Source: Nocardioides albus
Lineage (GTDB): Bacteria > Actinomycetota > Actinomycetes > Propionibacteriales > Nocardioidaceae
NCBI RefSeq assembly: GCF_014648255.1
Contig: NZ_BMQT01000002.1
Span: 434,001 to 498,000 of the forward strand
DNA: 64,000 nucleotides
Reading direction: 5' to 3'
The notes under the pieces are model-generated. The model made no database searches, was not told the origin of the DNA, and saw only the letters and a program-made list of their open reading frames with translations. The first letter of the stretch is position 1, and the number at the start of each line of letters is the position of its first letter. This document shows, one piece after another, positions 1-64,000 of this stretch. A program made the position numbers and the translations under genes.

Positions 1-348
1 GCGGAAGCGGATGGGTCCGAAGAAGCCCAGCGGTGCGAAGAGCAACAGGTTGCCGACGATGCCGAACCGGCCCATGGTCGGGAGGTCCGCGAACGGCTCG
101 AGGCTGACGGAGCCGGTGACGAGGCCGGCCATGCTGCCCGGCACCATCGTCATCATCACCCCGGGCACGGTGCCGTAGACGATGGCGACCTCGGCCAGCG
201 ACGTACGCCACGCCCGCGGCCACGGGACGCCGAGGCCCCGGCGCAGCAGGGCCAGGATCGGCACCGCCAGCGCTGCCACCGGGAGCGCGAGCACCGTGAG
301 GATGACGATGCCGGTCTCGGTGAGCGAACCTGATCCGTTCACGATCAT
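1..348 (-). CDS. VanZ-like family membrane protein (C-terminus outside the window)
   Basis: An ATG at 348 with an AGGAG ribosome site opens a frame that runs off the left edge. The 116 visible residues contain two hydrophobic stretches (about residues 14-34 and 55-75) and the segment VGNLLLFAPLGFFGPIRF, which is typical of VanZ-like proteins. VanZ of enterococci gives low-level teicoplanin resistance by an unclear mechanism; many VanZ-like proteins have no known role. The start overlaps the stop of the upstream FemAB-like gene by 4 bp, so the two are almost certainly co-transcribed. The family call rests on the motif and the hydrophobic pattern only, because the C-terminal half is missing. 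Confidence 0.75.
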   Translation of the reverse strand, partial: MIVNGSGSLTETGIVILTVLALPVAALAVPILALLRRGLGVPWPRAWRTSLAEVAIVYGTVPGVMMTMVPGSMAGLVTGSVSLEPFADLPTMGRFGIVGNLLLFAPLGFFGPIRFR

Positions 349-1505
349 CGGTGTGCTCCTTCCCTCTGGTTGCGTCTTCTCATGTACAGGTCGAAGGCCC
401 GATAGACGATAGGCCGCAGCGGCAGGTCCCACTCGCCGACGTACCTGACCGCCCGTCCGCCGGTGCCGACCTTGAACTGGACCAGCCCGACGTGCGGATC
501 GTCGGCCGACAGCGTCGGGGTGATGCCGCGCAGGTCGTACACGTCGCAGCCGGCGGCCAGCGAGTCGCGGATCATCGCCCACTGGCAGGCGTTGGAGCCG
601 CGTACGTCCCGTTTCGTGCCCGACGAGGCGCCGTAGACGTACCAGGCGTGGCCGCCGACGCGGACGTAGACCATCGCGGCCACCAGATCGCCTTCGTGAT
701 GGGCGAGGTAGAGCGTGATGCGCCCGTCGTCCTCGGTGGAGAGAGCGGCGAACATCTTCTCGAAATAGGCCAGCGGCCGCGGGGTGAACCGGTCGCGCTC
801 GGCGGTGTGGACGTAGAGGTCGTGGAACGCCTTCAGGTCCTCGCCGCCGGTCGAGGTGGTGACCTCGACGCCGGCCTTGGCTGCCTTCTTGATGTTGCGC
901 CGCCAGAGCTGGTTCATCCCGGCGAGCACGTCGTCCTCGGCGCGCGCGGTCCCGTCCGGATGGCGTAGGGGGACCTCGTACGTGAACTGCGGCTGCCCTG
1001 CTCCGAACCCGCTCTCGGGGTTCTGCTGGATCCAGCCGGAGTCGCGCAGGTATCGCGTCACGTCGGCGCCGACAGGATCGGTGTGCCCGGGGAGGTCGGT
1101 CAGGCGGGTGACTTGCGGGTCGGCGATGCCCTCCTTGACCTGAACGGCGCTCCAGGTGCGGGTGCGCACCGGGGGAGCGACGCGGATCGCGAAGGCGCCC
1201 TGCGAGCGTAGGTAGGAGACCAGCGGCGAGAGCCAGTCGGTGAGCCCGCCGGCCCAGTCGATGTCCGGCCCCCACGGAAGGTACGCCAGCGTGTAGCCCA
1301 GCCGCGGCACCGGCCGGTGCAGCACCAGCCCGGTCCCGGCGAGCCGATCACCGGCGAACCAACCCAGCGACTCGCCGCGCCACTCGGTCTTCACCGCGGC
1401 CCAGGCCGGGGTCTGCTGGAAGCTGACCGAGCTCCGTGACCTGATGTGGTCGAGGTGCTCGGCGGAACTGATCGGTCTGACGGTGAAGGGCACCCTGCCA
1501 GTCAA
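345..1505 (-). CDS. FemAB-like peptidoglycan interpeptide-bridge aminoacyltransferase
   Basis: The 386-residue protein has the double GNAT layout of the FemABX family, which adds amino acids from aminoacyl-tRNA to the stem peptide of lipid II. Two family motifs are visible: LWRRNIKKAAKAGVEV in the middle, and GLVQFKVGTGG near the C-terminus. It has no signal peptide, as expected for a cytoplasmic enzyme. It is transcribed with the VanZ-like gene (4-bp overlap) and divergently from a response regulator, with 74 bp between the starts. In Streptomyces coelicolor a FemAB protein (VanK) is part of the VanRS glycopeptide-resistance regulon, so the arrangement is suggestive. No VanH, VanA or VanX is present here. 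Which amino acid is added cannot be read from the sequence. Confidence 0.85.
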   Translation of the reverse strand: MTGRVPFTVRPISSAEHLDHIRSRSSVSFQQTPAWAAVKTEWRGESLGWFAGDRLAGTGLVLHRPVPRLGYTLAYLPWGPDIDWAGGLTDWLSPLVSYLRSQGAFAIRVAPPVRTRTWSAVQVKEGIADPQVTRLTDLPGHTDPVGADVTRYLRDSGWIQQNPESGFGAGQPQFTYEVPLRHPDGTARAEDDVLAGMNQLWRRNIKKAAKAGVEVTTSTGGEDLKAFHDLYVHTAERDRFTPRPLAYFEKMFAALSTEDDGRITLYLAHHEGDLVAAMVYVRVGGHAWYVYGASSGTKRDVRGSNACQWAMIRDSLAAGCDVYDLRGITPTLSADDPHVGLVQFKVGTGGRAVRYVGEWDLPLRPIVYRAFDLYMRRRNQREGAHR

Positions 1506-1579
1506 CCGGTCTCGGTGTCGTCAGGACGTATGCCGTTTCGGATACGTCGGCGATATGTCATCGACTTAGGATCATTGGC

Positions 1580-2245
1580 ATGCGGGTGCTGGTGGTCGAG
1601 GACGAGCCGTTGATGGCTGGGGCGATCCGGGACGGGTTGCGGCTGGAGGCGATCGCCGCTGACATCGCCGGCGACGGCGAGACGGCGCTGGAGATGCTGA
1701 GCGTCAACGCCTACGACATCGCCGTGCTCGACCGCGACATCCCCGGACCCTCGGGCGACGAGATCGCGAAGCGCATCGTCGCCTCCGGGACCGGGATGCC
1801 CATCCTGATGCTCACCGCCGCCGACCGGCTCGATGACAAGGCCTCGGGCTTCGAGCTGGGCGCCGACGACTACCTGACCAAGCCGTTCGAGCTGCGCGAG
1901 CTTGTGCTGCGGCTGCGGGCCCTCGACCGGCGGCGCGCCCACAACCGGCCACCGGTGCGGGAGATCGCCGGGCTGCGGATCGACCCGTTCCGGCGCGAGG
2001 TCTACCGCGAGGGCCGTTACGTCGCCCTGACCCGCAAGCAGTTCGCGGTCCTCGAGGTGCTCGCCGCTGCCGAGGGCGGCGTGGTCAGCGCTGAGGAGCT
2101 GCTGGAGCGGGCGTGGGACGAGAACGCCGACCCGTTCACGAACGCCGTACGCATCACCGTCTCCGCCCTGCGCAAGCGGCTCGGCGAGCCGGCGATCATC
2201 GCGACCGTGCCGGGCGTGGGATACCGCATCGATGTCGACGCCTAG
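1580..2245 (+). CDS. OmpR/PhoB-family response regulator
   Basis: The 221-residue protein has an N-terminal receiver domain (residues 1-115) and a C-terminal winged-helix DNA-binding domain (about 125-221). The receiver is complete: acidic pocket E7/D8, phospho-acceptor D51, T79 and K101. The output domain ends with the usual winged-helix pattern (NAVRITVSALRKRL, then VPGVGYRI). It overlaps the following histidine kinase by 14 bp, so the pair is translationally coupled. It probably controls the divergent FemAB-VanZ unit from the 74-bp gap at 1506-1579, though no operator repeat was identified there. The signal sensed is unknown. Confidence 0.93.
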   Translation: MRVLVVEDEPLMAGAIRDGLRLEAIAADIAGDGETALEMLSVNAYDIAVLDRDIPGPSGDEIAKRIVASGTGMPILMLTAADRLDDKASGFELGADDYLTKPFELRELVLRLRALDRRRAHNRPPVREIAGLRIDPFRREVYREGRYVALTRKQFAVLEVLAAAEGGVVSAEELLERAWDENADPFTNAVRITVSALRKRLGEPAIIATVPGVGYRIDVDA

Positions 2246-3356
2246 CGACACGGGCTCCAGACGCCCCGGGCTGAGCGTCAGGCTCAAGCTGACGTTGAGC
2301 TATGCCGGGGTCATCGTGGTCACCGGTGTCCTGCTCCTCGCCGTGGTGTGGGTCTTCCTGCTGCGCTACGTCCCCGACGGGGTGTGGATGGAGTGGCCGC
2401 AGCGGCCGGGGAGCCCGAGTGCTCCCTTCGTCCCGAATCGCTCTGACCTGGAGCGTGCCTTCGTGCCGCGGGCGGCGGCGATGATGGGGTTCCTCGTCGT
2501 GTTCGGCCTGGTGGGAGGGTGGATCCTCGCCGGCCGGATGTTGGCGCCGCTGACCAGGATCACCGAGGCCACGCGTACGGCAGCGGACGGCTCGCTCTCG
2601 CACCGGATCGAGCTCGAGGGCCCCGGTGACGAGTTCCGTGAGCTCGCCGACGGGTTCGACGACATGCTGGCGAAGCTGGAGGCGCAGGTGGCCGAGCAGC
2701 AGCGGTTCGCGGCCAACGCCTCCCACGAGCTGCGTACGCCGCTGGCGATCACCCAGACGTTGCTCGATGTCGCCGGCAAGGATCCGAACCGCGACGTCGA
2801 GGAGCTCGTCGACCGGCTGCGCCTGATCAACGCGCGCGCGATCGACCTCACCGAGGCTCTTCTCGTGCTCAGTCGCGCCGACCAGCGCTCCTTCGTCCGC
2901 GAGCCGGTCGACCTGTCGCTGGTCGCCGAGGAGGCGGTCGAGACGCTGCTGCCGCTCGCCGAGCAGCGCGGAGTCCGGATCGAGACCTCCGGTGACCAGG
3001 CGTCGGTCACCGGCTCGCCCGCCCTGCTGCTGCAGGTCGCGACCAACCTGATCCACAACGCGATCGTCCACAACCTGCCCGAGGCCGGGTCGGTGTCGGT
3101 CACCGTCGTCGCGACGGAGAAGAGCGTGGTTCTCGCCGTCGCGAACACCGGTGAGGAGCTCCCTCGTGAGCTCGTCGCCACGCTCACCGAGCCGTTCCAG
3201 CGAGGCACGCAGCGCATCCACGGAGACCAGGCCGGCGTCGGTCTCGGCCTGGCGATCGTCAAGAGCATCACCCGCGCCCACGACGGCAATCTCGCGGTAC
3301 TCGCCCGTCCCGGCGGTGGGCTACGGGTCTCGGTCGAGCTGCCTCGGACGCGCTAG
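2232..3356 (+). CDS. Sensor histidine kinase with HAMP domain
   Basis: The 374-residue membrane kinase is the partner of the preceding response regulator. Transmembrane helices at about residues 19-42 and 80-102 bracket a short extracytoplasmic loop of roughly 37 residues. A HAMP domain follows, then HisKA with phospho-acceptor H165 in ANASHELRTPLA, and an HATPase_c domain with the N box (NLIHNAIVHN) and G box (VGLGLAIVKS). The short external loop suggests sensing within or close to the membrane rather than by a large ligand-binding domain. The layout resembles actinobacterial VanS-like and general envelope-stress kinases; the ligand cannot be deduced. Confidence 0.92.
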   Translation: MSTPSDTGSRRPGLSVRLKLTLSYAGVIVVTGVLLLAVVWVFLLRYVPDGVWMEWPQRPGSPSAPFVPNRSDLERAFVPRAAAMMGFLVVFGLVGGWILAGRMLAPLTRITEATRTAADGSLSHRIELEGPGDEFRELADGFDDMLAKLEAQVAEQQRFAANASHELRTPLAITQTLLDVAGKDPNRDVEELVDRLRLINARAIDLTEALLVLSRADQRSFVREPVDLSLVAEEAVETLLPLAEQRGVRIETSGDQASVTGSPALLLQVATNLIHNAIVHNLPEAGSVSVTVVATEKSVVLAVANTGEELPRELVATLTEPFQRGTQRIHGDQAGVGLGLAIVKSITRAHDGNLAVLARPGGGLRVSVELPRTR

Positions 3357-3358
3357 CA

Positions 3359-3414
3359 ACGAGGTTGTGAAGCTGAGAGTGGTCTATAGGTCACTCTCAG
3401 CTTCACAACCTCGT
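3359..3414. terminator. Bidirectional hairpin between the kinase and asnC genes
   Basis: A 23-bp perfect inverted repeat (3359-3381 and 3392-3414) with a 10-nt loop lies between the convergent genes. It has no T tract on either side. The right arm touches the first base of the stop codon of the minus-strand AsnC gene. A symmetric hairpin between convergent genes fits a bidirectional terminator. Confidence 0.75.
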
Positions 3415-3884
3415 CAACGTGGTGTCGCGCCCGTGCGCAGCAGGTCCAGGGTGCGCGGCTCGATGAGGGTCGAGAGGGTGACCACGCTGGTCGAGCGGAC
3501 GACGGCGTGGGACTGGTCGATGCGGACGAGCACCTCCTGCAGCTTCGCGTGCGATCCGGTCGCGACCTTGCAGAAGACGTCGAACGAGCCGGTGGTGACG
3601 TAGGCCTCGAGCACCTCGGGGATCTCGGCGAGGTCGCGGCGTACGTCCTCGAGGGCACCCTGGGAGATCTCCAGGGTCACGAACGCCTGCACGGTGTGGC
3701 CGGCGGCGGCCGGGTCGATCGTAGGCGCCCAGTCGCGGATCACGCCGGCCTCGGCCAGCTTGCGCAGCCGGCTCTGCACGGTGGCGCGGGCGACGCCGGC
3801 GACTCTGGAGAGCTCGAGGTCGCCGACGCGCGGGTGGGCGTGCAGCGTCTCCAGGAGGATCAGATCGAGGCCATCGAGTTTCAT
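3414..3884 (-). CDS. Lrp/AsnC-family transcriptional regulator
   Basis: The 156-residue protein starts with an AsnC-type helix-turn-helix (about residues 5-50) and ends with the RAM effector-binding domain (about 65-145). Lrp/AsnC proteins bind amino acids or their catabolites and usually control neighbouring genes. This one is divergent from 4-hydroxyphenylpyruvate dioxygenase, 119 bp away, and a 7-bp-arm inverted repeat lies between them. The likely job is control of tyrosine/phenylalanine breakdown in response to an aromatic amino acid, which is an inference from position. The homogentisate genes lie about 18 kb away, so it may act at two loci. Confidence 0.92.
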   Translation of the reverse strand: MKLDGLDLILLETLHAHPRVGDLELSRVAGVARATVQSRLRKLAEAGVIRDWAPTIDPAAAGHTVQAFVTLEISQGALEDVRRDLAEIPEVLEAYVTTGSFDVFCKVATGSHAKLQEVLVRIDQSHAVVRSTSVVTLSTLIEPRTLDLLRTGATPR

Positions 3885-3944
3885 GGCGCGATCATAGTCA
3901 AAGTGTCTAGTGGGATGCGGGTATTGCTGGCCGGATCTGACATA

Positions 3945-3966
3945 TTGACCAGTGTCCAGTGGTCAA
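3945..3966. promoter_or_regulatory. Candidate AsnC operator upstream of hppD
   Basis: The inverted repeat TTGACCA-N8-TGGTCAA lies in the divergent asnC-hppD intergenic region, 38 bp before the hppD start. The 7-bp arms and 22-bp total fit an Lrp/AsnC dimer site. A looser similar word (agtcaaagtgtc) lies nearer the asnC start. Function is inferred from position and symmetry. Confidence 0.5.
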
Positions 3967-3994
3967 CTTGTTTGGTGTGACTCGGCCCACTTGA

Positions 3995-5209
<1,215 letters not shown>

Positions 5210-5231
5210 CCCCTCGCCGAGTCTTCACCTT

Positions 5232-5305
5232 TGGCGAGCCGAGTCTGTAGTTGTGGGCGACGAAACTCTAGTTTCGTCGCCCACTTCTGCAGTCTCGGCT
5301 CGCCA
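5232..5305. terminator. Compound bidirectional hairpin between hppD and the dehydroshikimate dehydratase gene
   Basis: Two nested inverted repeats share one centre: a 12-bp outer stem (5232-5243 with 5294-5305) and a 15-bp inner stem (5253-5267 with 5270-5284) with a 2-base gap. The element lies between convergent genes, so it is read as a shared terminator. The near-perfect inner palindrome would form a cruciform or very stable RNA hairpin. Confidence 0.7.
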
Positions 5306-5329
5306 TTTGTGCGAACTCGGCGGTGGGGG

Positions 5330-7132
5330 TCAGGTGGCCTGGCTGGCGAGGCGGACGGGGGCGTTGCCGGCGCCGTAGCCGTCGTAGCGGTCGCGGCGCT
5401 CGACGAGCTCGAAGAAGACCTCACCGACGGTCTCGGTGTAGCAGTGCAGGTACTCCCCGTCGGCGTCGCGGTCGTAGAGGAGGTCGAGATCGCGGAGGGT
5501 GTCGACGAGGTCCTCGGCCAGACCGAAGCGGGCGACCAGGTCGTCGTAGTAGTTGCCCGGCACCTCGAGCGGCCTCAGTCCGCGCTCGCGGGCGGCCGTG
5601 ACGACGCCGATGATGTCGTGGCAGGCGAGCGCGATGTGCTGGGCGTGGCCCTGCTGATCGGTCGGGAGCTGTCCGCTCGGGAGCAGGTTGAGCGGAAGGC
5701 GTACGCCGCCGGCGGGCGAGCTCATCACCTGGCTCCGGACGAGGCCGGCCGGGCCGGCGACCTCCTGGCTCGGCTGCGGGGTCAGCGACAGCACGCTGGT
5801 GTAGAAGAGGACCGCCTCGTCGAAGCTGTGCCAGGGCTGGACCAGGTTGACGTGGTCGATCCGCACGGCGTGTCCGTCGGTGCTCGAGACCCCGCCGTCG
5901 AACTCGCCGGCCCAGTCCTCCGCGTGCGAGAGGAAGACCTCGGTGCCGTCGGGGGAGGTGAAGGCGCGCAGGGCCTGCTCGCCGGCGTACGTCCGGCGGT
6001 GGACCGGTGGCGCCATCAGTCGGGCGGCGCGCTCGGCGGCCGGGTCGGAGTCGGCGACGTCGAAGCCGACCGCGGCGATGTGCGGCGCGGGGGAGGCGCT
6101 CGGCACGTCGTTGCACACCACACGAGCCGCACCCCAGGTCCACAGCCGCACCTGCTTGCTGCGGTGACGGCCGCCGAAGTCGAAGCCGAGCTGCTCGAGC
6201 AGCACCTCGACGCCGGAGGTGTCGGACGCCTTGATCTCGACGAAGTCGAAGGCCTCCGGTGCGGCGACCTCGGGCAGCCGGGGGAGCGGGCCTCCGGTTC
6301 GGCTTGCCTCCTCGCCGAGTAGTTCGGCGGTGCGGTCGGCGAGCCAGCGCAGGGAACGCTGGGCCTGGCGGGCGGTGCGGGTCGGGTCGGTCTGGCGGAA
6401 GGTGTCGTTGAAGACCTCCAGCGACAGCGGCCCCTCGTAGCCGGCGCGGAAGACGTGAGCGAGGAAGGTGGGCAGGGCGAAGCTGCCCTCGCCGGGGAAG
6501 AGCCGGTGGTGGCGGCTCCAGGAGAGCACGTCCATGCTGAGTGCGGGAGCGTCGGCGAGCTGCAGGAAGAAGATCTTCTCCGCCGGGATCTCCTCGATCT
6601 GCTTGGGGTCGTGGCCGCGCGAGAGGATGTGGAAGCTGTCCAGGCAGATCCCGACGTTGGGGTGGTCGGCGAGCTCGACGATGCGCCACGAGCGTCGGTA
6701 GTCGTCGACGAACCGTCCCCAGGCCAATGCCTCGTAGGCGAGCCGGATGTCGTACGTCGCCGCCAGATCGCCCAGTCGGCGCAGCTGTCCGGCGGAGACC
6801 TCGTCGTCGTCGACGGTCGCGGTGCCGACGTTGCTGCACACCAGCATCAGGTCGATCCCGAGCCGCTGCATGAGCTGGAACTTCGCCTCGGCGCGGCGGA
6901 GGACGTCCGCGAAGACCGACTCGTCGACGCCTTCGGCGTCACGGAACGGCTGATAGAGGTCGAGGGTGAGCCCCAACCGGTCGGCGAGCGCCCGGATCTC
7001 TTCGGGGGACTGAGGTGCGGCGATGAGGTCGGGCTCGAAGATCTCGATCGCGTCGAAGCCTGCTTCGGCCGCGGCGTACATCTTCTGGGCCAGGCCGCCG
7101 CTGAGACAGACGGTAGCGATCGAGGTGCGCAT
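5330..7132 (-). CDS. 3-dehydroshikimate dehydratase fused to an HPPD-like VOC domain
   Basis: The 600-residue protein has an N-terminal sugar-phosphate isomerase/epimerase (AP-endonuclease 2) TIM barrel (about residues 1-270) and a C-terminal two-part VOC domain like HPPD (about 290-595). This is the QsuB-type two-domain dehydroshikimate dehydratase, which makes protocatechuate from 3-dehydroshikimate. The barrel begins MRTSIATVCLSGGLAQKM and carries acidic and His residues in the metal-site segments (LAYEALAWGRFVDDY, ICLDSFHILSRG). The C-terminal domain ends with the FFELVERR glutamate motif, so it may keep a metal site, but its reaction is uncertain. It is divergent from a TetR regulator, and a shared operator (7149-7171) links it to the shikimate dehydrogenase gene. 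A true second HPPD activity cannot be excluded. Confidence 0.88.
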   Translation of the reverse strand: MRTSIATVCLSGGLAQKMYAAAEAGFDAIEIFEPDLIAAPQSPEEIRALADRLGLTLDLYQPFRDAEGVDESVFADVLRRAEAKFQLMQRLGIDLMLVCSNVGTATVDDDEVSAGQLRRLGDLAATYDIRLAYEALAWGRFVDDYRRSWRIVELADHPNVGICLDSFHILSRGHDPKQIEEIPAEKIFFLQLADAPALSMDVLSWSRHHRLFPGEGSFALPTFLAHVFRAGYEGPLSLEVFNDTFRQTDPTRTARQAQRSLRWLADRTAELLGEEASRTGGPLPRLPEVAAPEAFDFVEIKASDTSGVEVLLEQLGFDFGGRHRSKQVRLWTWGAARVVCNDVPSASPAPHIAAVGFDVADSDPAAERAARLMAPPVHRRTYAGEQALRAFTSPDGTEVFLSHAEDWAGEFDGGVSSTDGHAVRIDHVNLVQPWHSFDEAVLFYTSVLSLTPQPSQEVAGPAGLVRSQVMSSPAGGVRLPLNLLPSGQLPTDQQGHAQHIALACHDIIGVVTAARERGLRPLEVPGNYYDDLVARFGLAEDLVDTLRDLDLLYDRDADGEYLHCYTETVGEVFFELVERRDRYDGYGAGNAPVRLASQAT

Positions 7133-7148
7133 GGTTCTCCGTTCGTGA

Positions 7149-7171
7149 TTAATGTACGAAACGGTACATAC
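7149..7171. promoter_or_regulatory. TetR operator, site 1 (dehydratase/tetR promoter region)
   Basis: The site reads TTAATGTACGAA-ACG-GTAC, with a further TGTAC/GTACA inverted repeat inside it. It lies between the divergent dehydratase and tetR genes. The same word occurs in reverse orientation at 8066-8088, just upstream of the shikimate dehydrogenase gene. Two independent copies in front of functionally linked genes make this a convincing regulator site. Confidence 0.75.
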
Positions 7172-7214
7172 ATTGATCCGCGTTGGGAAGTGGGCCGTGC
7201 TCTAGGCTCGGGGC

Positions 7215-7868
7215 ATGGTCGACACCCAACAGTCCGTCGAGAAGTCGGAAGAGCGGATGCGAGATGCCGAACGCACCCGAGCCGAGCTGCTCGAGGTCGC
7301 GACCGAGGTGTTCTCCGAGCAGGGCTACTCGGGTGCGCGGGTCGACGAGATCGCGGAGCGCACCCGCACGACCAAGCGGATGATCTACTACTACTTCGGT
7401 GGCAAGGAGGGGCTCTACCTGGCCGTCCTCGAGGCCGCCTATCGTCGCATCCGTGAGGCCGAGCAGAGCTTGCATGCCGACCATCTGGCTCCGGTGGATG
7501 CGGTGCGCAGGATCGCCGAGCTGACCTTCGACCACCATCACGACCATCCGGCCTTCATCCGTCTCGTCTCGGTCGAGAACATCCACCACGGACAGCACCT
7601 GGGCAAGGTCGAGTCGCTGCGCGACCTCGGCACCCCGGCCGCCTCCCTCCTCGACGACGTCCTCGCCCGCGGCCGGGCCTCGGGAGAGCTCCGCGGCGAC
7701 GTCGACGCGATCGACGTGCACATGCTGATCAGCTCCTACTGCGTCTTCCAGGTCGCCAACGCCGCCACCTTCGGCTTCCTCTTCGGCCGCGACATGCTCG
7801 CCCCCGACGTCCGCGACCGCCATCGCCGCATCCTCGGCGACATCGTCGTCGGCTGGCTCTCCGCCTAG
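7215..7868 (+). CDS. TetR-family regulator of the shikimate/quinate module
   Basis: The 217-residue protein has an N-terminal TetR helix-turn-helix (about residues 20-66, ending in the TTKRMIYYYFGGKEGLY recognition-helix motif) and a C-terminal ligand-binding domain rich in His around residues 112-130 (FDHHHDHPAF). It sits between the dehydratase and the shikimate dehydrogenase genes, and matching operators flank it on both sides. It probably represses all three transcripts until an intermediate such as shikimate, quinate or protocatechuate is present. The ligand is an inference from context. Confidence 0.9.
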   Translation: MVDTQQSVEKSEERMRDAERTRAELLEVATEVFSEQGYSGARVDEIAERTRTTKRMIYYYFGGKEGLYLAVLEAAYRRIREAEQSLHADHLAPVDAVRRIAELTFDHHHDHPAFIRLVSVENIHHGQHLGKVESLRDLGTPAASLLDDVLARGRASGELRGDVDAIDVHMLISSYCVFQVANAATFGFLFGRDMLAPDVRDRHRRILGDIVVGWLSA

Positions 7869-7890
7869 CAGCCGTCCCCGCTCGGCCGAG

Positions 7891-7953
7891 ACGTCACGTA
7901 CGTCGGCCGAGCCGTCACGTACGTCGGCCGAGACGTCACGTACGTCGGCCGAG
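7891..7953. repeat. Three tandem 21-bp repeats after tetR
   Basis: The unit (a/c)cgtcacgtacgtcggccgag is repeated three times without gaps; only the first base varies. Partial tcggccga copies continue to about 8000. The array lies in the 231-bp gap between the tetR stop and the shikimate dehydrogenase start, and its last copy forms the left arm of a hairpin. Confidence 0.85.
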
Positions 7954-7980
7954 TTGGCAACGTGCTGCCAACTCGGCCGA
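7945..7980 (+). terminator. Hairpin downstream of tetR
   Basis: A 15-bp perfect stem (7945-7959 with 7966-7980) and a 6-nt loop follow the tandem repeats. There is no T tract. Placed after tetR and before the promoter of the next operon, it probably ends the tetR transcript. Confidence 0.6.
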
Positions 7981-8065
7981 CGCGAGTGACGCCTCGGCCG
8001 ACGCGAGCGACGTTTCGGCGTGGGGGTTGACGAGTCGGCGCGAGGTGTGATCCCCTTCACTGTCG

Positions 8066-8088
8066 TAACGTACTAGTTCGTACATTAA
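8066..8088. promoter_or_regulatory. TetR operator, site 2 (shikimate dehydrogenase promoter)
   Basis: On the reverse strand this site reads TTAATGTACGAA-CTA-GTAC, matching site 1 at 7149-7171 in 16 of 16 non-spacer positions. It ends 11 bp before the ATG at 8100, just ahead of the AAGGA ribosome site, so a bound repressor would block transcription of the shikimate dehydrogenase-transporter pair. Confidence 0.75.
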
Positions 8089-8099
8089 GGATCATCCGG

Positions 8100-8960
8100 A
8101 TGAAGTCTTCGTTTCTCGTCGGTCTGATCGGCGCGGGTGTCGGCCCCTCGCTGAGCCCGGCGCTGCACATGCGCGAGGCGAAGGAGCACGGGTTGTCCTA
8201 CGTGTACAAGACGCTCGACATCACCGAGCTGGGTGTCCCTGCCGAGGGTGTGGGTGAGCTGATGAACGATGCGCGACGACTCGGGTTCGACGCGCTCAAC
8301 ATCACCCATCCGTGCAAGGAGCTCGTGATCGAGCACCTCGACCGGCTGGACGAGACGGCGGCTCGCCTGGGCGCGGTCAACACCGTGGTCTTCACCGACG
8401 AGGGAGCCGTCGGCTACAACACCGACACGACCGGGTTCGGCCATGCGCTGCGTACCGGAATGCCGGGGGCGCCGCTCGGCACCGTCGTGCAGCTCGGCGC
8501 CGGAGGAGCGGGCTCGGCCGTCGCTCACGCGCTTGTGACCCAGGGCGTGGACAGGCTGGTGATCGCCGACACCGACCTCGACCGTGCCCAGGCGCGCGCC
8601 GAGGAGATCCGCCGCCACCACCCCGACAGCGCAGTCGAGGCGAGCCATGTCGACAAGCTGGTCGCCCTCCTCCCCGAGGCCGACGGACTGGTCAACTGCA
8701 CCCCGGTGGGCATGGCCGACCACCCTGGTACGCCCCTGGAGACGAGTCTCCTCCGCCCCGATCTGTGGGTGGCGGACATCGTCTACCGGCCGCTGGACAC
8801 CGCGCTGCTCCAGGCTGCGCGCGAAGTCGGCTGCCGGACGCTGCACGGAGGCCACATGGCGGTCTACCAGGCCGTCGACGCCTTCCGACTGATCACCGGC
8901 ATCGATCCCGATGCCGAGCGGATGCTCGCCCACCTGCGCGAGCTCGCCACGGCCGGCTGA
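8100..8960 (+). CDS. Shikimate/quinate dehydrogenase
   Basis: The 286-residue enzyme belongs to the shikimate dehydrogenase family. The substrate domain has the SLSP motif (GVGPSLSPALHM), catalytic K73 (NITHPCK) and D109 (YNTDTTG); the nucleotide domain has the glycine motif QLGAGGAGSAVAHAL and the family signature NCTPVGM. After the glycine motif the strand-2 end is an acidic IADTDLDRA rather than the Arg/Lys patch of NADPH enzymes, which points to NAD and a catabolic role (QsuD-like). Placement with dehydroshikimate dehydratase and an MHS transporter supports oxidation of quinate or shikimate rather than aromatic biosynthesis. The ATG has an AAGGA ribosome site. Confidence 0.9.
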   Translation: MKSSFLVGLIGAGVGPSLSPALHMREAKEHGLSYVYKTLDITELGVPAEGVGELMNDARRLGFDALNITHPCKELVIEHLDRLDETAARLGAVNTVVFTDEGAVGYNTDTTGFGHALRTGMPGAPLGTVVQLGAGGAGSAVAHALVTQGVDRLVIADTDLDRAQARAEEIRRHHPDSAVEASHVDKLVALLPEADGLVNCTPVGMADHPGTPLETSLLRPDLWVADIVYRPLDTALLQAAREVGCRTLHGGHMAVYQAVDAFRLITGIDPDAERMLAHLRELATAG

Positions 8961-9032
8961 CCGTGAACCTGAACTGAACATCCCCCACCCCGCCCGCGGT
9001 CAGGGACCGCGGACCTACCCGAGGAGGACCCG

Positions 9033-10364
9033 ATGGCGGGACCTGACATCGAGAACAGCGAAGGCAAGACCCCGATCAGAGCCGCGCTGGCCAGCTTCAT
9101 GGGCAGCGCCGTGGAGTACTATGACTTCTTCATCTTCGGCTCCGCCGCCGCCCTGATCTTTCCGCACGTCTTCTTCCCGAGCGCCGGTGATGCCGCGCTG
9201 GTGATGTCGTTCGCGACCTTCGCGTTCGCCTACGTCGCCCGGCCGGTCGGTGCGGTCTTCGTCGGTCACTTCGGCGACCGGATCGGCCGCCGCAAGGTGC
9301 TGATGTTCACCCTCCTGCTGATGGGTGGCGGCACGTTCCTGATCGGCTGTCTGCCGACCTTCGACCAGGTCGGCTGGATCGCACCTGGGCTGCTGGTGTT
9401 CTGCCGGCTGCTGCAGGGCCTCTCTGCCGCCGGCGAGCAGGCAGGTGCCAGCTCGCTCACGCTCGAGCACGCGCCGGACGACAAGCGCTCCTTCTACACC
9501 TCCTGGACCCTGACCGGCACCCAGGGCGGCCAGATCCTGGCCGCGCTCATCTTCATCCCGGTGGTCGCGCTGCCCGACGACATCAAGTACAGCATCGGCT
9601 GGCGGATCCCGTTCTGGCTCTCCGCGATCGTGGTGCTAGTGGCCTTCTTCATCCGCGCCCGCCTCAACGAGACGCCCGAGTTCGAGGAGGCCAAGGCCAA
9701 CAACGAGGTTGCCAAGCTGCCCCTCGCAGTGCTGCTGCGCGACCACTGGGTCGACGTGCTGCGGGTCGTCTGCTGCGCCTTCATCGCGGCCGTCTCCACG
9801 GTGTTCGGCAACCTCGCCATCGCCTATGGAGTCGAGATCGGCATGGTCGAGTCGATCACGCTGTGGCTGGTGGTGGCCGCCAACGTCGTCGCGCTGTTCA
9901 CCCAGCCGCTGTTCGGCCGGCTCGCCGACCGGATCGGGCGCAAGCCCGTCTTCATCTACGGGGCCGTGTCCAGCGCGGTGATGATGCCCTTCTACCTGCT
10001 CTCGATGAGCCAGAGCAACGAGCTGCTCGTCTTCGCGCTCGCGATCCTCACCTTCTCCTTCGGATACGCGGCTGCCAACGCGGTCTGGCCCTCGTTCTAT
10101 GGCGAGATGTTCTCGACCCCGGTGCGCTTCTCCGGCGTCGCGATCGGCACCCAGATCGGCTTCCTGCTGGCCGGGTTCACACCGTCGATCGTTACCGCTC
10201 TGGGCGGCGTGAAGGAGGGCGGCTGGGTCGTCACCGCGGGCTACACCGCAGTGGTCTGCCTCGTCGCGACGGTCGCTGCGCTGACCGCACGCGAGACCAA
10301 GGACGTACGCACCGCCGACCTCGGGATGCGGCCGGCTGCGACACCGCAGGGCGCGACGGTCTGA
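9033..10364 (+). CDS. MFS transporter of the MHS type, probable shikimate/quinate uptake
   Basis: The 443-residue protein has about 12 transmembrane helices and the metabolite:H+ symporter hallmarks: the opening ASFMGSAVEYYDFFIFGSAA, loop motif GHFGDRIGRRKVLM and a second copy GRLADRIGRKPVFI. MHS members such as ShiA carry shikimate, dicarboxylates or betaine. It lies 72 bp after the shikimate dehydrogenase gene on the same strand, behind a good AGGAGG site, and is the obvious candidate importer for that pathway. The exact substrate is inferred from position only. Confidence 0.9.
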   Translation: MAGPDIENSEGKTPIRAALASFMGSAVEYYDFFIFGSAAALIFPHVFFPSAGDAALVMSFATFAFAYVARPVGAVFVGHFGDRIGRRKVLMFTLLLMGGGTFLIGCLPTFDQVGWIAPGLLVFCRLLQGLSAAGEQAGASSLTLEHAPDDKRSFYTSWTLTGTQGGQILAALIFIPVVALPDDIKYSIGWRIPFWLSAIVVLVAFFIRARLNETPEFEEAKANNEVAKLPLAVLLRDHWVDVLRVVCCAFIAAVSTVFGNLAIAYGVEIGMVESITLWLVVAANVVALFTQPLFGRLADRIGRKPVFIYGAVSSAVMMPFYLLSMSQSNELLVFALAILTFSFGYAAANAVWPSFYGEMFSTPVRFSGVAIGTQIGFLLAGFTPSIVTALGGVKEGGWVVTAGYTAVVCLVATVAALTARETKDVRTADLGMRPAATPQGATV

Positions 10365-10381
10365 CGCCTGGCGGCCCCGCC

Positions 10382-10500
10382 GGTCGAGCCGCCGGAGCCG
10401 CTAGGCGGAGGCGTGTCGAGACCAACACGGTCCCATCGGCGCTCGATGGGGCTGTGTTGGTCGACACGCTCGGCCGCAGGCGGCCTCGCGGCTCGACCAG
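10382..10500. repeat. Long imperfect hairpin between convergent genes, carrying a dispersed 49-bp repeat
   Basis: The gap between the transporter and the sigma-factor gene folds on itself: ggtcgagccgc pairs with gcggctcgacc, and gtgtcgagaccaacac with gtgttggtcgacac. It can act as a bidirectional terminator. Its left half (10382-10430) recurs as an exact 49-bp reverse complement at 50890-50938, so it is also a dispersed REP-like repeat of this genome. Confidence 0.75.
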
Positions 10501-10505
10501 CGGTG

Positions 10506-11447
10506 TCAGAGCCCGCGGCGGTGGCGGTTGCGGCGGCGTACGACATCCTTCAGGTCCGCCACCGGGCCGAGGTGGCCGAGCTTCTCGGGGTTGGTGACCG
10601 AGCGGATCCGCTGGACCTGTCCGTCGAGCACGTCGAGGGTCCAGGTGCCGAGGATGGCGCCGTCGGCGTCGCGCAGGATGGCGCCGGGCTCGCCGTTGAG
10701 CTCGCGTTCCTCCAGGCGGGCACCGATGGCGAGCAGCGGCGGCACCGCGGCCACCAGGATGCGTGCCGCCTTCTCCGCGCCGAACCGGCCACCGGAGCCG
10801 CCGGCCACGCCACCACCGTCGTTGACGGTCTCCACGTCAGCTGCCAACAGCTCCCGGAGCCGGTCGATGTCGCCGTCGCGAAGCGCCTCGAAGAACCGGC
10901 TGGAGAGCTCGACCCGTTTACGTCGATCGGCCTCGAACCGCGGCTTGCCCTCGTCCATGTGGCGGCGGGCGCGCGAGGCGAGCTGGCGGCAGGCAGCCTC
11001 GGAGCGGTCGACCGCGGCGGCGATGTCGGCGAAACCGAAGTGAAAGACCTCGCGCAGTACGAAGACTGCCCGCTCCAGCGGGCTGAGCCGCTCGAGGAGC
11101 AGCAGCGCGGCCATCGACACGGAGTCGGCCAGCTCGGTCGCGCGCTCCGGGCTGGCGTAGAGATCCGCGTGCTCGTCGACCCGGGTGTCGGTCGGCAGAG
11201 GCTCGGGGAACCACGGCCCGACGTACGCCTCTCGTCGGACCCGTGCCGAGCGCAGCACGTCCAGGGATATCCGAGTGACCACCGTGGACAGGTACGCCTT
11301 GAGCGAGTCGGGCTCGGTCGAGGTCCCCGCCATCCGCAGCCAGGTCTCCTGCACCGCGTCCTCGGCCTCGCTCACGCTGCCCAGGATCCGGTAGGCGATC
11401 GAGAACAGCAGCGGTCGCAGCTCCTCGAACTCGGCTTCAGGTGTCAT
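10506..11447 (-). CDS. sigJ: ECF sigma factor of the ECF41 (SigJ-like) group with SnoaL-like C-terminus
   Basis: The 313-residue protein has sigma region 2 (about 5-75) and region 4 (about 105-160) of an extracytoplasmic-function sigma factor, then a SnoaL/NTF2-like extension of about 130 residues. The extension has the DGGG element (VNDGGG) characteristic of ECF41, where it regulates sigma activity in place of an anti-sigma factor. I chose the ATG at 11447 because an AGGAGG lies 8 bases upstream; an in-frame ATG at 11468 has no such site. ECF41 genes usually sit beside an oxidoreductase, epimerase or carboxymuconolactone decarboxylase; here an oxidoreductase-DoxX operon is nearby and carries a matching promoter. 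Confidence 0.93.
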   Translation of the reverse strand: MTPEAEFEELRPLLFSIAYRILGSVSEAEDAVQETWLRMAGTSTEPDSLKAYLSTVVTRISLDVLRSARVRREAYVGPWFPEPLPTDTRVDEHADLYASPERATELADSVSMAALLLLERLSPLERAVFVLREVFHFGFADIAAAVDRSEAACRQLASRARRHMDEGKPRFEADRRKRVELSSRFFEALRDGDIDRLRELLAADVETVNDGGGVAGGSGGRFGAEKAARILVAAVPPLLAIGARLEERELNGEPGAILRDADGAILGTWTLDVLDGQVQRIRSVTNPEKLGHLGPVADLKDVVRRRNRHRRGL

Positions 11448-11480
11448 GAATGATCCTCCTCGATCCATCTTGCCCTCTAG

Positions 11481-11507
11481 GACGAGACAGCGCGCGGGAC
11501 CGTGACA
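11481..11507 (-). promoter_or_regulatory. ECF41-type promoter of the sigJ gene
   Basis: On the minus strand the sequence is TGTCACG, 16 bp, CGTC, matching the known ECF41 consensus (TGTCACA at -35, CGTC at -10, 16-bp spacer) at all but one base. It lies 34 bp ahead of the sigJ ATG at 11447. It implies positive autoregulation. Confidence 0.7.
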
Positions 11508-11544
11508 TCGAGGCCTCGCCAGGCTGTCTCACTAGGCTGCTGCC

Positions 11545-12456
11545 GTGGGACACCTCATCGCGGCCGGTCCGCGCCATTCGCTCGGCTTGCGCGAGGACGG
11601 CACGGTCCTCGCCACGGGCACCGGCGCGACGGGGGAGGGGCGCGTCGATGGCTGGACTGATGTCGTCGAGGTGGCGGCCGGCAACGTGCACACCGCTTCG
11701 AACACCGGACGGTCCCACAGCGTCGGGCTCCGATCCGACGGCACCGTGGTGGCGGCGGGCTGGAACAACGACGGCCAGTGCGATGTGGGCGGCTGGCGCG
11801 AGGTGACCGCTGTGGCCGCAGGCTGGCGGCGCACCCTGGGGCTGCGAGCCGACGGAACGGTGGTCGCCGTGGGGAGGCGAGCCGAGGGTGCCTGCGAGGT
11901 GAGCTCGTGGCGCGAGATCGTCGCGCTGGCCTGCGGCGACTGGCACTCGGTCGGCCTCAGGGCTGACGGAATCGCGACTGCGGTGGGTAACGATCGCCGG
12001 GGGCAGTGCGCTGTCGGTGGATGGGGTGACCTGGTCGCCGTGGCGGCCGGCTACCTTCACACGGTCGGCATGACCAGCGCCGGGCGCGTGCTCGCGGTCG
12101 GCGATCGCAGCGCCGGGGCGTGCGGCGTCGAGAGCTGGCGCGATGTCGTAGCGGTGGCCGCCGGGAGCTACCACACCGTCGCCGTCACCGCGGACGGCCG
12201 AGCTTCGGCCGTCGGTGGCAACGACGCCGGGCAGTGCGATGTCGCCGACTGGCGCGAGATCGTCGCGGTGGCCGCGGGATCTCGGCACACGCTCGGACTG
12301 CGGGCAGACGGGACCGTCGTCGCGGCCGGGAGCACCGAGCACGGTCAGTGCGACGTGGCCGGATGGCCGCCGATCCGGATGCCGGGCTTGAGGATCAGCC
12401 GACCCAGACGAAGGCCGCCAGACCGGCGTACGCGAGGTTCACGACGCCCCGGGTGA
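11545..12456 (+). CDS. RCC1-repeat beta-propeller protein
   Basis: The 303-residue protein starts at GTG and is built from about seven repeats of 36-38 residues with the pattern H-T-L-G-L-R-A-D-G-T-V-V-A-x-G...G-Q-C-D-V-x-x-W-R-x-I-V-A-V-A-A-G, the signature of RCC1/ATS1-type propellers. There is no signal peptide, so it is probably cytoplasmic. The last 40 or so residues after the final repeat are basic and overlap the 3' end of the convergent DoxX gene by 62 bp; the fold probably ends near residue 265. Bacterial RCC1-like proteins have no established function. It lies between the sigma-factor gene and the sigma's probable target operon. Confidence 0.8.
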   Translation: MGHLIAAGPRHSLGLREDGTVLATGTGATGEGRVDGWTDVVEVAAGNVHTASNTGRSHSVGLRSDGTVVAAGWNNDGQCDVGGWREVTAVAAGWRRTLGLRADGTVVAVGRRAEGACEVSSWREIVALACGDWHSVGLRADGIATAVGNDRRGQCAVGGWGDLVAVAAGYLHTVGMTSAGRVLAVGDRSAGACGVESWRDVVAVAAGSYHTVAVTADGRASAVGGNDAGQCDVADWREIVAVAAGSRHTLGLRADGTVVAAGSTEHGQCDVAGWPPIRMPGLRISRPRRRPPDRRTRGSRRPG

Positions 12457-12757
12457 TGACGCCGCCGGTGGTGGCGCTCGCCCGCGTCGCACCGGAGGTG
12501 TGGCGGAGGTCGTCGAGGTGGACGACGGTGTAGGCGAGAAACATCAGCACAGCGACCCCGGCGGCCCACGCGCGGGTGGCCGGCACCAGCAGACCGATCG
12601 CGATCGCGACCTCGGCCACCCCGGAGGCGTAAACCGTCGCGCGCTTGGCCGGCCACCACTCGGGGACCAGCGGTTCGACCTTGGCCGGGGTGACCAGGTG
12701 AGCCACCCCGACGACGACCAGCAGCGCGGCCAGCAGCCAGGCAACGACCGTACTCAC
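12395..12757 (-). CDS. DoxX-family small membrane protein
   Basis: The 120-residue protein has four predicted transmembrane helices (MSTVVAWLLAALLVVVGVAH..., GVAEVAIAIGLLV, AWAAGVAVLMFLAYTVVHL, LAYAGLAAFVWVG), the size and layout of DoxX-like proteins. These are poorly characterised and often pair with oxidoreductases. Its start overlaps the stop of the FAD oxidoreductase gene by 4 bp, so they form an operon that carries an ECF41-type promoter. It may serve as a membrane or quinone-side partner of that enzyme, which is inference. Confidence 0.82.
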   Translation of the reverse strand: MSTVVAWLLAALLVVVGVAHLVTPAKVEPLVPEWWPAKRATVYASGVAEVAIAIGLLVPATRAWAAGVAVLMFLAYTVVHLDDLRHTSGATRASATTGGVITRGVVNLAYAGLAAFVWVG

Positions 12758-13959
12758 AGACTCGGCTCCTCCAACGCCGTGCGCGCTGCCGCCTGAACCC
12801 GTGCGCTGCGGGAACGATCATTGAAGCCGAACGCGGATCCCGGGCGACGAGCCTCCATCGACAGTGCCCAGACCGTGCTGCGGCAGACCAGCTCCTTGAT
12901 CTTCGCTGCCGGCACGCCACGGACACGGCCCGCGACCGCAGTGTCGTCGCGACGGGAGAGGTTCACCAGGCCCAGACCCCGGCCGATACTGATGCACTGG
13001 CCGACGAAGCCGATGCCGACCGGCTTCGGGGTCGCACCGGCGAGCCGAGCGAGCACCGTCTCCCCGGCCAGCGGCCCGAGCTGGTTGGCGGCCTGGCAAC
13101 TCATCCGGTACGCCACTCCCGACGGTGCCGCGGCATCCCCGGTCGCGATGATCCGGTCGTCGTCGACGCTGGTGAGGGTCTCGTCGGTGACCAGTCGGCC
13201 GAGCTCGTCGGTGGACAGCCCGCTCGCGCGCGCCAGGTTCGGCGCAGTGAACCCGGCGGTCCAGATCGTGACCGAGCTGGGCAGCTCCCGGCCGTCGTCG
13301 AGGCGTACGCCGCCGTCGATGACCTCCGCCACCCGGGCGCCCTCGACGATGCCGACTCCGAGCCGTCGCAGGTCGCGCTCGGCCACCGCACGACCCTTCT
13401 CGTGCAGCCACGGCCCGAGTCTTTCTCCGCAGATCAGAGCGACGTTTCGGCCCGCCTCGGCGAGCTCGGAGGAGACCTCGATGCCGGTCGGGCCGCCGCC
13501 GACGACGACCACCGGGGCGTCGGACGCCGTCGTCTCCAGCGCGGCCTTCAGCCGAGTCGCCTCCTCGTAGGTCGAGACCCCGAAGGCGTGCTCCGCGGCG
13601 CCGGTCACCCGGGTGGTGCCTGCACTGCCGATGGCGTAGACGAGGTAGTCGTACGCCACCTCCTGCCCACTCCCGAGCGCGACGGTCCGCCCGGCCGCAT
13701 CGATGGTGGTCACCGTGTCGACCACCAGCCGCACGCGCGGGCTGAGCACGTCGGCGTAGGCCACGACGGCCTCCGAGGAGCCGACGAGCAGCTCGTGCAG
13801 CCGGATCCGCTCGACGAAGTGCTCGCGCGGATTGACCAGGGTGATCGCGATGTCCTCGCGCTTGGTGAGTCGGTTGGCGGCCATCACGCCGGCATATCCA
13901 CCGCCGACGACCACCACCTGCGGCTTGCTCGTCCGGTTTTCCTGCTTGTCGAGGTTCAT
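12754..13959 (-). CDS. FAD-dependent NAD(P)H oxidoreductase, NDH-2-like
   Basis: The 401-residue flavoprotein has an N-terminal FAD motif (VVVVGGGYAGVMAANRL), the second pyridine-nucleotide motif (VVVVGGGPTGIEVSSELAEAG) and the C-terminal FAD segment (IIATGDAA). It resembles type II NADH dehydrogenases and ferroptosis-suppressor-like oxidoreductases. It lacks a clear C-terminal membrane anchor, and the co-transcribed DoxX protein may supply one. The ATG is only 8 bases from the -10 element of an ECF41-type promoter, so the mRNA is probably leaderless. It is a likely target of the SigJ-like sigma factor 1.3 kb away. Confidence 0.9.
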   Translation of the reverse strand: MNLDKQENRTSKPQVVVVGGGYAGVMAANRLTKREDIAITLVNPREHFVERIRLHELLVGSSEAVVAYADVLSPRVRLVVDTVTTIDAAGRTVALGSGQEVAYDYLVYAIGSAGTTRVTGAAEHAFGVSTYEEATRLKAALETTASDAPVVVVGGGPTGIEVSSELAEAGRNVALICGERLGPWLHEKGRAVAERDLRRLGVGIVEGARVAEVIDGGVRLDDGRELPSSVTIWTAGFTAPNLARASGLSTDELGRLVTDETLTSVDDDRIIATGDAAAPSGVAYRMSCQAANQLGPLAGETVLARLAGATPKPVGIGFVGQCISIGRGLGLVNLSRRDDTAVAGRVRGVPAAKIKELVCRSTVWALSMEARRPGSAFGFNDRSRSARVQAAARTALEEPSL

Positions 13960-13967
13960 ACCGCTAG

Positions 13968-13994
13968 GACACCGGCGATCGCCGATCCGTGACA
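13968..13994 (-). promoter_or_regulatory. ECF41-type promoter of the oxidoreductase-DoxX operon
   Basis: On the minus strand the sequence is TGTCACG, 16 bp, TGTCCTA. The sigJ promoter reads TGTCACG, 16 bp, CGTCCTA, so the two share the -35, the spacer length and six of seven -10 region bases. The -10 ends 8 bases before the ATG at 13959, predicting a leaderless transcript. Confidence 0.65.
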
Positions 13995-14023
13995 GGTCGA
14001 AGCGAAACGAGCCTGGCGGTGGA

Positions 14024-14596
14024 TCAGGCCAGAGCGGCGACGGCGTCGGCCAGAGCGTCGACTGACCGGGCGCGCTCCGGAAGGCTGCCGTCGGGGTTCA
14101 GGCTGAGCTGGAAGCCCATGAAGGCGGCGTCGATGACGTGGGCTGCCCGTTCGGCGACGGCGGGATCCACTCCGGACTTGCCCAGGTGGGCGATGAGACC
14201 GTCCATCCACAGTGTGTTGGCCTCGCGGACCGCCGAGACGTACGGCTCCCTCCCGAAGAGACCGAGCGCGGCCGCCTCCACATAGATCCTGCTGCACCGG
14301 TCACCCTCCATCACCGCCCAGAGGTCGTAGACAGCGGAACGCAGGTCCGTGGAGGGTTCGAGCGCGGCGACTTCGGCGACCGACCGCTCGTTGGACGTGC
14401 GGAGCACGTCGGCGACCAGCTGGTCCTTGGTGCCGAAGTGGTAGAGCAGGACCCGGTTGCTGGTGCTCAGCTCGGCGGCGAGCGGGCGCAGGCTCAGGCC
14501 GATCAGTCCGTGCTCGTGGACGTAGTCGGTCGCCAGCTCTGCCCAGGCAGCACGGCGCTGCGGATCCTTGGCGGGCGCGGTACGCGCGGTCGTCAT
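14024..14596 (-). CDS. TetR-family regulator of the choline/betaine genes (BetI-like role)
   Basis: The 190-residue protein has a TetR helix-turn-helix (about residues 15-60: LSLRPLAAELSTSNRVLLYHFGTKDQLV) and a C-terminal ligand domain. I chose the ATG at 14596, because a longer in-frame extension to 14698 would translate through the operator repeats. It is divergent from betaine aldehyde dehydrogenase, 168 bp away. It differs from Escherichia coli BetI in detail, so the betaine/choline role rests on position and on the repeats between the genes. Confidence 0.85.
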   Translation of the reverse strand: MTTARTAPAKDPQRRAAWAELATDYVHEHGLIGLSLRPLAAELSTSNRVLLYHFGTKDQLVADVLRTSNERSVAEVAALEPSTDLRSAVYDLWAVMEGDRCSRIYVEAAALGLFGREPYVSAVREANTLWMDGLIAHLGKSGVDPAVAERAAHVIDAAFMGFQLSLNPDGSLPERARSVDALADAVAALA

Positions 14597-14600
14597 GCGG

Positions 14601-14670
14601 TGACTGTAACAACTGGCCACAGCCATTTGTATCAGCTGCAACAATTTTGTACCACTTGCAACAATTTTGT
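14601..14670. promoter_or_regulatory. Direct-repeat operator in the tetR-betB intergenic region
   Basis: Two exact 14-bp copies of TGCAACAATTTTGT lie at 14637-14650 and 14657-14670, 20 bp apart (two helical turns). A weaker ACAA...TTGT-like site (14607-14632) precedes them. The stretch is strikingly AT-rich for this genome. The spacing suits two regulator dimers on one DNA face. Confidence 0.65.
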
Positions 14671-14764
14671 TCCCCAAGCCCTTGACCTCGCCCTCCATGT
14701 CCGCGCAGGATCAACTGCAGTTCACCCGCGGTTGCCTGTTGAGCAACCCGACCTCGGAGGTTGC

Positions 14765-16267
14765 ATGAGCCAGATCTACATCGACGGGCGCTGGTTGCCC
14801 GCGCAGTCGGGCGACCAGCGGGAGATCCGCTGCCCCGCCGACGGCACGGTCGTCGGAACCGTTGCGGAGGCTGGAGCAGCGGACACCCGCGCCGCGATCG
14901 CCGCGGCGCGGAACGCCTTCGACAGCGGCGGGTGGCCGGCGACGCCGGCGCGGGAGCGGGGCGACCTGCTGCTGAGGGTCGCCGACCTGCTCGAGCGGGA
15001 CACCGCGATCATCGCCCGTGCCGAGTCGCTCGACACCGGGAAGCGGCTGGTCGAGAGCGAGTACGACGTGGCCGACGTGGTCTCGGTCTTCCGTCACTTC
15101 GGACACGTCGCCACCGAGGAAGCCGGCCGCGTGATCGACACCGGCGACCCGAGCGTGAAGAGCCGGATCGTGCACGAGCCGGTCGGCGTCTGTGGCCTGA
15201 TCACCCCGTGGAACTACCCGCTGCTCCAGGTGGCCTGGAAGGTCGCGCCGTGCCTGGCCGCGGGCAACACGTTCGTGCTCAAGCCCAGCGAGCTGACCCC
15301 GCACTCGGCGATCCATCTGATGAAGGTGCTCGACGAGGCCGGGCTCCCGGCGGGCGTCGCCAACCTGGTCCTCGGCGAGGGCCCGACCGCGGGCGCCCCG
15401 TTGTCCGAGGACCCGCGCATCGACCTGGTCTCCTTCACGGGCGGCCTGGCCACCGGGAAGCGCCTCATGGTGAACGCTGCGGACACGGTGAAGCGGATCG
15501 CGCTCGAGCTCGGCGGCAAGAACCCGAACATCGTCTTCGCCGACGCCGACCTCGAGACCGCGCTCGACTTCGCGCTCACCGCGGTGTTCCTGCACTCCGG
15601 TCAGGTCTGCTCCGCCGGTGCCCGCCTGATCATCCAGGACTCCATCAAGGAGAAGTTCGTCGACGAGCTCGTCGCCCGCGCCGAGCAGATCCGCCTCGGC
15701 GGACCGTTCGACGAGAACGCCGAGACCGGCCCGCTGACCAGCAGCGCCCACCGCGACAAGGTCGAGGCCTACGTCGCCAAGGGTCTGGCCGAGGGCGCGA
15801 CCCTCCGCACCGGTGGCAAGCGCCCCGACGACCCTGCGCTGGCCGACGGCTTCTACTACCTGCCGACCATCCTCGATGACTGCACCACCGAGATGAGCGT
15901 GACCCAGGACGAGTCCTTCGGACCGGTCCTCACCGTGGAGACCTTCACCGATGAGGACGACGCCGTCCGGATCGCCAACGACTCCATCTACGGTCTCGCC
16001 GGAGCGGTCTGGACCTCCGACGCCGGCCGCGCCGAGCGGGTCGCCGCCAGGCTCCGGATGGGCACGGTGTGGATCAACGACTACCACCCGTACGTCGCCC
16101 AGGCCGAGTGGGGCGGCTACAAGCAGTCCGGGATCGGCCGCGAGCTCGGCCAGGCCGGGCTGGAGGAATACCGCGAGACCAAGCACATCTGGCACAACAT
16201 CGACCCGAGCCCGCAGCACTGGTTCGCGCCCCGCGCCCAGGAGACCGGCACAGCGAAGGAGAACTGA
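14765..16267 (+). CDS. betB: Betaine aldehyde dehydrogenase
   Basis: The 500-residue enzyme oxidises betaine aldehyde to glycine betaine. It is a standard aldehyde dehydrogenase: NAD-binding and substrate domains with catalytic E248 ([18 protein letters not shown]) and C282 ([11 protein letters not shown]). I chose the ATG at 14765 ([10 protein letters not shown]) behind a CGGAGG site, although the frame is open farther upstream. The choline dehydrogenase gene begins 1 bp after its stop. Other aldehyde substrates are possible by sequence alone; the neighbours (BetA, BetT) make betaine aldehyde the best reading. Confidence 0.93.
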
Positions 16268-16268
16268 G

Positions 16269-18005
16269 ATGACCGCGACGTACGACTACGTGATCGTCGG
16301 CGGCGGCTCGGCCGGCTCGGCCCTCGCCAACCGGCTCAGCGCAGACCCCGGGACGCAGGTGCTGGTGCTGGAGGCCGGTCACAGCGACTTCAAGATCGAC
16401 CCCTTCATCCACATGCCCGCGGCGCTGCCGTTCCCGATCGGCTCGAAGCTCTACGACTGGGGCTACGAGACCGACCCCGAGCCCCACCTGGGTGGCCGCA
16501 AGGTCTACCACGCCCGCGGCAAGGTGCTGGGCGGATCGAGCTCGATCAACGGGATGATCTTCCAGCGCGGCAACCCGATGGACTTCGAGCGTTGGGCGGC
16601 CGACCCGGGCATGGAGACCTGGGACTACCGCCACTGCTTGCCCTACTTCAAGCGCATGGAGAGCCGCTTCCTCGAGGACGGCACCTCCGGTGCCGACCAG
16701 TGGCGCGGAGGCTCCGGGCCGCTCCACCTGGAGCGCGGTCCCGCGACCAACCCGCTGTTCTCGGCGTTCTTCGAGGCCGCCCAAGAGGCCGGCTACCCGC
16801 TCACCGACGACGTCAACGGCTACCGTCAGGAGGGCTTCGCCCCCTTCGACCGCAACGTGAAGGACGGCCGCCGCTGGTCGGCCGCCAGGGCCTATCTGCA
16901 CCCGGTGATGAACCGTCCCAACCTCACCGTCGAGACGTTCGCGCACGCGACCAAGATCCGCTTCGACACCTCCGGCGACGTCCCGCGGGTGACCGGCGTG
17001 GACTACGTCCGGGGCGTCGGCCGGGCGCGCAAGGACCACTTCGTCCGCGCCAAGGAGATCATCTGCTGCGGCGGCGCGATCAACACCCCGCAGCTGCTCC
17101 AGCTCTCCGGCGTGGGAGAGGAGTCGCTGCTTCGCGAGCACGGGATCGATGTCGTCACGAACCTCCCCGGTGTGGGCGAGAACCTCCAGGACCATCTCGA
17201 GGTCTACATCCAGTACGCCTCCAAGCAGCCCGTCTCGATCGCCCCCGGCCTGGTGTGGCACCAGCGGCCCAAGATCGCCTGGCAGTGGCTCTTCCAGAAG
17301 AAGGGCCTGGGGGCGACCAACCACTTCGAGGGTGGCGGCTTCGCGCGGTCCAACGAGGACGTGGACTGGCCCAACCTGATGTTCCACTTCCTGCCGATCG
17401 CGATCCGCTACGACGGCTCGATGGCTCCTGGTCAAGAGAAGGGCCAGCACGGCTACCAGGTCCACATCGGCCCGATGTACGCCGACACCCGCGGCCACGT
17501 CCGGATCAAGTCCGACGACCCCTTCGAGCACCCCTCGATGCTGTTCAACTACCTCTCCACGCCCAACGACCGCCGCGAGTGGGTCGAGGCGGTGCGGGTG
17601 GCCCGCAACATCCTCAACCAGCCCGCCTTCGCCTCCTTCAACGCAGGAGAGATGTCGCCGGGCCCGTCGGTGGAGACCGACGAGGAGATCCTCGAGTGGG
17701 TCCGCAAGGACGCCGAGACCGCGCTGCACCCCTCGTGCACCGCGGCGATGGGCACCGGCGAGCTGGCGGTGACAGACCCGACCACGATGAAGGTGCACGG
17801 CACCGAGGGGCTGCGGGTCGTGGACGCGAGCGTCTTCCCCTATGTCACCAACGGCAACATCTACGCACCGGTGATGATGGTCGCGGAGAAGGCCGCCGAC
17901 CTGATCGCGGGCAACACTCCGCTGGCACCCTCCGACGTCCCCTACTACCGCCACCGTGACGACTCGCCGCTGTGGCCGGCAGGGGACCCGCGCAACCAGT
18001 CTTGA
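16269..18005 (+). CDS. betA: Choline dehydrogenase (GMC oxidoreductase)
   Basis: The 578-residue flavoprotein oxidises choline to betaine aldehyde. It has the FAD motif ([19 protein letters not shown]) at the N-terminus, GMC signature 1 ([18 protein letters not shown]), signature 2 ([16 protein letters not shown]), the catalytic His segment ([12 protein letters not shown]) and the C-terminal [19 protein letters not shown]. Length and motif order match BetA. It follows betB by one base and precedes the BCCT transporter gene by 71 bp. Confidence 0.94.
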
Positions 18006-18076
18006 GACCCAACCGTGACCCGAACCGGCGCCGGGTGGACTAGCCTGCCGGGCACCCCAACCGGAGGAGACAGCTC

Positions 18077-20215
18077 ATGCCGGACACGATCGACCCGTCG
18101 CGTATGCCCTTGGGTGAACCCGCCGCGGACCCAGACGAGATCCCCACGACCAAGGCGGAGCTGAACAAGACGGTCTTCTTCGGCTCTGCTGGGGTGGTGG
18201 TCGCGTTCACGCTCTTCACCCTGCTCGCGCCCGACACCGCGGGCACCGCGATCGGGCATGTCGTCGGGTGGATCTCGACGTACTTCGGCTGGTGGTATTT
18301 CGCGCTCGCCGCGGCGTTGATCGCATTCGTCCTGTTCATCTGTCTGTCTCGCTACGGGCGGATCCGGCTCGGGCCGGAGGAGTCCCGGCCGGAGTACTCG
18401 CTGTTCACCTGGACCGCGATGCTCTTCGCCGCCGGGATCGGCGCCGACCTGATGTTCTACTCCGTCGCCGAGCCGGTCGCGCAGTACCTCACCCCGCCCA
18501 CCGGCGAGGGCGGCACCGTCGACGCCGCCGAGCAGGCGGTCAGCTGGACGCTGTTCCACTACGGGCTGTCCGGCTGGGCGATGTACGCCGTCATGGGCAT
18601 GGCACTGGGCTACTTCTCCTTCCGCCACGGGATGCCGCTCTCGATCCGGTCGGCGCTCTATCCGATCTTCGGCAAGCGGGTCCGCGGCCGGCTCGGTGAC
18701 GGCATCGACCTGGCCGCCGTGCTCGGCACGATCTTCGGCATCGCGACCTCGCTCGGTATCTCGATCGCCCTGCTCAACGCCGGTCTGAACGTTCTCTTCG
18801 GCATCCCCGAGGGCCGCGCCGCCCAGGTCGGGCTGGTCGTGGTCGCGGTGCTGCTCGGCACCATCTCGGCGGTCTCGGGGGTCGACAAGGGCATCCGCCG
18901 ACTCTCCGAGCTCAACGTGCTGCTCTCGCTCACACTGATGCTCTACGTGCTCTTCTCCGACAACACCGCGTTCCTGCTCAACTCGCTGGTGATGAACCTG
19001 GGTGACTACCTGGTGAACCTGCCCGGGATGAGCTTCGACACGATGCCCTACGACACCGTCGAGAACCCTGACGTCGGCGTCTGGAAGAACCTGTGGACCC
19101 TCTTCTTCTGGGCCTGGTGGGTGGCCTGGTCGCCGTTCGTCGGGCTGTTCCTGGCGCGGATCTCGCGGGGCCGGACGATCCGGCAGTTCCTGGTCGGCGT
19201 GATGATGATCCCGTTCGGCTTCATCCTGCTGTGGGTCTCGATCTTCGGCAACAGCGCCCTGGGCCGGATCCGCGGCGGCGACGCCGAGTTCGGCGAGCTG
19301 ACCAACGCCAACTACGCGCAGGGCTTCTACGCCTTCCTCGACAACTATCCCGGTGCGATCGCGCTGGTCGCGCTCGCGACCCTGACCGGGTTCCTCTACT
19401 ACGTGACGTCCGCCGACTCCGGTGCGCTGGTGATGGGCAACTTCACCTCCCGTCTGCCGCACCCGATGGCCGACTGCTCGATCCCGGTACGCATCTTCTG
19501 GTCGGTCGCGATCGGTGCGCTGACCCTCGCGCTGATGTTCGCGGGTGGCGATGCGTGGCTGACGACGCTGACGAACGCCACGATCATCATGGGGCTGCCG
19601 TTCTCGATCGTCCTCGCCCTGGTCGCCGTCGGGCTCCACCGCTCGCTACGGCTGGAGTCGCTCAAGTCCACCAGCGCGAGGTACGCCCTGCCGGCCGCCA
19701 TCTCCTCGGCGCGCCTGGTGGGAGCGGCCGATGGTGGCGTACGTCCCTCGTTGTCGCAGCGGCTGCGCCGCTCGGTCAACTATCCCACCGCGCGAGACAC
19801 CGAGCGCTTCATCCAGACGGTCGCGACACCTGTGCTGGAAGAGGTCGCCGCCGAGCTCTGCACGCACGGGCTCACCTCGGTCGTGACCGAGACCAAGGCC
19901 GTGCGCGGCGTCCACGGGGTCCAGCTCCACACCGATCTCGAGGACGCCCCCGCGTTCGTCTACAAGCTCACCCCGCTGCCGTGCCCTGCCCCGACGTTCG
20001 CGGTCGGCCGGGTCAGCGGCGAGGTCTACTTCCGCACGGAGGTCCACCTCGCCGAGGGCACCCAGGGCTACGACGTCAACGACTACTCGCGTGAGCAGCT
20101 CATGGGCGACGTGCTCGACCAGTACGAGCGGCACCTCTCCTACCTCCACCTGGTCCAGCAGGAGAACCTGCCGGCAGAGGTGCCCGAGGCGCCGGAGGAG
20201 GCGACCAAGCCCTGA
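18077..20215 (+). CDS. betT: BCCT-family choline transporter
   Basis: The 712-residue protein has about 12 transmembrane helices (residues 30-530) and the BCCT Trp-rich segment (LFFWAWWVAWSPFVGLFLAR, followed by ISRGRTIRQF). A hydrophilic C-terminal tail of roughly 180 residues follows, as in BetT, where it senses osmotic conditions. A GGAGGAGA site precedes the ATG. As the third gene after betB and betA it is the expected choline importer, with oxidation to the osmoprotectant betaine inside the cell. Direct betaine transport cannot be ruled out. Confidence 0.94.
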   Translation: MPDTIDPSRMPLGEPAADPDEIPTTKAELNKTVFFGSAGVVVAFTLFTLLAPDTAGTAIGHVVGWISTYFGWWYFALAAALIAFVLFICLSRYGRIRLGPEESRPEYSLFTWTAMLFAAGIGADLMFYSVAEPVAQYLTPPTGEGGTVDAAEQAVSWTLFHYGLSGWAMYAVMGMALGYFSFRHGMPLSIRSALYPIFGKRVRGRLGDGIDLAAVLGTIFGIATSLGISIALLNAGLNVLFGIPEGRAAQVGLVVVAVLLGTISAVSGVDKGIRRLSELNVLLSLTLMLYVLFSDNTAFLLNSLVMNLGDYLVNLPGMSFDTMPYDTVENPDVGVWKNLWTLFFWAWWVAWSPFVGLFLARISRGRTIRQFLVGVMMIPFGFILLWVSIFGNSALGRIRGGDAEFGELTNANYAQGFYAFLDNYPGAIALVALATLTGFLYYVTSADSGALVMGNFTSRLPHPMADCSIPVRIFWSVAIGALTLALMFAGGDAWLTTLTNATIIMGLPFSIVLALVAVGLHRSLRLESLKSTSARYALPAAISSARLVGAADGGVRPSLSQRLRRSVNYPTARDTERFIQTVATPVLEEVAAELCTHGLTSVVTETKAVRGVHGVQLHTDLEDAPAFVYKLTPLPCPAPTFAVGRVSGEVYFRTEVHLAEGTQGYDVNDYSREQLMGDVLDQYERHLSYLHLVQQENLPAEVPEAPEEATKP

Positions 20216-20220
20216 TGGTC

Positions 20221-20260
20221 GTGCGGCTGGGAGCGGCCAATCGGCCGCCCCCAGCCGCAC
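20221..20260. terminator. Bidirectional terminator hairpin after betT
   Basis: An 11-bp outer stem (20221-20231 with 20250-20260) encloses a second inverted repeat gcggcc/ggccgc. It lies in the 49-bp gap between the convergent betT and Uma2 genes. Confidence 0.8.
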
Positions 20261-20264
20261 GCCC

Positions 20265-20834
20265 TCAGCGGACCAGGTCGTTCAGGTCGATCTTGAGCTG
20301 GAACGGCTGCGGCACGTCGAGCCGGTCGCGGAAGATCCCGGTCGGGACGTAGGCGTTGGTCAGCTCGTCACGCTCATAGACGTGGACCGCCGGCGCCCCG
20401 TCCTCGTTCTCGATGCGCCAATAATGGGAGATGCCCGCCTCGGCGTACTTCTGCGGCTTGACGGCCCGGTCGCGGTGCTCGGACTCCGGCGAGACCACCT
20501 CGACCACCAGAACCACCGTGTCGGCCTCATAGAACGAGGCCTGGTCCGAGATCCGCGCCGTGCTCACCAGCACGTCCGGCTCCGGCCGGTTGCGCCTGTC
20601 GAGCACCACCGTCAGCTCCCGATCCACCTCGAACCCGTCAGGCGCCTGCGCCGTCAGCGCGTTGGTCAGGGCCGTGACGAGCCGACTGTGCCAGCGGCGC
20701 TGCGGTGACATGTTGAAGACCAGGGCTCCGTCGATGAGTTCGGTATGACGCGGCGCCTCGACGAGCATGTCAAGGTCTTCGGAGTACCAACCCTCCTCAC
20801 GAGGAGGGTGCATCCACTCGGGCAACGCGGTCAT
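20265..20834 (-). CDS. Uma2-family PD-(D/E)XK nuclease-fold protein
   Basis: The 189-residue protein has the DUF820/Uma2 core with PD-(D/E)XK residues in order: E of HTELIDGALVF, D of NRPEPDVLVS, E of VVLVVEVVSPES and K of KPQKYAEAGISHYWRIE. Such proteins are abundant in actinobacteria and cyanobacteria; a nuclease role is predicted by fold and the biology is unknown. I chose the ATG at 20834; the in-frame extension to 20984 has non-protein-like composition. The gene adjoins the left end of the repeat-bounded HNH unit, but whether it belongs to it is unclear. Confidence 0.85.
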   Translation of the reverse strand: MTALPEWMHPPREEGWYSEDLDMLVEAPRHTELIDGALVFNMSPQRRWHSRLVTALTNALTAQAPDGFEVDRELTVVLDRRNRPEPDVLVSTARISDQASFYEADTVVLVVEVVSPESEHRDRAVKPQKYAEAGISHYWRIENEDGAPAVHVYERDELTNAYVPTGIFRDRLDVPQPFQLKIDLNDLVR

Positions 20835-20863
20835 AGTTCGAGGATACCGTCCCTTGCTGGTGT

Positions 20864-21093
20864 CGGTGGTCGAGCTTTTCCGTCCCGGTTTGGTCTCGGG
20901 AAGCCTCGCGGAAGTGACTGTTGCTGGACTCGGTGTTCGCCGCCGACCCTCGTTCAATTGTTTCTCGATCGCGCACCGCGTCAAGGACGGGCTTCGCCCG
21001 CCGCTTCGCGGTGGCCTGCGGCCATCCTTGACCCGGCACCCGATCGAGAAAGATTTCGCCTGTATCGGGTCGGCGGCGGGGTTTGGCGCAGCG
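20864..21093 (-). repeat. Left inverted copy of the HNH-unit repeat (REP-like end, core hairpin, flank)
   Basis: From the outside in: a REP-like end (cggtggtcgagctt, 20864-20877), gccgccgaccctc (20939-20951), the core hairpin (20961-21053: tctcgat and gtcaagga facing tccttgac and atcgaga), then an inner flank ending ggcgcagcg (21085-21093). All four parts recur in reverse order and orientation at 23011-23230. Together they form imperfect terminal inverted repeats around the HNH gene. Confidence 0.75.
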
Positions 21094-21556
21094 GACTCAG
21101 TTCGGCACGGGCTTGAGAGCCGTGGCCGGCGTGTTGCTGCTGGGCGAGGGGCCGGGTCGCTGGTGCCTACGCCAGTGGGCGAGACCTTGTGAATCGCTCA
21201 CAAGGCTGCCTGAACCGGCGACGAGCCGCAGGGCGGCGGTTCTCCACTCCTCCACACTGACGCCCACCCCCACGGAGTTTTCCCACCCTCCGGAGCGTGG
21301 GGAAGCTCCGTGAGCGTGGGGAAAGATCTGCACGCGTGGGAAAGTCCGCCAGGTGGGGACATCAGGCTGTGCGGGCGGCGCGAGTCCGCCCCTGCTCTGC
21401 GAGCGGCATCGGCGAGGGTCTGAACCATTGACGCGATGCCACCGAGGCCACCTCGAGAGCCCAAGTGAGCCGTCCTGGCCCGGGGCAGGCGTAAGTGCCC
21501 GCGCATAGGCGGGGTCTTGGCGCGATGCCGTGGCGGGGTGGTCTCGGCTTGCCGGT
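21094..21556. other. 463-bp non-coding stretch inside the HNH unit with phased GTGGG repeats
   Basis: No convincing gene is visible. Three direct copies of GCGTGGG(G)AA begin at 21295, 21314 and 21334, with a related GGTGGGGAC at 21352; spacing is 18-20 bp, close to two helical turns. The rest shows only short inverted repeats such as cttgtgaatcgctcacaag near 21182. Confidence 0.5.
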
Positions 21557-22819
21557 TTAGGGCCGGCGGGTGAACCGGACGGTGCCGTCGGGCAACCGCT
21601 CATGGACATAGGCAGGGTTGTGCGCCAGACGGTGATGATGCGGACACAACAGGACCCCGTCCTTCAGGTCCGTTCTTCCGCCGGCTGCCCATGGTTCTAG
21701 ATGGTGGGCGTCGCACCATTCCGGTGGCATGTCACACCCTTCGGCTTGGCAGCACTTCTGCTGGAGTCGGAGTGCTTTGCGCTGGATAGGCACGAAGAAC
21801 CTGCTGCCTCGACCGACATCGAGGACCTCACTGTCACCACCCAACACCCACGGGATGATGGTGGCGTTGCACGCCATTCTGCGGGCTTCGGCGGCGGTGA
21901 TGGTGGTGCCGTTGGTCTCGTCGTAACCGAGGGTCGCGGTGCCGAGATCTTTGCGGAGCTCCTCAAGCGAGATCACGACATTCACGACCGTGGCGTCGCC
22001 ACCGTGACGGGGCAGCGCAGTCGGGTCGATGGTCTCGATCAGCCGGGCGAAGCCCTGACCCATCATCCGCTCCCACGGCGGCAACGGCGCACCCTTGTCC
22101 ACCAGTCGCTGCTTACGCGGCTGGGCCCAGGCTTCGACCTGCTTCTTGAACCGCATTCCGATCGATGTCGGGAGAACACCGTCGAAGCCGATGGTGCCGT
22201 CGTGGTTGTCCCACACCCGCAGCGCGGTCTTCTGCTGGGCCCGTTCTTCTTCAGCGAGGAGGGCTTTGGCTTCGGCTTCGTCGAACCGATCGGGGTCGAT
22301 CGCAGTCAGGACCCGTTTACCGGCGTTGTGGAGTTCTTTGGCGGTGGCCTGGGTGGCGTAGTCGACCAGCAGCTTCCCAGCGAGGACCAGGTCCTCACCG
22401 GTGGTGACCGGGTCGGCCTCGATCTTGTCGAGTGTCTCGGTGATCACCCGAGCCTTCGCCTCAGAGACGACACCGGCAGTGAGGCCGGCGGCGACCAACT
22501 CGTACTTCGCCACCGCACGGGCGAGCTTGATCTGCGAACGAGCCGCACCTTTGTCGACGAGCAGCTCGGCCCGCATCCACGCCGAGGCGTCTTTGTCGCC
22601 GGTCTCTGCGGCGATGTCACCCGAAACGGCCAGCACCCGCAGCGTCAACGCCGTCTGTTGGGCTTGGAGCTTCTCCACCCGGGCCAGGTAGTCCTTCTTC
22701 TGACTGGTGCGCCAATAGGTCGGGTCCATCGCGAGCAGCTGCTCGAGGGAGGTTTCGATGGCAGCAAGAGCCACCTCAAGAACGTCTCCAGGACTGGTGC
22801 CCCAGTGGTCGATGCTCAT
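21557..22819 (-). CDS. DUF222/HNH endonuclease (13E12 repeat family), copy 1
   Basis: The 420-residue protein has an N-terminal helical DUF222 domain (about 1-330) and a C-terminal HNH nuclease domain. The HNH motif is complete: CCQAEGCDMPPEWCDAHH, then GGRTDL, then CPHHHRLAH, with paired Cys for a zinc and the HH/H catalytic positions. Such genes are multicopy in actinobacteria and their role is unproven. A GGAGGAGA site precedes the ATG. It is highly similar over its whole length to the copy at 49176-50450. Uniquely here it is enclosed by inverted repeats. Domestic use or homing-type mobility are both open. Confidence 0.92.
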   Translation of the reverse strand: MSIDHWGTSPGDVLEVALAAIETSLEQLLAMDPTYWRTSQKKDYLARVEKLQAQQTALTLRVLAVSGDIAAETGDKDASAWMRAELLVDKGAARSQIKLARAVAKYELVAAGLTAGVVSEAKARVITETLDKIEADPVTTGEDLVLAGKLLVDYATQATAKELHNAGKRVLTAIDPDRFDEAEAKALLAEEERAQQKTALRVWDNHDGTIGFDGVLPTSIGMRFKKQVEAWAQPRKQRLVDKGAPLPPWERMMGQGFARLIETIDPTALPRHGGDATVVNVVISLEELRKDLGTATLGYDETNGTTITAAEARRMACNATIIPWVLGGDSEVLDVGRGSRFFVPIQRKALRLQQKCCQAEGCDMPPEWCDAHHLEPWAAGGRTDLKDGVLLCPHHHRLAHNPAYVHERLPDGTVRFTRRP

Positions 22820-22942
22820 TGCTGTCTCCTCCCTTCAAAGGCGTGTCGTAGTGCCTCCGATTCTATGCCAACCGAGCCTTCTCGAAAACCTATTTGTGCA
22901 GGTCAAACCGACTGTTCGCGGTGAGTGAACGGCCTCAAACCT

Positions 22943-23277
22943 GTGGATGGTAAGTGGCCCGAAGGGCCACCCTCGCACCCCACGCGCCCCACCGTTTCGA
23001 AGCATGATTTCGCTGCGCCACACCCGGGCCGCCGCCCCGATAGCCAGCCAAATCTTTTCTCGACATGGTCCGGTGTCAAGGATCGCCGAAGGCGACCGGC
23101 GTAGCCGGCGCCCGGAGGGCGTCCTTGACTCCGGGGCAGGTCGAGAAGACCCTCGAAGGAGGGTCGGCGGCCCCGGCCGGCGTTCGGGTGGGAGGTTCCG
23201 GTAGGGAGGTCTCGACAAGCTCGACCACCGGGGGCTGGTCGTCCAGGCAGGGAGGTCTCGACAAGCTCGACCACCGG
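22943..23277 (+). repeat. Right copy of the HNH-unit repeat, with GTGGCCC hairpin and two REP-like ends
   Basis: Beginning 120 bp upstream of HNH copy 1, this contains a hairpin (gtggccc-gaa-gggccac, 22954-22970), the flank (23011-23054), the core hairpin (23055-23149) and two direct 29-bp REP-like copies (23203-23231 and 23249-23277) ending aagctcgaccaccgg. The hairpin, flank and core recur in the same order and orientation upstream of HNH copy 2 (50570-50866). The flank, core and REP end also recur inverted at 20864-21093. Confidence 0.8.
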
Positions 23278-23287
23278 ATCTCCAGAT

Positions 23288-23683
23288 TCACCCGAAGTCG
23301 ATGAGCCGCCCATCCTCGTGCATGACACACCCTCGCCCGATCCAGGCAACCGCATGCTCCTTGTCCCCGACCGCGATGTAGGAGTAGCTGGGCGGAACCC
23401 AGACGAGGTCGTAGTCGACGCCGCCCAGCGCCCGCTCGGTAGGGCGAACCGCGTCGCCGGAGGGGTCGAGGGTGCGTACCGCCTGCTCGACGGAGTCGAA
23501 GTACCTTCGACCGTTCTCGGAGAGCTCCTTCGCGCACCAGGCACACGTGCCGAGCGCCTCGATCTGTGCGGAGGTGGCGGGGACCGGGGCGTCCAGACCG
23601 AGAAGCTGGGGGCAGGCCCGGACGTGCAGGAGACGGCCGCGCGCATGCGCCACGAAGAGGGTCTCGGGAGTCTCGGAGGGCAT
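23288..23683 (-). CDS. Small hypothetical protein with CxxC motif
   Basis: The 131-residue protein has no family I recognise. It has HVRACPQLLG near residue 24 and TCAWCAKEL near residue 50; one Cys plus a CxxC, with nearby His, could bind a metal. The C-terminal half (DYDLVWVPPSYSYIAVGDKEHAVAWIGRG) looks like a compact beta-rich fold. Codon third positions are strongly G/C, as in real genes here. It sits between the right end of the HNH unit and the homogentisate genes and is divergent from the latter. A cytoplasmic protein is likely, since there is no signal peptide. Confidence 0.65.
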   Translation of the reverse strand: MPSETPETLFVAHARGRLLHVRACPQLLGLDAPVPATSAQIEALGTCAWCAKELSENGRRYFDSVEQAVRTLDPSGDAVRPTERALGGVDYDLVWVPPSYSYIAVGDKEHAVAWIGRGCVMHEDGRLIDFG

Positions 23684-23789
23684 CTTCGGAGCCTAGGGGA
23701 GCGAGTCATGCCCCTGGAGGTATCTGAGACGAATTCGGGACGTTCGGCCCCCGTAATCGGTGTGGTCGAGGTCACGTACGATCCGGGGT

Positions 23790-25004
23790 ATGGCGCATTA
23801 CCAACAGCGCGGGCACATCCCGCCCAAGCGGCACACCCAACACCGCGACGGAGAAGGGAACCTCTACTACGAAGAACTCATGGGCGAGGAAGGGTTCTCC
23901 TCGGACTCCTCCCTGCTCTACCACCGCCACATCCCCTCGGCGGTGAAGGACGTACGCATCTGGGAGCTGCCCGACCACGGCACCACCCCCAACCATCCCC
24001 TGCGCCCGATGCACCTCGGGCTTCACGACCTCGTCCCCGGCGAGGACTGGAAGGGCCACGACGCGGTCACCGGGCGCCGACTGGTGCTCGGCAACGGCGA
24101 CGTACGCATCCACTACGCGGTGGCGGGGGAGACCTCGCCGCTCTACCGCAACGCGATCGGCGACGAGTGCGTCTACGTCGAGTCCGGGACCGGTGTCGTC
24201 GAGACGGTCTTCGGCGACCTGATGGTGGGGCAGGGTGACTACGTGGTGATCCCACGCGCCACCACCCACCGCTGGGTGCCGGTCGGCGATGCTCCGCTGC
24301 GGGTCTACGCGATCGAGGCGAACTCCCACATCGCCCCGCCGAAGCGCTACCTGTCCCGGTACGGCCAGTTCCTCGAGCACGCGCCCTTCTGCGAGCGCGA
24401 CCTCCGGCTCCCGACCGACCCGCAGGCGGTGGACGCGTCCGAGGCCGAGGCCCAGGGAGTCGAGGTCTACATCAAGCACCGCGGCCCCGGTGCCGGCGGT
24501 ATCGCCGGCTCGGTCCACGTCCTCCCGCACCACCCGTTCGACGTCGTCGGCTGGGACGGCTGCCTCTATCCGTACGTCTTCAACATCGCCGACTACATGC
24601 CGATCACCGGCAAGGTCCACCAGCCGCCGCCGGCCCACCAGGTCTTCGAGGGCAACAACTTCGTGATCTGCAACTTCGTGCCACGCAAGGTGGACTACCA
24701 CGAGCTCGCGGTGCCGGTGCCCTATTACCACTCAAACGTCGACTCCGACGAGGTCATGTTCTACGTCGGCGGCGACTACGAGGCCCGCAAGGGCTCCGGG
24801 ATCGGCATCGGCTCGATCACCCTCCACCCCGGCGGCCACGCCCACGGCCCGCAGCCGGGCGCGATGGAGCGCAGCCTGGGCGCGGAGTTCTTCGACGAGC
24901 TCGCGGTCATGGTCGACACCTTCCGGCCGCTCGAGATCGGCGAGGCCGGAGCCGCTGTCGACGACGGCAAGTACGCCTGGACCTGGGCAGGGGGCCGCAA
25001 GTGA
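23790..25004 (+). CDS. hmgA: Homogentisate 1,2-dioxygenase
   Basis: The 404-residue enzyme opens the ring of homogentisate to maleylacetoacetate. It is a cupin-type HmgA: the N-terminal RGHIPPKRHTQHRD, a central His-rich cupin, and C-terminal GSITLHPGGHAHGPQPGA, which carries ligand His residues. I chose the ATG at 23790 (MAHYQQRGHIPPKRH), where the family usually begins. Its stop overlaps the fumarylacetoacetase start by 4 bp (GTGA). Substrate comes from HppD encoded at 4004-5209. Confidence 0.95.
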   Translation: MAHYQQRGHIPPKRHTQHRDGEGNLYYEELMGEEGFSSDSSLLYHRHIPSAVKDVRIWELPDHGTTPNHPLRPMHLGLHDLVPGEDWKGHDAVTGRRLVLGNGDVRIHYAVAGETSPLYRNAIGDECVYVESGTGVVETVFGDLMVGQGDYVVIPRATTHRWVPVGDAPLRVYAIEANSHIAPPKRYLSRYGQFLEHAPFCERDLRLPTDPQAVDASEAEAQGVEVYIKHRGPGAGGIAGSVHVLPHHPFDVVGWDGCLYPYVFNIADYMPITGKVHQPPPAHQVFEGNNFVICNFVPRKVDYHELAVPVPYYHSNVDSDEVMFYVGGDYEARKGSGIGIGSITLHPGGHAHGPQPGAMERSLGAEFFDELAVMVDTFRPLEIGEAGAAVDDGKYAWTWAGGRK

Positions 25005-26203
25005 GTTCGTGGCTGGACATCGAGGACAGTCAGTTCGGCCTCGAGGCGCTTCCGTACGCCACCTTCCGCACCACCGCCGACGCGACCCCGCGGCTCGGGG
25101 TGCGGATCGGTGACCTGGTGCTCGACGTCGCCGCGGCGGCCGAGGATCTGGCCGAGCACTGCGAAGGCGGGCTCGACGGGCTGCTCGCCGCGGGGCCCGA
25201 GGTGTGGGCGGACGTACGGGCGGAGGTGACCCGGCTGCTCAGCGATCCTGCCTGCGAGGCCGAGGTCAGGCCGCACCTGGTGACTCTGGCGGACGCAGAG
25301 CTGCTGCTGCCGTTCACGGTGGCCGACTACGTCGACTTCTACGCCTCCGAGCATCACGCCTCCAACGTCGGGAAGATGTTCCGCCCCGACTCCGAGCCGC
25401 TGACGCCCAACTGGAAGCACCTGCCGATCGGCTACCACGGCCGCTCCGGCACCGTGGTCGTCTCCGGCACGGACGTCGTCCGGCCGACCGGGCTGCGGAA
25501 GACCCCCGACGGGATCGTCGACGGCCCCTCGATCCGGCTCGACATCGAGGCCGAGCTGGGCTTCGTGGTCGGCGTCGGCTCCGAGATGTCCCACCCCGTC
25601 CCGCTCGCCGAGGCGGCCGACCACATCTTCGGGATCACGCTCCTCAACGACTGGTCAGCCCGTGACATCCAGGCCTGGGAGTACGTCCCGCTGGGCCCGT
25701 TCCTCGGCAAGTCGTTCGCCACCTCGATCTCGCCCTGGGTGCTCCCGCTCTCGGCGCTCGCGGCGGCACGGGTGAGCCCGCCGAAACGAGACGTCCCGCT
25801 GACCGGCTACCTGGACGACTCCAGGCTGGAGCCGTGGGCTCTCGACCTCGCCCTCGAGGTCCGGCTCAACGGGTCGGTGGTCTCCGAGCCGCCGTACGCC
25901 ACCATGTACTGGACCGCGCCGCAGATGCTCGCGCACATGACCGCCAACGGCGCCTCGCTGCGCGTCGGCGACCTGTTCGCCAGCGGCACGATCAGCGGCC
26001 CCGATCCGGGCCAACGCGGCTCGTTCCTCGAGCTCAGCTGGTCGGGGGCGGAGCCGTTCAAGCTGGAGGACGGTTCGGTGCGTACCTTCCTGGAGGACGG
26101 CGACGAGGTCACCATCACGGCGACCGCGCCGGCGCCGAGCGGCGGCCGAATCGCTATCGGCGAGGTCAGCGGGCGGATCCTGCCCGCGAAGGAGCGTCCG
26201 TGA
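25001..26203 (+). CDS. fahA: Fumarylacetoacetase
   Basis: The 400-residue hydrolase splits fumarylacetoacetate to fumarate and acetoacetate, the last step of tyrosine catabolism. Family motifs are present: FYASEHHASNVGKMFRP, then IEAELGFVVGVG, then NDWSARDIQAWEYVPLGP, which hold the metal and catalytic residues. It starts at GTG, overlapping hmgA, and its own stop overlaps the next gene (GTGA). No maleylacetoacetate isomerase gene was seen nearby; actinobacteria often use a mycothiol- or glutathione-independent route encoded elsewhere. Confidence 0.95.
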   Translation: MSSWLDIEDSQFGLEALPYATFRTTADATPRLGVRIGDLVLDVAAAAEDLAEHCEGGLDGLLAAGPEVWADVRAEVTRLLSDPACEAEVRPHLVTLADAELLLPFTVADYVDFYASEHHASNVGKMFRPDSEPLTPNWKHLPIGYHGRSGTVVVSGTDVVRPTGLRKTPDGIVDGPSIRLDIEAELGFVVGVGSEMSHPVPLAEAADHIFGITLLNDWSARDIQAWEYVPLGPFLGKSFATSISPWVLPLSALAAARVSPPKRDVPLTGYLDDSRLEPWALDLALEVRLNGSVVSEPPYATMYWTAPQMLAHMTANGASLRVGDLFASGTISGPDPGQRGSFLELSWSGAEPFKLEDGSVRTFLEDGDEVTITATAPAPSGGRIAIGEVSGRILPAKERP

Positions 26204-26589
26204 CGACGGTCTACGAATTCACGCCCCGCTACCTCGAGGTCGACATGCAGGGGGTGATGTTCAACGGCTGGTACCTCACCTACGTCGACGAGGCGATGAC
26301 CCACTTCATCGACACCCGCGGGGTGCCGTACAGCCGCTGGCAAGAGCTGGGCGTCGACGTCCAGCTCGCCCACGCCGACCTGGACTGGAAGGCCGGCATC
26401 GGTTTCGGCGACCGGGTCCAGGTGCCGGTGCGCACCACCCGCATCGGCACCAAGAGCTTCACGCTCGAGTTCGAGTTCCGCCGGGGCGAGGACGTCGCGT
26501 GCGCGGTGTCGGTCGTCTACGTGGTCGTCTCCGCCGACGGGTCGGGGTCGACCGCCATCCCGCCGGAGATCGCCGCCGCGATCGGCTGA
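26200..26589 (+). CDS. 4HBT-type acyl-CoA thioesterase
   Basis: The 129-residue hot-dog-fold protein has the YbgC/4HBT pattern RYLEVDMQGVMFNGWYLTYVDEAM, with the Asp of the catalytic loop in place. It starts at GTG overlapping the fumarylacetoacetase stop, so it is the third gene of the hmgA-fahA operon. Thioesterases of this type are often found with aromatic catabolic genes, where they may release trapped acyl-CoA; the substrate is unknown. Confidence 0.87.
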   Translation: MTTVYEFTPRYLEVDMQGVMFNGWYLTYVDEAMTHFIDTRGVPYSRWQELGVDVQLAHADLDWKAGIGFGDRVQVPVRTTRIGTKSFTLEFEFRRGEDVACAVSVVYVVVSADGSGSTAIPPEIAAAIG

Positions 26590-26642
26590 TCTGCGCAAGA
26601 ACGGTCAAGCGTCCAGGAGGCGGGCGGTGTGAGACTTCTCGT

Positions 26643-27182
26643 GTGCACGAGACAGACGAAGAGATCACCGACCTGCAACGCCTCCTGGACGCCTCGATCG
26701 GCCGCGCGAACGGCCATCTGACCGGAATCGTCAACGACGAGAGCCGCCTCGATGCCCGTCAGCTCGTGACCGAGCTGACGGGCATGAAGGTCTTGGTGCT
26801 GGCCACCGTGACCGCAGCAGGCGAACCGCGGACCAGCTGCGTCGACGGCCACTTCCGCAACGGTCGCTGGCTGTTCGGGACCGCTCCCACCGCCGCCAAG
26901 GCCAAGCACATGCTCGCCCGACCGGCGGTGAGCGCCACCTACGTCGACGGCGAGCGCATCGGCGTCTTCACCCACGGCAAGGCGCACGTGGTCTCCGAGG
27001 GGCCGGAGTTCGAGGACTACAACGCCTTCTTCACCGAGTACTACGGCTCGGACCCGCAGACCTGGGACGGGCCGGGCGTCGTCTACGCCACCATCGAGCC
27101 GAGCTGGATGGTGGCATACGCAGCCGAAGCCTCCACGTTCCCGAGGGACTCAGCGGCTACGGCCCGATCAGCTCCTTCTTGA
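26643..27182 (+). CDS. Pyridoxamine 5'-phosphate oxidase-fold (FMN-binding split barrel) protein
   Basis: The 179-residue protein starts at GTG (VHETDEEITDLQRLLD) and has the split-barrel pattern: LATVTAAGEPRTSCVDGHFRNG, then MLARPAVSATYVDGERIGVFTHGKA. Members bind FMN, F420 or haem and act in redox reactions or detoxification. It lacks the residues that would mark true PdxH. The C-terminus overlaps the convergent acyl-CoA ligase by 26 bp. It follows the homogentisate operon by 53 bp and may be co-transcribed. Confidence 0.83.
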   Translation: MHETDEEITDLQRLLDASIGRANGHLTGIVNDESRLDARQLVTELTGMKVLVLATVTAAGEPRTSCVDGHFRNGRWLFGTAPTAAKAKHMLARPAVSATYVDGERIGVFTHGKAHVVSEGPEFEDYNAFFTEYYGSDPQTWDGPGVVYATIEPSWMVAYAAEASTFPRDSAATARSAPS

Positions 27183-28704
27183 TCTCGGTCTTGAGCACCT
27201 TGCCGACCTTCGAGCGCGGCAGATCCGGCCACACCTCGATCTGCTTGGGGGTCTTGACCGCGCCGATCCGCTCCTTGACGTACGCCTTGAGCTCGGCGAC
27301 GTCGACCGCGGCGCCGGGCCGGGGGAGGATGACGGCGGTGACGCGCTCGCCCCACTTCTCGTCAGGCAAGCCGACCACGGCGCAGTCGGCGACGGCGGGG
27401 TGGGTCATCAGCGCCTGCTCGACCTCGGTCGAGTAGACGTTGAAGCCACCTGTGATGACCATGTCCTTGGCGCGGTCGACGATGTGCAGGAAGCCGTCTT
27501 CGTCGAGGAAGCCGATGTCGCCGGTGTGGTGCCAGCCGTGTGCGCTCGCCTCGGCGGTGGCCTCGGGGTTGTCGAGGTAGCCGCGCATGACCAGGGAGCT
27601 GCGTACGACGATCTCGCCACGCTCCCCGGATCCGAGCAGCGCACCGCGCTCGCCCATGATCGACACGGTCACCAGGGGCGCGGGCCGACCGGCCGAGGAG
27701 AGCCGTTCGGTGGCGACGGTCCCGTCGCCGTGGAAGTGGTCGGCGGGCGACATGGTCGCGATCATCATCGGCGCCTCGGTCTGCCCGAACAGCTGCGCCA
27801 TCACCGGCCCGATCCGGGTGAGCGCCTCCTCGAGTCGCGTCGCCGACATCGGCGCCGCGCCGTACCAGAAGCAGCGCAGCGACCTCAGGTCTGAAGAGGG
27901 CAGCGCCGGATGGTCCAGCACCAGGTAGATCAACGTCGGTGGCAGGAACGTGTGGGTGACCCGCTCCCGCTCGATGTGCTCGAGGAAGGCCCCCACATCG
28001 GGAGTACGCATCACGACGATCTTGCCGCCCAAGCACAGCACCGGGAAGCAGAGCACTCCGGCGGCGTGGGTGAGCGGTGCGAGGGCGAGGTAGGTCGGCC
28101 GTTCCGGGGCGGCGGGCCACGGGTAGGCCATCAGGGTGATCGCCGACATCGACTCCAGGTTGGTGCCGGTGAGCATGACGCCCTTGGGGCGCCCGGTGGT
28201 GCCCCCGGTGCCGACGACCATCGCGAGGTCGTCGGCACCGGGGGGCTCGTGCGCCTCGACCGGCTCAGTCGCCGGCGGGGCGAACTCGTCCCACGTCAGC
28301 GCCCAGTCGTAGGACCCGTCGAGGCAGACCAGTGTGGTCAGCTCCGGCAGGTCCGAGCGGATCTGGTCGACCAGCGCGGCGAAGGCCGACTGGAAGATCA
28401 GCGCCGAGCAGCCGAAGAGCTCGAGGAGCTCCCGGTTCTCCGCGGCCTCGCTGCGTGGGTTGATCGGACACCAGACGCCCCCTGCGCGACTGATGCCGAA
28501 GACCGAGGCGAAGGCGACCGGGTCGTTGGCCGACAAGATGGCCACCTTCGCGCCCGGTGCGACGCCGCGGTCCCGAAGGCCCGCGGCGACGCGGTTCGAG
28601 AGGTCGACGACCTCGGCGTACGTCCAGGTGTCCTCGCCGCAGACGAGACAGGGAGCGTCCCCGCCGAGGGAGGCGCCCTTGTCGAGGTAGTCGACGAGCC
28701 GCAT
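27157..28704 (-). CDS. Acyl-CoA ligase (AMP-binding, FadD-like)
   Basis: The 515-residue enzyme has the adenylate-forming motifs in order: the P-loop VGTGGTTGRPKGVMLT, FGQTEAPMM, HTGDIGFLDEDGFLHIVDR, and C-terminal PRSKVGKVLK with catalytic K502. It activates a carboxylic acid as CoA ester; fatty, aromatic or steroid-derived acids are possible. It lies 12 bp after a saccharopine-reductase-like gene, downstream of an SDR gene, and the three form one operon. A decayed fragment of a similar gene lies at 45785-45862. Confidence 0.92.
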   Translation of the reverse strand: MRLVDYLDKGASLGGDAPCLVCGEDTWTYAEVVDLSNRVAAGLRDRGVAPGAKVAILSANDPVAFASVFGISRAGGVWCPINPRSEAAENRELLELFGCSALIFQSAFAALVDQIRSDLPELTTLVCLDGSYDWALTWDEFAPPATEPVEAHEPPGADDLAMVVGTGGTTGRPKGVMLTGTNLESMSAITLMAYPWPAAPERPTYLALAPLTHAAGVLCFPVLCLGGKIVVMRTPDVGAFLEHIERERVTHTFLPPTLIYLVLDHPALPSSDLRSLRCFWYGAAPMSATRLEEALTRIGPVMAQLFGQTEAPMMIATMSPADHFHGDGTVATERLSSAGRPAPLVTVSIMGERGALLGSGERGEIVVRSSLVMRGYLDNPEATAEASAHGWHHTGDIGFLDEDGFLHIVDRAKDMVITGGFNVYSTEVEQALMTHPAVADCAVVGLPDEKWGERVTAVILPRPGAAVDVAELKAYVKERIGAVKTPKQIEVWPDLPRSKVGKVLKTEIKKELIGP

Positions 28705-28716
28705 CCGGGCGCCTCC

Positions 28717-29853
28717 TCAGTTCCGCTGCCGGGTGACGACCGGCTCCGCGACCAGGCCGAACGCCTGCAGCTGGCCGAGAAGCTCACGGTGGCCGAACGC
28801 CTGGCAGCCGGAGGCGAAACCGACCCGGCGCGGCGGCTGCTGCAGCAGCGAGTAGGCGACGTACGCCTGCAGCAGCCCGGTCTGCTTGTAGTTCTGGTTG
28901 CCGTGGATGACGCAGTGCGCGCGTCCGAGCGGGCCGGAGGCGTGCACCGAGTCGAGCGACTTGTTCAGGCGCGGGTTCTCCCGCGGCGGCATCTGGTTCA
29001 TCACCTGGGCCGCGGTGGCGGTCAGCGCCTCGTCGCGCTGCTCGGCGTCCATGTCCTTGGTCGCCTCCAGGGCACCCGCGACGATCTGCGGAACCCCGTT
29101 CATCAGCGCGGCGTTGAAGACGCCGCCCTGGGCCTTGCAGCTGGCCACCTTCGGGTCGCGTCGGTACCAGACCGGGTGCGAGGTGCCGCCCCACGGCAGC
29201 GAGAGCGCCAGCTCGTGCTGGCCCGGCACCACCAGCGGGACCAGCCCGGCGGTGGGGTCGAACTCGACGTACGCGTTCTGCTCGAGGTAGTGCGCCTTCG
29301 AGGTCGCCGCGTTGACCAGGATCGTGCGGGTCGAGGCGATCGTGGGGGAGCCACCCCAGAAGACCGCGATGTCGAGGGTGTCGAGGCCGGGCTGCTCGAG
29401 GCAGATCTCGGCGGCGATCTCGCCGGTGGTGTACATCTGCGCGATCCCGGGCGCGAGCAGCAGGCCCTCGTCCGCGAAGTCGGCGCCGTACGTCTCGTCG
29501 CAGGTGATCAGCCAGTCCTGCTCGCCGGTGGTGTCGGTGTAGTGGACTCCCGCCGCCAGGGCCGCCTCCACGACATCGGGACCGTACTGGGAGAACGGCC
29601 CGACGGTGTTGAGGACCACCTTCGCGCCGGTGAACAGCTCGGTGAGCGCTTCGACAGAGTGCTCGACCTCGGCGATCTCGTAGTCGGCGGTCTCGATGCC
29701 GGGCACGTTGGCGGCCATCGAGGCGACCAGCTTGTCCTTGGAGCGGCCGGCGGCCACGAACGGCACTCCGAGCTCGCGCAGGTATTCGCACACCAGCCGG
29801 CCGGTGTAGCCGGAGGCGCCGTAGACGACGACGGGCTTCTTCTGCTCGCTCAT
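28717..29853 (-). CDS. Saccharopine-reductase-like NAD(P)-binding oxidoreductase
   Basis: The 378-residue protein starts with the Rossmann motif VVVYGASGYTGRLVCEYL and the family segments VVLNTVGPFSQYG and AALAAGVHYTDTTGE, typical of saccharopine dehydrogenase-like enzymes, including the mycobacterial trans-acting enoyl reductases. The substrate is unknown. It is the second gene of the SDR-reductase-ligase operon, one base after the SDR stop, which suggests a small carboxylic acid or lipid pathway. Confidence 0.87.
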   Translation of the reverse strand: MSEQKKPVVVYGASGYTGRLVCEYLRELGVPFVAAGRSKDKLVASMAANVPGIETADYEIAEVEHSVEALTELFTGAKVVLNTVGPFSQYGPDVVEAALAAGVHYTDTTGEQDWLITCDETYGADFADEGLLLAPGIAQMYTTGEIAAEICLEQPGLDTLDIAVFWGGSPTIASTRTILVNAATSKAHYLEQNAYVEFDPTAGLVPLVVPGQHELALSLPWGGTSHPVWYRRDPKVASCKAQGGVFNAALMNGVPQIVAGALEATKDMDAEQRDEALTATAAQVMNQMPPRENPRLNKSLDSVHASGPLGRAHCVIHGNQNYKQTGLLQAYVAYSLLQQPPRRVGFASGCQAFGHRELLGQLQAFGLVAEPVVTRQRN

Positions 29854-29854
29854 G

Positions 29855-30637
29855 TCACATCCCCATTCCGCCGTCGACCGCGAGGCCGACGCCGTTGACG
29901 AAGGCCGCCTGGTCGGAGGCCAGGAAGACGACCGCGTTGGCCATGTCCTCGACCGTGCCGAGACGTCCCGAGGGGGTCAGCTCGATGACCCCGCCGACAG
30001 CCGCCTCCGGAGACTCGAAGAGACCGAGCTGGGCAACGTCGTTGGCCAGCCCGGCGCCCATCTCGGTCGGGACCAGCCCGGGGTAGAGGCAGTTGACGCG
30101 TACGCCATACCCGAGCTTGCCGCTCTCCATCGCCGCCACCCGGGTCAGCCGGTCGACGGCGCTCTTGGTGGCCGAGTAGACCGAGATGCCGGGGAAGGCG
30201 ATGGTCGCCGCGACGGAGGCGATGTTGACGATCACGCCGCCCTTGCCGGCAGCGCCGTCGGGCCGCATCGTACGCAGGCCGTGCTTGAGGCCGAGGGCCG
30301 TGCCGAGCACGTTGACCTCGAGCATCTTCTTCACATCGGCGGGGTCGAGCTCGGTCACCAGGCTGGTGACCTCCACGCCGGCGTTGTTGACCAGGATGTC
30401 GAGACCGCCCAGGCCGGCGACCGCGGCGGCCGCGCCCGCTTCCCAGGAGGCGTCGTCGGTGACGTCGAGGTGCACGAAGACCCCTCCGATCGACTCGGCC
30501 ACCTTGGCGCCGAGGTCGTCCTGCACGTCAGCGACGGCGACCTTCGCGCCGGCCGCGGCGAGGGCGCGGGCCATCCCTTCGCCGAGGCCCTGGGCCCCGC
30601 CGGTGACGAGCGCTGTCCGTCCGCTCAGATCGGTCAT
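29855..30637 (-). CDS. Short-chain dehydrogenase/reductase
   Basis: The 260-residue enzyme is a classical SDR: cofactor motif TGGAQGLG, NNAGVEV, catalytic Ser in IVNIASVAA and YSATK. D in VADVQDD after strand 2 favours NAD over NADP. I chose the ATG at 30637 because AAGGAG lies 8 bases upstream. It is the first gene of a three-gene operon and is divergent from a TetR regulator. Confidence 0.92.
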   Translation of the reverse strand: MTDLSGRTALVTGGAQGLGEGMARALAAAGAKVAVADVQDDLGAKVAESIGGVFVHLDVTDDASWEAGAAAAVAGLGGLDILVNNAGVEVTSLVTELDPADVKKMLEVNVLGTALGLKHGLRTMRPDGAAGKGGVIVNIASVAATIAFPGISVYSATKSAVDRLTRVAAMESGKLGYGVRVNCLYPGLVPTEMGAGLANDVAQLGLFESPEAAVGGVIELTPSGRLGTVEDMANAVVFLASDQAAFVNGVGLAVDGGMGM

Positions 30638-30654
30638 CTGTGACTCCTTCATCG

Positions 30655-30702
30655 CTGTGATGTGACTCACAGACAATCGCGGATCTTGACAAGTGTCAAG
30701 AT
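30655..30702. promoter_or_regulatory. Operator pair between the SDR operon and its TetR gene
   Basis: Two inverted repeats lie in this gap: ATCTTGACA-AG-TGTCAAGAT (30683-30702, perfect 9-bp arms) and CTGTGA-N6-TCACAG (30655-30672). A half site, ttgacagt, follows at 30708. The longer palindrome is the better TetR candidate. Confidence 0.65.
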
Positions 30703-30765
30703 TTCTTTTGACAGTTGACCAGAAAATGGAACGGCCGGGTCCGCGAGGGGTGCCGGAGGAGTATC

Positions 30766-31407
30766 GTGCGGCCCATGACCCAGGTCGCCGCTCCCAAGGC
30801 GTCTCGCCGCACGCCCGCCGACAAGCACGACGAACGCCGCAAGGCGCTCGCCGAGTCGGCGCTGCGTACGTTGGGGGACCTGGGCTATGCCCGGGCCAGC
30901 CTGCGCGAGATCGCCAACAACTCCGAGTTCAGCCACGGCGTCGTGCACTACTACTTCCACGACAAGCTCGAGCTCATCGTCTACTGCGTGCGCTACTACA
31001 AGCAGACCTGCGTCCACCGCTACGACGGCGTCGTGGCCGAGGCGACCTCACCCGGCGACCTGGTCGAGCGGTTCGCTGACAAGCTCGTCGAGACCATCGT
31101 CGAGGAAGCCCCGATGCACCGGCTCTGGTACGACCTGCGCTCGCAGTCGATGTTCGAGGAGAGCCTGCGCGAGGCCGTCACCCAGATCGACCAGAGTCTC
31201 GAGGACATGATCGCCCGGGTCCTGGCCCGCTATGCCGAGCTCGCCGAGACCCAGCCTGCGCTCGCCTCGCCGGTGGCGTACGGGATGTTCGACGGCATCT
31301 TCCAGCAGGCTCTGCTGGGCCACCTCAACGGACGTGACGGTGCCCTCGAGGAACTGAGGACCCGGGTGGTCGAGCTGATGCCGATGCTGCTGGCGCCGAA
31401 GGCGTAG
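30766..31407 (+). CDS. TetR-family regulator of the SDR operon
   Basis: The 213-residue protein has a TetR helix-turn-helix (REIANNSEFSHGVVHYYFHDKLELIVYC) near its N-terminus and an all-helical C-terminal domain. The GTG at 30766 sits 6 bases after GGAGG; an ATG at 30775 gives an almost identical product. It is divergent from the SDR-reductase-ligase operon and probably represses it through the palindrome at 30683-30702. The ligand may be an acyl-CoA made by the ligase, as is common for such pairs. Confidence 0.88.
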   Translation: MRPMTQVAAPKASRRTPADKHDERRKALAESALRTLGDLGYARASLREIANNSEFSHGVVHYYFHDKLELIVYCVRYYKQTCVHRYDGVVAEATSPGDLVERFADKLVETIVEEAPMHRLWYDLRSQSMFEESLREAVTQIDQSLEDMIARVLARYAELAETQPALASPVAYGMFDGIFQQALLGHLNGRDGALEELRTRVVELMPMLLAPKA

Positions 31408-31423
31408 CCCGTCGGTCGGCCGG

Positions 31424-32920
31424 TCAGCGGCGTACGGGCCGGCCGGGATAGGCGGTGGTGTCCAGGGCGCCGTCGCGGACGACGAAGGTGCCGTCGACCA
31501 GGAGATGGACGACACCGGTCGAGGGCCGGGTCGGGTCCAGGTAGGTGGCCCGGTCGGTGATCTGGTCAGGGGAGAGGACGACGAGGTCGGCGTCGGCGCC
31601 CGGCGCCAGATACCCCTTGGTGCGCATCGCGGGGGTGAACGGGGCGAGCACCTGGGCCGGTAGATAGGCGCAGCGGCGAAAGGCCTCCGACCAGGTCCAA
31701 GCACCGGTCTCGCGCACCATACGGCGCAGCGAGCGGGCATAGGTGCCCGCGGTGCGAGGATGGGTCTGGCCTCCCGGAGGCAGCGGCCACTCGCGGGTGT
31801 CGACGACGCCGCCGGGCCACTCGACCCGCATGGCGTCGCTGGCGACGATCGCGTCCGGGAAGGCGAGGGCGCGCTGGAGCATGGCGTTGTCGGCAGGGGA
31901 GTCCTCGTCGAGGAAGAGGACCACGCAGACAGCCCCCGGGTCGGTGGCGCGCAGCTCGGTCAGGCGCGCCAGCGAGGCGATCCGCTCGCCGGTGCTCACC
32001 ATCGTGATCGAGGACGGCACCAGTCCCCAGGCGCCGAGGCGTTCGGGGGCCAGGAAGAACGCGCCGATCGCGGTGGAGCCGGCGCCGTACGGGTAGGCCT
32101 CGACGGTCACGTCCGAGCCGGCCGAGCGCGAGCCGTCCAGCAGGCCGAGGACACGGTCGACGTGTCGGCGGGAGGTGCTGTTGACGTGGCAGTGGTGCAT
32201 CCGGGCGCCGGTCTCGGCGGCGGCCCGGGTGATCTCCTCGGCACCGTCGACCGGGGTGGTGGGGTCGGCCTCGACGATCTCGCGGACGTGGGTGAAGGTC
32301 GCCGTCCCGGTGCTCGCGGCGAGCCGGGCGACGTCGAGGAACTCGGCAGGGTCCGAGCGCGGCGCATAGCCCATCAGCACCCCGATCCCGAGTGCTCCTG
32401 CGGCCAGCTCCGACTCGAGCAGCTCGAGCCACGCGTGCCGCTCCGCGGCCGAGGACGTACGCTGCCACGCCGGGTCGCCGAGCATGGACAACGAGGCTTC
32501 CAGATCGGCCTCCGGCGCCATCCCCAGGTGAGCGACGGCACGCGCGTCACCCCAGGAGGCGGAGAAGCCGTAGTGGAGCACCCGGCCGTCGGCCGCGGCG
32601 CGCGCGTAGGCGAGCTCGATGGGGAGCAGCCCGGCCTCCAGGTCGAGGGTGGTGGTGACCCCGTCCATCGCCTGGAGCCGCTGCCCGGCGATCGAGTGGA
32701 CGTGACTGTGCAGGTCGATGAACCCAGGTCCGACGACCAGCCCGGTCACGTCGATCACCTCGGCGCTCGGGTCATCGGGCACGCTCCCGACGGCCACCAC
32801 GGACCCGTCGGAGACGGCCACGTCGGCCACCTGCTCTGTCCCTGTTCGGGGGTCGGCCACCAGGCCTCCGCGGAGAATCAGCACACGGCCATCCAACCGT
32901 CGACCGCCACCGTGGGCCAT
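31424..32920 (-). CDS. Amidohydrolase, N-acyl-D-amino acid deacylase-like
   Basis: The 498-residue protein belongs to the amidohydrolase superfamily and aligns in plan with D-aminoacylases: LVVGPGFIDLHSHVHS (first metal His pair), HCHVNS in the centre, and a C-terminal KGYLAPGADADLVV. The Cys ligand of typical D-aminoacylases (in a GNCG segment) is not seen; the equivalent stretch reads TTTLDLEAGLLP. The substrate may therefore differ. The ATG at 32920 is preferred; a GTG at 32884 is possible, and neither has a strong ribosome site. It is divergent from a serine hydrolase-ABC transporter operon, which supports a role on acylated D-amino acids or D-peptides. Confidence 0.83.
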   Translation of the reverse strand: MAHGGGRRLDGRVLILRGGLVADPRTGTEQVADVAVSDGSVVAVGSVPDDPSAEVIDVTGLVVGPGFIDLHSHVHSIAGQRLQAMDGVTTTLDLEAGLLPIELAYARAAADGRVLHYGFSASWGDARAVAHLGMAPEADLEASLSMLGDPAWQRTSSAAERHAWLELLESELAAGALGIGVLMGYAPRSDPAEFLDVARLAASTGTATFTHVREIVEADPTTPVDGAEEITRAAAETGARMHHCHVNSTSRRHVDRVLGLLDGSRSAGSDVTVEAYPYGAGSTAIGAFFLAPERLGAWGLVPSSITMVSTGERIASLARLTELRATDPGAVCVVLFLDEDSPADNAMLQRALAFPDAIVASDAMRVEWPGGVVDTREWPLPPGGQTHPRTAGTYARSLRRMVRETGAWTWSEAFRRCAYLPAQVLAPFTPAMRTKGYLAPGADADLVVLSPDQITDRATYLDPTRPSTGVVHLLVDGTFVVRDGALDTTAYPGRPVRR

Positions 32921-33002
32921 TGTGCGATCGGACAACAGCCTGGCCGCTCGACTGTCCGATGGGACGAACACGCACACCCCCGGGACTCCCTACGGTTTCG
33001 GC

Positions 33003-34402
33003 ATGCCCCACGACCAGACCCGCCCGCGGCCCCATTCGGAGGGCGCCCGGTTCCTGCAGGAGAGCTTTGCCGAGCTCGTCGCCGAGCACGGTGTGCCGGG
33101 CGCCTCGATCGCCGTGCTGGCCGGGGAACAGGTGATCACCGCGGCCGCCGGCGTGACCAGCCTGGCCACCGGCGTCGAGGTCGACACCGAGACCGTCTTC
33201 CAGATCGGCTCGGTCACCAAGATCTGGACCACGACGCTGGTGATGCAGCTGGTCGACGAGGGTCTCCTCGACCTGGACCGCCCGGTGCGCGACTACCTGC
33301 CCGAGCTCGTCATCGGCGACCGTGCGGCAGGCGAGGCGATCACGACCCGGCAGCTGCTCAGCCACACCGCCGGCTTCGAGGGCGACATCTTCACCGACAC
33401 CGGGCGCGGCGAGGACGCCGTGGAGCGCTATGTCGCCTCCTTGACCGATCTTCCGCAGCTGTTCGCACCCGGGGAGACGTTCTCCTACAACAACACCGGG
33501 TTCGTCGTGCTCGGCCGGCTGGTCGAGGTGCTGCGCGATCAGCCCTACGACCAGGTGCTCCTCGATCGGATCGCGCGCCCGCTCGGCCTCACGAGCGTCT
33601 CTCCGAGCCCGTACGAAGCGATCCTGCATCGTGCCGCCACCGGTCACATGCCGACGAGGACGGCACCCCGCAGGCGGCGCCGACCTGGGCACTGGCCCGC
33701 TCCAACGCGCCGGCCGGCTCGATGCTCGCGATGACCGCGAGCGACCTGCTCGGGTTCGTCCGGATGCACCTCGACCAGGGCACCGCGCCGGACGGGACCC
33801 AGGTGCTCTCCGCCACCGGCGTCGAGGCGATGCGCGAGCGTCAGGTCGAGCTGCCGCTGCTCTCCGGGATGGGCAGCGCCTGGGGCCTCGGCTGGGAGCT
33901 CTTCGACACCCCTCAGGGCACCGTCGTCGCCCACGACGGCGGCACCATCGGCCAGGCCGCGTTCCTCCGGGTCGTGCCGGAGCAGGGGCTGGCCATCGCC
34001 CTGCTCACCAACGGAGGCGAGGTCTTCGGGCTCTTCAACGCGACCGTCGCGCACCTGCTCGAGGAGCTCGGCGGCGTACGCCTTCCCGACCGTCCCACAC
34101 CACCGGCCGCCCCTGCCGAGGTCGACGTCGCCCGGTTCCTGGGGCGTTACGCGGACACGATCTACGACATCGAGGTCACCGAGGACGGCGCCAGTGGTCT
34201 CGTCCTCCAGCGCACCCCCAAGGACATCATCGCCGAGATCGGTGAGCAGCCGATGCGGTTCTCCCTCGTCCATCTCGACGGTGACTCGTTCATCTCCGCC
34301 GAGCCAGTCCGCGGCATCCATGTCGTCTTCACCTTCATCGGCGAGGCGGACGGCAAGGCGAAGTACGTCCACTACGGCCGCGTGGTCGCACGTGCCGACT
34401 GA
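33003..34402 (+). pseudogene. Beta-lactamase-fold serine hydrolase, frameshifted
   Basis: The first frame (33003 to about 33650) has the SxxK motif (IGSVTKIWT) and the YxN segment (SYNNTGFV). The protein then breaks: the natural continuation (DGTPQAAPTWALARSNAPAGSM, with HDG in AHDGGTIGQAAF and stop at 34402) lies in another frame. Loss of one base near 33650 explains it, and adding one base restores an uninterrupted protein of about 466 residues, like the intact paralogue at 39677-41062. This is either a real mutation or a sequencing error. The family includes D-aminopeptidases, D,D-carboxypeptidases and esterases. Confidence 0.85.
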
Positions 34403-34445
34403 CGATCCCCCTACCCGAGCAGCTGCACAAGAAGAGGTACGCCCC

Positions 34446-36053
34446 ATGAAGCCGCACCGCTCTCGACCGGCCCTTCAGAGACCAGTCCTCCTGGCCATGA
34501 CCCTGTCCCTGGCCACCGCCGGCCTGGCCGCATGCGGCTCCGGCTCGGGCGGCACCGAAGCCAAGGCGTACGTCGATGGCCAGGCCTTCACGATGGCCCT
34601 CGCCGCGGACCCCGGCGCCCTCGACCCGCAGGGCGGGGTGAGCAGCACGCTGCTGCAGCTGAACCGGTTCGCCTACGACCCCCTGGTCAGCGTCGACGCC
34701 AAGGGCGAGGTGAGCGCACAGCTCGCCGAGAAGTGGAGCGTGGACGGCACGACCGTCACCTTCGACATCAAGGACGGCGTGACCTGCGCCGACGGGGCCG
34801 AGTTCACGGCTCAGACCGTCGTCGACAACATCAGCTACGTCGAGGACCCGAAGAACCAGAGCCCGTTCCTGGGCGTGTTCATCCCGGCAGGCGCCACCGC
34901 GAAGGCGTCCGGGCAGACGGTCACGGTCACCCTCGCCGCCCCCGCCCCGTTCGTGCTCGCCTCCTTCGCCCACCTGCCGATGGTGTGCGACAGCGGCCTG
35001 ACGGACCGGGCGAGCCTGAAGGCCGGGACCGCGGGCACCGGCCCCTACACGCTGACCGAGGCGGTTCCCGGTGACCACTACACCTACGAGGTCCGCGAGG
35101 ACTACGCGTGGGGACCCGGCGGCGCCAAGGCGTCGGCCAAGGGCACCCCGGCCACCATCGAGGCCAAGGTCGTCGGCAACAACACCACCGCTGCCAACCA
35201 GCTGCTCTCCGGAGACCTGAACGCCGCCTCGATCACCGGCCAGGAGGCAGCCCGGCTGGAGGCCGCGAAGGTCAGCCGGGTCGACGCCCAGGCTGTGGTC
35301 GGGGAGCAGTGGTACAACCACGCCGAGGGCCACCCGACCGCCGATCCCGCGGTGCGCGCGGCGCTGACCCAGGCGCTCGACCTCGCCGAGCTGCAGAAGG
35401 TGATCACCGCCGGCCAGGGCGGCCCGGCCACCCAGCTCGCCGTCGTCGCGCCGGCCGGCTGCACCGGCTCCTCGGTCGAGAGCAACCTGGCCGACGACGA
35501 CGTCGCGGCCGCCGAGAAGGCGCTCGACGAGGCCGGCTGGGCAGCGGGTGCGGACGGGGTCCGGGCCAAGGACGGGAAGCCGCTCGCGATCACCGTCCTC
35601 CACGACTCCTCGGTCGGCGCGGCCGGGACCGCCGCGGCCGAGCTGGCCGTGGCCGCCTGGAAGAAGGTGGGCGTCGAGGCGACCGCGAAGTCGCTGGACC
35701 AGACCGCGATCCAGACCGCGATCTTCGGAACCGGCGACTGGGACGTCGCCTGGGTGCCGATCAACGTCAACACCCCCGACCAGATCGTTCCGTTCCTCTC
35801 CGGACCGGGCCCTGCCGAGGGCGGGAACAACTTCGCCGGCATCGCCAACCCCGACTACGACGCCGCGGTCAAGACGGCGATGGGCAAGAACGGCGCCGAG
35901 GGCTGCTCCGACTGGCTGGCCGCGGAGGCGAGCCTGTTCGAGGCATACGACGTGGTGCCGTTCGCCAACAACCTGCTGCCCTTCTTCTCCCAGGGCGCCG
36001 AGCTCGAGGTCGTCGGCAGCGTGGTCCCGACCAGCATCCGGATGCTGGGTTGA
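34446..36053 (+). CDS. ABC transporter substrate-binding lipoprotein (peptide family 5)
   Basis: The 535-residue protein has a lipoprotein signal peptide with lipobox LAAC at about residue 30 and a family 5 (DppA/OppA) solute-binding fold, with the typical ADPGALDPQGGVSSTLLQLNRFAYDPLV N-terminal region split by the usual motifs. It would capture dipeptides or similar compounds outside the membrane. It heads a run of transporter genes with gaps of a few bases. The neighbours point to D-amino-acid-containing peptides, which is inference. Confidence 0.92.
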   Translation: MKPHRSRPALQRPVLLAMTLSLATAGLAACGSGSGGTEAKAYVDGQAFTMALAADPGALDPQGGVSSTLLQLNRFAYDPLVSVDAKGEVSAQLAEKWSVDGTTVTFDIKDGVTCADGAEFTAQTVVDNISYVEDPKNQSPFLGVFIPAGATAKASGQTVTVTLAAPAPFVLASFAHLPMVCDSGLTDRASLKAGTAGTGPYTLTEAVPGDHYTYEVREDYAWGPGGAKASAKGTPATIEAKVVGNNTTAANQLLSGDLNAASITGQEAARLEAAKVSRVDAQAVVGEQWYNHAEGHPTADPAVRAALTQALDLAELQKVITAGQGGPATQLAVVAPAGCTGSSVESNLADDDVAAAEKALDEAGWAAGADGVRAKDGKPLAITVLHDSSVGAAGTAAAELAVAAWKKVGVEATAKSLDQTAIQTAIFGTGDWDVAWVPINVNTPDQIVPFLSGPGPAEGGNNFAGIANPDYDAAVKTAMGKNGAEGCSDWLAAEASLFEAYDVVPFANNLLPFFSQGAELEVVGSVVPTSIRMLG

Positions 36054-36064
36054 GGGAGGGACTG

Positions 36065-37066
36065 ATGGCGGCTGAAGCACCGACGGCCTCCCGCCCGAGG
36101 CTCGGGCTCGGGCTCGGCGGACGGTGGACCCGGTTCACCGTCCGCCGCGGCGGTCGGCTGCTGGTGTCGCTGTTCGTGCTGGTGACCGCGGCGTTCCTGA
36201 TGATCCATCTGGTGCCGGGCGACCCGGTGCGCGCCGCGCTCGGGACTACGGCGCCGGCCGACCTGGTCGAGGCACGCCGGCACGAGCTCGGCCTCGACGA
36301 CCCCCTGCTGACGCAGTATCTGAACTACCTCGGGGGCCTGTTCCGCGGGGACCTCGGGGAGTCGATCCAGACCCAGCTGCCGGTCGGCGAGACCATCGGC
36401 CGGCGGCTCGGCGCCACCGTCTCGCTCGGGCTGCTCGCCTTCGCCCTCGCCCTCCTGATCGCCGTCCCGCTCGGTGTCGCCGTGGCGGTCGCGACCCGTC
36501 GCGGACGCCGGCAGCGTACGTCGCTGGGGTTCGCCTCCGGCAGCGTCGTGATCGGCTCCATCCCCGACTTCCTGATCGGCGTGGTCCTGGTCGCGGTCTT
36601 CGCGGTCGGCCTCGGTTGGCTCCCGGTCGCGGGCCGGGAGGACGGGGCCGCCTCGTACGTCCTGCCCGTCCTCGCCCTTGCGATCGGCCCAGCGGCGGTG
36701 CTCGCCCGGATCGTGCGCGTCGAGATGACCTCGGTGCTGGAGTCGGACCATGTCCGCACCGCACGGGCCAAACGGCTCCCGGCCCGCCGGATCCACCTGG
36801 TGCACGCGCTCCCGAACGCGGTCACCGCGACCCTGACCCTCGGTGGGATGCTGCTGGCCTCGATGGTCGCCGGCACGGTGCTGGTCGAGAACGTCTTCGC
36901 CTGGCCGGGTCTGGGCAGCAAGATCGTCGAGTCGATCGTCACCAAGGACTATCCGGTCGTGCAGGGCACGGTGCTCGTCTACGGCGTCATCGTGCTGGTG
37001 GTCAACACGCTCGTCGACGTCGCCCTGACGCTCCTCGATCCCCGTTCGACGATCGGGGAGGCGTGA
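36065..37066 (+). CDS. ABC transporter permease (DppB-like)
   Basis: The 333-residue protein has about six transmembrane helices, the DppB N-terminal pattern (LLVSLFVLVTAAFLMIHLVPGDPV) and the permease EAA-type loop (HVRTARAKRLPARRIHLVHALPNAV). It starts 11 bp after the binding-protein gene with a GGGAGGGA site, and its stop overlaps the next start (TGATG). Confidence 0.93.
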   Translation: MAAEAPTASRPRLGLGLGGRWTRFTVRRGGRLLVSLFVLVTAAFLMIHLVPGDPVRAALGTTAPADLVEARRHELGLDDPLLTQYLNYLGGLFRGDLGESIQTQLPVGETIGRRLGATVSLGLLAFALALLIAVPLGVAVAVATRRGRRQRTSLGFASGSVVIGSIPDFLIGVVLVAVFAVGLGWLPVAGREDGAASYVLPVLALAIGPAAVLARIVRVEMTSVLESDHVRTARAKRLPARRIHLVHALPNAVTATLTLGGMLLASMVAGTVLVENVFAWPGLGSKIVESIVTKDYPVVQGTVLVYGVIVLVVNTLVDVALTLLDPRSTIGEA

Positions 37067-38919
37067 TGAGGGCGCTGCGTACGCCGGTCGGCGCCGTCGG
37101 CGCGACGCTGCTCGCGGTGGTGCTGCTGCTCGCCGTCCTGGCGCCGGTGCTGTTCGGCGACCGGGCGGCCGCCGTCGACACCGATCAGCTGCTCGCCGGA
37201 CCGTCGGCGGAGCACTGGGTCGGCACCGACAACCTCGGCCGCGACCTGTTCATGCGGGTGCTGGTCGCGACCAGGCTCTCGATCGTCCTGGCCCTGCTGG
37301 CGACGGCGATCGCGGTGAGCGTCGGGCTGGTGCTCGGCTCGCTGCCGTGGCTGCTCGGACCGCGGCTCGGGCGACCGGTGACGGCGCTGGTCAACATCCT
37401 GGTCGCTTTCCCAGGACTGCTCCTGGTCCTGTGTCTGGCCACCGTCTTCGGGGTCGGGGCACGTGGTGCGGTGCTGGCGATCGGGTTCGCCGGTGCCCCC
37501 ACGTTCGCTCGGCTCTGCCAGACGCTGATAGCCGGCGTCGCCTCCCGCGACTACGTCGCGGCGGCGCAGATCGCGGGCCTGAGCCGACTGCGGATCCTGC
37601 TGCGCCACGTGCTGCCCAACGTCGCCGAGCCGCTCGTGGTCAACGCGACCATCGGCGCCGGGGGCGCGCTGCTCGCCTTCGCCGGGCTCTCGTTCCTCGG
37701 TCTCGGTGTGCAGGCGCCTGCCTACGACTGGGGACGCTTGATGCAGGACGGCCTGGCCGGGATCTACGTCCACCCGCTCGCCGCGCTGGCGCCGGGGATC
37801 GCGGTCGTCGTCGCCGGTCTGGCCTTCAACCTCACCGGGGAGGCGATCGCCGGGGCACTCGGGGTCACGCCGGTCGTCGGGCCTCGGGCCTGGTCTGTGC
37901 CGGGCCGCTCGGCCCGCTCGACGGCATCCGCGCCTGCCGCGGACACCGTGCTCGACGTACGCGATCTCGCTGTCGCCTTCCCCGGTCCGTCGGCTCCGGT
38001 GACCCCGGTCCGCGGCGTCTCCCTCTCGCTGCGGGCCGGCGAGGCGGTCGGGATCGTGGGGGAGTCGGGTTCGGGCAAGTCGCTGACCGCGCTGGCGGTC
38101 GCCCAGCTCGTGGAGGAGCCGGGCCGGGTCACCGGGGAGATCACCTTCTGCGGCACCGACCTCAACGACGGCAACCGCCACGACGATCTGCTCGGCACCT
38201 CGCTCGCGGTGGTGTTCCAGGACCCGATGACCTCGCTCAATCCGACCATGCGGGTCGGCAGACAGCTCGCCGAGGTGAGCCGTTTCCACCAGGGTCTGGG
38301 GTGGCGCGACGCGCTCGCCCGGGCCGTCGACCGGCTCCGCGCGGTGCACCTGCGGGACCCGGAACGAGCTGCCCACGCCTACCCGTTCGAGCTCTCCGGC
38401 GGCATGCGCCAGCGCGCCATGATCGCGATGGGCCTGATGGGCACCCCGCGGCTGATCATCGCCGACGAGCCGACGACCGCTCTCGACGTCACCGTCCAGA
38501 AGCAGGTGCTGACCCTTCTGGAGGACGTGCGTCGCGAGCACGGCACGGCGCTGCTGCTGATCTCCCACGACGTCTCCGTCATCGGCGAGGTCTGCGGCCG
38601 GGTGCTGGTGATGTACGCCGGCCGGATCGTCGAGGAGATCGCTGCGGCCGACCTCCGTGACGGTGCCCGGCATCCCTACACCCGGGCGCTGGTCGCGGCG
38701 GTCCCGTCGATGACCACGGCCCTGGACGAGCCGCTGACAACCATCCCCGGCCAGCCGGTCGATCCTGCCGCGCTCCCGCCCGGATGTGCGTACGCCGCCC
38801 GGTGCCCGCTCGCCACCGACCAGTGTCGGAGCGAGGACCCGGCGCTCGTCGACGGAGTCGCGTGCTGGCGCGCAGGCGAGCCGCTCCCGGCCGAGCTGGA
38901 AAAGCAGGTGAGGGTATGA
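37066..38919 (+). CDS. Fused ABC permease (DppC-like) and ATPase (DppD-like)
   Basis: The 617-residue protein joins two transporter subunits. Residues 1-275 form a DppC permease with GTDNLGRDLFMRVL and the EAA loop (DYVAAAQIAGLSRLRILLRHVLPN). A linker (about 275-295) leads to a full ABC ATPase with Walker A GESGSGKS, Q-loop VFQDPMTSLNP, signature LSGGMRQRAMIA, Walker B LIIADEPTTALD and the oligopeptide-family C-terminal Cys segment (PPGCAYAARCPLATDQC). Such fusions are known in actinobacteria. It ties one permease to one ATPase in fixed ratio. Confidence 0.93.
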   Translation: MRALRTPVGAVGATLLAVVLLLAVLAPVLFGDRAAAVDTDQLLAGPSAEHWVGTDNLGRDLFMRVLVATRLSIVLALLATAIAVSVGLVLGSLPWLLGPRLGRPVTALVNILVAFPGLLLVLCLATVFGVGARGAVLAIGFAGAPTFARLCQTLIAGVASRDYVAAAQIAGLSRLRILLRHVLPNVAEPLVVNATIGAGGALLAFAGLSFLGLGVQAPAYDWGRLMQDGLAGIYVHPLAALAPGIAVVVAGLAFNLTGEAIAGALGVTPVVGPRAWSVPGRSARSTASAPAADTVLDVRDLAVAFPGPSAPVTPVRGVSLSLRAGEAVGIVGESGSGKSLTALAVAQLVEEPGRVTGEITFCGTDLNDGNRHDDLLGTSLAVVFQDPMTSLNPTMRVGRQLAEVSRFHQGLGWRDALARAVDRLRAVHLRDPERAAHAYPFELSGGMRQRAMIAMGLMGTPRLIIADEPTTALDVTVQKQVLTLLEDVRREHGTALLLISHDVSVIGEVCGRVLVMYAGRIVEEIAAADLRDGARHPYTRALVAAVPSMTTALDEPLTTIPGQPVDPAALPPGCAYAARCPLATDQCRSEDPALVDGVACWRAGEPLPAELEKQVRV

Positions 38920-39677
38920 GCTTGAGGTTCGAGCAGGTCAGCGTGCGGTTCGGGCGGACCCAGGTGCTCCACGACGTCAGCCTCGACGTGCCGGCGGGCA
39001 CGATCGTCGGGCTGGTGGGGGAGTCGGGATCGGGAAAGTCGACGCTCGCCAAGGCGGCCGTCGGGCTGGTGCCGGTCAGCGGTGGGCACATCGTGATCGA
39101 GAACAGCCAGGTCGACGGCGTTCCGGCCGGTCGGCGCACCAACCCCGGGGTCCAGATGGTCTTCCAGGACCCGTACTCCTCCCTCGACCCCCGGATGAGC
39201 GTCGGCGAGAGCATCGCCGAGGCGATGCCCGGACGGCCCTCGCGCGCCGAGAGGACGAACGAGGTCGCCAGGCTCCTGGACCTGGTCCACCTCGACCCCG
39301 GCCGCGCCGGCCAACGCCCCGCCAGCCTCTCCGGCGGCCAGCGGCAGCGGGTCGCCCTGGCCAGGGCGCTCGCCGGGAAGCCGAAGGTGCTCATCGCCGA
39401 CGAGATCACCTCCGCCCTCGACGTCTCGGTCCAGGGCGCCGTACTCAACCTCGTCCGCGAGATGCAGCGCGAGCTCGGCCTCTCGATGCTGTTCATCTCC
39501 CACAACCTGGCAGTCGTGCGCTACGTGGCCGACACGGTCGCGGTGATGAGCCAGGGGCGCATCGTCGAGCACGGGCCGACCGTCGACGTGCTGGAGCACC
39601 CGACCCACGACTACACCCGAGAGCTTCTCGCCGCCGTACCGGGCGGGACTTCGCACACCCCCAAGAAGGAGACCTGA
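38916..39677 (+). CDS. ABC transporter ATPase (DppF-like)
   Basis: The 253-residue ATPase has Walker A GESGSGKS, Q-loop FQDPYSSLDP, signature SLSGGQRQRVALAR, Walker B VLIADEITSALD and the switch His (ISHNLAVV). It is the second ATPase of the importer and overlaps both neighbours (ATGA with the fusion gene, TGATG with the serine hydrolase), so translation of the operon is tightly coupled. Confidence 0.93.
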   Translation: MSLRFEQVSVRFGRTQVLHDVSLDVPAGTIVGLVGESGSGKSTLAKAAVGLVPVSGGHIVIENSQVDGVPAGRRTNPGVQMVFQDPYSSLDPRMSVGESIAEAMPGRPSRAERTNEVARLLDLVHLDPGRAGQRPASLSGGQRQRVALARALAGKPKVLIADEITSALDVSVQGAVLNLVREMQRELGLSMLFISHNLAVVRYVADTVAVMSQGRIVEHGPTVDVLEHPTHDYTRELLAAVPGGTSHTPKKET

Positions 39678-41062
39678 TGACCATCGATTCCGCTCACTGG
39701 CTGACCCGGCTCACCGAGCTGACGAAGAAGCACGGCGTCCCCGGAGCCCAGCTCGGCATCCTCCGCCTCGGCCGTGACGGCGCCGAGGACGAGCTGTTCA
39801 CCACCGCCACCGGAGTGCTCCACCTCGGCACCGGCCAGCCCGCCACGACCGACTCGGTCTGGCAGATCGGCTCGATCTCCAAGGTCTGGACCGCGACCGT
39901 GGTGATGCAGCTGGTCGACGAGGGCAAGATCGCCCTCGACACCCCGGTCAAGGAGATCATCGAGGACCTCGACCTGCGCGACCCCGAGGTCACCGAGAAG
40001 GTCACGATCCATCACCTGCTCACCCACACCAGCGGCATCGACGGGGACGTCTTCACCGACACCGGACGTGGCGACGACGTCCTGGAGAAGTACGTCGCCC
40101 GCCTGGACGAGGCTGCCCAGAACCACCCGCTGGGCGCCACCTGGTCCTACTGCAACTCCGGCTACGTGCTGCTCGGTCGGGTCATCGAGGTGGTCACCGG
40201 GCTGACCTGGGACCAGGCGATGAAGGCACGGCTCTTCGACCCGCTCGGCCTCACCCGCACCGGCACCCTGCCGGAGGAGGCGATGGTCCACGCGTTCGCC
40301 ATGGGCCACCTCGGCACCGGCGACGACACCGCTCCCGCACCGGTCTGGGGCCTGCCGCGCTCGTGCGGGCCGGCGGGCCTGATCACCGCGACCGCCACCG
40401 ACGTGCTCGCCTTCGCCCGGATGCACCTGACCGGTGGGGTCGCGAAGGACGGGACCAGGGTGCTCTCTGCCGAGTCGGTGGCGGCGATGGCCGACTTCCA
40501 GGTCGACTGCCCGGAGAAGGACCTCCTCGGGGACTCCTGGGGTCTGGGCTGGTTCCGCTGCGACTGGCACGGCGCCCGCGCGATCGGCCACGACGGCAAC
40601 ACCATCGGCCAGGCCGCGTTCCTGCGGTTGCTCCCGGAGGCCGGCATCGCGGTCTCGCTCAACACCAACGTCGCCAGCGCGATCGCGCTCTACCAGGACC
40701 TCTTCGAGGAGATCTTCGCCGAGCTCGTCGACGTACGCCTCCCGGACCGCTTCGAGATCCCGGCCGACGCGCCCGAGGTCGACATCACTCCGTTCCTCGG
40801 CGAGTACTCCCGCGAGTCGGTGCTGATGGAGGTCCTCGTCCTCGACGGCAAGCCGGTGATGCGTACGACCGTCTCCGGTCCTGTCGCCGAGCTCGAGGGG
40901 GCCTCCGAGCCGGAGGTCCACGAGCTGGTGCCGGTCGCCGAGGCGCTCTTCGCCGTCAAGCCCGACAAGTCCTCGGCCTACTTCCCCGTACGCTTCTATA
41001 CGTTGCCGACCGGCGAGGAGTACCTCCACTTCGGCGCCCGCGCGACCCCGAAGAAGGCCTGA
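39677..41062 (+). CDS. Beta-lactamase-fold serine hydrolase (D-aminopeptidase / D,D-peptidase-like)
   Basis: The 461-residue protein has SxxK (IGSISKVWT), YxN (SYCNSGYVLLG) and HDG (AIGHDGNTIGQAAF) of class C beta-lactamase-like hydrolases, plus a C-terminal beta-rich domain of about 110 residues as in D-aminopeptidases and EstB-type esterases. There is no signal peptide, so it acts in the cytoplasm, on imported material. It is a paralogue of the broken gene at 33003-34402, and the two bracket the ABC importer. Hydrolysis of D-amino-acid peptides is the inferred task. Confidence 0.87.
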   Translation: MTIDSAHWLTRLTELTKKHGVPGAQLGILRLGRDGAEDELFTTATGVLHLGTGQPATTDSVWQIGSISKVWTATVVMQLVDEGKIALDTPVKEIIEDLDLRDPEVTEKVTIHHLLTHTSGIDGDVFTDTGRGDDVLEKYVARLDEAAQNHPLGATWSYCNSGYVLLGRVIEVVTGLTWDQAMKARLFDPLGLTRTGTLPEEAMVHAFAMGHLGTGDDTAPAPVWGLPRSCGPAGLITATATDVLAFARMHLTGGVAKDGTRVLSAESVAAMADFQVDCPEKDLLGDSWGLGWFRCDWHGARAIGHDGNTIGQAAFLRLLPEAGIAVSLNTNVASAIALYQDLFEEIFAELVDVRLPDRFEIPADAPEVDITPFLGEYSRESVLMEVLVLDGKPVMRTTVSGPVAELEGASEPEVHELVPVAEALFAVKPDKSSAYFPVRFYTLPTGEEYLHFGARATPKKA

Positions 41063-42187
41063 ATGCGTCAACCTCAGATCGATCTGGACCGGCTTCTGGA
41101 CGACCTCCGGGAGCTGGTCGAGATCGAGTCACCATCCTCCGACCTGGACGCCGTCGCGCGCTCGGCCGAGGTCGTGGCGCGCGTCGGCACCGCCCACCTC
41201 GGCGTGGCACCGGAGCGTGTGGTCGTCGACGGGGTCACCCATCTGCGCTGGCGATTCGGGTCCGGGCCGCACGTCCTCGTGCTCGGTCACCACGACACGG
41301 TCTGGGCGCACGGCACCCTGGCGCGGATCCCGTACGCCGTCACCGACGGTGTCCTGCGCGGCCCGGGCTGCTTCGACATGCTCGCCGGGCTGGTCATGGC
41401 CTTCCATGCGGTCGCCGCGCTGCCCTCTGCCGAAGGTGTCTGCCTCCTGGTCACGGGCGACGAGGAGCTCGGCTCGCCGTCGTCGCGTGCGCTGATCGAG
41501 GCCTCCGCACGAGAGGCGTCGGCCGTGCTCGTGCTCGAGGCCTCTGCGGACGGGGGCGCGCTCAAGACGGCGCGCAAGGGCACCTCGATGTACGAGGTCG
41601 AGGTCGTAGGTCGCGCCGCGCACGCCGGCCTGGAGCCGGAGAAGGGTGTCAACGCGACCCTCGAGCTGGCCCACCAGGTGCCGGCCGTGGCCGCGCTCTG
41701 CGACCCGGTCGCCGGGACGACGGTGACCCCGACCTCCGCGACCGCGGGCACGACGCTCAACACCGTCCCGGGCTCGGCGCGGTTCACGGTCGACGTGCGC
41801 GCCTGGAGCGGGGCCGAGCAGGAGCGGGTCGACACTGCGATCCGTGCCCTGGAGCCGGTGCTCGAGGATGCGAAGCTGGTCGTGCACGGTGGGATCAACC
41901 GGCCACCGCTCGAGGAGGCGCTCTCGACGGCGCTGTTCGAGCGTGCGGTCTCGGTCGCCTCCCGGCTCGGGCTGCCGGTGCCGGGACAGGCAGCGGTCGG
42001 CGGAGCCTCCGACGGCAACTTCGCCGCCGGGGTGGGCACGCCGACCCTCGACGGTCTCGGCGCGGTCGGCGGCGGGGCGCACGCGGAGGACGAGCACGTC
42101 CTGGTCGAGCGGCTGGTCGATCGTACGGTGCTGCTGCACGGGCTGCTGGCCGAGCTGCTGGCTGTCCCCGTGGGAGACAGGCCGTGA
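41063..42187 (+). CDS. M20-family metallopeptidase / deacylase
   Basis: The 374-residue enzyme has the two-zinc M20 motifs: VLGHHDTVW, GPGCFDMLAGLVMAF with the bridging Asp, and LLVTGDEELGS with the catalytic EE pair, plus a dimerisation domain in the middle (GRAAHAGLEPEKGVN). Family members remove acyl groups from N-acylamino acids or split dipeptides. It starts directly after the serine hydrolase stop and overlaps the GNAT gene (GTGA). Next to an N-succinylamino acid racemase, an N-succinyl-L-amino acid desuccinylase is a good reading. Confidence 0.88.
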   Translation: MRQPQIDLDRLLDDLRELVEIESPSSDLDAVARSAEVVARVGTAHLGVAPERVVVDGVTHLRWRFGSGPHVLVLGHHDTVWAHGTLARIPYAVTDGVLRGPGCFDMLAGLVMAFHAVAALPSAEGVCLLVTGDEELGSPSSRALIEASAREASAVLVLEASADGGALKTARKGTSMYEVEVVGRAAHAGLEPEKGVNATLELAHQVPAVAALCDPVAGTTVTPTSATAGTTLNTVPGSARFTVDVRAWSGAEQERVDTAIRALEPVLEDAKLVVHGGINRPPLEEALSTALFERAVSVASRLGLPVPGQAAVGGASDGNFAAGVGTPTLDGLGAVGGGAHAEDEHVLVERLVDRTVLLHGLLAELLAVPVGDRP

Positions 42188-42966
42188 CCGAGGCGTGGGG
42201 GGCATACGAGCGGGCCGCCGCGGCCGCCCGGATCACCGTCCGTGAGCTCGACGACATCCGCGAGCTGCAACGGGCCGAGCAGGTGCTCGCCGGCATCTGG
42301 GGAGTGCCCGAGAACCCGCCGCTCGGGTCCGAGCTGATGCGTGCGATGCGCAAGGCCGAGGGCTACGTCGCCGGGGCGTTCGAAGGCGATGAGATGGTCG
42401 GCGTCTGCGTCGGGTTCCACTCGGTGCCGGCAGCCCGGACGATGCACAGCCACATCGCCGGCGTGGTCCCGGCGATGGCAGGCCGGCACGCGGGTATCGC
42501 ACTCAAGCTGCACCAGCGGGCGTGGTGTCTGGAGCGCGGGATCACGCTGATGGAGTGGACCTACGACCCGCTGGTGGCGCGCAACGCCCACTTCAACCTC
42601 GCCAAGCTGGGGGCGCACAGTGCGGAGTACCTCCCAGACTTCTACGGCTCCATGGCCGACGGCATCAACGACGCCGAGGACGCCAGCGACCGCATCCTGG
42701 TGCACTGGCGCCTGGACTCACCTGAGGTGGCGGCAGCCTGCGACGGCCGTCCCGCCGAGGTCACTGACGTGGCCGGTGGATCCTGGGTCGAGATTCCTCG
42801 CGACATCGAGGCGCTGCGGATCACCGACCCCGCCCAGGCCCGGGAGTGGCGTACGAAGGTCCGTGAGCAGCTGCTGAGTGGCTTGGAGACGGGCCGGCTC
42901 GCCGGCTTCCACCGCGACAAGGGCTATCTGCTGGTCGACACCAGCCCGACGGAAGGAACCGAATGA
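42184..42966 (+). CDS. GNAT acyltransferase, candidate D-amino acid N-succinyltransferase
   Basis: The 260-residue GNAT protein begins at GTG and has a core including AEGYVAGAFEGDEMVGVCVGF, HSHIAGVVPAMAGRHAGIALKLHQRAW and LMEWTYDPLVARNAHFNLAKLG. Proteins with this core are known as companions of N-succinylamino acid racemases. In Geobacillus kaustophilus the companion succinylates D-amino acids, which are then racemised and desuccinylated to L-amino acids. Gene order here (M20, GNAT, racemase, all overlapping) fits that pathway. The acyl donor is inferred. Confidence 0.8.
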   Translation: MTEAWGAYERAAAAARITVRELDDIRELQRAEQVLAGIWGVPENPPLGSELMRAMRKAEGYVAGAFEGDEMVGVCVGFHSVPAARTMHSHIAGVVPAMAGRHAGIALKLHQRAWCLERGITLMEWTYDPLVARNAHFNLAKLGAHSAEYLPDFYGSMADGINDAEDASDRILVHWRLDSPEVAAACDGRPAEVTDVAGGSWVEIPRDIEALRITDPAQAREWRTKVREQLLSGLETGRLAGFHRDKGYLLVDTSPTEGTE

Positions 42967-44093
42967 AGCTGGAAGGCGTGGAGCTGCGCCGGGTGTCGAT
43001 GCCGCTGGTGTCGCCGTTCCGGACCTCCTTCGGCACCCAGACAGAGCGCGACATCCTGCTGCTGCGGGCGGTGACCTCGCAGAGCGAGGGCTGGGGCGAG
43101 TGCGTCGCGATGGCTGACCCGCTCTACTCCTCGGAATACGTCGAGGCGACCGCCGATGTGCTCCGCCGCTTCCTGCTCCCGGCCCTGGCCGCAGCACCCG
43201 GGGAGCTCGAGCAGCACGGGGCGTACGCGATCGGGAAGGTCCTGCATCCGTTCAAGGGACACCGGATGGCGAAGGCCGCGCTGGAGATGGCGGTGCTCGA
43301 CGCCGAGCTGCGTGCGGCCGGGCGCTCCTGGGCCCGGGAGCTGGGCGCCGTGCACGACCGGGTGCCGAGCGGCGTCTCGGTCGGCATCTTCGACTCGATC
43401 CCGCAGCTGCTGGAGGTGGTCGGCGGCTACCTGGATGCCGGCTACGTGCGGATCAAGCTCAAGATCGAGCCGGGCTGGGACATCGAGCCGGTGGCCGCGG
43501 TCCGGGAGCGGTTCGGCGACATCCCGCTGCAGGTCGATGCCAACACCGCCTACACGCTGCGCGACGCCCGCCACCTGGCCAAGCTGGATCCCTTCGACCT
43601 GCTGCTCATCGAGCAGCCGCTGGAGGAGGAGGACGTGCTCGGCCACGCGACGCTCGCCCGGCAGATCCGCACCCCCGTCTGCCTCGACGAGTCGATCGTC
43701 TCGGCGCAGACCGCCGCCGCCGCGATCAGCCTGGGCGCCTGCTCGATCATCAACATCAAGCCCGGTCGGGTGGGCGGCTACCTGGAGGCCGTACGCATCC
43801 ACGACCTCGCCGCTGCGCACGGGCTCGCGGTCTGGTGCGGTGGCATGGTCGAGACCGGCCTGGGCCGCGCCGCCAACGCGGCGCTGGGGGCGCTGCCGGG
43901 GTTCACGCTGCCCGGCGACATCTCCGCCTCCGACCGGTTCTACCGCACCGACATCACCGAGCCGCTCACGATCGAGGACGGCCACATGACCGTCCCGACG
44001 GGACCGGGCCTGGGGGTCACCCCGGTGCCCGAGGCGCTGGCGGCGTTCACCACCTCGACCGAATGGATCCCGCTCGACTCGGCGACCACCTAG
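42963..44093 (+). CDS. N-succinylamino acid racemase / o-succinylbenzoate synthase (enolase superfamily)
   Basis: The 376-residue enzyme has all catalytic residues of the MenC/NSAR branch: K165-x-K167 (RIKLKIEP), metal ligands D192 (VDANTAY), E217 (LIEQPLEEED) and D242 (CLDES), and K266 (NIKPGRVGG). The lid segment near the N-terminus (PLVSPFRTSFGTQTERD) matches NSAR-type proteins. No other menaquinone gene is near, and the companions are an M20 hydrolase and a GNAT, so the racemase activity is more likely than OSB synthesis. The start overlaps the GNAT stop by 4 bp. Confidence 0.88.
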   Translation: MKLEGVELRRVSMPLVSPFRTSFGTQTERDILLLRAVTSQSEGWGECVAMADPLYSSEYVEATADVLRRFLLPALAAAPGELEQHGAYAIGKVLHPFKGHRMAKAALEMAVLDAELRAAGRSWARELGAVHDRVPSGVSVGIFDSIPQLLEVVGGYLDAGYVRIKLKIEPGWDIEPVAAVRERFGDIPLQVDANTAYTLRDARHLAKLDPFDLLLIEQPLEEEDVLGHATLARQIRTPVCLDESIVSAQTAAAAISLGACSIINIKPGRVGGYLEAVRIHDLAAAHGLAVWCGGMVETGLGRAANAALGALPGFTLPGDISASDRFYRTDITEPLTIEDGHMTVPTGPGLGVTPVPEALAAFTTSTEWIPLDSATT

Positions 44094-44094
44094 G

Positions 44095-45744
44095 ATGCCG
44101 GGCGTGAGCCAGCGTCCGCGCGCGAGTCTGGGGCGAGTCCTCGACGATCTGGGCGACTCGCTCCTGGAGCTGTTGGCCGGCGACCCGGCACACGAGGGCG
44201 AGATCGGGGGAGTGGTCATCCACGACCCCGACGACGAGCCGGTCCATCCTGCCGGAGCGCTCGTCCTGGCCGTCGGGGTGCCGGCGGGCGAGCTGCCCGG
44301 CCTCGTCCGGGAGGTCGGGCGGCGCGGGGCGGTCGGACTGGTCGTACGCGCGCCCGTCGTGCTGACCGCGGACCTGTCGGCCGCGGTCGAAGACGCCCGG
44401 ATCGCCCTGCTCGGGCTGCGTCGCGGGGCGACCTGGGCGCAGCTGACCGCCCTGCTGCGCTCGCTGCTGGCCGAGGGCGACATCGGCCCGGCCGAGGCCG
44501 AGACGCTGGGCGGGCTGCCCTCTGGAGACCTCTTCGCGGTCGCCAACGCGATCGGTGCCCTGCTGGACGCACCGGTGACGATCGAGGACCGCAGCTCGCG
44601 GGTGCTCGCCTTCTCCGGCCGCCAGGACGAGGCCGACGCCTCCCGGGTCGAGACGGTGATCGGTCGCCAGGTGCCCGAACGCTACGCCCGGTTGCTCACC
44701 GAGCTCGGCGTCTTCCGCGAGCTCTACCGTGAGCACCGGCCCGTCGTCGTCGACCCGGCCCGGCTCGACGAGGACAGGATCAGCAAGCAGCGGGTCGCGA
44801 TCGCCGTGCGCGCCGGCGACGAGGTCCTCGGCTCGATCTGGGCCGCGATGGACGGGGAGGTCACGCCCGAGCGGAGCGCCGCGATGCGTGACGCGGCCAG
44901 CCTGGTCGCCCTCCACATGCTGCGCGTGCGGGCCGGCGCCGATGTGCAGCGGCGGCTGCGTACGGACCTGGTCAGCTCGGTGCTCGAGGGCGGTGCCGGC
45001 GCTCGGGATGCGCTGGGCCGGCTGGGCCTCGCCGGACGTCCGGTGGTGGTGCTCGCCCTGGCGCTACGACACGAGTCGGTCGACCACGAGCCCGACCCGG
45101 GCGGCGCCAGCAGCCTCGAGCGCGCTGCCGACGCGCTGGCCGTGCATCTCTCGGCTGCCGTTCCGGCCTCGGCCGTGGCGGTCGTCGGCGGCGTGGCGTA
45201 CGCCTTGGTCCCGCTGCCGGGCGATGGCGCCGAGCCCGAGGAGCGGGCGGCTCGGCTGGCCCGGGAGTTCTGTGAACGCCTGGGCGCCCGGCTGCCGGTC
45301 GTCGTCGGTGTCGGCGGCGTCGCCCCGGACGTCAGCGCGATCGTCGCCTCGCGCGAGGCCGCCAACCGGGCGCTGCGGGTGCTCCGCGACGGCGTCGCCC
45401 CCGGGACCGCGTCCCGGTCGGTGGCCCGGCTCGCCGACGTCTACACCCAGTCGCTGCTCCTCGAGCTCCGCGACCTCGCGGCCGCGCGCGGCGAGCGCCC
45501 GGTCGGCCCGATCGCGCGGCTCCTCGACTACGACGAGCGCAACGACTCCGGCCTCGCCGAGACCCTGGACGCATGGCTGGACGCCAACGGCGATGTGCGC
45601 ACCGCAGCCGCGGCCCTCTTCATCCACCCGAACACGCTGCGCTACCGGCTGCGCCGACTCGAGCAGGTCAGCGGACTGGAGCTCTCCGACCCCGAGCAGC
45701 GCTTCGCCGCGATGCTCCAGCTGCGGATCCTGGCCCCGCGCTGA
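44095..45744 (+). CDS. PucR/CdaR-family transcriptional regulator
   Basis: The 549-residue protein has an N-terminal sensing region (about 1-280), a GGDEF-like middle domain and a C-terminal PucR helix-turn-helix (DVRTAAAALFIHPNTLRYRLRRLEQVSGLEL). PucR proteins usually activate catabolic operons for purines, amino acids or similar nitrogen sources. It begins 1 bp after the racemase stop, so it is the last gene of the transporter-hydrolase operon and probably activates it. An alternative GTG start at 44104 would shorten it by three residues. Confidence 0.9.
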   Translation: MPGVSQRPRASLGRVLDDLGDSLLELLAGDPAHEGEIGGVVIHDPDDEPVHPAGALVLAVGVPAGELPGLVREVGRRGAVGLVVRAPVVLTADLSAAVEDARIALLGLRRGATWAQLTALLRSLLAEGDIGPAEAETLGGLPSGDLFAVANAIGALLDAPVTIEDRSSRVLAFSGRQDEADASRVETVIGRQVPERYARLLTELGVFRELYREHRPVVVDPARLDEDRISKQRVAIAVRAGDEVLGSIWAAMDGEVTPERSAAMRDAASLVALHMLRVRAGADVQRRLRTDLVSSVLEGGAGARDALGRLGLAGRPVVVLALALRHESVDHEPDPGGASSLERAADALAVHLSAAVPASAVAVVGGVAYALVPLPGDGAEPEERAARLAREFCERLGARLPVVVGVGGVAPDVSAIVASREAANRALRVLRDGVAPGTASRSVARLADVYTQSLLLELRDLAAARGERPVGPIARLLDYDERNDSGLAETLDAWLDANGDVRTAAAALFIHPNTLRYRLRRLEQVSGLELSDPEQRFAAMLQLRILAPR

Positions 45745-45784
45745 GCCGTCAGCGCCGATGCCGTCAGCGCCGATTGGGGTGGAC

Positions 45785-45862
45785 GGTGACACCACCGGTG
45801 ATCACAATGTCCCTGGCGTGGTCGACGATGTGCAGGATGCCGTCCTCCGTCGAGAGAACCGC
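45785..45862 (-). pseudogene. Remnant of an acyl-CoA ligase gene
   Basis: On the minus strand this stretch encodes STEDGILHIVDHARDIVITGG, very close to DEDGFLHIVDRAKDMVITGG in the intact ligase at 27157-28704. Nothing recognisable of the rest of the enzyme remains on either side. It is a fossil of an AMP-ligase gene, left in the 144-bp gap between the PucR gene and a small membrane-protein gene. Confidence 0.75.
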
Positions 45863-45888
45863 GATCACCACGAGCCGGGAGAGATGCC

Positions 45889-46152
45889 ATGACGCCGATG
45901 ATCGGCCTGCCCACCGGAGCCGAATGGGCGTACCTGATCGGTGGCATCATGCTGCTGCTGGTCTGGTGCGCAATCACCGTGTGGTGGTTGATGATGCTGG
46001 TGCAGGCGCTCCGAACACCGGACAGCGTGTGGACCGCGGCCGGTCAGAGCAAGATCCTCTATGTCCTGCTGATGATCTTCCTGGGCTGGCTCGGGGCGCT
46101 CCTCTACGTCTTCATCGCCCGGCCCGGGCTCCGTCCCGGGCTCCGTGCCTGA
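45889..46152 (+). CDS. Small two-helix membrane protein with PLDc_N domain
   Basis: The 87-residue protein has two hydrophobic helices (about 14-42 and 57-78). Its loop (MLVQALRTPDSVWTAAGQSKILYVLLMIFLG, across the second helix) fits the PLDc_N domain, the membrane anchor found at the N-terminus of cardiolipin synthases. Alone it is a common small actinobacterial protein with no known role. The ATG at 45889 has a GGGAGAG site. Confidence 0.8.
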   Translation: MTPMIGLPTGAEWAYLIGGIMLLLVWCAITVWWLMMLVQALRTPDSVWTAAGQSKILYVLLMIFLGWLGALLYVFIARPGLRPGLRA

Positions 46153-46155
46153 ACC

Positions 46156-47022
46156 TCACACCACCATCGCGACCACAGCCGCCGCTGCGAGGACCGTCGC
46201 TGCGACGCGTACCCTCCCGATCGGTTCGTGCAGCACCAGCGCAGCTGAGAGCGCGACCCAGATCAGGCTCGAGCTGCGCACTGCCGCGACCAACGACACC
46301 GGCGCGTGCAGGGTGGCGTAGAGGGCGAGGACGTACGAGGTGGGGATGAGCACTGCGAGGGCGGCCACGGTCCGCGCGTGGATCCGGAGCTGGCGCAGCC
46401 CCTCGGCGTGCTTCCCGCGCACGACCACGCTCCACAGCGCCACCTGGATCACTGTGCCGACGGCGTAGTAGGCGATCGGATCCAGGCCGCGCTCCACGAC
46501 CACCCAACCGTCATAGGTCGTGTACGCCGCGATGGAGACGGCGATGCCGGCCGACCACAACAGCGGCTTCGCCTGCAGCGAGCCTCGGGTTCGGACGGTC
46601 TCGAACAGCAGCGCCCCGACCGCCGCCGCCATCAGGAGTACGCCGCCCCACTGTGTCCAGCTCAGCCACTGCCCGAGCGCCACCATGCCGGTGAGCGCCA
46701 CCACCACCGGCGCGAGGCCGCGGGAGAGCGGGTAGATCTGGCTGACGTCGAAGTCCTGGTAGGCCACCTGGACCAGTCCCATGCTCAGCGCGTGCATCGC
46801 GGTGCTGCCCAGGGAGAGCAGGAGGAGCTCCCACGACAGCGTGATGCCGTGCCCACGCACGATCATCACGATCGTGGTGACCGTGACGACCAGGCAGCAC
46901 TCCACGATCGCGACCGCCCAGAGCGCGGGTCTCCCCGCAGGTGCGATGGTCTTCGACGCCGTGTTCCAGGCGGCGTGGGCGATCGCGGAGCCCAGGGCGA
47001 GCATGACTCCGAGCAGCAGCAC
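46156..47022 (-). CDS. DMT-superfamily EamA-type transporter
   Basis: The 288-residue protein has about ten transmembrane helices in two EamA repeats (LGSAIAHAAWNTASK..., second repeat from about residue 150). Such proteins export amino acids, nucleobases or other metabolites. It converges with the PLDc_N protein gene, with only 3 bp between the stops, and is divergent from a DoxX gene. The substrate is unknown. Confidence 0.87.
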   Translation of the reverse strand: MLLLGVMLALGSAIAHAAWNTASKTIAPAGRPALWAVAIVECCLVVTVTTIVMIVRGHGITLSWELLLLSLGSTAMHALSMGLVQVAYQDFDVSQIYPLSRGLAPVVVALTGMVALGQWLSWTQWGGVLLMAAAVGALLFETVRTRGSLQAKPLLWSAGIAVSIAAYTTYDGWVVVERGLDPIAYYAVGTVIQVALWSVVVRGKHAEGLRQLRIHARTVAALAVLIPTSYVLALYATLHAPVSLVAAVRSSSLIWVALSAALVLHEPIGRVRVAATVLAAAAVVAMVV

Positions 47023-47109
47023 CCGGGTGAGCCTACGGCGTCCCTCCGCGCACCTTTACCGGACCACTAGGGTGGGCCCTCCGTACCCCGACCCCCGAGG
47101 AATTCTGTG

Positions 47110-47679
47110 ATGGACCCCGTCGACCTTGCCCTGATGCTGCTCCGTCTTGCCGTGGGCGGCACGATGATCGCTCACGGCGTCAACCACTGGCGCGGGGGCG
47201 GAAAGATCGCCGGTACGGCGGGCTGGTTCGAGAGCCTCGGCCTGCGTCACGGCACCCTGCAGGCATGGGCGAGCGTGGTGACCGAGATCGGAGCCGGCGT
47301 GCTGCTGATCCTGGGCCTCATCACGCCGCTGGCCGCCGCCGGTGTCGTCGGGGTGATGCTCGTCGCCGCGCTGCTGGCGCACCGACCGAACGGGTTCTTC
47401 ATCTTCAAGGAGGGCTGGGAGTACGTGATGATCCTGGCCGTCGTCGCGGTCGTCCTCGGCGTCACCGGCCCCGGGACGATCTCGCTCGACTCGGCCCTCG
47501 ACACCGTCTACGACGGCTGGATCGGTGGAGCGGTGGCGCTCGGCGCCGGTGTTCTCGGCACGGCCCTCCTGCTCGCCGCGTTCTGGCGCCCGCAGCGCCA
47601 GGGTGCTGCCGCGGAGGCCTCGTCGGCGGAGGAGCCGACCGCGGAGGAGTCGTCAGCGGAGTCGTCGCCGGAAGCCTGA
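47110..47679 (+). CDS. DoxX-family membrane protein
   Basis: The 189-residue protein has four transmembrane helices with the DoxX pattern (LLRLAVGGTMIAHGVNHW, then ASVVTEIGAGVLLILGLITPLAAAG, then HRPNGFFIFKEGWEYVMI) and a Glu/Ser/Ala-rich C-terminal tail. The ATG at 47110 directly follows an in-frame GTG at 47107, so either could be used; a GAGGAA site precedes both. Function is unknown beyond a general link to redox processes at the membrane. Confidence 0.87.
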   Translation: MDPVDLALMLLRLAVGGTMIAHGVNHWRGGGKIAGTAGWFESLGLRHGTLQAWASVVTEIGAGVLLILGLITPLAAAGVVGVMLVAALLAHRPNGFFIFKEGWEYVMILAVVAVVLGVTGPGTISLDSALDTVYDGWIGGAVALGAGVLGTALLLAAFWRPQRQGAAAEASSAEEPTAEESSAESSPEA

Positions 47680-47756
47680 GCCTGCGGCGACCAAAGTCGA
47701 GACCGCAGCGACCGAAGGTCGATGTGGCCGAGCTCCTGGGTTCATAGCCTGGACCC

Positions 47757-49148
47757 ATGAGCTATCGACGGCTGGGCCCGGCCGGACTGCTGGTCGCGGG
47801 GCTCGCCCTGATCGGACTGGGCGTCGTCGGCCCGCCGGCATCCGACGGCGGGCTCCGGATCCCGCCCGGCGTGCCGATTCTGCTGGTCGGCGCGGCGGCC
47901 GCCTCGTGGTTGCGCGGCACTGCCGGTGCCATCCTCGGGCTGGCCGCGGTGGCCGTGGTGACGGTCGCCTCCGTCGGCGCCGGCATCGGGCCGGATCTGA
48001 TCGGTGACCGCGGACTGCCGGTCACCGCCGCGCGTTGGGTCCAGGTGGCCGGGCTGGTGGTTGCGGCGTACGCCTTGGGTCGACGGGTCGCGGCGCGTCC
48101 CTCTCCCGCGGGGACGCCAGGTGGACGCCGTCGGGGTCGGGGTCGCGTGCTCCAGATCGCAGGCCTGCTGGTGCTGTGCGGGGTCGGGGCCGAGCTGCTG
48201 GCAGCGTACGGGGACAGCACGGGCGACCCCGGTGGCATCACGTTCGCCCTGGTCTTCTTCGGCGCCCTCTACGGAGCGCCGGCGTTGCTCGCCCGGGAGC
48301 TGGTCCGCCGTCTGGGCTGGGGCTGGCCGAGCCTGCTGCTGATCTTCGCGGCTCTGGGTACGGCCCAGGCGGGTCTCATCGACCAATCTCTGTTCAGCAC
48401 CGACTACGGCGGGTACGACGGGTGGGAGGAGAACCGGGAGCCGACCCTGGTCCCGTCTCTGGGACTCAGCGGCTACAACGCCTACTCCTTCATCATCGGC
48501 CACGTGATCTACAGCTTCGCCGCGCCGGTGGCGCTGGCCGAGGCGTGGTCGCCCGCCCGGGCCAGGAAGCCCTGGCTCGGCCCGATCGGCACGGTCCTGG
48601 CCGTGGTCGCCTACGCGGTCGCCGCAACCCTGATCGTGACCGACCCCGAGTCACGCTCAGGAACCCCGGCTCAGCTCATCGTCACCGTCGGCGTGATCGG
48701 CGCGATGCTGCTCGGTGCCGCGCTGATCGGCAGTCGGCGACGACCGGGCCACGCTCCGGCCGGCGCGCGAGACCTCGCGATCTGGCAGGTCCTCGGTGTC
48801 TCCCTGATCTTCGCGACGGTTCCCGATCTGCTGCCCCCGACCTGGCTGGGCGTCGTGCTGGCAGCGACGACCACAGCCACGCTCGGGATCCTCATCGCCC
48901 TGGCCTCGCGGAGGAGTGCATGGACGATCCGGCACACCGCAGCAGTCGGCGCCGCGTACCTCCTCGAGCGGGGTCTGCTGGCCTTCACCTACTTCCCCCT
49001 CATCGGCGACGTCGCGCCAGGACCGAAGTACGCCCACAACGTGATCATGCTCCTGATCGTCGTGCTCGCCACCTGGGTCGCACTGCGCAAGCGCAGCGGC
49101 GAACGGGCCGAAGGCGCGGTCAAGACGCCCAGCTCTGCTGGGAGCTAG
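47757..49148 (+). CDS. Unknown multi-pass membrane protein
   Basis: The 463-residue protein has about twelve hydrophobic segments spread along its whole length, with two basic loops (RRVAARPSPAGTPGGRRRGRG and ALIGSRRRPGHAPAGARD). A polar external loop of about 40 residues (TDYGGYDGWEENREPTLVPS) is rich in Tyr, Asp and Glu. I do not recognise a family. It stands alone, 78 bp after the DoxX gene, and its stop is 27 bp from the convergent HNH copy 2. Confidence 0.78.
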   Translation: MSYRRLGPAGLLVAGLALIGLGVVGPPASDGGLRIPPGVPILLVGAAAASWLRGTAGAILGLAAVAVVTVASVGAGIGPDLIGDRGLPVTAARWVQVAGLVVAAYALGRRVAARPSPAGTPGGRRRGRGRVLQIAGLLVLCGVGAELLAAYGDSTGDPGGITFALVFFGALYGAPALLARELVRRLGWGWPSLLLIFAALGTAQAGLIDQSLFSTDYGGYDGWEENREPTLVPSLGLSGYNAYSFIIGHVIYSFAAPVALAEAWSPARARKPWLGPIGTVLAVVAYAVAATLIVTDPESRSGTPAQLIVTVGVIGAMLLGAALIGSRRRPGHAPAGARDLAIWQVLGVSLIFATVPDLLPPTWLGVVLAATTTATLGILIALASRRSAWTIRHTAAVGAAYLLERGLLAFTYFPLIGDVAPGPKYAHNVIMLLIVVLATWVALRKRSGERAEGAVKTPSSAGS

Positions 49149-49175
49149 CTGCGCGGAGCGGCTTGCCCGCCGGGC

Positions 49176-50450
49176 TCAGGGGCGGCGGGTGAACCGGATG
49201 GTGCCGTCGGGCAACCGCTCATGCGTGTATCCGGGGGCATGCGCGAGCCGGTGATGATGAGGGCACAGCAGGACCCCGTCGTTCAGGTCTGTTCTTCCGC
49301 CGGCGGCCCAGGGTTTGAGGTGGTGCGCATCGCACCACTCTGGTGGCATGTCGCAGCCTTCGGCTTGGCAGCACTTCTGCTGTAGTCGGAGTGCTTTGCG
49401 TTGGATGGGTTGGAAGAACCTGCTTTCCCGGCCGGCGTCGAGGACCACGCTGTCACCGCCGAGGACCCAGGGGATGATGGTGGCGTTGCACGCCATCCGA
49501 CGGGCCTCGGCTGCAGTGATGGTGGTGCCGTTGGTCTCGTCGAACCCGAGTGTCGCGGTGCCGAGCTCGTTGCGGAGGTCAGCGAGGGAGATCACGACGT
49601 TGACCACGGTCGCGTCGCCGCCGTGACGGGGCAGTGTGGTGGGGTCGATGGTCTCGATCAGCCGGGCGAACCCTTGCCCCGTGAGCCGTTCCCACGGAGG
49701 CAGCGGAACACCCTTCTCCACCAGCCGCTGCTTGCGGGGCTGGGCCCACGCCTCGACCAGGGTCTTGAACCGCATCCCGATCGCGGTCGGCAGCACACCG
49801 TCGAACCCGATCGTCCCGTTACCGTTGTCCCAGACCCGTAGCGCGGTCTTCTGCCGGGCACGTTCTTCCTCGGCCAGGAGGGCTTTGGCCTCGGCCTCTT
49901 CGAACCGGACAGGGTCGACCTCGACCAGGATCCGTTTGCCCACGATCCGCAGCTCGTTGGCGGTCATCTGGGTGGCGTACTCGACCAGCAGCTTCTCCGC
50001 CAGGACCAGGTCCTCGCCGGTGGCGATGGGATCGGTCTTGATCTTGTCGAGCGCACGAGTGATGACCCGGGCCTTGTCCTGGGAGACGACACCCTCAGCC
50101 AAGCCGGCAGCGACCAGCTCATACCGAGCCACGGTGGTAGCGAGCTTGATCTGGGCGCGGGCGGCACCTTTGTCGACAACCAGCTCGGCCCGCATCCAGG
50201 CCGAGGCGTCCTTGTCACCGGTCTCAGCAGCAATGTCACCCGAGGAAGCCAGGACCCGCAGCCTCAACGCGGCCTGCTGGGCTTGGAGTTTCTCGACCCG
50301 GGCCAGGAAGTCCTTCTTCTGGCTGGTGCGCCAATAGTCCGGGTCCATCGCAAGCAACCCAGCAAGAGAGGTCTCGATGGCGTCAAGAGCCGCTCCGATC
50401 GCATCAGCGGGGTTGGTGCCCCAGTGGTCGATGCTGCCGTCCAGACTCAT
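49176..50450 (-). CDS. DUF222/HNH endonuclease (13E12 repeat family), copy 2
   Basis: The 424-residue protein is closely similar over its full length to copy 1 at 21557-22819, including the complete HNH motif (EGCDMPPEWCDAHHLKPW, GGRTDLNDG, CPHHHRLAH). Differences are scattered single residues, so both genes look maintained rather than decaying. I prefer the ATG at 50450 behind GGGAGGG; a GTG at 50456 adds two residues. The upstream hairpin, flank and core repeat of copy 1 are present here too, but no inverted partner is found on the 3' side, where a membrane-protein gene ends 27 bp away. Confidence 0.92.
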   Translation of the reverse strand: MSLDGSIDHWGTNPADAIGAALDAIETSLAGLLAMDPDYWRTSQKKDFLARVEKLQAQQAALRLRVLASSGDIAAETGDKDASAWMRAELVVDKGAARAQIKLATTVARYELVAAGLAEGVVSQDKARVITRALDKIKTDPIATGEDLVLAEKLLVEYATQMTANELRIVGKRILVEVDPVRFEEAEAKALLAEEERARQKTALRVWDNGNGTIGFDGVLPTAIGMRFKTLVEAWAQPRKQRLVEKGVPLPPWERLTGQGFARLIETIDPTTLPRHGGDATVVNVVISLADLRNELGTATLGFDETNGTTITAAEARRMACNATIIPWVLGGDSVVLDAGRESRFFQPIQRKALRLQQKCCQAEGCDMPPEWCDAHHLKPWAAGGRTDLNDGVLLCPHHHRLAHAPGYTHERLPDGTIRFTRRP

Positions 50451-50569
50451 CGCCACCCTCCCTTCCGAGTGTTCGAAGGCGTGTCGTGATGGGTCTGATT
50501 CTACCCTTCATAAACCCGCGAATCCATCTATTTCCCCAGGTCAAACACGTTTCTCGTGGTTAGCGAACG

Positions 50570-50938
50570 AGCATCAGACCTGTGGACGCTAAGTGGCCCG
50601 AAGGGCCACCCTCCACCCCCACGACAGCACCTTCCGAAGCATGATTCCGCTGCGCCACACCCGGGCCGCCGCCCCGATAGCCAGCCAAATATTTTCTCGA
50701 CGGGCCCCGGTGTCAAGGACCGCGGTAGCGGCCGGCGAAGCCGGCGGCCGAAGGCCGTCCTTGACTCCGGGGTTCGTCGAGAAGACCGTAGAACTCGGGT
50801 CGGCGGCCCCGCTGGCCGAAGAAGAAACCCTTCCGGCAGGGAGGGGTCGACAAGCTCGACCACCGGTGGCCAGACGATCCGGCAGGGAACCGTGTTGGTC
50901 TCGACACGCCTCCGCCTAGCGGCTCCGGCGGCTCGACC
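50570..50938 (-). repeat. HNH-unit repeat upstream of copy 2, with REP-like and dispersed 49-bp repeats
   Basis: In the same order as at 22943-23277: gtggccc-gaa-gggccac hairpin (50593-50609), flank (about 50650-50691, nearly identical to 23011-23054), core hairpin (50692-50785), a REP-like aagctcgaccaccgg end (50838-50866), then an exact 49-bp reverse complement of 10382-10430 at 50890-50938. Conservation of these non-coding parts between the two units is as high as that of the coding region. Confidence 0.8.
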
Positions 50939-50953
50939 AGCGGGGCAAAGGGT

Positions 50954-51053
50954 CTCGACCAGCGGGGGACGGAACAGGCTCGACCAACGGGGGACGGAAC
51001 AGGCTCGACCAACGGGGGACGGAACAGGCTCGACCAACGGGGGACGGAACAAG
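50954..51053. repeat. Four tandem 25-bp repeats
   Basis: The unit ctcgaccaacgggggacggaacagg, shown here as ctcgaccaacggggg plus acggaacagg, is repeated four times with one or two base changes, followed by a 7-9 base partial copy to 51062. It lies between HNH copy 2 and the NhaA gene. Each unit contains the gctcgacca word of the neighbouring REP-like repeats, so it probably grew by local duplication. Confidence 0.88.
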
Positions 51054-51085
51054 CTCGACCAGCGAAACAAGCCGACACCGCCCCC

Positions 51086-52969
51086 TCAACGCCGAGACCG
51101 CACCCCAAGCCTCGCAGTCTCCCCAGTAGCCGACCGCTCGAGCGCAGCAATGAGGGTGCGAGCGTCGTAGCGACCCTCATGACGATGAGCCCCGACGAAG
51201 AACGTCGGCGTACCCCGCGCCCCGCTGGCGTCAGCGGAGGCCATGTCCTCGCGAACGTGCTCGGCGAGGACAGGATCCTCCAGGTCGCGGAGGAACTGCT
51301 CGACATCGAGCCCGAGAACAGCGGCATAGCCGGCGAGATCCTGGTGCTCGAGCTCGTTCTGATGCGCGAAGAGGTGCTTGTGCATCTCCCAGAACCGTCC
51401 CTGCCGCCCGGCAGCCTCGGCAGCGACCGCGGCGAGCTCGGCGTGCGGGTGCTGGGGGAGCGGGAGGTGGCGTACGACGTAGCGGATCCGAGGGCCGAAG
51501 TAGTCGCGGACCTCGTTGGCGGTGCCGGTGGCTCGGGCGCAGAAGGGGCACTCGTAGTCGAGGTACTCGACGAGCGTCACCTCGGCGGACGCGTCGCCGT
51601 AGATGTGGTCGCGCGAGGGGTCCACGGGCGGCGAGAGCAGCTTCGGCAGGGCCGCGTCGCGCTGGCCGAGGAAACGCGCGGAGAGCTGGAAGATCAGCCA
51701 GCCGAGCGCGGAGGCGATCACGACGGCGAGAAGCACGCCGACGATCGCGTCACGCTGCAGAGTCTCCGAGTCGAAGGCGAGCGTGATGATCAGCAGCGCG
51801 ACGGTGAAGCCGATCCCCGACAGCGCCGCGCCGCCGAGGACGTGGCCGCCGCCCACCCCCTGGGGCAACCGACCGAGCCCGAGCCGCGTCGCAGCGAGCG
51901 CGCCGAAGCCGATCCCGAGCGTCTTGCCCAGCACCAGGCCGGCGATGACCCCCCAGGTGACCGGCGAACGCAGCGCCTCGCCGAGCACACCGTCGCGCAG
52001 GTCGACACCGGCGTTGGCGAGTGCGAAGACCGGCACGATGAGGTAGCTCGTCGGCACGTGCAGCGTCTCCTGGAGCCGCTCGTTGACCGAGATCGTGCGG
52101 GTCAGCTCGTCACGCGTCTCCCGCTGCAGCGTGGGCAGCGGCGACTGCCGGAACGCCCGGAACCGCGAGGTCGCGACCTCCATCTGGGCCCGGGTCGGCT
52201 CCGCGGCCGGCACGAGCAGCCCGGCCAGCATCCCCGCGATCGAGGCGTGCAGACCGGCGCCGAGGGTCGCCACCCAGGCGACCAGGACGAGCAGCACGTA
52301 GGGCCAGGCCCGCCACACCTTCGCCTTGTCGAGCGCGAAGATCCCGGCCAGCGCCAGCGCGGCAACGACCAACGGCCCGATCGAGAGGTGGTCGGTGTAG
52401 GCCACCCCGATGACGCTCACCGCGACGATGTCGTCGATGACGGTGAGCGTGAGCAGGAAGATCCGCAGCTGGGTCGAGACGGCAGGTCCGACCAGCGCGA
52501 GCATGCCGAGCAGGAAGGCAGTGTCGGTGCCGATCACGATGCCCCACCCGCGGGCTGCCTCGCCGGACGGATTGAGCAGCAGGTAGATCAGCGCGGGCAG
52601 GATCAGGCCGCCCGCACCGGCGATCAGCGGCACCACCATGCGGCTGCGGTCGGTGAGCTCGCCGACGGCGAGCTCGCGGCGTACCTCCAGGCCGACGACG
52701 AAGAAGAAGATCACCATCAGGCCGTCGTTGACCCAGTGATGCAAGCTCATCGAGAGGCCGATGTCGCCGAGCCGGATCGACAGCACCGTCTCCCACAGGT
52801 GCTCGTAGCCGTGCGACCACGGCGAGTTGGCCCAGGCCAGCGCCAGCAGCGAGGCGATCACCAGCAGCCCGGCGCTCGTCGACTCCAGGTGCATGAAGTG
52901 CCTCAGCGTGGTGCCGAGCTGCCCGGTCAGGTCTGCGTCGCGACGACCGCGCGTCTGCTCATTCCCCAC
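51086..52969 (-). CDS. nhaA: NhaA Na+/H+ antiporter fused to a DsbA-like thioredoxin domain
   Basis: The 627-residue protein has an NhaA antiporter (about residues 25-430, with the ion-binding Asp pair in [15 protein letters not shown]) and a C-terminal DsbA-like domain (about 445-615) with active-site C474-P-F-C477 and the cis-Pro loop [11 protein letters not shown]. NhaA exchanges protons for sodium. The thiol domain is expected on the cytoplasmic side if topology follows NhaA, where it might act in redox control or as a reductase. Such fusions occur in other actinobacteria. It starts at GTG with a weak ribosome site. Confidence 0.92.
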
Positions 52970-53022
52970 AGGACAAGCCTAGGCCGCGCGCGCGTCCCCG
53001 GCCGCGACTGTCCGTGAGAGGC

Positions 53023-54420
53023 TCAGCGCCGCACGGCGACCAGCCCGCTGAGTGTTCCTTGGAGGAGAGTGCCGTCAGGGAGGATCGTGCCGACCATCTG
53101 CAGGGTGTTGGCCAACGGTCCGAGGCCGAGGAAGGTCTCGGAGAGGAGCTCGCCGTCCGCAGGGTCGATCCGGGCCACGCGCCAGGTCGGCGCGATGCCG
53201 CGCCGGGTGACGGTGTAGAGGACGTTCTCGCCGCGGGAGAGCCGGGGGACTGCGGCCGAGGGGACCTCGTTGCGCCACACCGACTCGCAGGTGCCGTTCT
53301 GCTCATCGACGTCGATGCGCTCCATGCCTCCGACGAAGTCGGCCTCGGCCGGGACGGACACGCCCGCGTCCTCGGTCGCTTGCGCAGGGTAGGGGTAGCC
53401 GTACGTGCTGGCGATGTAGACGGAGTCTCCCCAGGCCACGGGGGAGTTCTCCGTGCCGCTGCTGTCGTCGGTGAGGATCGGGAGCCGGCAGACCTCCCGC
53501 CCGTCGCGGGCCCGGTAGACGAGGAGGTTCTCGCGCGGGGAGGCGTTGTCGGTGATCACCACGAGATCGGCGCCGGTGCGCTCTCCGAAGAACGTCGGCG
53601 TCGAGCCGCTGCCGTGACTGAGCTGTCCCGGCTTGCGGGCCACACCGCGGTCGTACGCCTGGCGCCAGACCGTCTCCACCTCGTCGGCGTCGCCGTCGGC
53701 ACGAAGAAGGTACGTCGCGTGGTCCGTCGTCACCGCGACCCCGCTCGGGGCGCTGGAGATGGAGTTGGCGACCTTCTCCTCACCGGCACCGAGGCTCGTG
53801 GTGACCACGTCACCCTCGGGCGTGGCGTACCCGGCTCGGCCCTGGGCGGTGGCGAACCAGACGTTGGCGTCGTAGCCGGGGCCGACGGTGGTGACCGCAT
53901 CGCCGTCAGGCAACGGGATCGGCACCTCGCGCTCCACGTCGATCGACCAGCCGAGCAACGACCTGGAGTGCGCCAGCCAGAGCAGCGAGCCGGATCCGTC
54001 GACGGTGACGAGCCGCGACTCGTCGTCGATGTAGGCGTACACGCCACCGAGCAGGGATCCGGCAGAGAGGTGGCGGCGGGCGACGGGCAGGAGCGTGGTG
54101 GGGTCGAGGAGGTAGAGGCTGGGGGCCCGGTCGACGTACTCGGTGCAGAGCGCCTGGACCATCCCGTCGGCGCCGCTGAGGATCGTCGGGCACACCGCCG
54201 GCAGGGTCACCGGCTGTGCGGGGGAGGGGCGAGCACCCGGCCCTGCGAACGGCGTCGTGTCGGAGGCGCCGGCGTCACCGTGCATGTTCCAGGTGCCGTC
54301 GGGACCGGCGTACGGATTCGGTGGCATGGCCGTTCCGGCTGCCGAGCCGGCCGCTGCGAAAGGAGAGACGCCGGCCACGAGGGCCAGCAGGGCGATGGCG
54401 ACTGCACTCCGGCGAACCAT
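53023..54420 (-). CDS. Secreted hypothetical protein, PQQ/WD-like beta-propeller
   Basis: The 465-residue protein has an N-terminal signal peptide (about 1-28, VRRSAVAIALLALVAGVSPFAA) and then a series of beta-strand-rich repeats (SLYLLDPTTLLPVARRH, SRLVTVDGSGSLLWL, NVWFATAQGRAGY, SGVAVTTDHATYLL and others), like seven- or eight-bladed propellers. Four Cys residues could form extracellular disulfides. No family is recognised with confidence. It is monocistronic, with 53 bp to the NhaA gene. Confidence 0.75.
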   Translation of the reverse strand: MVRRSAVAIALLALVAGVSPFAAAGSAAGTAMPPNPYAGPDGTWNMHGDAGASDTTPFAGPGARPSPAQPVTLPAVCPTILSGADGMVQALCTEYVDRAPSLYLLDPTTLLPVARRHLSAGSLLGGVYAYIDDESRLVTVDGSGSLLWLAHSRSLLGWSIDVEREVPIPLPDGDAVTTVGPGYDANVWFATAQGRAGYATPEGDVVTTSLGAGEEKVANSISSAPSGVAVTTDHATYLLRADGDADEVETVWRQAYDRGVARKPGQLSHGSGSTPTFFGERTGADLVVITDNASPRENLLVYRARDGREVCRLPILTDDSSGTENSPVAWGDSVYIASTYGYPYPAQATEDAGVSVPAEADFVGGMERIDVDEQNGTCESVWRNEVPSAAVPRLSRGENVLYTVTRRGIAPTWRVARIDPADGELLSETFLGLGPLANTLQMVGTILPDGTLLQGTLSGLVAVRR

Positions 54421-54767
54421 GGGGAGGATCTAAGCACGGGCGGATCGAGCGCGCGTACGAATCATCAGGTGGCCGTCACCACAGGCGTTACACGAGTTTC
54501 CAACAGGTGCGTGACCTGTCATCCACAACGTCGTTAGCCCTTTCGACGGCAGGTGGAAACCGGATGACAGCGCCGAAGCACATGGCGAGACCCGGCCACC
54601 ACGCCGTTCATGGGGGCTTCAGGTGCATGTGAACGGGTACTGCCCGACGCAAACAAGCACATCCTGGACATAGCCCAACCTAACTATGTCCAATAGGTCC
54701 TATGACTCATTTTTCGTAGAGGATAAAGTCCTTTCAAGTCTTCCTTGAAAGTCCGGAGGGGAGTTAG
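54421..54767. other. Unusually AT-rich 347-bp intergenic region with candidate operators
   Basis: No gene is visible. The right part (54660-54750) is clearly lower in GC than the rest of the window and contains inverted repeats: CTTTCAAG-N5-CTTGAAAG at 54731-54751, and ataggtcctat near 54694. It precedes a TetR gene and probably holds its promoter and operator. Confidence 0.55.
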
Positions 54768-55490
54768 ATGGGCAACATGACAACTAGGCGCTCTCGGCCC
54801 GGCCGCCCTAGGCATGTTCCCGACTCAGGTACGACCTCACCGCGTGACCAGATCCTGGACGCAGCCTCGCGGCTGTTCGTCTCCCAGGGTTTCGCGGCGA
54901 CGTCTACTCGCGAGATCGCCGACGTGGTCGGCATCCGCCAAGCTTCGCTCTACTACCACTTCGCGGGGAAGGACGAGATCCTCGGCGAGCTGCTTCGCCG
55001 GTCGGTCCGACCGACCACGGAGAAGGTCGAGAAGATCCTGAACCGCGTGCCACCGCTCGACTTCGAGACCGCGCTCTACCTGCTGGTCCTCGTCGACGTA
55101 CGCACCTTGGCCGACGTGCCGCACAACGTCGGCATGCTCTACCAGCTCCCCGACGTGGCCAAGTGCGAGGTCTACGACGAGTTCCGCAACGAGCACGCCG
55201 AGCTGGCTGCCCACTACGCGGACTTGGCCAGCGAGGTCGCCTCGAAGACGGTGCGCTCGACGGTCAGCCGCAAGCAGCTCGGCGACCTGCTCATCCAGCA
55301 GGTCGAAGGTGTGATCAACATGCGCACCGAGGAGCCGGGGCGGCGGATTCCGTGCCGCGAGGCTTGGGCGATCGCCGCCACCTGCCTCCGGATCTGCGGG
55401 GTCACGCAGGAGAAGATCGACGCCGCCTCTCCGATCGCGATCGAGTTGCTCCCGCAGTTCATGGAGGAGCAGGTCGCCGAGTCCGCCTGA
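54768..55490 (+). CDS. TetR-family regulator
   Basis: The 240-residue protein has a basic N-terminal arm (TTRRSRPGRPRH), then a TetR helix-turn-helix (TSTREIADVVGIRQASLYYHFAGKDEIL) and a helical ligand domain. The GRPR-rich arm is typical of regulators that also grip the minor groove. An AGGGGAG site precedes the ATG. The AT-rich region upstream carries the inverted repeat CTTTCAAG-N5-CTTGAAAG and suggests autoregulation. No partner operon is evident; the next gene (VOC protein) starts 51 bp on. Confidence 0.88.
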   Translation: MGNMTTRRSRPGRPRHVPDSGTTSPRDQILDAASRLFVSQGFAATSTREIADVVGIRQASLYYHFAGKDEILGELLRRSVRPTTEKVEKILNRVPPLDFETALYLLVLVDVRTLADVPHNVGMLYQLPDVAKCEVYDEFRNEHAELAAHYADLASEVASKTVRSTVSRKQLGDLLIQQVEGVINMRTEEPGRRIPCREAWAIAATCLRICGVTQEKIDAASPIAIELLPQFMEEQVAESA

Positions 55491-55541
55491 GGTCTGTGAT
55501 ACCCGGTGGACTAGGGTGCGCTCGTAGGCTTCGATGTCGGC

Positions 55542-55958
55542 ATGACTCTCTTCGTGTCGCACACCACCATCGACTGCCACGACGCGTACGCGCTCTCCGA
55601 GTGGTGGAAGGCCCTGCTCGGCTACGTCGACGTGGAAGGCGATCCGAACCTGCCGGGCCACGAGGAGTGCATGATCCTCGACCCCGAGACCGGCCACCGC
55701 CTGCTGTTCATCGAGGTGCCGGACGAGGAGCTGCCCGCAAAGCGGATCCACCTCGATCTCCGCCCGCGCACCGGCACCCGCGACGAGGAGGTCGAGCGGC
55801 TCCTCGAGCTCGGCGCCACGCAGCTCGCCGACCACCGTGGGAAGTACGGCCCCGGGACCGGCTGGGTGATCTTCGCCGATCCCGAGGGCAACCAGCTCTG
55901 CGTGCTCCGCTCGGAGGCGGAGGTCGCCGCCTGGGAGGCGCAGAAGTCAGGGTCGTAG
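55542..55958 (+). CDS. VOC-superfamily (glyoxalase/bleomycin resistance-like) protein
   Basis: The 138-residue protein has the beta-alpha-beta-beta-beta repeats of the VOC fold (SHTTIDCHDAYALSEWWKALLGY, RIHLDLRPRT, GWVIFADPEGNQLCVL), with the His and Glu/Asp positions of a metal site. The substrate is not predictable. It follows the TetR gene on the same strand and overlaps the convergent imine-reductase-like gene by 12 bp. Confidence 0.85.
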   Translation: MTLFVSHTTIDCHDAYALSEWWKALLGYVDVEGDPNLPGHEECMILDPETGHRLLFIEVPDEELPAKRIHLDLRPRTGTRDEEVERLLELGATQLADHRGKYGPGTGWVIFADPEGNQLCVLRSEAEVAAWEAQKSGS

Positions 55959-56822
55959 CAGCTCGTACATGCTGGAGAAGCCCTGATCGCCGTGACCCTG
56001 GGCGATCCGGCGGTCCATCAGCGACTTCACCTCCCGCATCCGCACGGACTCGACACCGGCCGACTCTCGGTGCCCGATCAGGTCGTCCATCAGCGCGGCC
56101 TGCACGTCGAGCGAGCCGAGGTCGGGGCCGTACGTTCCGCTCTTGATCGCGCCGGTCATCATCCGCAACAGCCCGGCGTAGCCGGCGAGCGATCCGGCGA
56201 GCCGTTCGGTGAACGCCTCGGTGTCCATGCCCTCGCGCTCGACGAGGTCGAGGGTGTGCAGGAAGCCGATCAGGAACTCGTAGCCCATCGCGACCTGGGC
56301 GTTGAACTCCACGGCCGCGTGCCCGGCGTCGGGCCCGTGGTAGGCGACGGTGCCGAGCTGGTCGAGAGCCGGCCGGACGGTCTCGAACACGTCGCGATCG
56401 CCGCTGAAGGCCAGTGAGACCCTGGGTGTGCCGACGTCGGGCGGGTCTCCCATGATCTTCCCGTCGACGTACGCCGCCTGGTGCTCGGCCGCCCAGGACG
56501 CGTTCGCCCGGGCCTGGGCAGGGGAGCCGCTGGTCAGGCTGACGAGGGTCCGGCCGGTGGCCGCGTCGCCGATGGACTCGAGCACGTCCTCGACCGCGGT
56601 GTTGTCCAGCAGACTGAGGATCGTGACGGGGCTGGCGGCCACCGCCTTCGCCGCGGTGGACGCGACTTCGGCTCCTGCGTCAGCCAGCGCCTCGGCCTTG
56701 TCGGCCGTCCGGTTCCAGACCGTGGTCCGATAGCCGCGCTCGAGGTAGGCCCGGGCGACCGCCGATCCCATGTTGCCCATCCCGATCACGGTGATGGCCG
56801 GTCGGTCGTTGCTCTCCGTCAT
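55947..56822 (-). CDS. NAD(P)-dependent imine-reductase-like oxidoreductase
   Basis: The 291-residue protein belongs to the beta-hydroxyacid dehydrogenase superfamily: N-terminal ITVIGMGNMGSAVARAYLERG, with NRT after strand 2 favouring NADPH. The catalytic Lys of hydroxyacid dehydrogenases is replaced, which points to the imine reductase-like branch. C-terminal helices form the dimer domain. The promoter area contains a MerR-like operator. The natural substrate is unknown. Confidence 0.85.
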   Translation of the reverse strand: MTESNDRPAITVIGMGNMGSAVARAYLERGYRTTVWNRTADKAEALADAGAEVASTAAKAVAASPVTILSLLDNTAVEDVLESIGDAATGRTLVSLTSGSPAQARANASWAAEHQAAYVDGKIMGDPPDVGTPRVSLAFSGDRDVFETVRPALDQLGTVAYHGPDAGHAAVEFNAQVAMGYEFLIGFLHTLDLVEREGMDTEAFTERLAGSLAGYAGLLRMMTGAIKSGTYGPDLGSLDVQAALMDDLIGHRESAGVESVRMREVKSLMDRRIAQGHGDQGFSSMYELLRP

Positions 56823-56865
56823 GGTTCAACTCCATCTGTCGTGGTGTGCCACCATCGTGAAAGAT

Positions 56866-56886
56866 GAAGTTGACTTGAGGTCAAGG
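56866..56886 (-). promoter_or_regulatory. MerR-type promoter-operator of the imine-reductase-like gene
   Basis: On the minus strand the sequence is CCTTGACCTCAAGTCAACTT. The TTGACCTCAAGT...ACTT word resembles promoters controlled by MerR-family activators (SoxR-like), in which the operator lies in an overlong spacer. No MerR gene is in the window, so the regulator would be elsewhere. Confidence 0.5.
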
Positions 56887-56900
56887 CTGTTGTTCCCGAT

Positions 56901-57719
56901 CTAGTCGGTCGCGACCGGAAGGTCGTGGTTGCTCCACTGGCTCCAAGAGCCCGGATACAGCGCGGCGTCGTAGCCGGCGATGGCCAGCGCGGCGATCTGG
57001 TGGGCAGCGGTGACGCCGGAGCCGCAGTAGGTGGCGGTGGGGGAGTCGGCCTCGACGCCGAGCTCGGCGAAGCGGTCCCGAAGCTCCTTCGCGGCGAGGA
57101 AGCGGCCGTCGGGGCCGAGGTTGTCGACGGTCGGTGCGGAGACCGCGCCCGGGATGTGCCCGGCCTTCGGGTCGACGGGCTCGACCTCGCCGCGGTAGCG
57201 CTCGGCCGCGCGGGCGTCGAGAAGAAGACCCTCGAAGGCCCCGACCTGCTCGAACGGCAGCACCGGCAGATGACCAGGGGTGAGCGTCACCGTGCCGGGC
57301 GTGGGCACGACCTCGTCCGTGACCAGCGGGTGGCCGGCGGCGGTCCACGCGCCGAGGGCGCCGTCGAGGAGTCGTACGTCGGCAACACCCGCCCAGCGCA
57401 GCAGCCACCACGCGCGGGCCGCGGAGGTGTTCCCGACGGCGTCGTAGACGACGACCGCGTCGCCGTCGTCGATGCCCCAGCGGCGGGCCGCGGCCTGCAG
57501 GTCGGCGAGCTCGGGAAGCGGGTGACGCCCGTCGGTGGGCTCGCCGTGACGGGCCAGCTCGGTGTCGAGATCGACGTAGACGGCGCCGGGAAGGTGGCCC
57601 TCGAGATAGGACTCGTGCCCCGGCGGGCCGCCGAGCTGCCAGCGTACGTCGAGGAGAACCGGGGGCTGGCCGGAGTCGAGCGCGGTAGCCAGCTCGTCGG
57701 CGCTGATGAGTACGTTCAC
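56901..57719 (-). CDS. Sulfurtransferase with two rhodanese domains
   Basis: The 272-residue protein has two rhodanese domains: an inactive N-terminal one and a C-terminal one with catalytic C232 (TYCGSGVTA). It moves sulfane sulfur from thiosulfate or 3-mercaptopyruvate to an acceptor such as cyanide or a thiol. The CGSGVTA loop favours the mercaptopyruvate sulfurtransferase branch. I chose the GTG at 57719; the frame continues upstream through the operator repeat, which is not coding. The promoter region contains a 21-bp-arm palindrome. Confidence 0.9.
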   Translation of the reverse strand: MNVLISADELATALDSGQPPVLLDVRWQLGGPPGHESYLEGHLPGAVYVDLDTELARHGEPTDGRHPLPELADLQAAARRWGIDDGDAVVVYDAVGNTSAARAWWLLRWAGVADVRLLDGALGAWTAAGHPLVTDEVVPTPGTVTLTPGHLPVLPFEQVGAFEGLLLDARAAERYRGEVEPVDPKAGHIPGAVSAPTVDNLGPDGRFLAAKELRDRFAELGVEADSPTATYCGSGVTAAHQIAALAIAGYDAALYPGSWSQWSNHDLPVATD

Positions 57720-57752
57720 GGGTCGAAGTCTTTCAGTCGGGCGGCGCCGGCA

Positions 57753-57826
57753 CGTGTAACACGTCGTTCGTAGGTCTATCCGGTCGTTATAACGGGCGAG
57801 TAGTACTACGAACAACGTGTTACACG
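57753..57826. promoter_or_regulatory. Large double-palindrome operator upstream of the rhodanese gene
   Basis: Two 21-bp arms (57753-57773 and 57806-57826) are inverted repeats with one mismatch. Each arm itself starts with an 11-bp palindrome, CGTGT-A-ACACG or its mirror. The region between is AT-rich (cgttataacg). It looks like two dimer sites 53 bp apart flanking a promoter. The right arm lies just past the AbgT stop. Confidence 0.6.
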
Positions 57827-57852
57827 AGGTGACGTTGCGCGCCCCGTCTCGC

Positions 57853-59394
57853 TCAGCGGACCGGTGCCCCCGGGCCCAACGGGATGCCGAGGCCCCACCA
57901 GAGGAAGAACAGTGCGGTCCAGGCCAGGCTCATCGCGATCGCCAGTGGCAGCGTGTAGGAGGCGAGGGTGCCGATGCCGGCGTCCTTGCGGTAGCGCTGC
58001 AGGAAGCCGAGGGCCATCACGAAGTAGGGGCTCATCGGGGTGATCGCGGTGGAGCCGGAGTCGGCGATCCGGAAGAGCGCCTGGGTGGTCTCGGGCGGCA
58101 CCGAGAGCAGCATCAGCATGGGCACCAGGACCGGTGCGGCGATCGACCACATCGCCGAGCCGCTGGTCACCATCACGTTGACGACGCTGAGAAGGCCCAG
58201 GACCAGCAGGAAGACCACCCAGACCGGGATGTTGCTGGTCTGCAGCGCCTCGGCGGAGTTGACCGCGATGACGTCACCGAGGTTGGACCACTCGAAGTAC
58301 GCCAGGAACTGCGCGATCGCGAAGAACAGCACCAGCACCGGCGCCATCTGCTTGATGCCTTGGGCCATCAGGGCCGGCACGTCCCCGGCCTTGGTGATCG
58401 ACCCCGACAGGGTGCCGTAGACGATGCCGGCGAGCCCGAAGAGGATCGCGACGATCGCAGCGATGCCGGTGAGGAACGGAGACTCGGTCAGCGACCCGTC
58501 CTCGCCTCGCAGCGGCGAGGACGGCGGGATCACGATGGCCGCGACGACCACGATCGAGGCGAGCAGGGTGACCACTGCCCAGCGCAGCGCCCGGCGCTCG
58601 CGCCCGTCGAGCTCCAGGGTCCCGAAGTCGCCGTCGTCGGCGTCCTCGTCGGCATCGAGGTCCGGCCGCTTGGAGAGGACGAGCTTGGTCATCAGCGTGA
58701 TCACCGCGGCCAGCAGCACCGAGGAGGCGATGTTGAAGAACCAGTTGCTCACCGGGGAGACGTACGCGTTCTCGTCGATGATCTGTGCCGCGGCGGTGGT
58801 GATGCCGGCGAAGATCGCGTCGTTGGGCGTCGGGATCGGGCTGGCGTCGTACCCGCTGGCGATCGCGGTGTAGGCGACCACGATGCCGAGGATGGGGGAG
58901 CGGCCGACGGCGCGGAAGGCGAGGCCGGCCAGCGGGACCAGGATGATGTACGCAGCCGCCGAGGCCACGTGGGCGACGGTGCCGGTGAACGCGACAGCGA
59001 AGACCACCCAGCCCGCCGGCACCCGGGAGATCCCGACCTTCATCGTGGACGTGAGGAAGCCGGTGCGCTCGGCGACGGCGACACCCATGATGACCACGAC
59101 GATCGTCGCCATCGGCGGGAACTCGGCGAAGTTGGAGACCATCGTGGAGACGGCCATCGCCAGGCCCTCGCCGCTGAGCAGGTTCTGTACGACGACCTCC
59201 TCGCCGTCACCGGGGGAGATGACCGAGACGCCGGCGGCGGCGCAGATCGCGCTGATCACGGCCAGGATGGCGGCGAGGATCCAGAAGAGCCAGAACGGGT
59301 GCGGCAAGGCGTTGCCGACGCGCTCGATCACGCCCATGGCGCGGATGATCCACGGCAGTCTCTCGCTGCTGGTCGGGGTTGCGGTGCTCGTCAT
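57853..59394 (-). CDS. AbgT-family transporter
   Basis: The 513-residue protein has about twelve transmembrane helices and matches the AbgT family (NALPHPFWLFWILAAILAV at the N-terminus, GYDASPIPTPNDAIF in the middle, DSGSTAITPMSPYFVM near the C-terminus). AbgT imports p-aminobenzoyl-glutamate; relatives export sulfonamides. It is the last gene of the FCD-creatininase-esterase operon, 6 bp after the esterase. Its substrate may be an amide or acylated compound cleaved by the neighbours, which is inference. Confidence 0.92.
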   Translation of the reverse strand: MTSTATPTSSERLPWIIRAMGVIERVGNALPHPFWLFWILAAILAVISAICAAAGVSVISPGDGEEVVVQNLLSGEGLAMAVSTMVSNFAEFPPMATIVVVIMGVAVAERTGFLTSTMKVGISRVPAGWVVFAVAFTGTVAHVASAAAYIILVPLAGLAFRAVGRSPILGIVVAYTAIASGYDASPIPTPNDAIFAGITTAAAQIIDENAYVSPVSNWFFNIASSVLLAAVITLMTKLVLSKRPDLDADEDADDGDFGTLELDGRERRALRWAVVTLLASIVVVAAIVIPPSSPLRGEDGSLTESPFLTGIAAIVAILFGLAGIVYGTLSGSITKAGDVPALMAQGIKQMAPVLVLFFAIAQFLAYFEWSNLGDVIAVNSAEALQTSNIPVWVVFLLVLGLLSVVNVMVTSGSAMWSIAAPVLVPMLMLLSVPPETTQALFRIADSGSTAITPMSPYFVMALGFLQRYRKDAGIGTLASYTLPLAIAMSLAWTALFFLWWGLGIPLGPGAPVR

Positions 59395-59400
59395 CGCAGG

Positions 59401-60381
59401 TCACCCTTCGCTGGTGAGGCGGTGACGGGAGAAGAAGTCCCAGATCACCGACGCGGACTCGATGGTGTGGGTGACGTGACCGCCACCGGAGTAGATGTCG
59501 GCGCCCGGCCAGACGTGGCCGCCGCCCTCGACGGCGACGTGCTGGACCTCGGCGCCCTGGTCGCACCCGGCCCAGCGGGTGGTCTCGATGTCGCGCTTGG
59601 TGCGCGTGGTGGAGGTGGTGCAGCCGTTGTGCTCCGCCCAGCCCCGGACCCACTCGGGGATCGCGGGCAGGTCGCGATCGGCATCGCCCGCGTAGGGGAT
59701 GGTGGCATCGGCGACCCCGTGGATCTGCAGGATCGGTGTCGGCGGTGCTTCCGAGCACCCGGTGCGGGTGCCCGGGTAGAGCGCGGGCGCAACCGGGGCG
59801 ACGGCGGCGAAGGTGCCGGGCATCCGGCAGGCGAGGAGGGCAGCGAGGCCGCCCCCGTTGGACTTCCCGGTGGCATAGACGCGGTTGGTGTCGATGCAGT
59901 GGTCGGCATCGATGGCGGCGAGCAGGTCGCGGGTGAAGGCGACGTCGTCGACACCGGGAGCCTCGTACGGCGCGCCCTGCCAGGCCTTGCGGTGACCCGA
60001 CCCGGTGCCGATCGCGCCGTCGGGGTAGGCGACCACGGCCGGCAGGTCGGAGAGCTCGGAGTAGCCCTCGACCTCCACGCCGGTGCTGCCACGGCCGTGG
60101 AAGGCGACGATCAGCGGCCAGTCGTCGCGGCGGTCGTACCCCTCGGGCAGGCGGAGCACGTAGCTGCGCTCGAGGTCGCCGCTGGTCAGGTCGTGCTTCT
60201 GGCTGCTGTCGGGCTCCTGGTCAGTGGGTGTGGCACACGGCGTCCTGCTCGCGGTGGTCTCGGCTCCGGCCTTGGCGGAGGCGGGAGCCAGGGCGGTGAC
60301 GGCACTGGGGGCCAAGGACGCTGCGGCCACGGCTGTGACGGCGATGGCCGGCGCCAGGAAGCGGAGGTGTCGTGGGGACAT
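59401..60381 (-). CDS. Secreted PHB-depolymerase-like esterase (LpqC family)
   Basis: The 326-residue alpha/beta hydrolase has a signal peptide (about 1-37, ending near ASAKAGA). The mature part has the oxyanion segment VAFHGRGSTG, nucleophile S174 in TGKSNGGG, and the catalytic His in GGGHVWPG. Members act on polyhydroxybutyrate, feruloyl esters or other small esters. Several Cys could form disulfides. A GAAAGGAG site precedes the ATG. It sits between creatininase and AbgT genes in one operon. Confidence 0.88.
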   Translation of the reverse strand: MSPRHLRFLAPAIAVTAVAAASLAPSAVTALAPASAKAGAETTASRTPCATPTDQEPDSSQKHDLTSGDLERSYVLRLPEGYDRRDDWPLIVAFHGRGSTGVEVEGYSELSDLPAVVAYPDGAIGTGSGHRKAWQGAPYEAPGVDDVAFTRDLLAAIDADHCIDTNRVYATGKSNGGGLAALLACRMPGTFAAVAPVAPALYPGTRTGCSEAPPTPILQIHGVADATIPYAGDADRDLPAIPEWVRGWAEHNGCTTSTTRTKRDIETTRWAGCDQGAEVQHVAVEGGGHVWPGADIYSGGGHVTHTIESASVIWDFFSRHRLTSEG

Positions 60382-60489
60382 GTCGTGCTCCTTTCGGGGC
60401 AGTTTGGTGCGGTTTCGGGTGTGCTGGATCGCCCGGCGACGCGGTGTGCGTCCCGGTCGGGTCCCGAGCGTGTGGGTGAGGCCGGTGGC

Positions 60490-61251
60490 CTAGGTGTCGA
60501 GCCACTCCTTGATGAAGGCGACGAGTCGGTCGGTGGCCTCGGCGAAGATCGCCCGGCCGTCCTCGGCGGTGGCACGGCGGGGATCGCCGAGCACGCCGCT
60601 GGGGGAGAGTCGGTCGTAGGGGAGGGCCATTGCGGGATGGCTCACCGAGCGGGCCAGCCGGGCGAGCGGATCGAGCTCGTCGGGCGTGGTGGTGCCCGGG
60701 GCGAGCAGATCGTGGCGTACGAGGTGAGGGGCGATGTGCAGCATCTGGGCGGTCTCGGCCTCGCCGCTGTGGCCGCTGATCGGGCTCAGCTCCATGGCGG
60801 CCACGCTGTCCTTGGCCAGCACGGTCACCGGTGCCCAGGCGAGCTCCAGGTCCGGCCGGTCGCGCAGCAGGTCCTGGGCCAAGGTGCCGAGGGTGGCGTT
60901 GTTGCCGCCGTGGCCGGTGATGACCAGGAACCGGTGCCAGCCGTGGGCGGCCAGCGACTCCACGTACTCACGGACGACGGCGGCGAACAGCGCGGGGCGC
61001 AGGCTCACGGTGCCGGCGAAGGCCTGATGGTGCGGCGAGACCCCGACCGGTACGCCGGGGCCGATGACCACCTTCCCGGGCAGCGCCGCGGCGACGGCGT
61101 CGGCGAGCGCCTCGGCGCGGATCTGGTCGGTGGCGAGGGGGAGGCCGGCGCCGTGCTGCTCGAACGCGCCAACGGGGATCACCGCGACCGTCCCGGCCTC
61201 GACCGCCCGTGCGGCCTCGAGGGTGGTCATCTCGGCGAGCTTCGCGGTCAT
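60490..61251 (-). CDS. Creatininase-family amidohydrolase
   Basis: The 253-residue protein has the creatininase metal motifs: VIPVGAFEQHGAGLPLATD, with Glu, His and Asp ligands, and VITGHGGNN. The family includes creatininase, mycofactocin peptidase (MftE) and formamide hydrolases of riboflavin/F420 synthesis. No mycofactocin genes are present here. The start overlaps the FCD-regulator stop by 4 bp. Together with the esterase and AbgT transporter it suggests breakdown of an unknown amide-containing compound. Confidence 0.88.
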   Translation of the reverse strand: MTAKLAEMTTLEAARAVEAGTVAVIPVGAFEQHGAGLPLATDQIRAEALADAVAAALPGKVVIGPGVPVGVSPHHQAFAGTVSLRPALFAAVVREYVESLAAHGWHRFLVITGHGGNNATLGTLAQDLLRDRPDLELAWAPVTVLAKDSVAAMELSPISGHSGEAETAQMLHIAPHLVRHDLLAPGTTTPDELDPLARLARSVSHPAMALPYDRLSPSGVLGDPRRATAEDGRAIFAEATDRLVAFIKEWLDT

Positions 61252-61937
61252 CGGGGCTGCTCCGTGCCGAGGGTGGCGGCGAGGGCCTCGCGGATCGCAA
61301 GCAGGTGCTCGCGGGTCAGTGCGGCCGCGGCGTCGGGGTCCCCGTCGCGTACGGCCTCGACGATCCGGAGGTGGTCGGCATGGTCGCGGTCGCGATCGGT
61401 GTAGCGGTGCCGGATCTCGATCTGGTCACGCGCCCTCACCTGCAGCAGCGCCTCGACGGTCTCGCGCAGCAGCAGGTTGCCGGAGGCGCCGGCGAGGGCG
61501 ACGTGGAAGTGCAGTTCGGGCCGCTCGTCGGCGTACTGCGGCTTGAGCGCGTTGTCCGCCGACATCGTCAGTGCGGCGAGGTCGTCGTCGGTGCGCTGCG
61601 CGGCCGCGGCTGCGGCGACCGGTGGCTCGAGCACGATCCGGGCATCGAGGAGCTCGAGGACGGACTCGCTCCGGGATTCCGAGACGTGCGGGTTGACGAG
61701 CAGGCGCCGGTTCACCCCGCCGCTCACGTAGGTCCCTGACCCGTGGCGGAAGCGGATCACGTCGGTCGCCTCCAGGCGGCGCAGCGCTTCCCGGATCGTC
61801 GGGGTGGTCACCTCGAATCGTTTGGCCAGCTCGCGCGAGGAGGCCAGGGCGTCGCCCGGCTCCAGGCCTGCGGCCTCGATCATGGCGACGATCCCGTCGG
61901 CGATGCGTTCAGAGAGCGATGATGTGTTGCTGGTCAC
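61248..61937 (-). CDS. GntR-family regulator with FCD domain
   Basis: The 229-residue protein has an N-terminal winged helix (about 8-75; SSRELAKRFEVTTPTIREALRRLE) and a C-terminal FCD (FadR C-terminal) helical domain that binds a small acid, often with a metal. It starts at GTG directly next to a perfect 10-bp-arm palindrome, so it autoregulates. The transcript is probably leaderless. It is the first gene of the operon with creatininase, esterase and AbgT, and probably represses it. Confidence 0.92.
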   Translation of the reverse strand: MTSNTSSLSERIADGIVAMIEAAGLEPGDALASSRELAKRFEVTTPTIREALRRLEATDVIRFRHGSGTYVSGGVNRRLLVNPHVSESRSESVLELLDARIVLEPPVAAAAAAQRTDDDLAALTMSADNALKPQYADERPELHFHVALAGASGNLLLRETVEALLQVRARDQIEIRHRYTDRDRDHADHLRIVEAVRDGDPDAAAALTREHLLAIREALAATLGTEQPR

Positions 61938-61961
61938 AATAAGTGACTAAATCACTTATTG
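61937..61961. promoter_or_regulatory. FCD-regulator operator with overlapping promoter
   Basis: The palindrome CAATAAGTGA-N5-TCACTTATTG has perfect 10-bp arms and begins at the first base of the GTG start at 61937. On the minus strand a TTGACG (-35) at 61969-61974 and TTAGTC (-10) inside the palindrome, 18 bp apart, place the transcription start at or near the GTG. Bound regulator would cover the promoter. Confidence 0.7.
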
Positions 61962-61970
61962 ACCTAGTCG

Positions 61971-63134
61971 TCAAGGGTTGGTCTGCGCAGTCAGGGCGCG
62001 ACGCAGTCGGGCCATCGGGCCGGGGCTGTTGATGCCGACCGCGCCCACTGCGGCGCCGCGGCGCCGGTAGAGGACGAAGCCGTCGCCGTGGTCCTCTTCA
62101 CCGGCAGCGGTGGTCTCCCCGACGACCTGGATCCGGTGACCGTGCCAGCTGGACCAGGCGAACGGGACGGCGGCGAAGACCTCGGTTGCGCCACCGGCGT
62201 CGGCTCCGGCGGCGTTGGCGCCGGCGACCCGGCCCTGCTCGCCGGCGGCGGTCCAGTGCTCACTGCGTACGCCGTCGACACAGGCGATGTCGCCCGCGGC
62301 CCAGACGCCGGGAGCGCTCGTGGCGAGGCGACTGTCGCAGAGGACGCCGCCGGAGCGAGCGTCCAGCTCGACGCCGCTGTCGCGGAGCCACGCGGTGGCC
62401 GGGCGTGCGCCGATGCCCAGGACCACCGCATCGGCGGCCAGGGTCTCGCCGGTGCTCAGCTCGACCTTGTCGACGCCGACGTCGGTCGAGCGGACGCCGG
62501 ACACGGTCGTCGCGGTGAGCAGCCTGACCCCCGCGTCGGCGTGGAGCTGCATCAGTCGTACGGCGGCGGCCGGCCCGACCGCACGCTCGAGGGGTCGCTC
62601 GCTCGCCTCGACGATGGTGACGCCGATGCCGCGGGCCCGTGCGGCCGAGGCGATCTCGGAGCCGATGAACCCGGCGCCGACGATCACGACCTCTCGCGAG
62701 CGGGCCATGGCTTCACGTACTGCGAGCGCGTCGTCGTAGCGCCGGAGCACATGCACCCCGCGGACGCCGGACAGCTCCGGCACGGTCGTGGCGGCGCTGC
62801 CGGTGGCGATGATCAGCGCGTCGTAGCCGAGCTCTCCGGAGGTGGTGGTCACCATCCGGCGCTCGGTGTCGAGGGCCTCGGCCCGCACGCCTGGCAGGTG
62901 GCGTACCTGCAGCGTCTCGAGCACCTCTTCGGACCGGAGTGCAGGTACGGGCGGGGGCTCGTCGGCGGCCAGCACCGCCTTCGACAGCGGCGGCCGGTCG
63001 TAGGGAGCGTGCGGCTCGTCGCCGACGATCGTGATCCGCCCGGCCCAGCCGGCGGCGCGAGCTCCCTCGACGGCGCGAAGCCCGGCCAGGCCGGCGCCGA
63101 CGACGAGGAGGTGGCGGTCGTGGGGAGTTGACAT
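61971..63134 (-). CDS. Rubredoxin/ferredoxin NAD(P)H reductase (AlkT-like)
   Basis: The 387-residue flavoprotein has the FAD motif LLVVGAGLAGLRAVEGAR, the NAD(P) motif VVIVGAGFIGSEIASAARARG and the second FAD segment PGVWAAGDIACVD. It passes electrons from NAD(P)H to rubredoxin or ferredoxin. I chose the ATG at 63134 (MSTPHDRHLLVVGAG). It follows the ferredoxin gene by 28 bp in the alkane hydroxylase operon and completes the electron chain to AlkB. Confidence 0.93.
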   Translation of the reverse strand: MSTPHDRHLLVVGAGLAGLRAVEGARAAGWAGRITIVGDEPHAPYDRPPLSKAVLAADEPPPVPALRSEEVLETLQVRHLPGVRAEALDTERRMVTTTSGELGYDALIIATGSAATTVPELSGVRGVHVLRRYDDALAVREAMARSREVVIVGAGFIGSEIASAARARGIGVTIVEASERPLERAVGPAAAVRLMQLHADAGVRLLTATTVSGVRSTDVGVDKVELSTGETLAADAVVLGIGARPATAWLRDSGVELDARSGGVLCDSRLATSAPGVWAAGDIACVDGVRSEHWTAAGEQGRVAGANAAGADAGGATEVFAAVPFAWSSWHGHRIQVVGETTAAGEEDHGDGFVLYRRRGAAVGAVGINSPGPMARLRRALTAQTNP

Positions 63135-63162
63135 GGGTTCGGTTCCGTCTCGATGGGCGCGC

Positions 63163-63357
63163 TCAGCCGAGGAGGCGGAGCGCGGAGACCGGGCAGGAGT
63201 CGATCGCGGCTTTGACGTAGCCGCGGTCCGGGTCGGGCACCTCGTCGGCGAGGACCTCGACGAGGCCGTCGTCGCCGACCTGGAAGTAGTCGTCGGCCTG
63301 CGCCTCGCACATGCCGATGCCCTCGCACACGGTCTTGTCAGCTTCGATCGCACTCAC
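63163..63357 (-). CDS. Small 3Fe-4S-type ferredoxin
   Basis: The 64-residue protein has the actinobacterial ferredoxin pattern: VCEGIGMCEAQADDYF near the N-terminus and DSCPVSALRL near the C-terminus, giving three cluster Cys. These typically serve cytochrome P450s; here the neighbours are AlkB and a reductase. It starts at GTG (63357) behind AAGGAG, with a GTGA overlap to the AlkB-rubredoxin stop. It gives the operon two carriers, rubredoxin (fused) and this ferredoxin. Confidence 0.9.
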   Translation of the reverse strand: MSAIEADKTVCEGIGMCEAQADDYFQVGDDGLVEVLADEVPDPDRGYVKAAIDSCPVSALRLLG

Positions 63358-64000
63358 AGCATTGACTCCTTCAGCGGAATGAAGTCGACCTTCTCGCGCA
63401 CGCCGCAGTCGGGGCAGCACCAGTCGTCGGGGATGTCGCGCCAGGCCGTGCCCGCGGCGAAGCCCTCGAGCTCGTTGCCGGCCGCGACCTCGTACACGTA
63501 GCCGCAGCCGGGGCACCGACCCGCGGCGACCTCGTCGTCGAAGCTCTGCCGGGTCACGTCCTCGACCTCATCGAGAGTCGGCTCGGCAGCAGGCGGCGGG
63601 AACGCGCCCAGCAGCTTGTCGAGCCGTCCCGGACGTACGTTGGCCAGCCGGACGTCACCGTCGAAGTGCGCGACGACCCGCTTGTCCATCACCCGGCGCC
63701 ACAGCGGCGGGACCAGAGCCAGCACGATCATCCCGGCGTAGCCGGTCGGCAGGGCCGGGGACTCCCGGTAGTCACGCAGGGTCTGGTAGCGCCTCGTCGG
63801 GTTGGCGTGGTGGTCGCTGTGGCGCTGCAGGTGGTAGAGGAGCACGTTGGTGGCGATGTTGTTGGAGTTCCACGAGTGCATCGGCAGCACGCGCTCGTAG
63901 CGCCCGGACGTGGTCTTCTGGCGCAGCATCCCGTAGTGCTCCAGGTAGTTGACGACCTCCAGCAGGGAGAAGCCGATGACCGCCTGGAGGACGAGGTAGG
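63354..64000 (-). CDS. alkB: Alkane 1-monooxygenase fused to rubredoxin (N-terminus outside the window)
   Basis: About 215 residues are visible. They contain the AlkB motif NYLEHYGM, the third His box LQRHSDHHANPTRRYQTL and the last membrane helix, followed by a linker and a C-terminal rubredoxin domain with CPGCGYVY and CPDCG, which bind one iron. The enzyme hydroxylates the end carbon of medium to long alkanes. Fusion to rubredoxin is a known actinobacterial trait linked to broad alkane range. It leads the operon with ferredoxin and reductase. Confidence 0.95.
   Translation of the reverse strand, partial: YLVLQAVIGFSLLEVVNYLEHYGMLRQKTTSGRYERVLPMHSWNSNNIATNVLLYHLQRHSDHHANPTRRYQTLRDYRESPALPTGYAGMIVLALVPPLWRRVMDKRVVAHFDGDVRLANVRPGRLDKLLGAFPPPAAEPTLDEVEDVTRQSFDDEVAAGRCPGCGYVYEVAAGNELEGFAAGTAWRDIPDDWCCPDCGVREKVDFIPLKESML

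Follow-up and report, generated by a model that had tools for sequence, protein, structure and literature searches.

The inverted repeats that flank a DUF222/HNH gene in the window (the whole stretch of 64,000 nucleotides analysed here) raise the question of whether gene and repeats form a single mobile unit and, if so, which enzyme could move it. The gene lies at 21557-22819 on the minus strand and encodes a subfamily C protein of 420 aa, which matched PF02720 with 55.2 bits (cut-off 24.4 bits) and the HNH profile PF01844 with 19.7 bits, just below its cut-off of 21.4 bits. The HNH residues, including H372, H373 and H396, are invariant among 39 related proteins and, together with the PF02720 match above the cut-off, qualify the protein as a member of the DUF222/HNH (13E12) family.

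An earlier note on this DNA had described four nested parts in mirror order around the gene, and all four were present where it had placed them. From the outside inwards these are a REP-like pair (20864-20880 and 23214-23230, 94% complementary), a GCCGCCGACCCTC pair (20939-20955 and 23155-23171, 94% complementary), the GTCAAGGA..TCCTTGAC cores (20980-21032 and 23075-23129) and a GGCGCAGCG flank pair (21079-21099 and 23005-23025, 86% complementary). The arrangement was above chance both in the number of GTCAAGGA motifs, with 10 occurrences in the window vs. 1.36 expected and none of 100 shuffles reaching that number, and in DNA folding. Each module consists of a long stem with three small hairpins on top. 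In the 5' end module (23005-23180, minus strand; z -6.2), found at an equivalent position in 31 of 35 close relatives, the core hairpin at 23075-23129 carries the three small hairpins and the outer stem includes TCTCGA and GCCGCCGACC parts. The inverted 3' end module (20930-21100, plus strand; z -4.5), with its core hairpin at 20980-21032, is common to the related genome G039. None of 200 shuffles was equally stable for either module.

At the outer edge of the 3' end, the REP-like piece at 20864-20880 (plus strand) is 94% complementary to the REPs on the right. There, direct reading revealed two short REPs, GGTGGTCGAGCTTGTCGAGACC, at 23208-23229 and 23254-23275 within an outer 5' end at 23207-23277 (minus strand). 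Therefore, the right-hand parts are indeed found up to 23230, as in the note, but on its 5' side the unit extends to about 23277. Its outer edge is some 12 bp behind the stop codon of a neighbour at 23288-23683.

A second unit, which the note does not list, is present in the window at about 49176-51070. Its intact subfamily C gene (49176-50456, minus strand; 426 aa) encodes a protein 82-84% identical to the first one over most of its length and is separated by 28 bp from the stop codon of a convergent neighbour (47757-49148). The unit includes a 5' core hairpin (50712-50765), an exact copy of the 42-base outermost 5' piece, termed REP42 here (50897-50938), and a tandem array with a repeat of about CGACCAACGGGGGACGGAACAGGCT, identified by direct reading (50939-51070), all on the minus strand, and it has no 3' hairpin. 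When this second protein was searched against Pfam, HNH was weak and DUF222 was not reported; as the DUF222 model is silent on a protein more than 80% identical to one that it matches, counts of the DUF222 family are too low. In the host genome, which its named relatives place in Nocardioides, profile searches yielded 25 PF02720 matches, and at least four C-type genes more exist (C2:398758-400470, C10:200658-202314, the second window gene and one near C6:256 kb). Among the 25 genes, the 22 that could be read fully, the partial L038-L040 being excluded, fall into subfamilies A (8), B (6), C (4) and D (4), with no BLASTP match between A and the others at 1e-5.

These genes are under purifying selection, with dN/dS values between paralogues of 0.14 (A), 0.19 (B) and 0.12 (C), and recombination was detected among A and among B copies, the two subfamilies covered, by our own PHI-like test (0 of 1000 permutations each). 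The predicted structure of the protein (mean pLDDT 79.3, pTM 0.48) shows a helical DUF222 part and an HNH end. Foldseek comparison of this model with the PDB gave nothing at E 0.001 or better; the best matches included HNH enzymes, such as McrA (6ghc, E 0.06) and an HNH nicking enzyme (4h9d, probability 0.96, E 0.3), so that the HNH end weakly resembles solved nucleases while the helical DUF222 part has no convincing relative in the PDB. No family was assigned by the PADLOC anti-phage models to the two proteins tested, and NCBIfam gave no match for the window proteins. Relatives of the window protein were found in 6 of 72,556 plasmid records and 1 of 50,697 phage records (E 1e-5), all below 60% identity.

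The linkage between hairpin and gene was analysed over the host genome, where the exact core hairpin occurs 15 times. Thirteen of these have a PF02720 match no more than 1 kb away, a territory that makes up 1.3% of the genome (p about 2e-23, a value that presumes independence, which paralogues do not have), and a fourteenth adjoins the second window gene missed by Pfam, so that 14 of 15 are linked to a gene. The fifteenth belongs to a complete lone module of the 3' type (L008:1455-1610) in a 3-kb locus with no DUF222 gene, a solo end or remnant. In G039, 22 of 27 hairpins lie within 500 bp, and all 27 within 2.2 kb, of a DUF222/HNH gene; of the five farther ones, four are 3' modules of units interrupted by an IS110-type element and the fifth lies 5' of its gene. 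This is the opposite of the pattern, core hairpins mostly without HNH genes, that the earlier note had named as speaking against its proposal, and together with the absence of the whole unit from the equivalent site in G015 (see below) it supports the view that the inverted modules and the gene are one unit. The REP part does also spread on its own, with at least nine inverted doublets among the 30 REP loci read.

In 31 of 35 close loci (from the 42 named loci L071-L112), the hairpin was detected no more than 300 bp upstream of the gene, compared with 3 of 35 distant loci with an upstream GTCAAGGA hairpin (from the 38 loci L113-L150), counting in both sets those loci with at least 500 bp of upstream sequence. 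Thus, the core hairpin is a feature of the units of one clade and not of all DUF222 genes. Subfamily D genes carry neither REP42 nor the core hairpin; the D-type genes L115, L121, L131, L113 and L145 have in common about 500 conserved upstream bases, from which the hairpin is absent. Locus L019 has an intact gene and lacks the 5' hairpin.

A unit with both ends is not the general case. Among loci with enough sequence, 15 of the 41 close ones and 3 of the 37 distant ones have a hairpin less than about 700 bp 3' of the gene. The 3' module is missing from all eight A copies and several C copies and was found in most B copies; homology among A copies ends at the stop codon (8 of 8), and among B copies just beyond the inverted 3' module. 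Fixed inverted ends in all copies, as an IS or transposon would have, are therefore not the case, and the regular double ends proposed earlier did not hold, the second window copy being a further example without a 3' hairpin. The two cores of the window unit also differ in type, the left one being similar to the 5' ends of subfamily A and the right one to those of B and C; in L072, L100 and L104, too, a core of the A 5'-end type was found on the 3' side of a B-type gene. The 3' module of the window unit may be the remnant of a separate A-type unit.

Base changes in the core were compared among 51 distinct cores from the host and its relatives. In this alignment, 95.3% of the cells pair vs. 91.5% in shuffles, 29 cells had changed on both sides vs. 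6.1 in shuffles, and pairing was lost when the partner was slid along. Two of five covariation measures, pairs with both-side change and further pair types, were not above the shuffles (38 of 500 and 251 of 500, respectively). The first two hairpin loops have a free middle base and read T-N-C on one strand, hence G-N-A on its complement. UNCG RNA tetraloops were considered and rejected, as the pairing register gives TNC loops with GNA opposite. The C-GNA-G triloop is stable in DNA, and the GNA loops of the core fit it. Judged from the aligned sequences, the paired changes and the loops speak for a folded single strand or a cruciform. No match to the unit was found in Rfam.

REP42 occurs at 63 places in the host genome, 45 of them exact. 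Seventeen copies are at most 1 kb away from a listed gene, every one upstream and on the same strand as the gene, and they are found at 17 of the 18 A, B and C genes; the eighteenth is the first window gene, with its two short REPs in the stead of REP42. Thirty of the 63 loci were read, with 18 showing a DUF222 gene or remnant (two beside one gene), 9 an inverted doublet, meaning an inverted REP42 partner within 120 bases, and 3 neither. A solo REP42 is found in the window itself at 10382-10423, without a DUF222 gene or a regular inverted partner. Outside REP42, the 5' edge of many copies is lengthened by locus-specific tandem units of about 19-26 bases. In the arrays of L026-L033 and L019, the units are uniform within a locus, and linker and length (19 to 26 bases) vary between loci, as if each array had grown independently. 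The array starts lie within 100 bp after a same-strand open frame of at least 100 codons in 12 of 18 cases, vs. a fraction of 0.274 for random positions.

Among the close loci, a tandem repeat was found 5' of the gene in 23 of 34 (about ten of the 23 being short hairpin-internal repeats and not REP arrays) and 3' in 14 of 34, with a background of 0.16; in the distant genes, a tandem repeat within 700 bp was present 5' in 12 of 33 and 3' in 8, with a fraction of 0.20 in background windows. In the N. luteus loci L100, L101, L104, L108 and L120, REPs are also found 3' of the gene. At the level of the genus, REP42 was detected in 7 of 59 genomes, namely in all six with a match to the DNA of the gene of at least 1.2 kb and in 1 of the 53 others, counts that are not independent because the genomes are related; the exception, G006, has five REP42 copies and no listed close gene.

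Two more distant Nocardioides have genome-specific repeats of their own in this place. In Soil805 (G061), a 32-base tandem unit of different sequence lies upstream of 6 of 10 genes, on the strand of the gene, among the 100 of 212 places listed; its core has 212 places in G061 (2 for a control), 2 in G000 and 3 in G039. N. islandensis (G062) has yet another REP, with 99 places and none in G000 or G061, which is upstream of 10 of 13 genes, always on the strand of the gene, and never in the first 1 kb downstream; of the three genes without it, two are fragments cut off by a contig end. In N. speluncae, a segment close to one end of a copy matches, inverted and over about 97 bases, a segment close to the other end of another copy. 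RAYT transposases are thought to mobilise REPs in other bacteria, and REPs are known mainly together with RAYTs. A search for the Y1 transposase family of RAYTs (PF01797) found no match in any of eight genomes (G000 and seven more), with a profile that gave matches in 5 of 14 control genomes.

Empty sites in relatives, which the note had suggested looking for, were found at two places. At the site of the window unit, G015 has both flanks, 90-91% identical, and between them 46 different bases where the window has approximately 2.4 kb; the site is filled in G052 and in G039, the latter with the same 3' module, and the contigs of G011 break there. At the L026 site, 20 bases in G052 replace approximately 1.8 kb. 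Neither of these clean empty sites contains a REP or array, and no target duplication was seen at either, the flanks being only about 77-92% identical. The L020 site in G011 retains end remnants, and the gene is gone. When ten sites of the 18 A, B and C units were queried, one was clean and empty, one held a remnant and five (L023, L026, L031, L032 and L033) were filled in G039, with 1.7-2.2 kb between the flanks; the remaining ones showed larger gaps, separate contigs, rearrangement or a single flank. These comparisons imply a slow turnover in which the whole unit appears or disappears at once, with gain and loss both fitting. The flanks of different copies are unrelated, with no single conserved recognition site of the kind expected for a homing endonuclease; homing into a fixed site, one reading of the note's homing-type unit, is not supported, given copies at many sites and the two clean empty sites without a REP. 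The A units L027 and L032 have similar downstream genes on their right flanks; the two copies may occupy corresponding positions next to duplicated genes, or the duplication may have included the units.

The interruptions in G039 correspond to an IS110-type element (PF01548, PF02371) of 1,354-1,355 bp, located for instance at L224:2070-3423 inside the HNH gene. It is inserted at one identical base of the gene in L224, L225, L227, L229 and L183, and seems to target the HNH gene. The possibility that the G039 units had spread together with this IS was discarded: the five copies of the element are 100% identical, whereas the preceding gene parts are 6-10% apart, so the insertion struck resident copies later.

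Taken together, the gene, the 5' hairpin and the REP occur in constant order and strand across copies, and REP doublets that lack the gene are dispersed. We regard it as somewhat probable that the DUF222/HNH gene, its hairpins and its REPs form a mobile unit working in a REP/RAYT-like manner, with the predicted HNH nuclease in the place of the Y1 transposase. The linkage counts, the constancy of strand, the repeats of other genomes, the empty sites, the paired changes, the dN/dS values and the recombination were counted in favour of this reading. Counted against it were the missing 3' modules, the lack of a readable target duplication at about 85-91% identity, the sites filled in G039, the low frequency of the hairpin (3 of 35) and of the array (12 of 33) in distant loci, G006, L019 and the two covariation measures. 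In such a unit, the protein would bind its own 5' end extruded as a hairpin, most likely through the strand with the C-GNA-G loops, or else the REP, and the predicted nuclease would nick or cut at the bound hairpin or REP. Through repair or copying, a REP doublet or the complete unit could then reach new intergenic positions, many of them directly behind a stop codon, and gene conversion among the copies would be a side effect. In units that have a 3' module, the two modules might serve as the inverted ends, and slippage, or repeated cutting and repair, would lengthen the tandem REP arrays at the 5' edge.

A rival reading is homing by gene conversion, in which the HNH protein cuts solo REPs or arrays and repair adds the gene, the REPs being earlier and spread by other means. 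The constant position of the gene on one side and strand of the REP and the locus-specific arrays at the 5' edge would both be expected from it. We consider it rather unlikely; it retains some chance because of the strong recombination among copies and because REP13E12 loci appear as gene-conversion hot spots in the available part of one report (PMC13061034). The two clean empty sites, free of REPs and arrays, argue against insertion into pre-existing REPs, and no other mobiliser of REPs was found within the Y1 family searched. Less probable still is that these are ordinary nuclease genes protected or regulated by hairpins and REPs acting as insulators or terminators, REPs being common behind stop codons. 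Strong stems could halt transcription, and the 12 of 18 arrays starting just past an open frame agree with such a role, but the proximity of REP and gene is far above chance and bound to the strand in three genomes, whole units are missing at two sites, the 3' modules are inverted and the gene of L019 is intact without a 5' hairpin.

The fixed 5' place of a structured module beside an HNH gene and the paired changes in its stem also recall RNA-guided enzymes, with the module transcribed, like that of IscB elements, into an RNA that serves as guide or scaffold. A subfamily A protein matched the IscB model weakly, with 27.6 bits vs. a cut-off of 175, and the same model gave no match for the window protein, so that IscB membership is not indicated. 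As, in addition, Rfam gave no match, no RuvC-like domain was reported, inverted copies of the module are also found 3' of many genes and the L019 gene is intact without its hairpin, we see very little chance of this explanation being correct.

Returning to the mobile unit, a broader proposal follows the same lines, namely that DUF222/HNH proteins form a second class of REP mobilisers, independent of the first, in which an HNH nuclease would recognise cross-shaped single-strand hairpins and REPs at the end of its own gene, would spread both the gene and REP doublets and would have co-evolved with lineage-specific REP families; we hold the arguments for and against this to be evenly balanced. 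In the literature, as far as its mostly open-access text was available, no link of REPs with DUF222/HNH genes was found, and PMC3733652 gave nothing on HNH or Actinobacteria. If the pairing is causal, the DUF222/HNH (13E12) family, multicopy and so far with no defined role, would gain one and these actinobacterial REPs a source, with a nuclease, a candidate substrate defined to the base and an action open to testing. REP-type repeats would then have originated alongside two or more unrelated nucleases, and the reported gene conversion of REP13E12 loci would be explained.

Several known systems share part of this layout. HNH homing endonuclease genes are nuclease genes that spread and are associated with gene conversion, and they sit in an intron, an intein or one fixed gene; the genes described here are likewise HNH genes that probably spread, with gene conversion, but their units are found at many unrelated sites, outside any intron, intein or single fixed gene. 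Hairpin ends, and short gene-free versions of them, are shared with IS200/IS605 elements and MITEs, going by the accessible portions of PMC6006769 and PMC3116915. Unlike IS200/IS605, the units here have no Y1 transposase, their 5' module and REP array are far larger, and no target or excision product is known. The REP13E12, or 13E12, DUF222/HNH genes of mycobacteria are described, in the available text of PMC13061034 and PMC10589994, with repeats and gene conversion and with a function called undefined. The genes described here resemble that family in PF02720, in being multicopy and in their repeats and gene conversion; the same portions of these two sources mention no REP or hairpin ends.

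The closest likeness is to REPs and REPINs with their RAYT (TnpA-REP), as presented in the portions of PMC3116915 and PMC8266576 at hand: both are chromosomal and have extragenic palindromes next to a gene, tandem clusters, pairings of repeat and gene that differ by lineage, and inverted doublets able to form a single hairpin. The differences are that the gene here encodes a DUF222/HNH protein and not a Y1 (HuH) enzyme, that it is multicopy and accompanied by a further large three-armed hairpin, and that cutting of the REP is here a prediction. The system is REP/RAYT-like by its layout, and not a member of that group by its enzyme.
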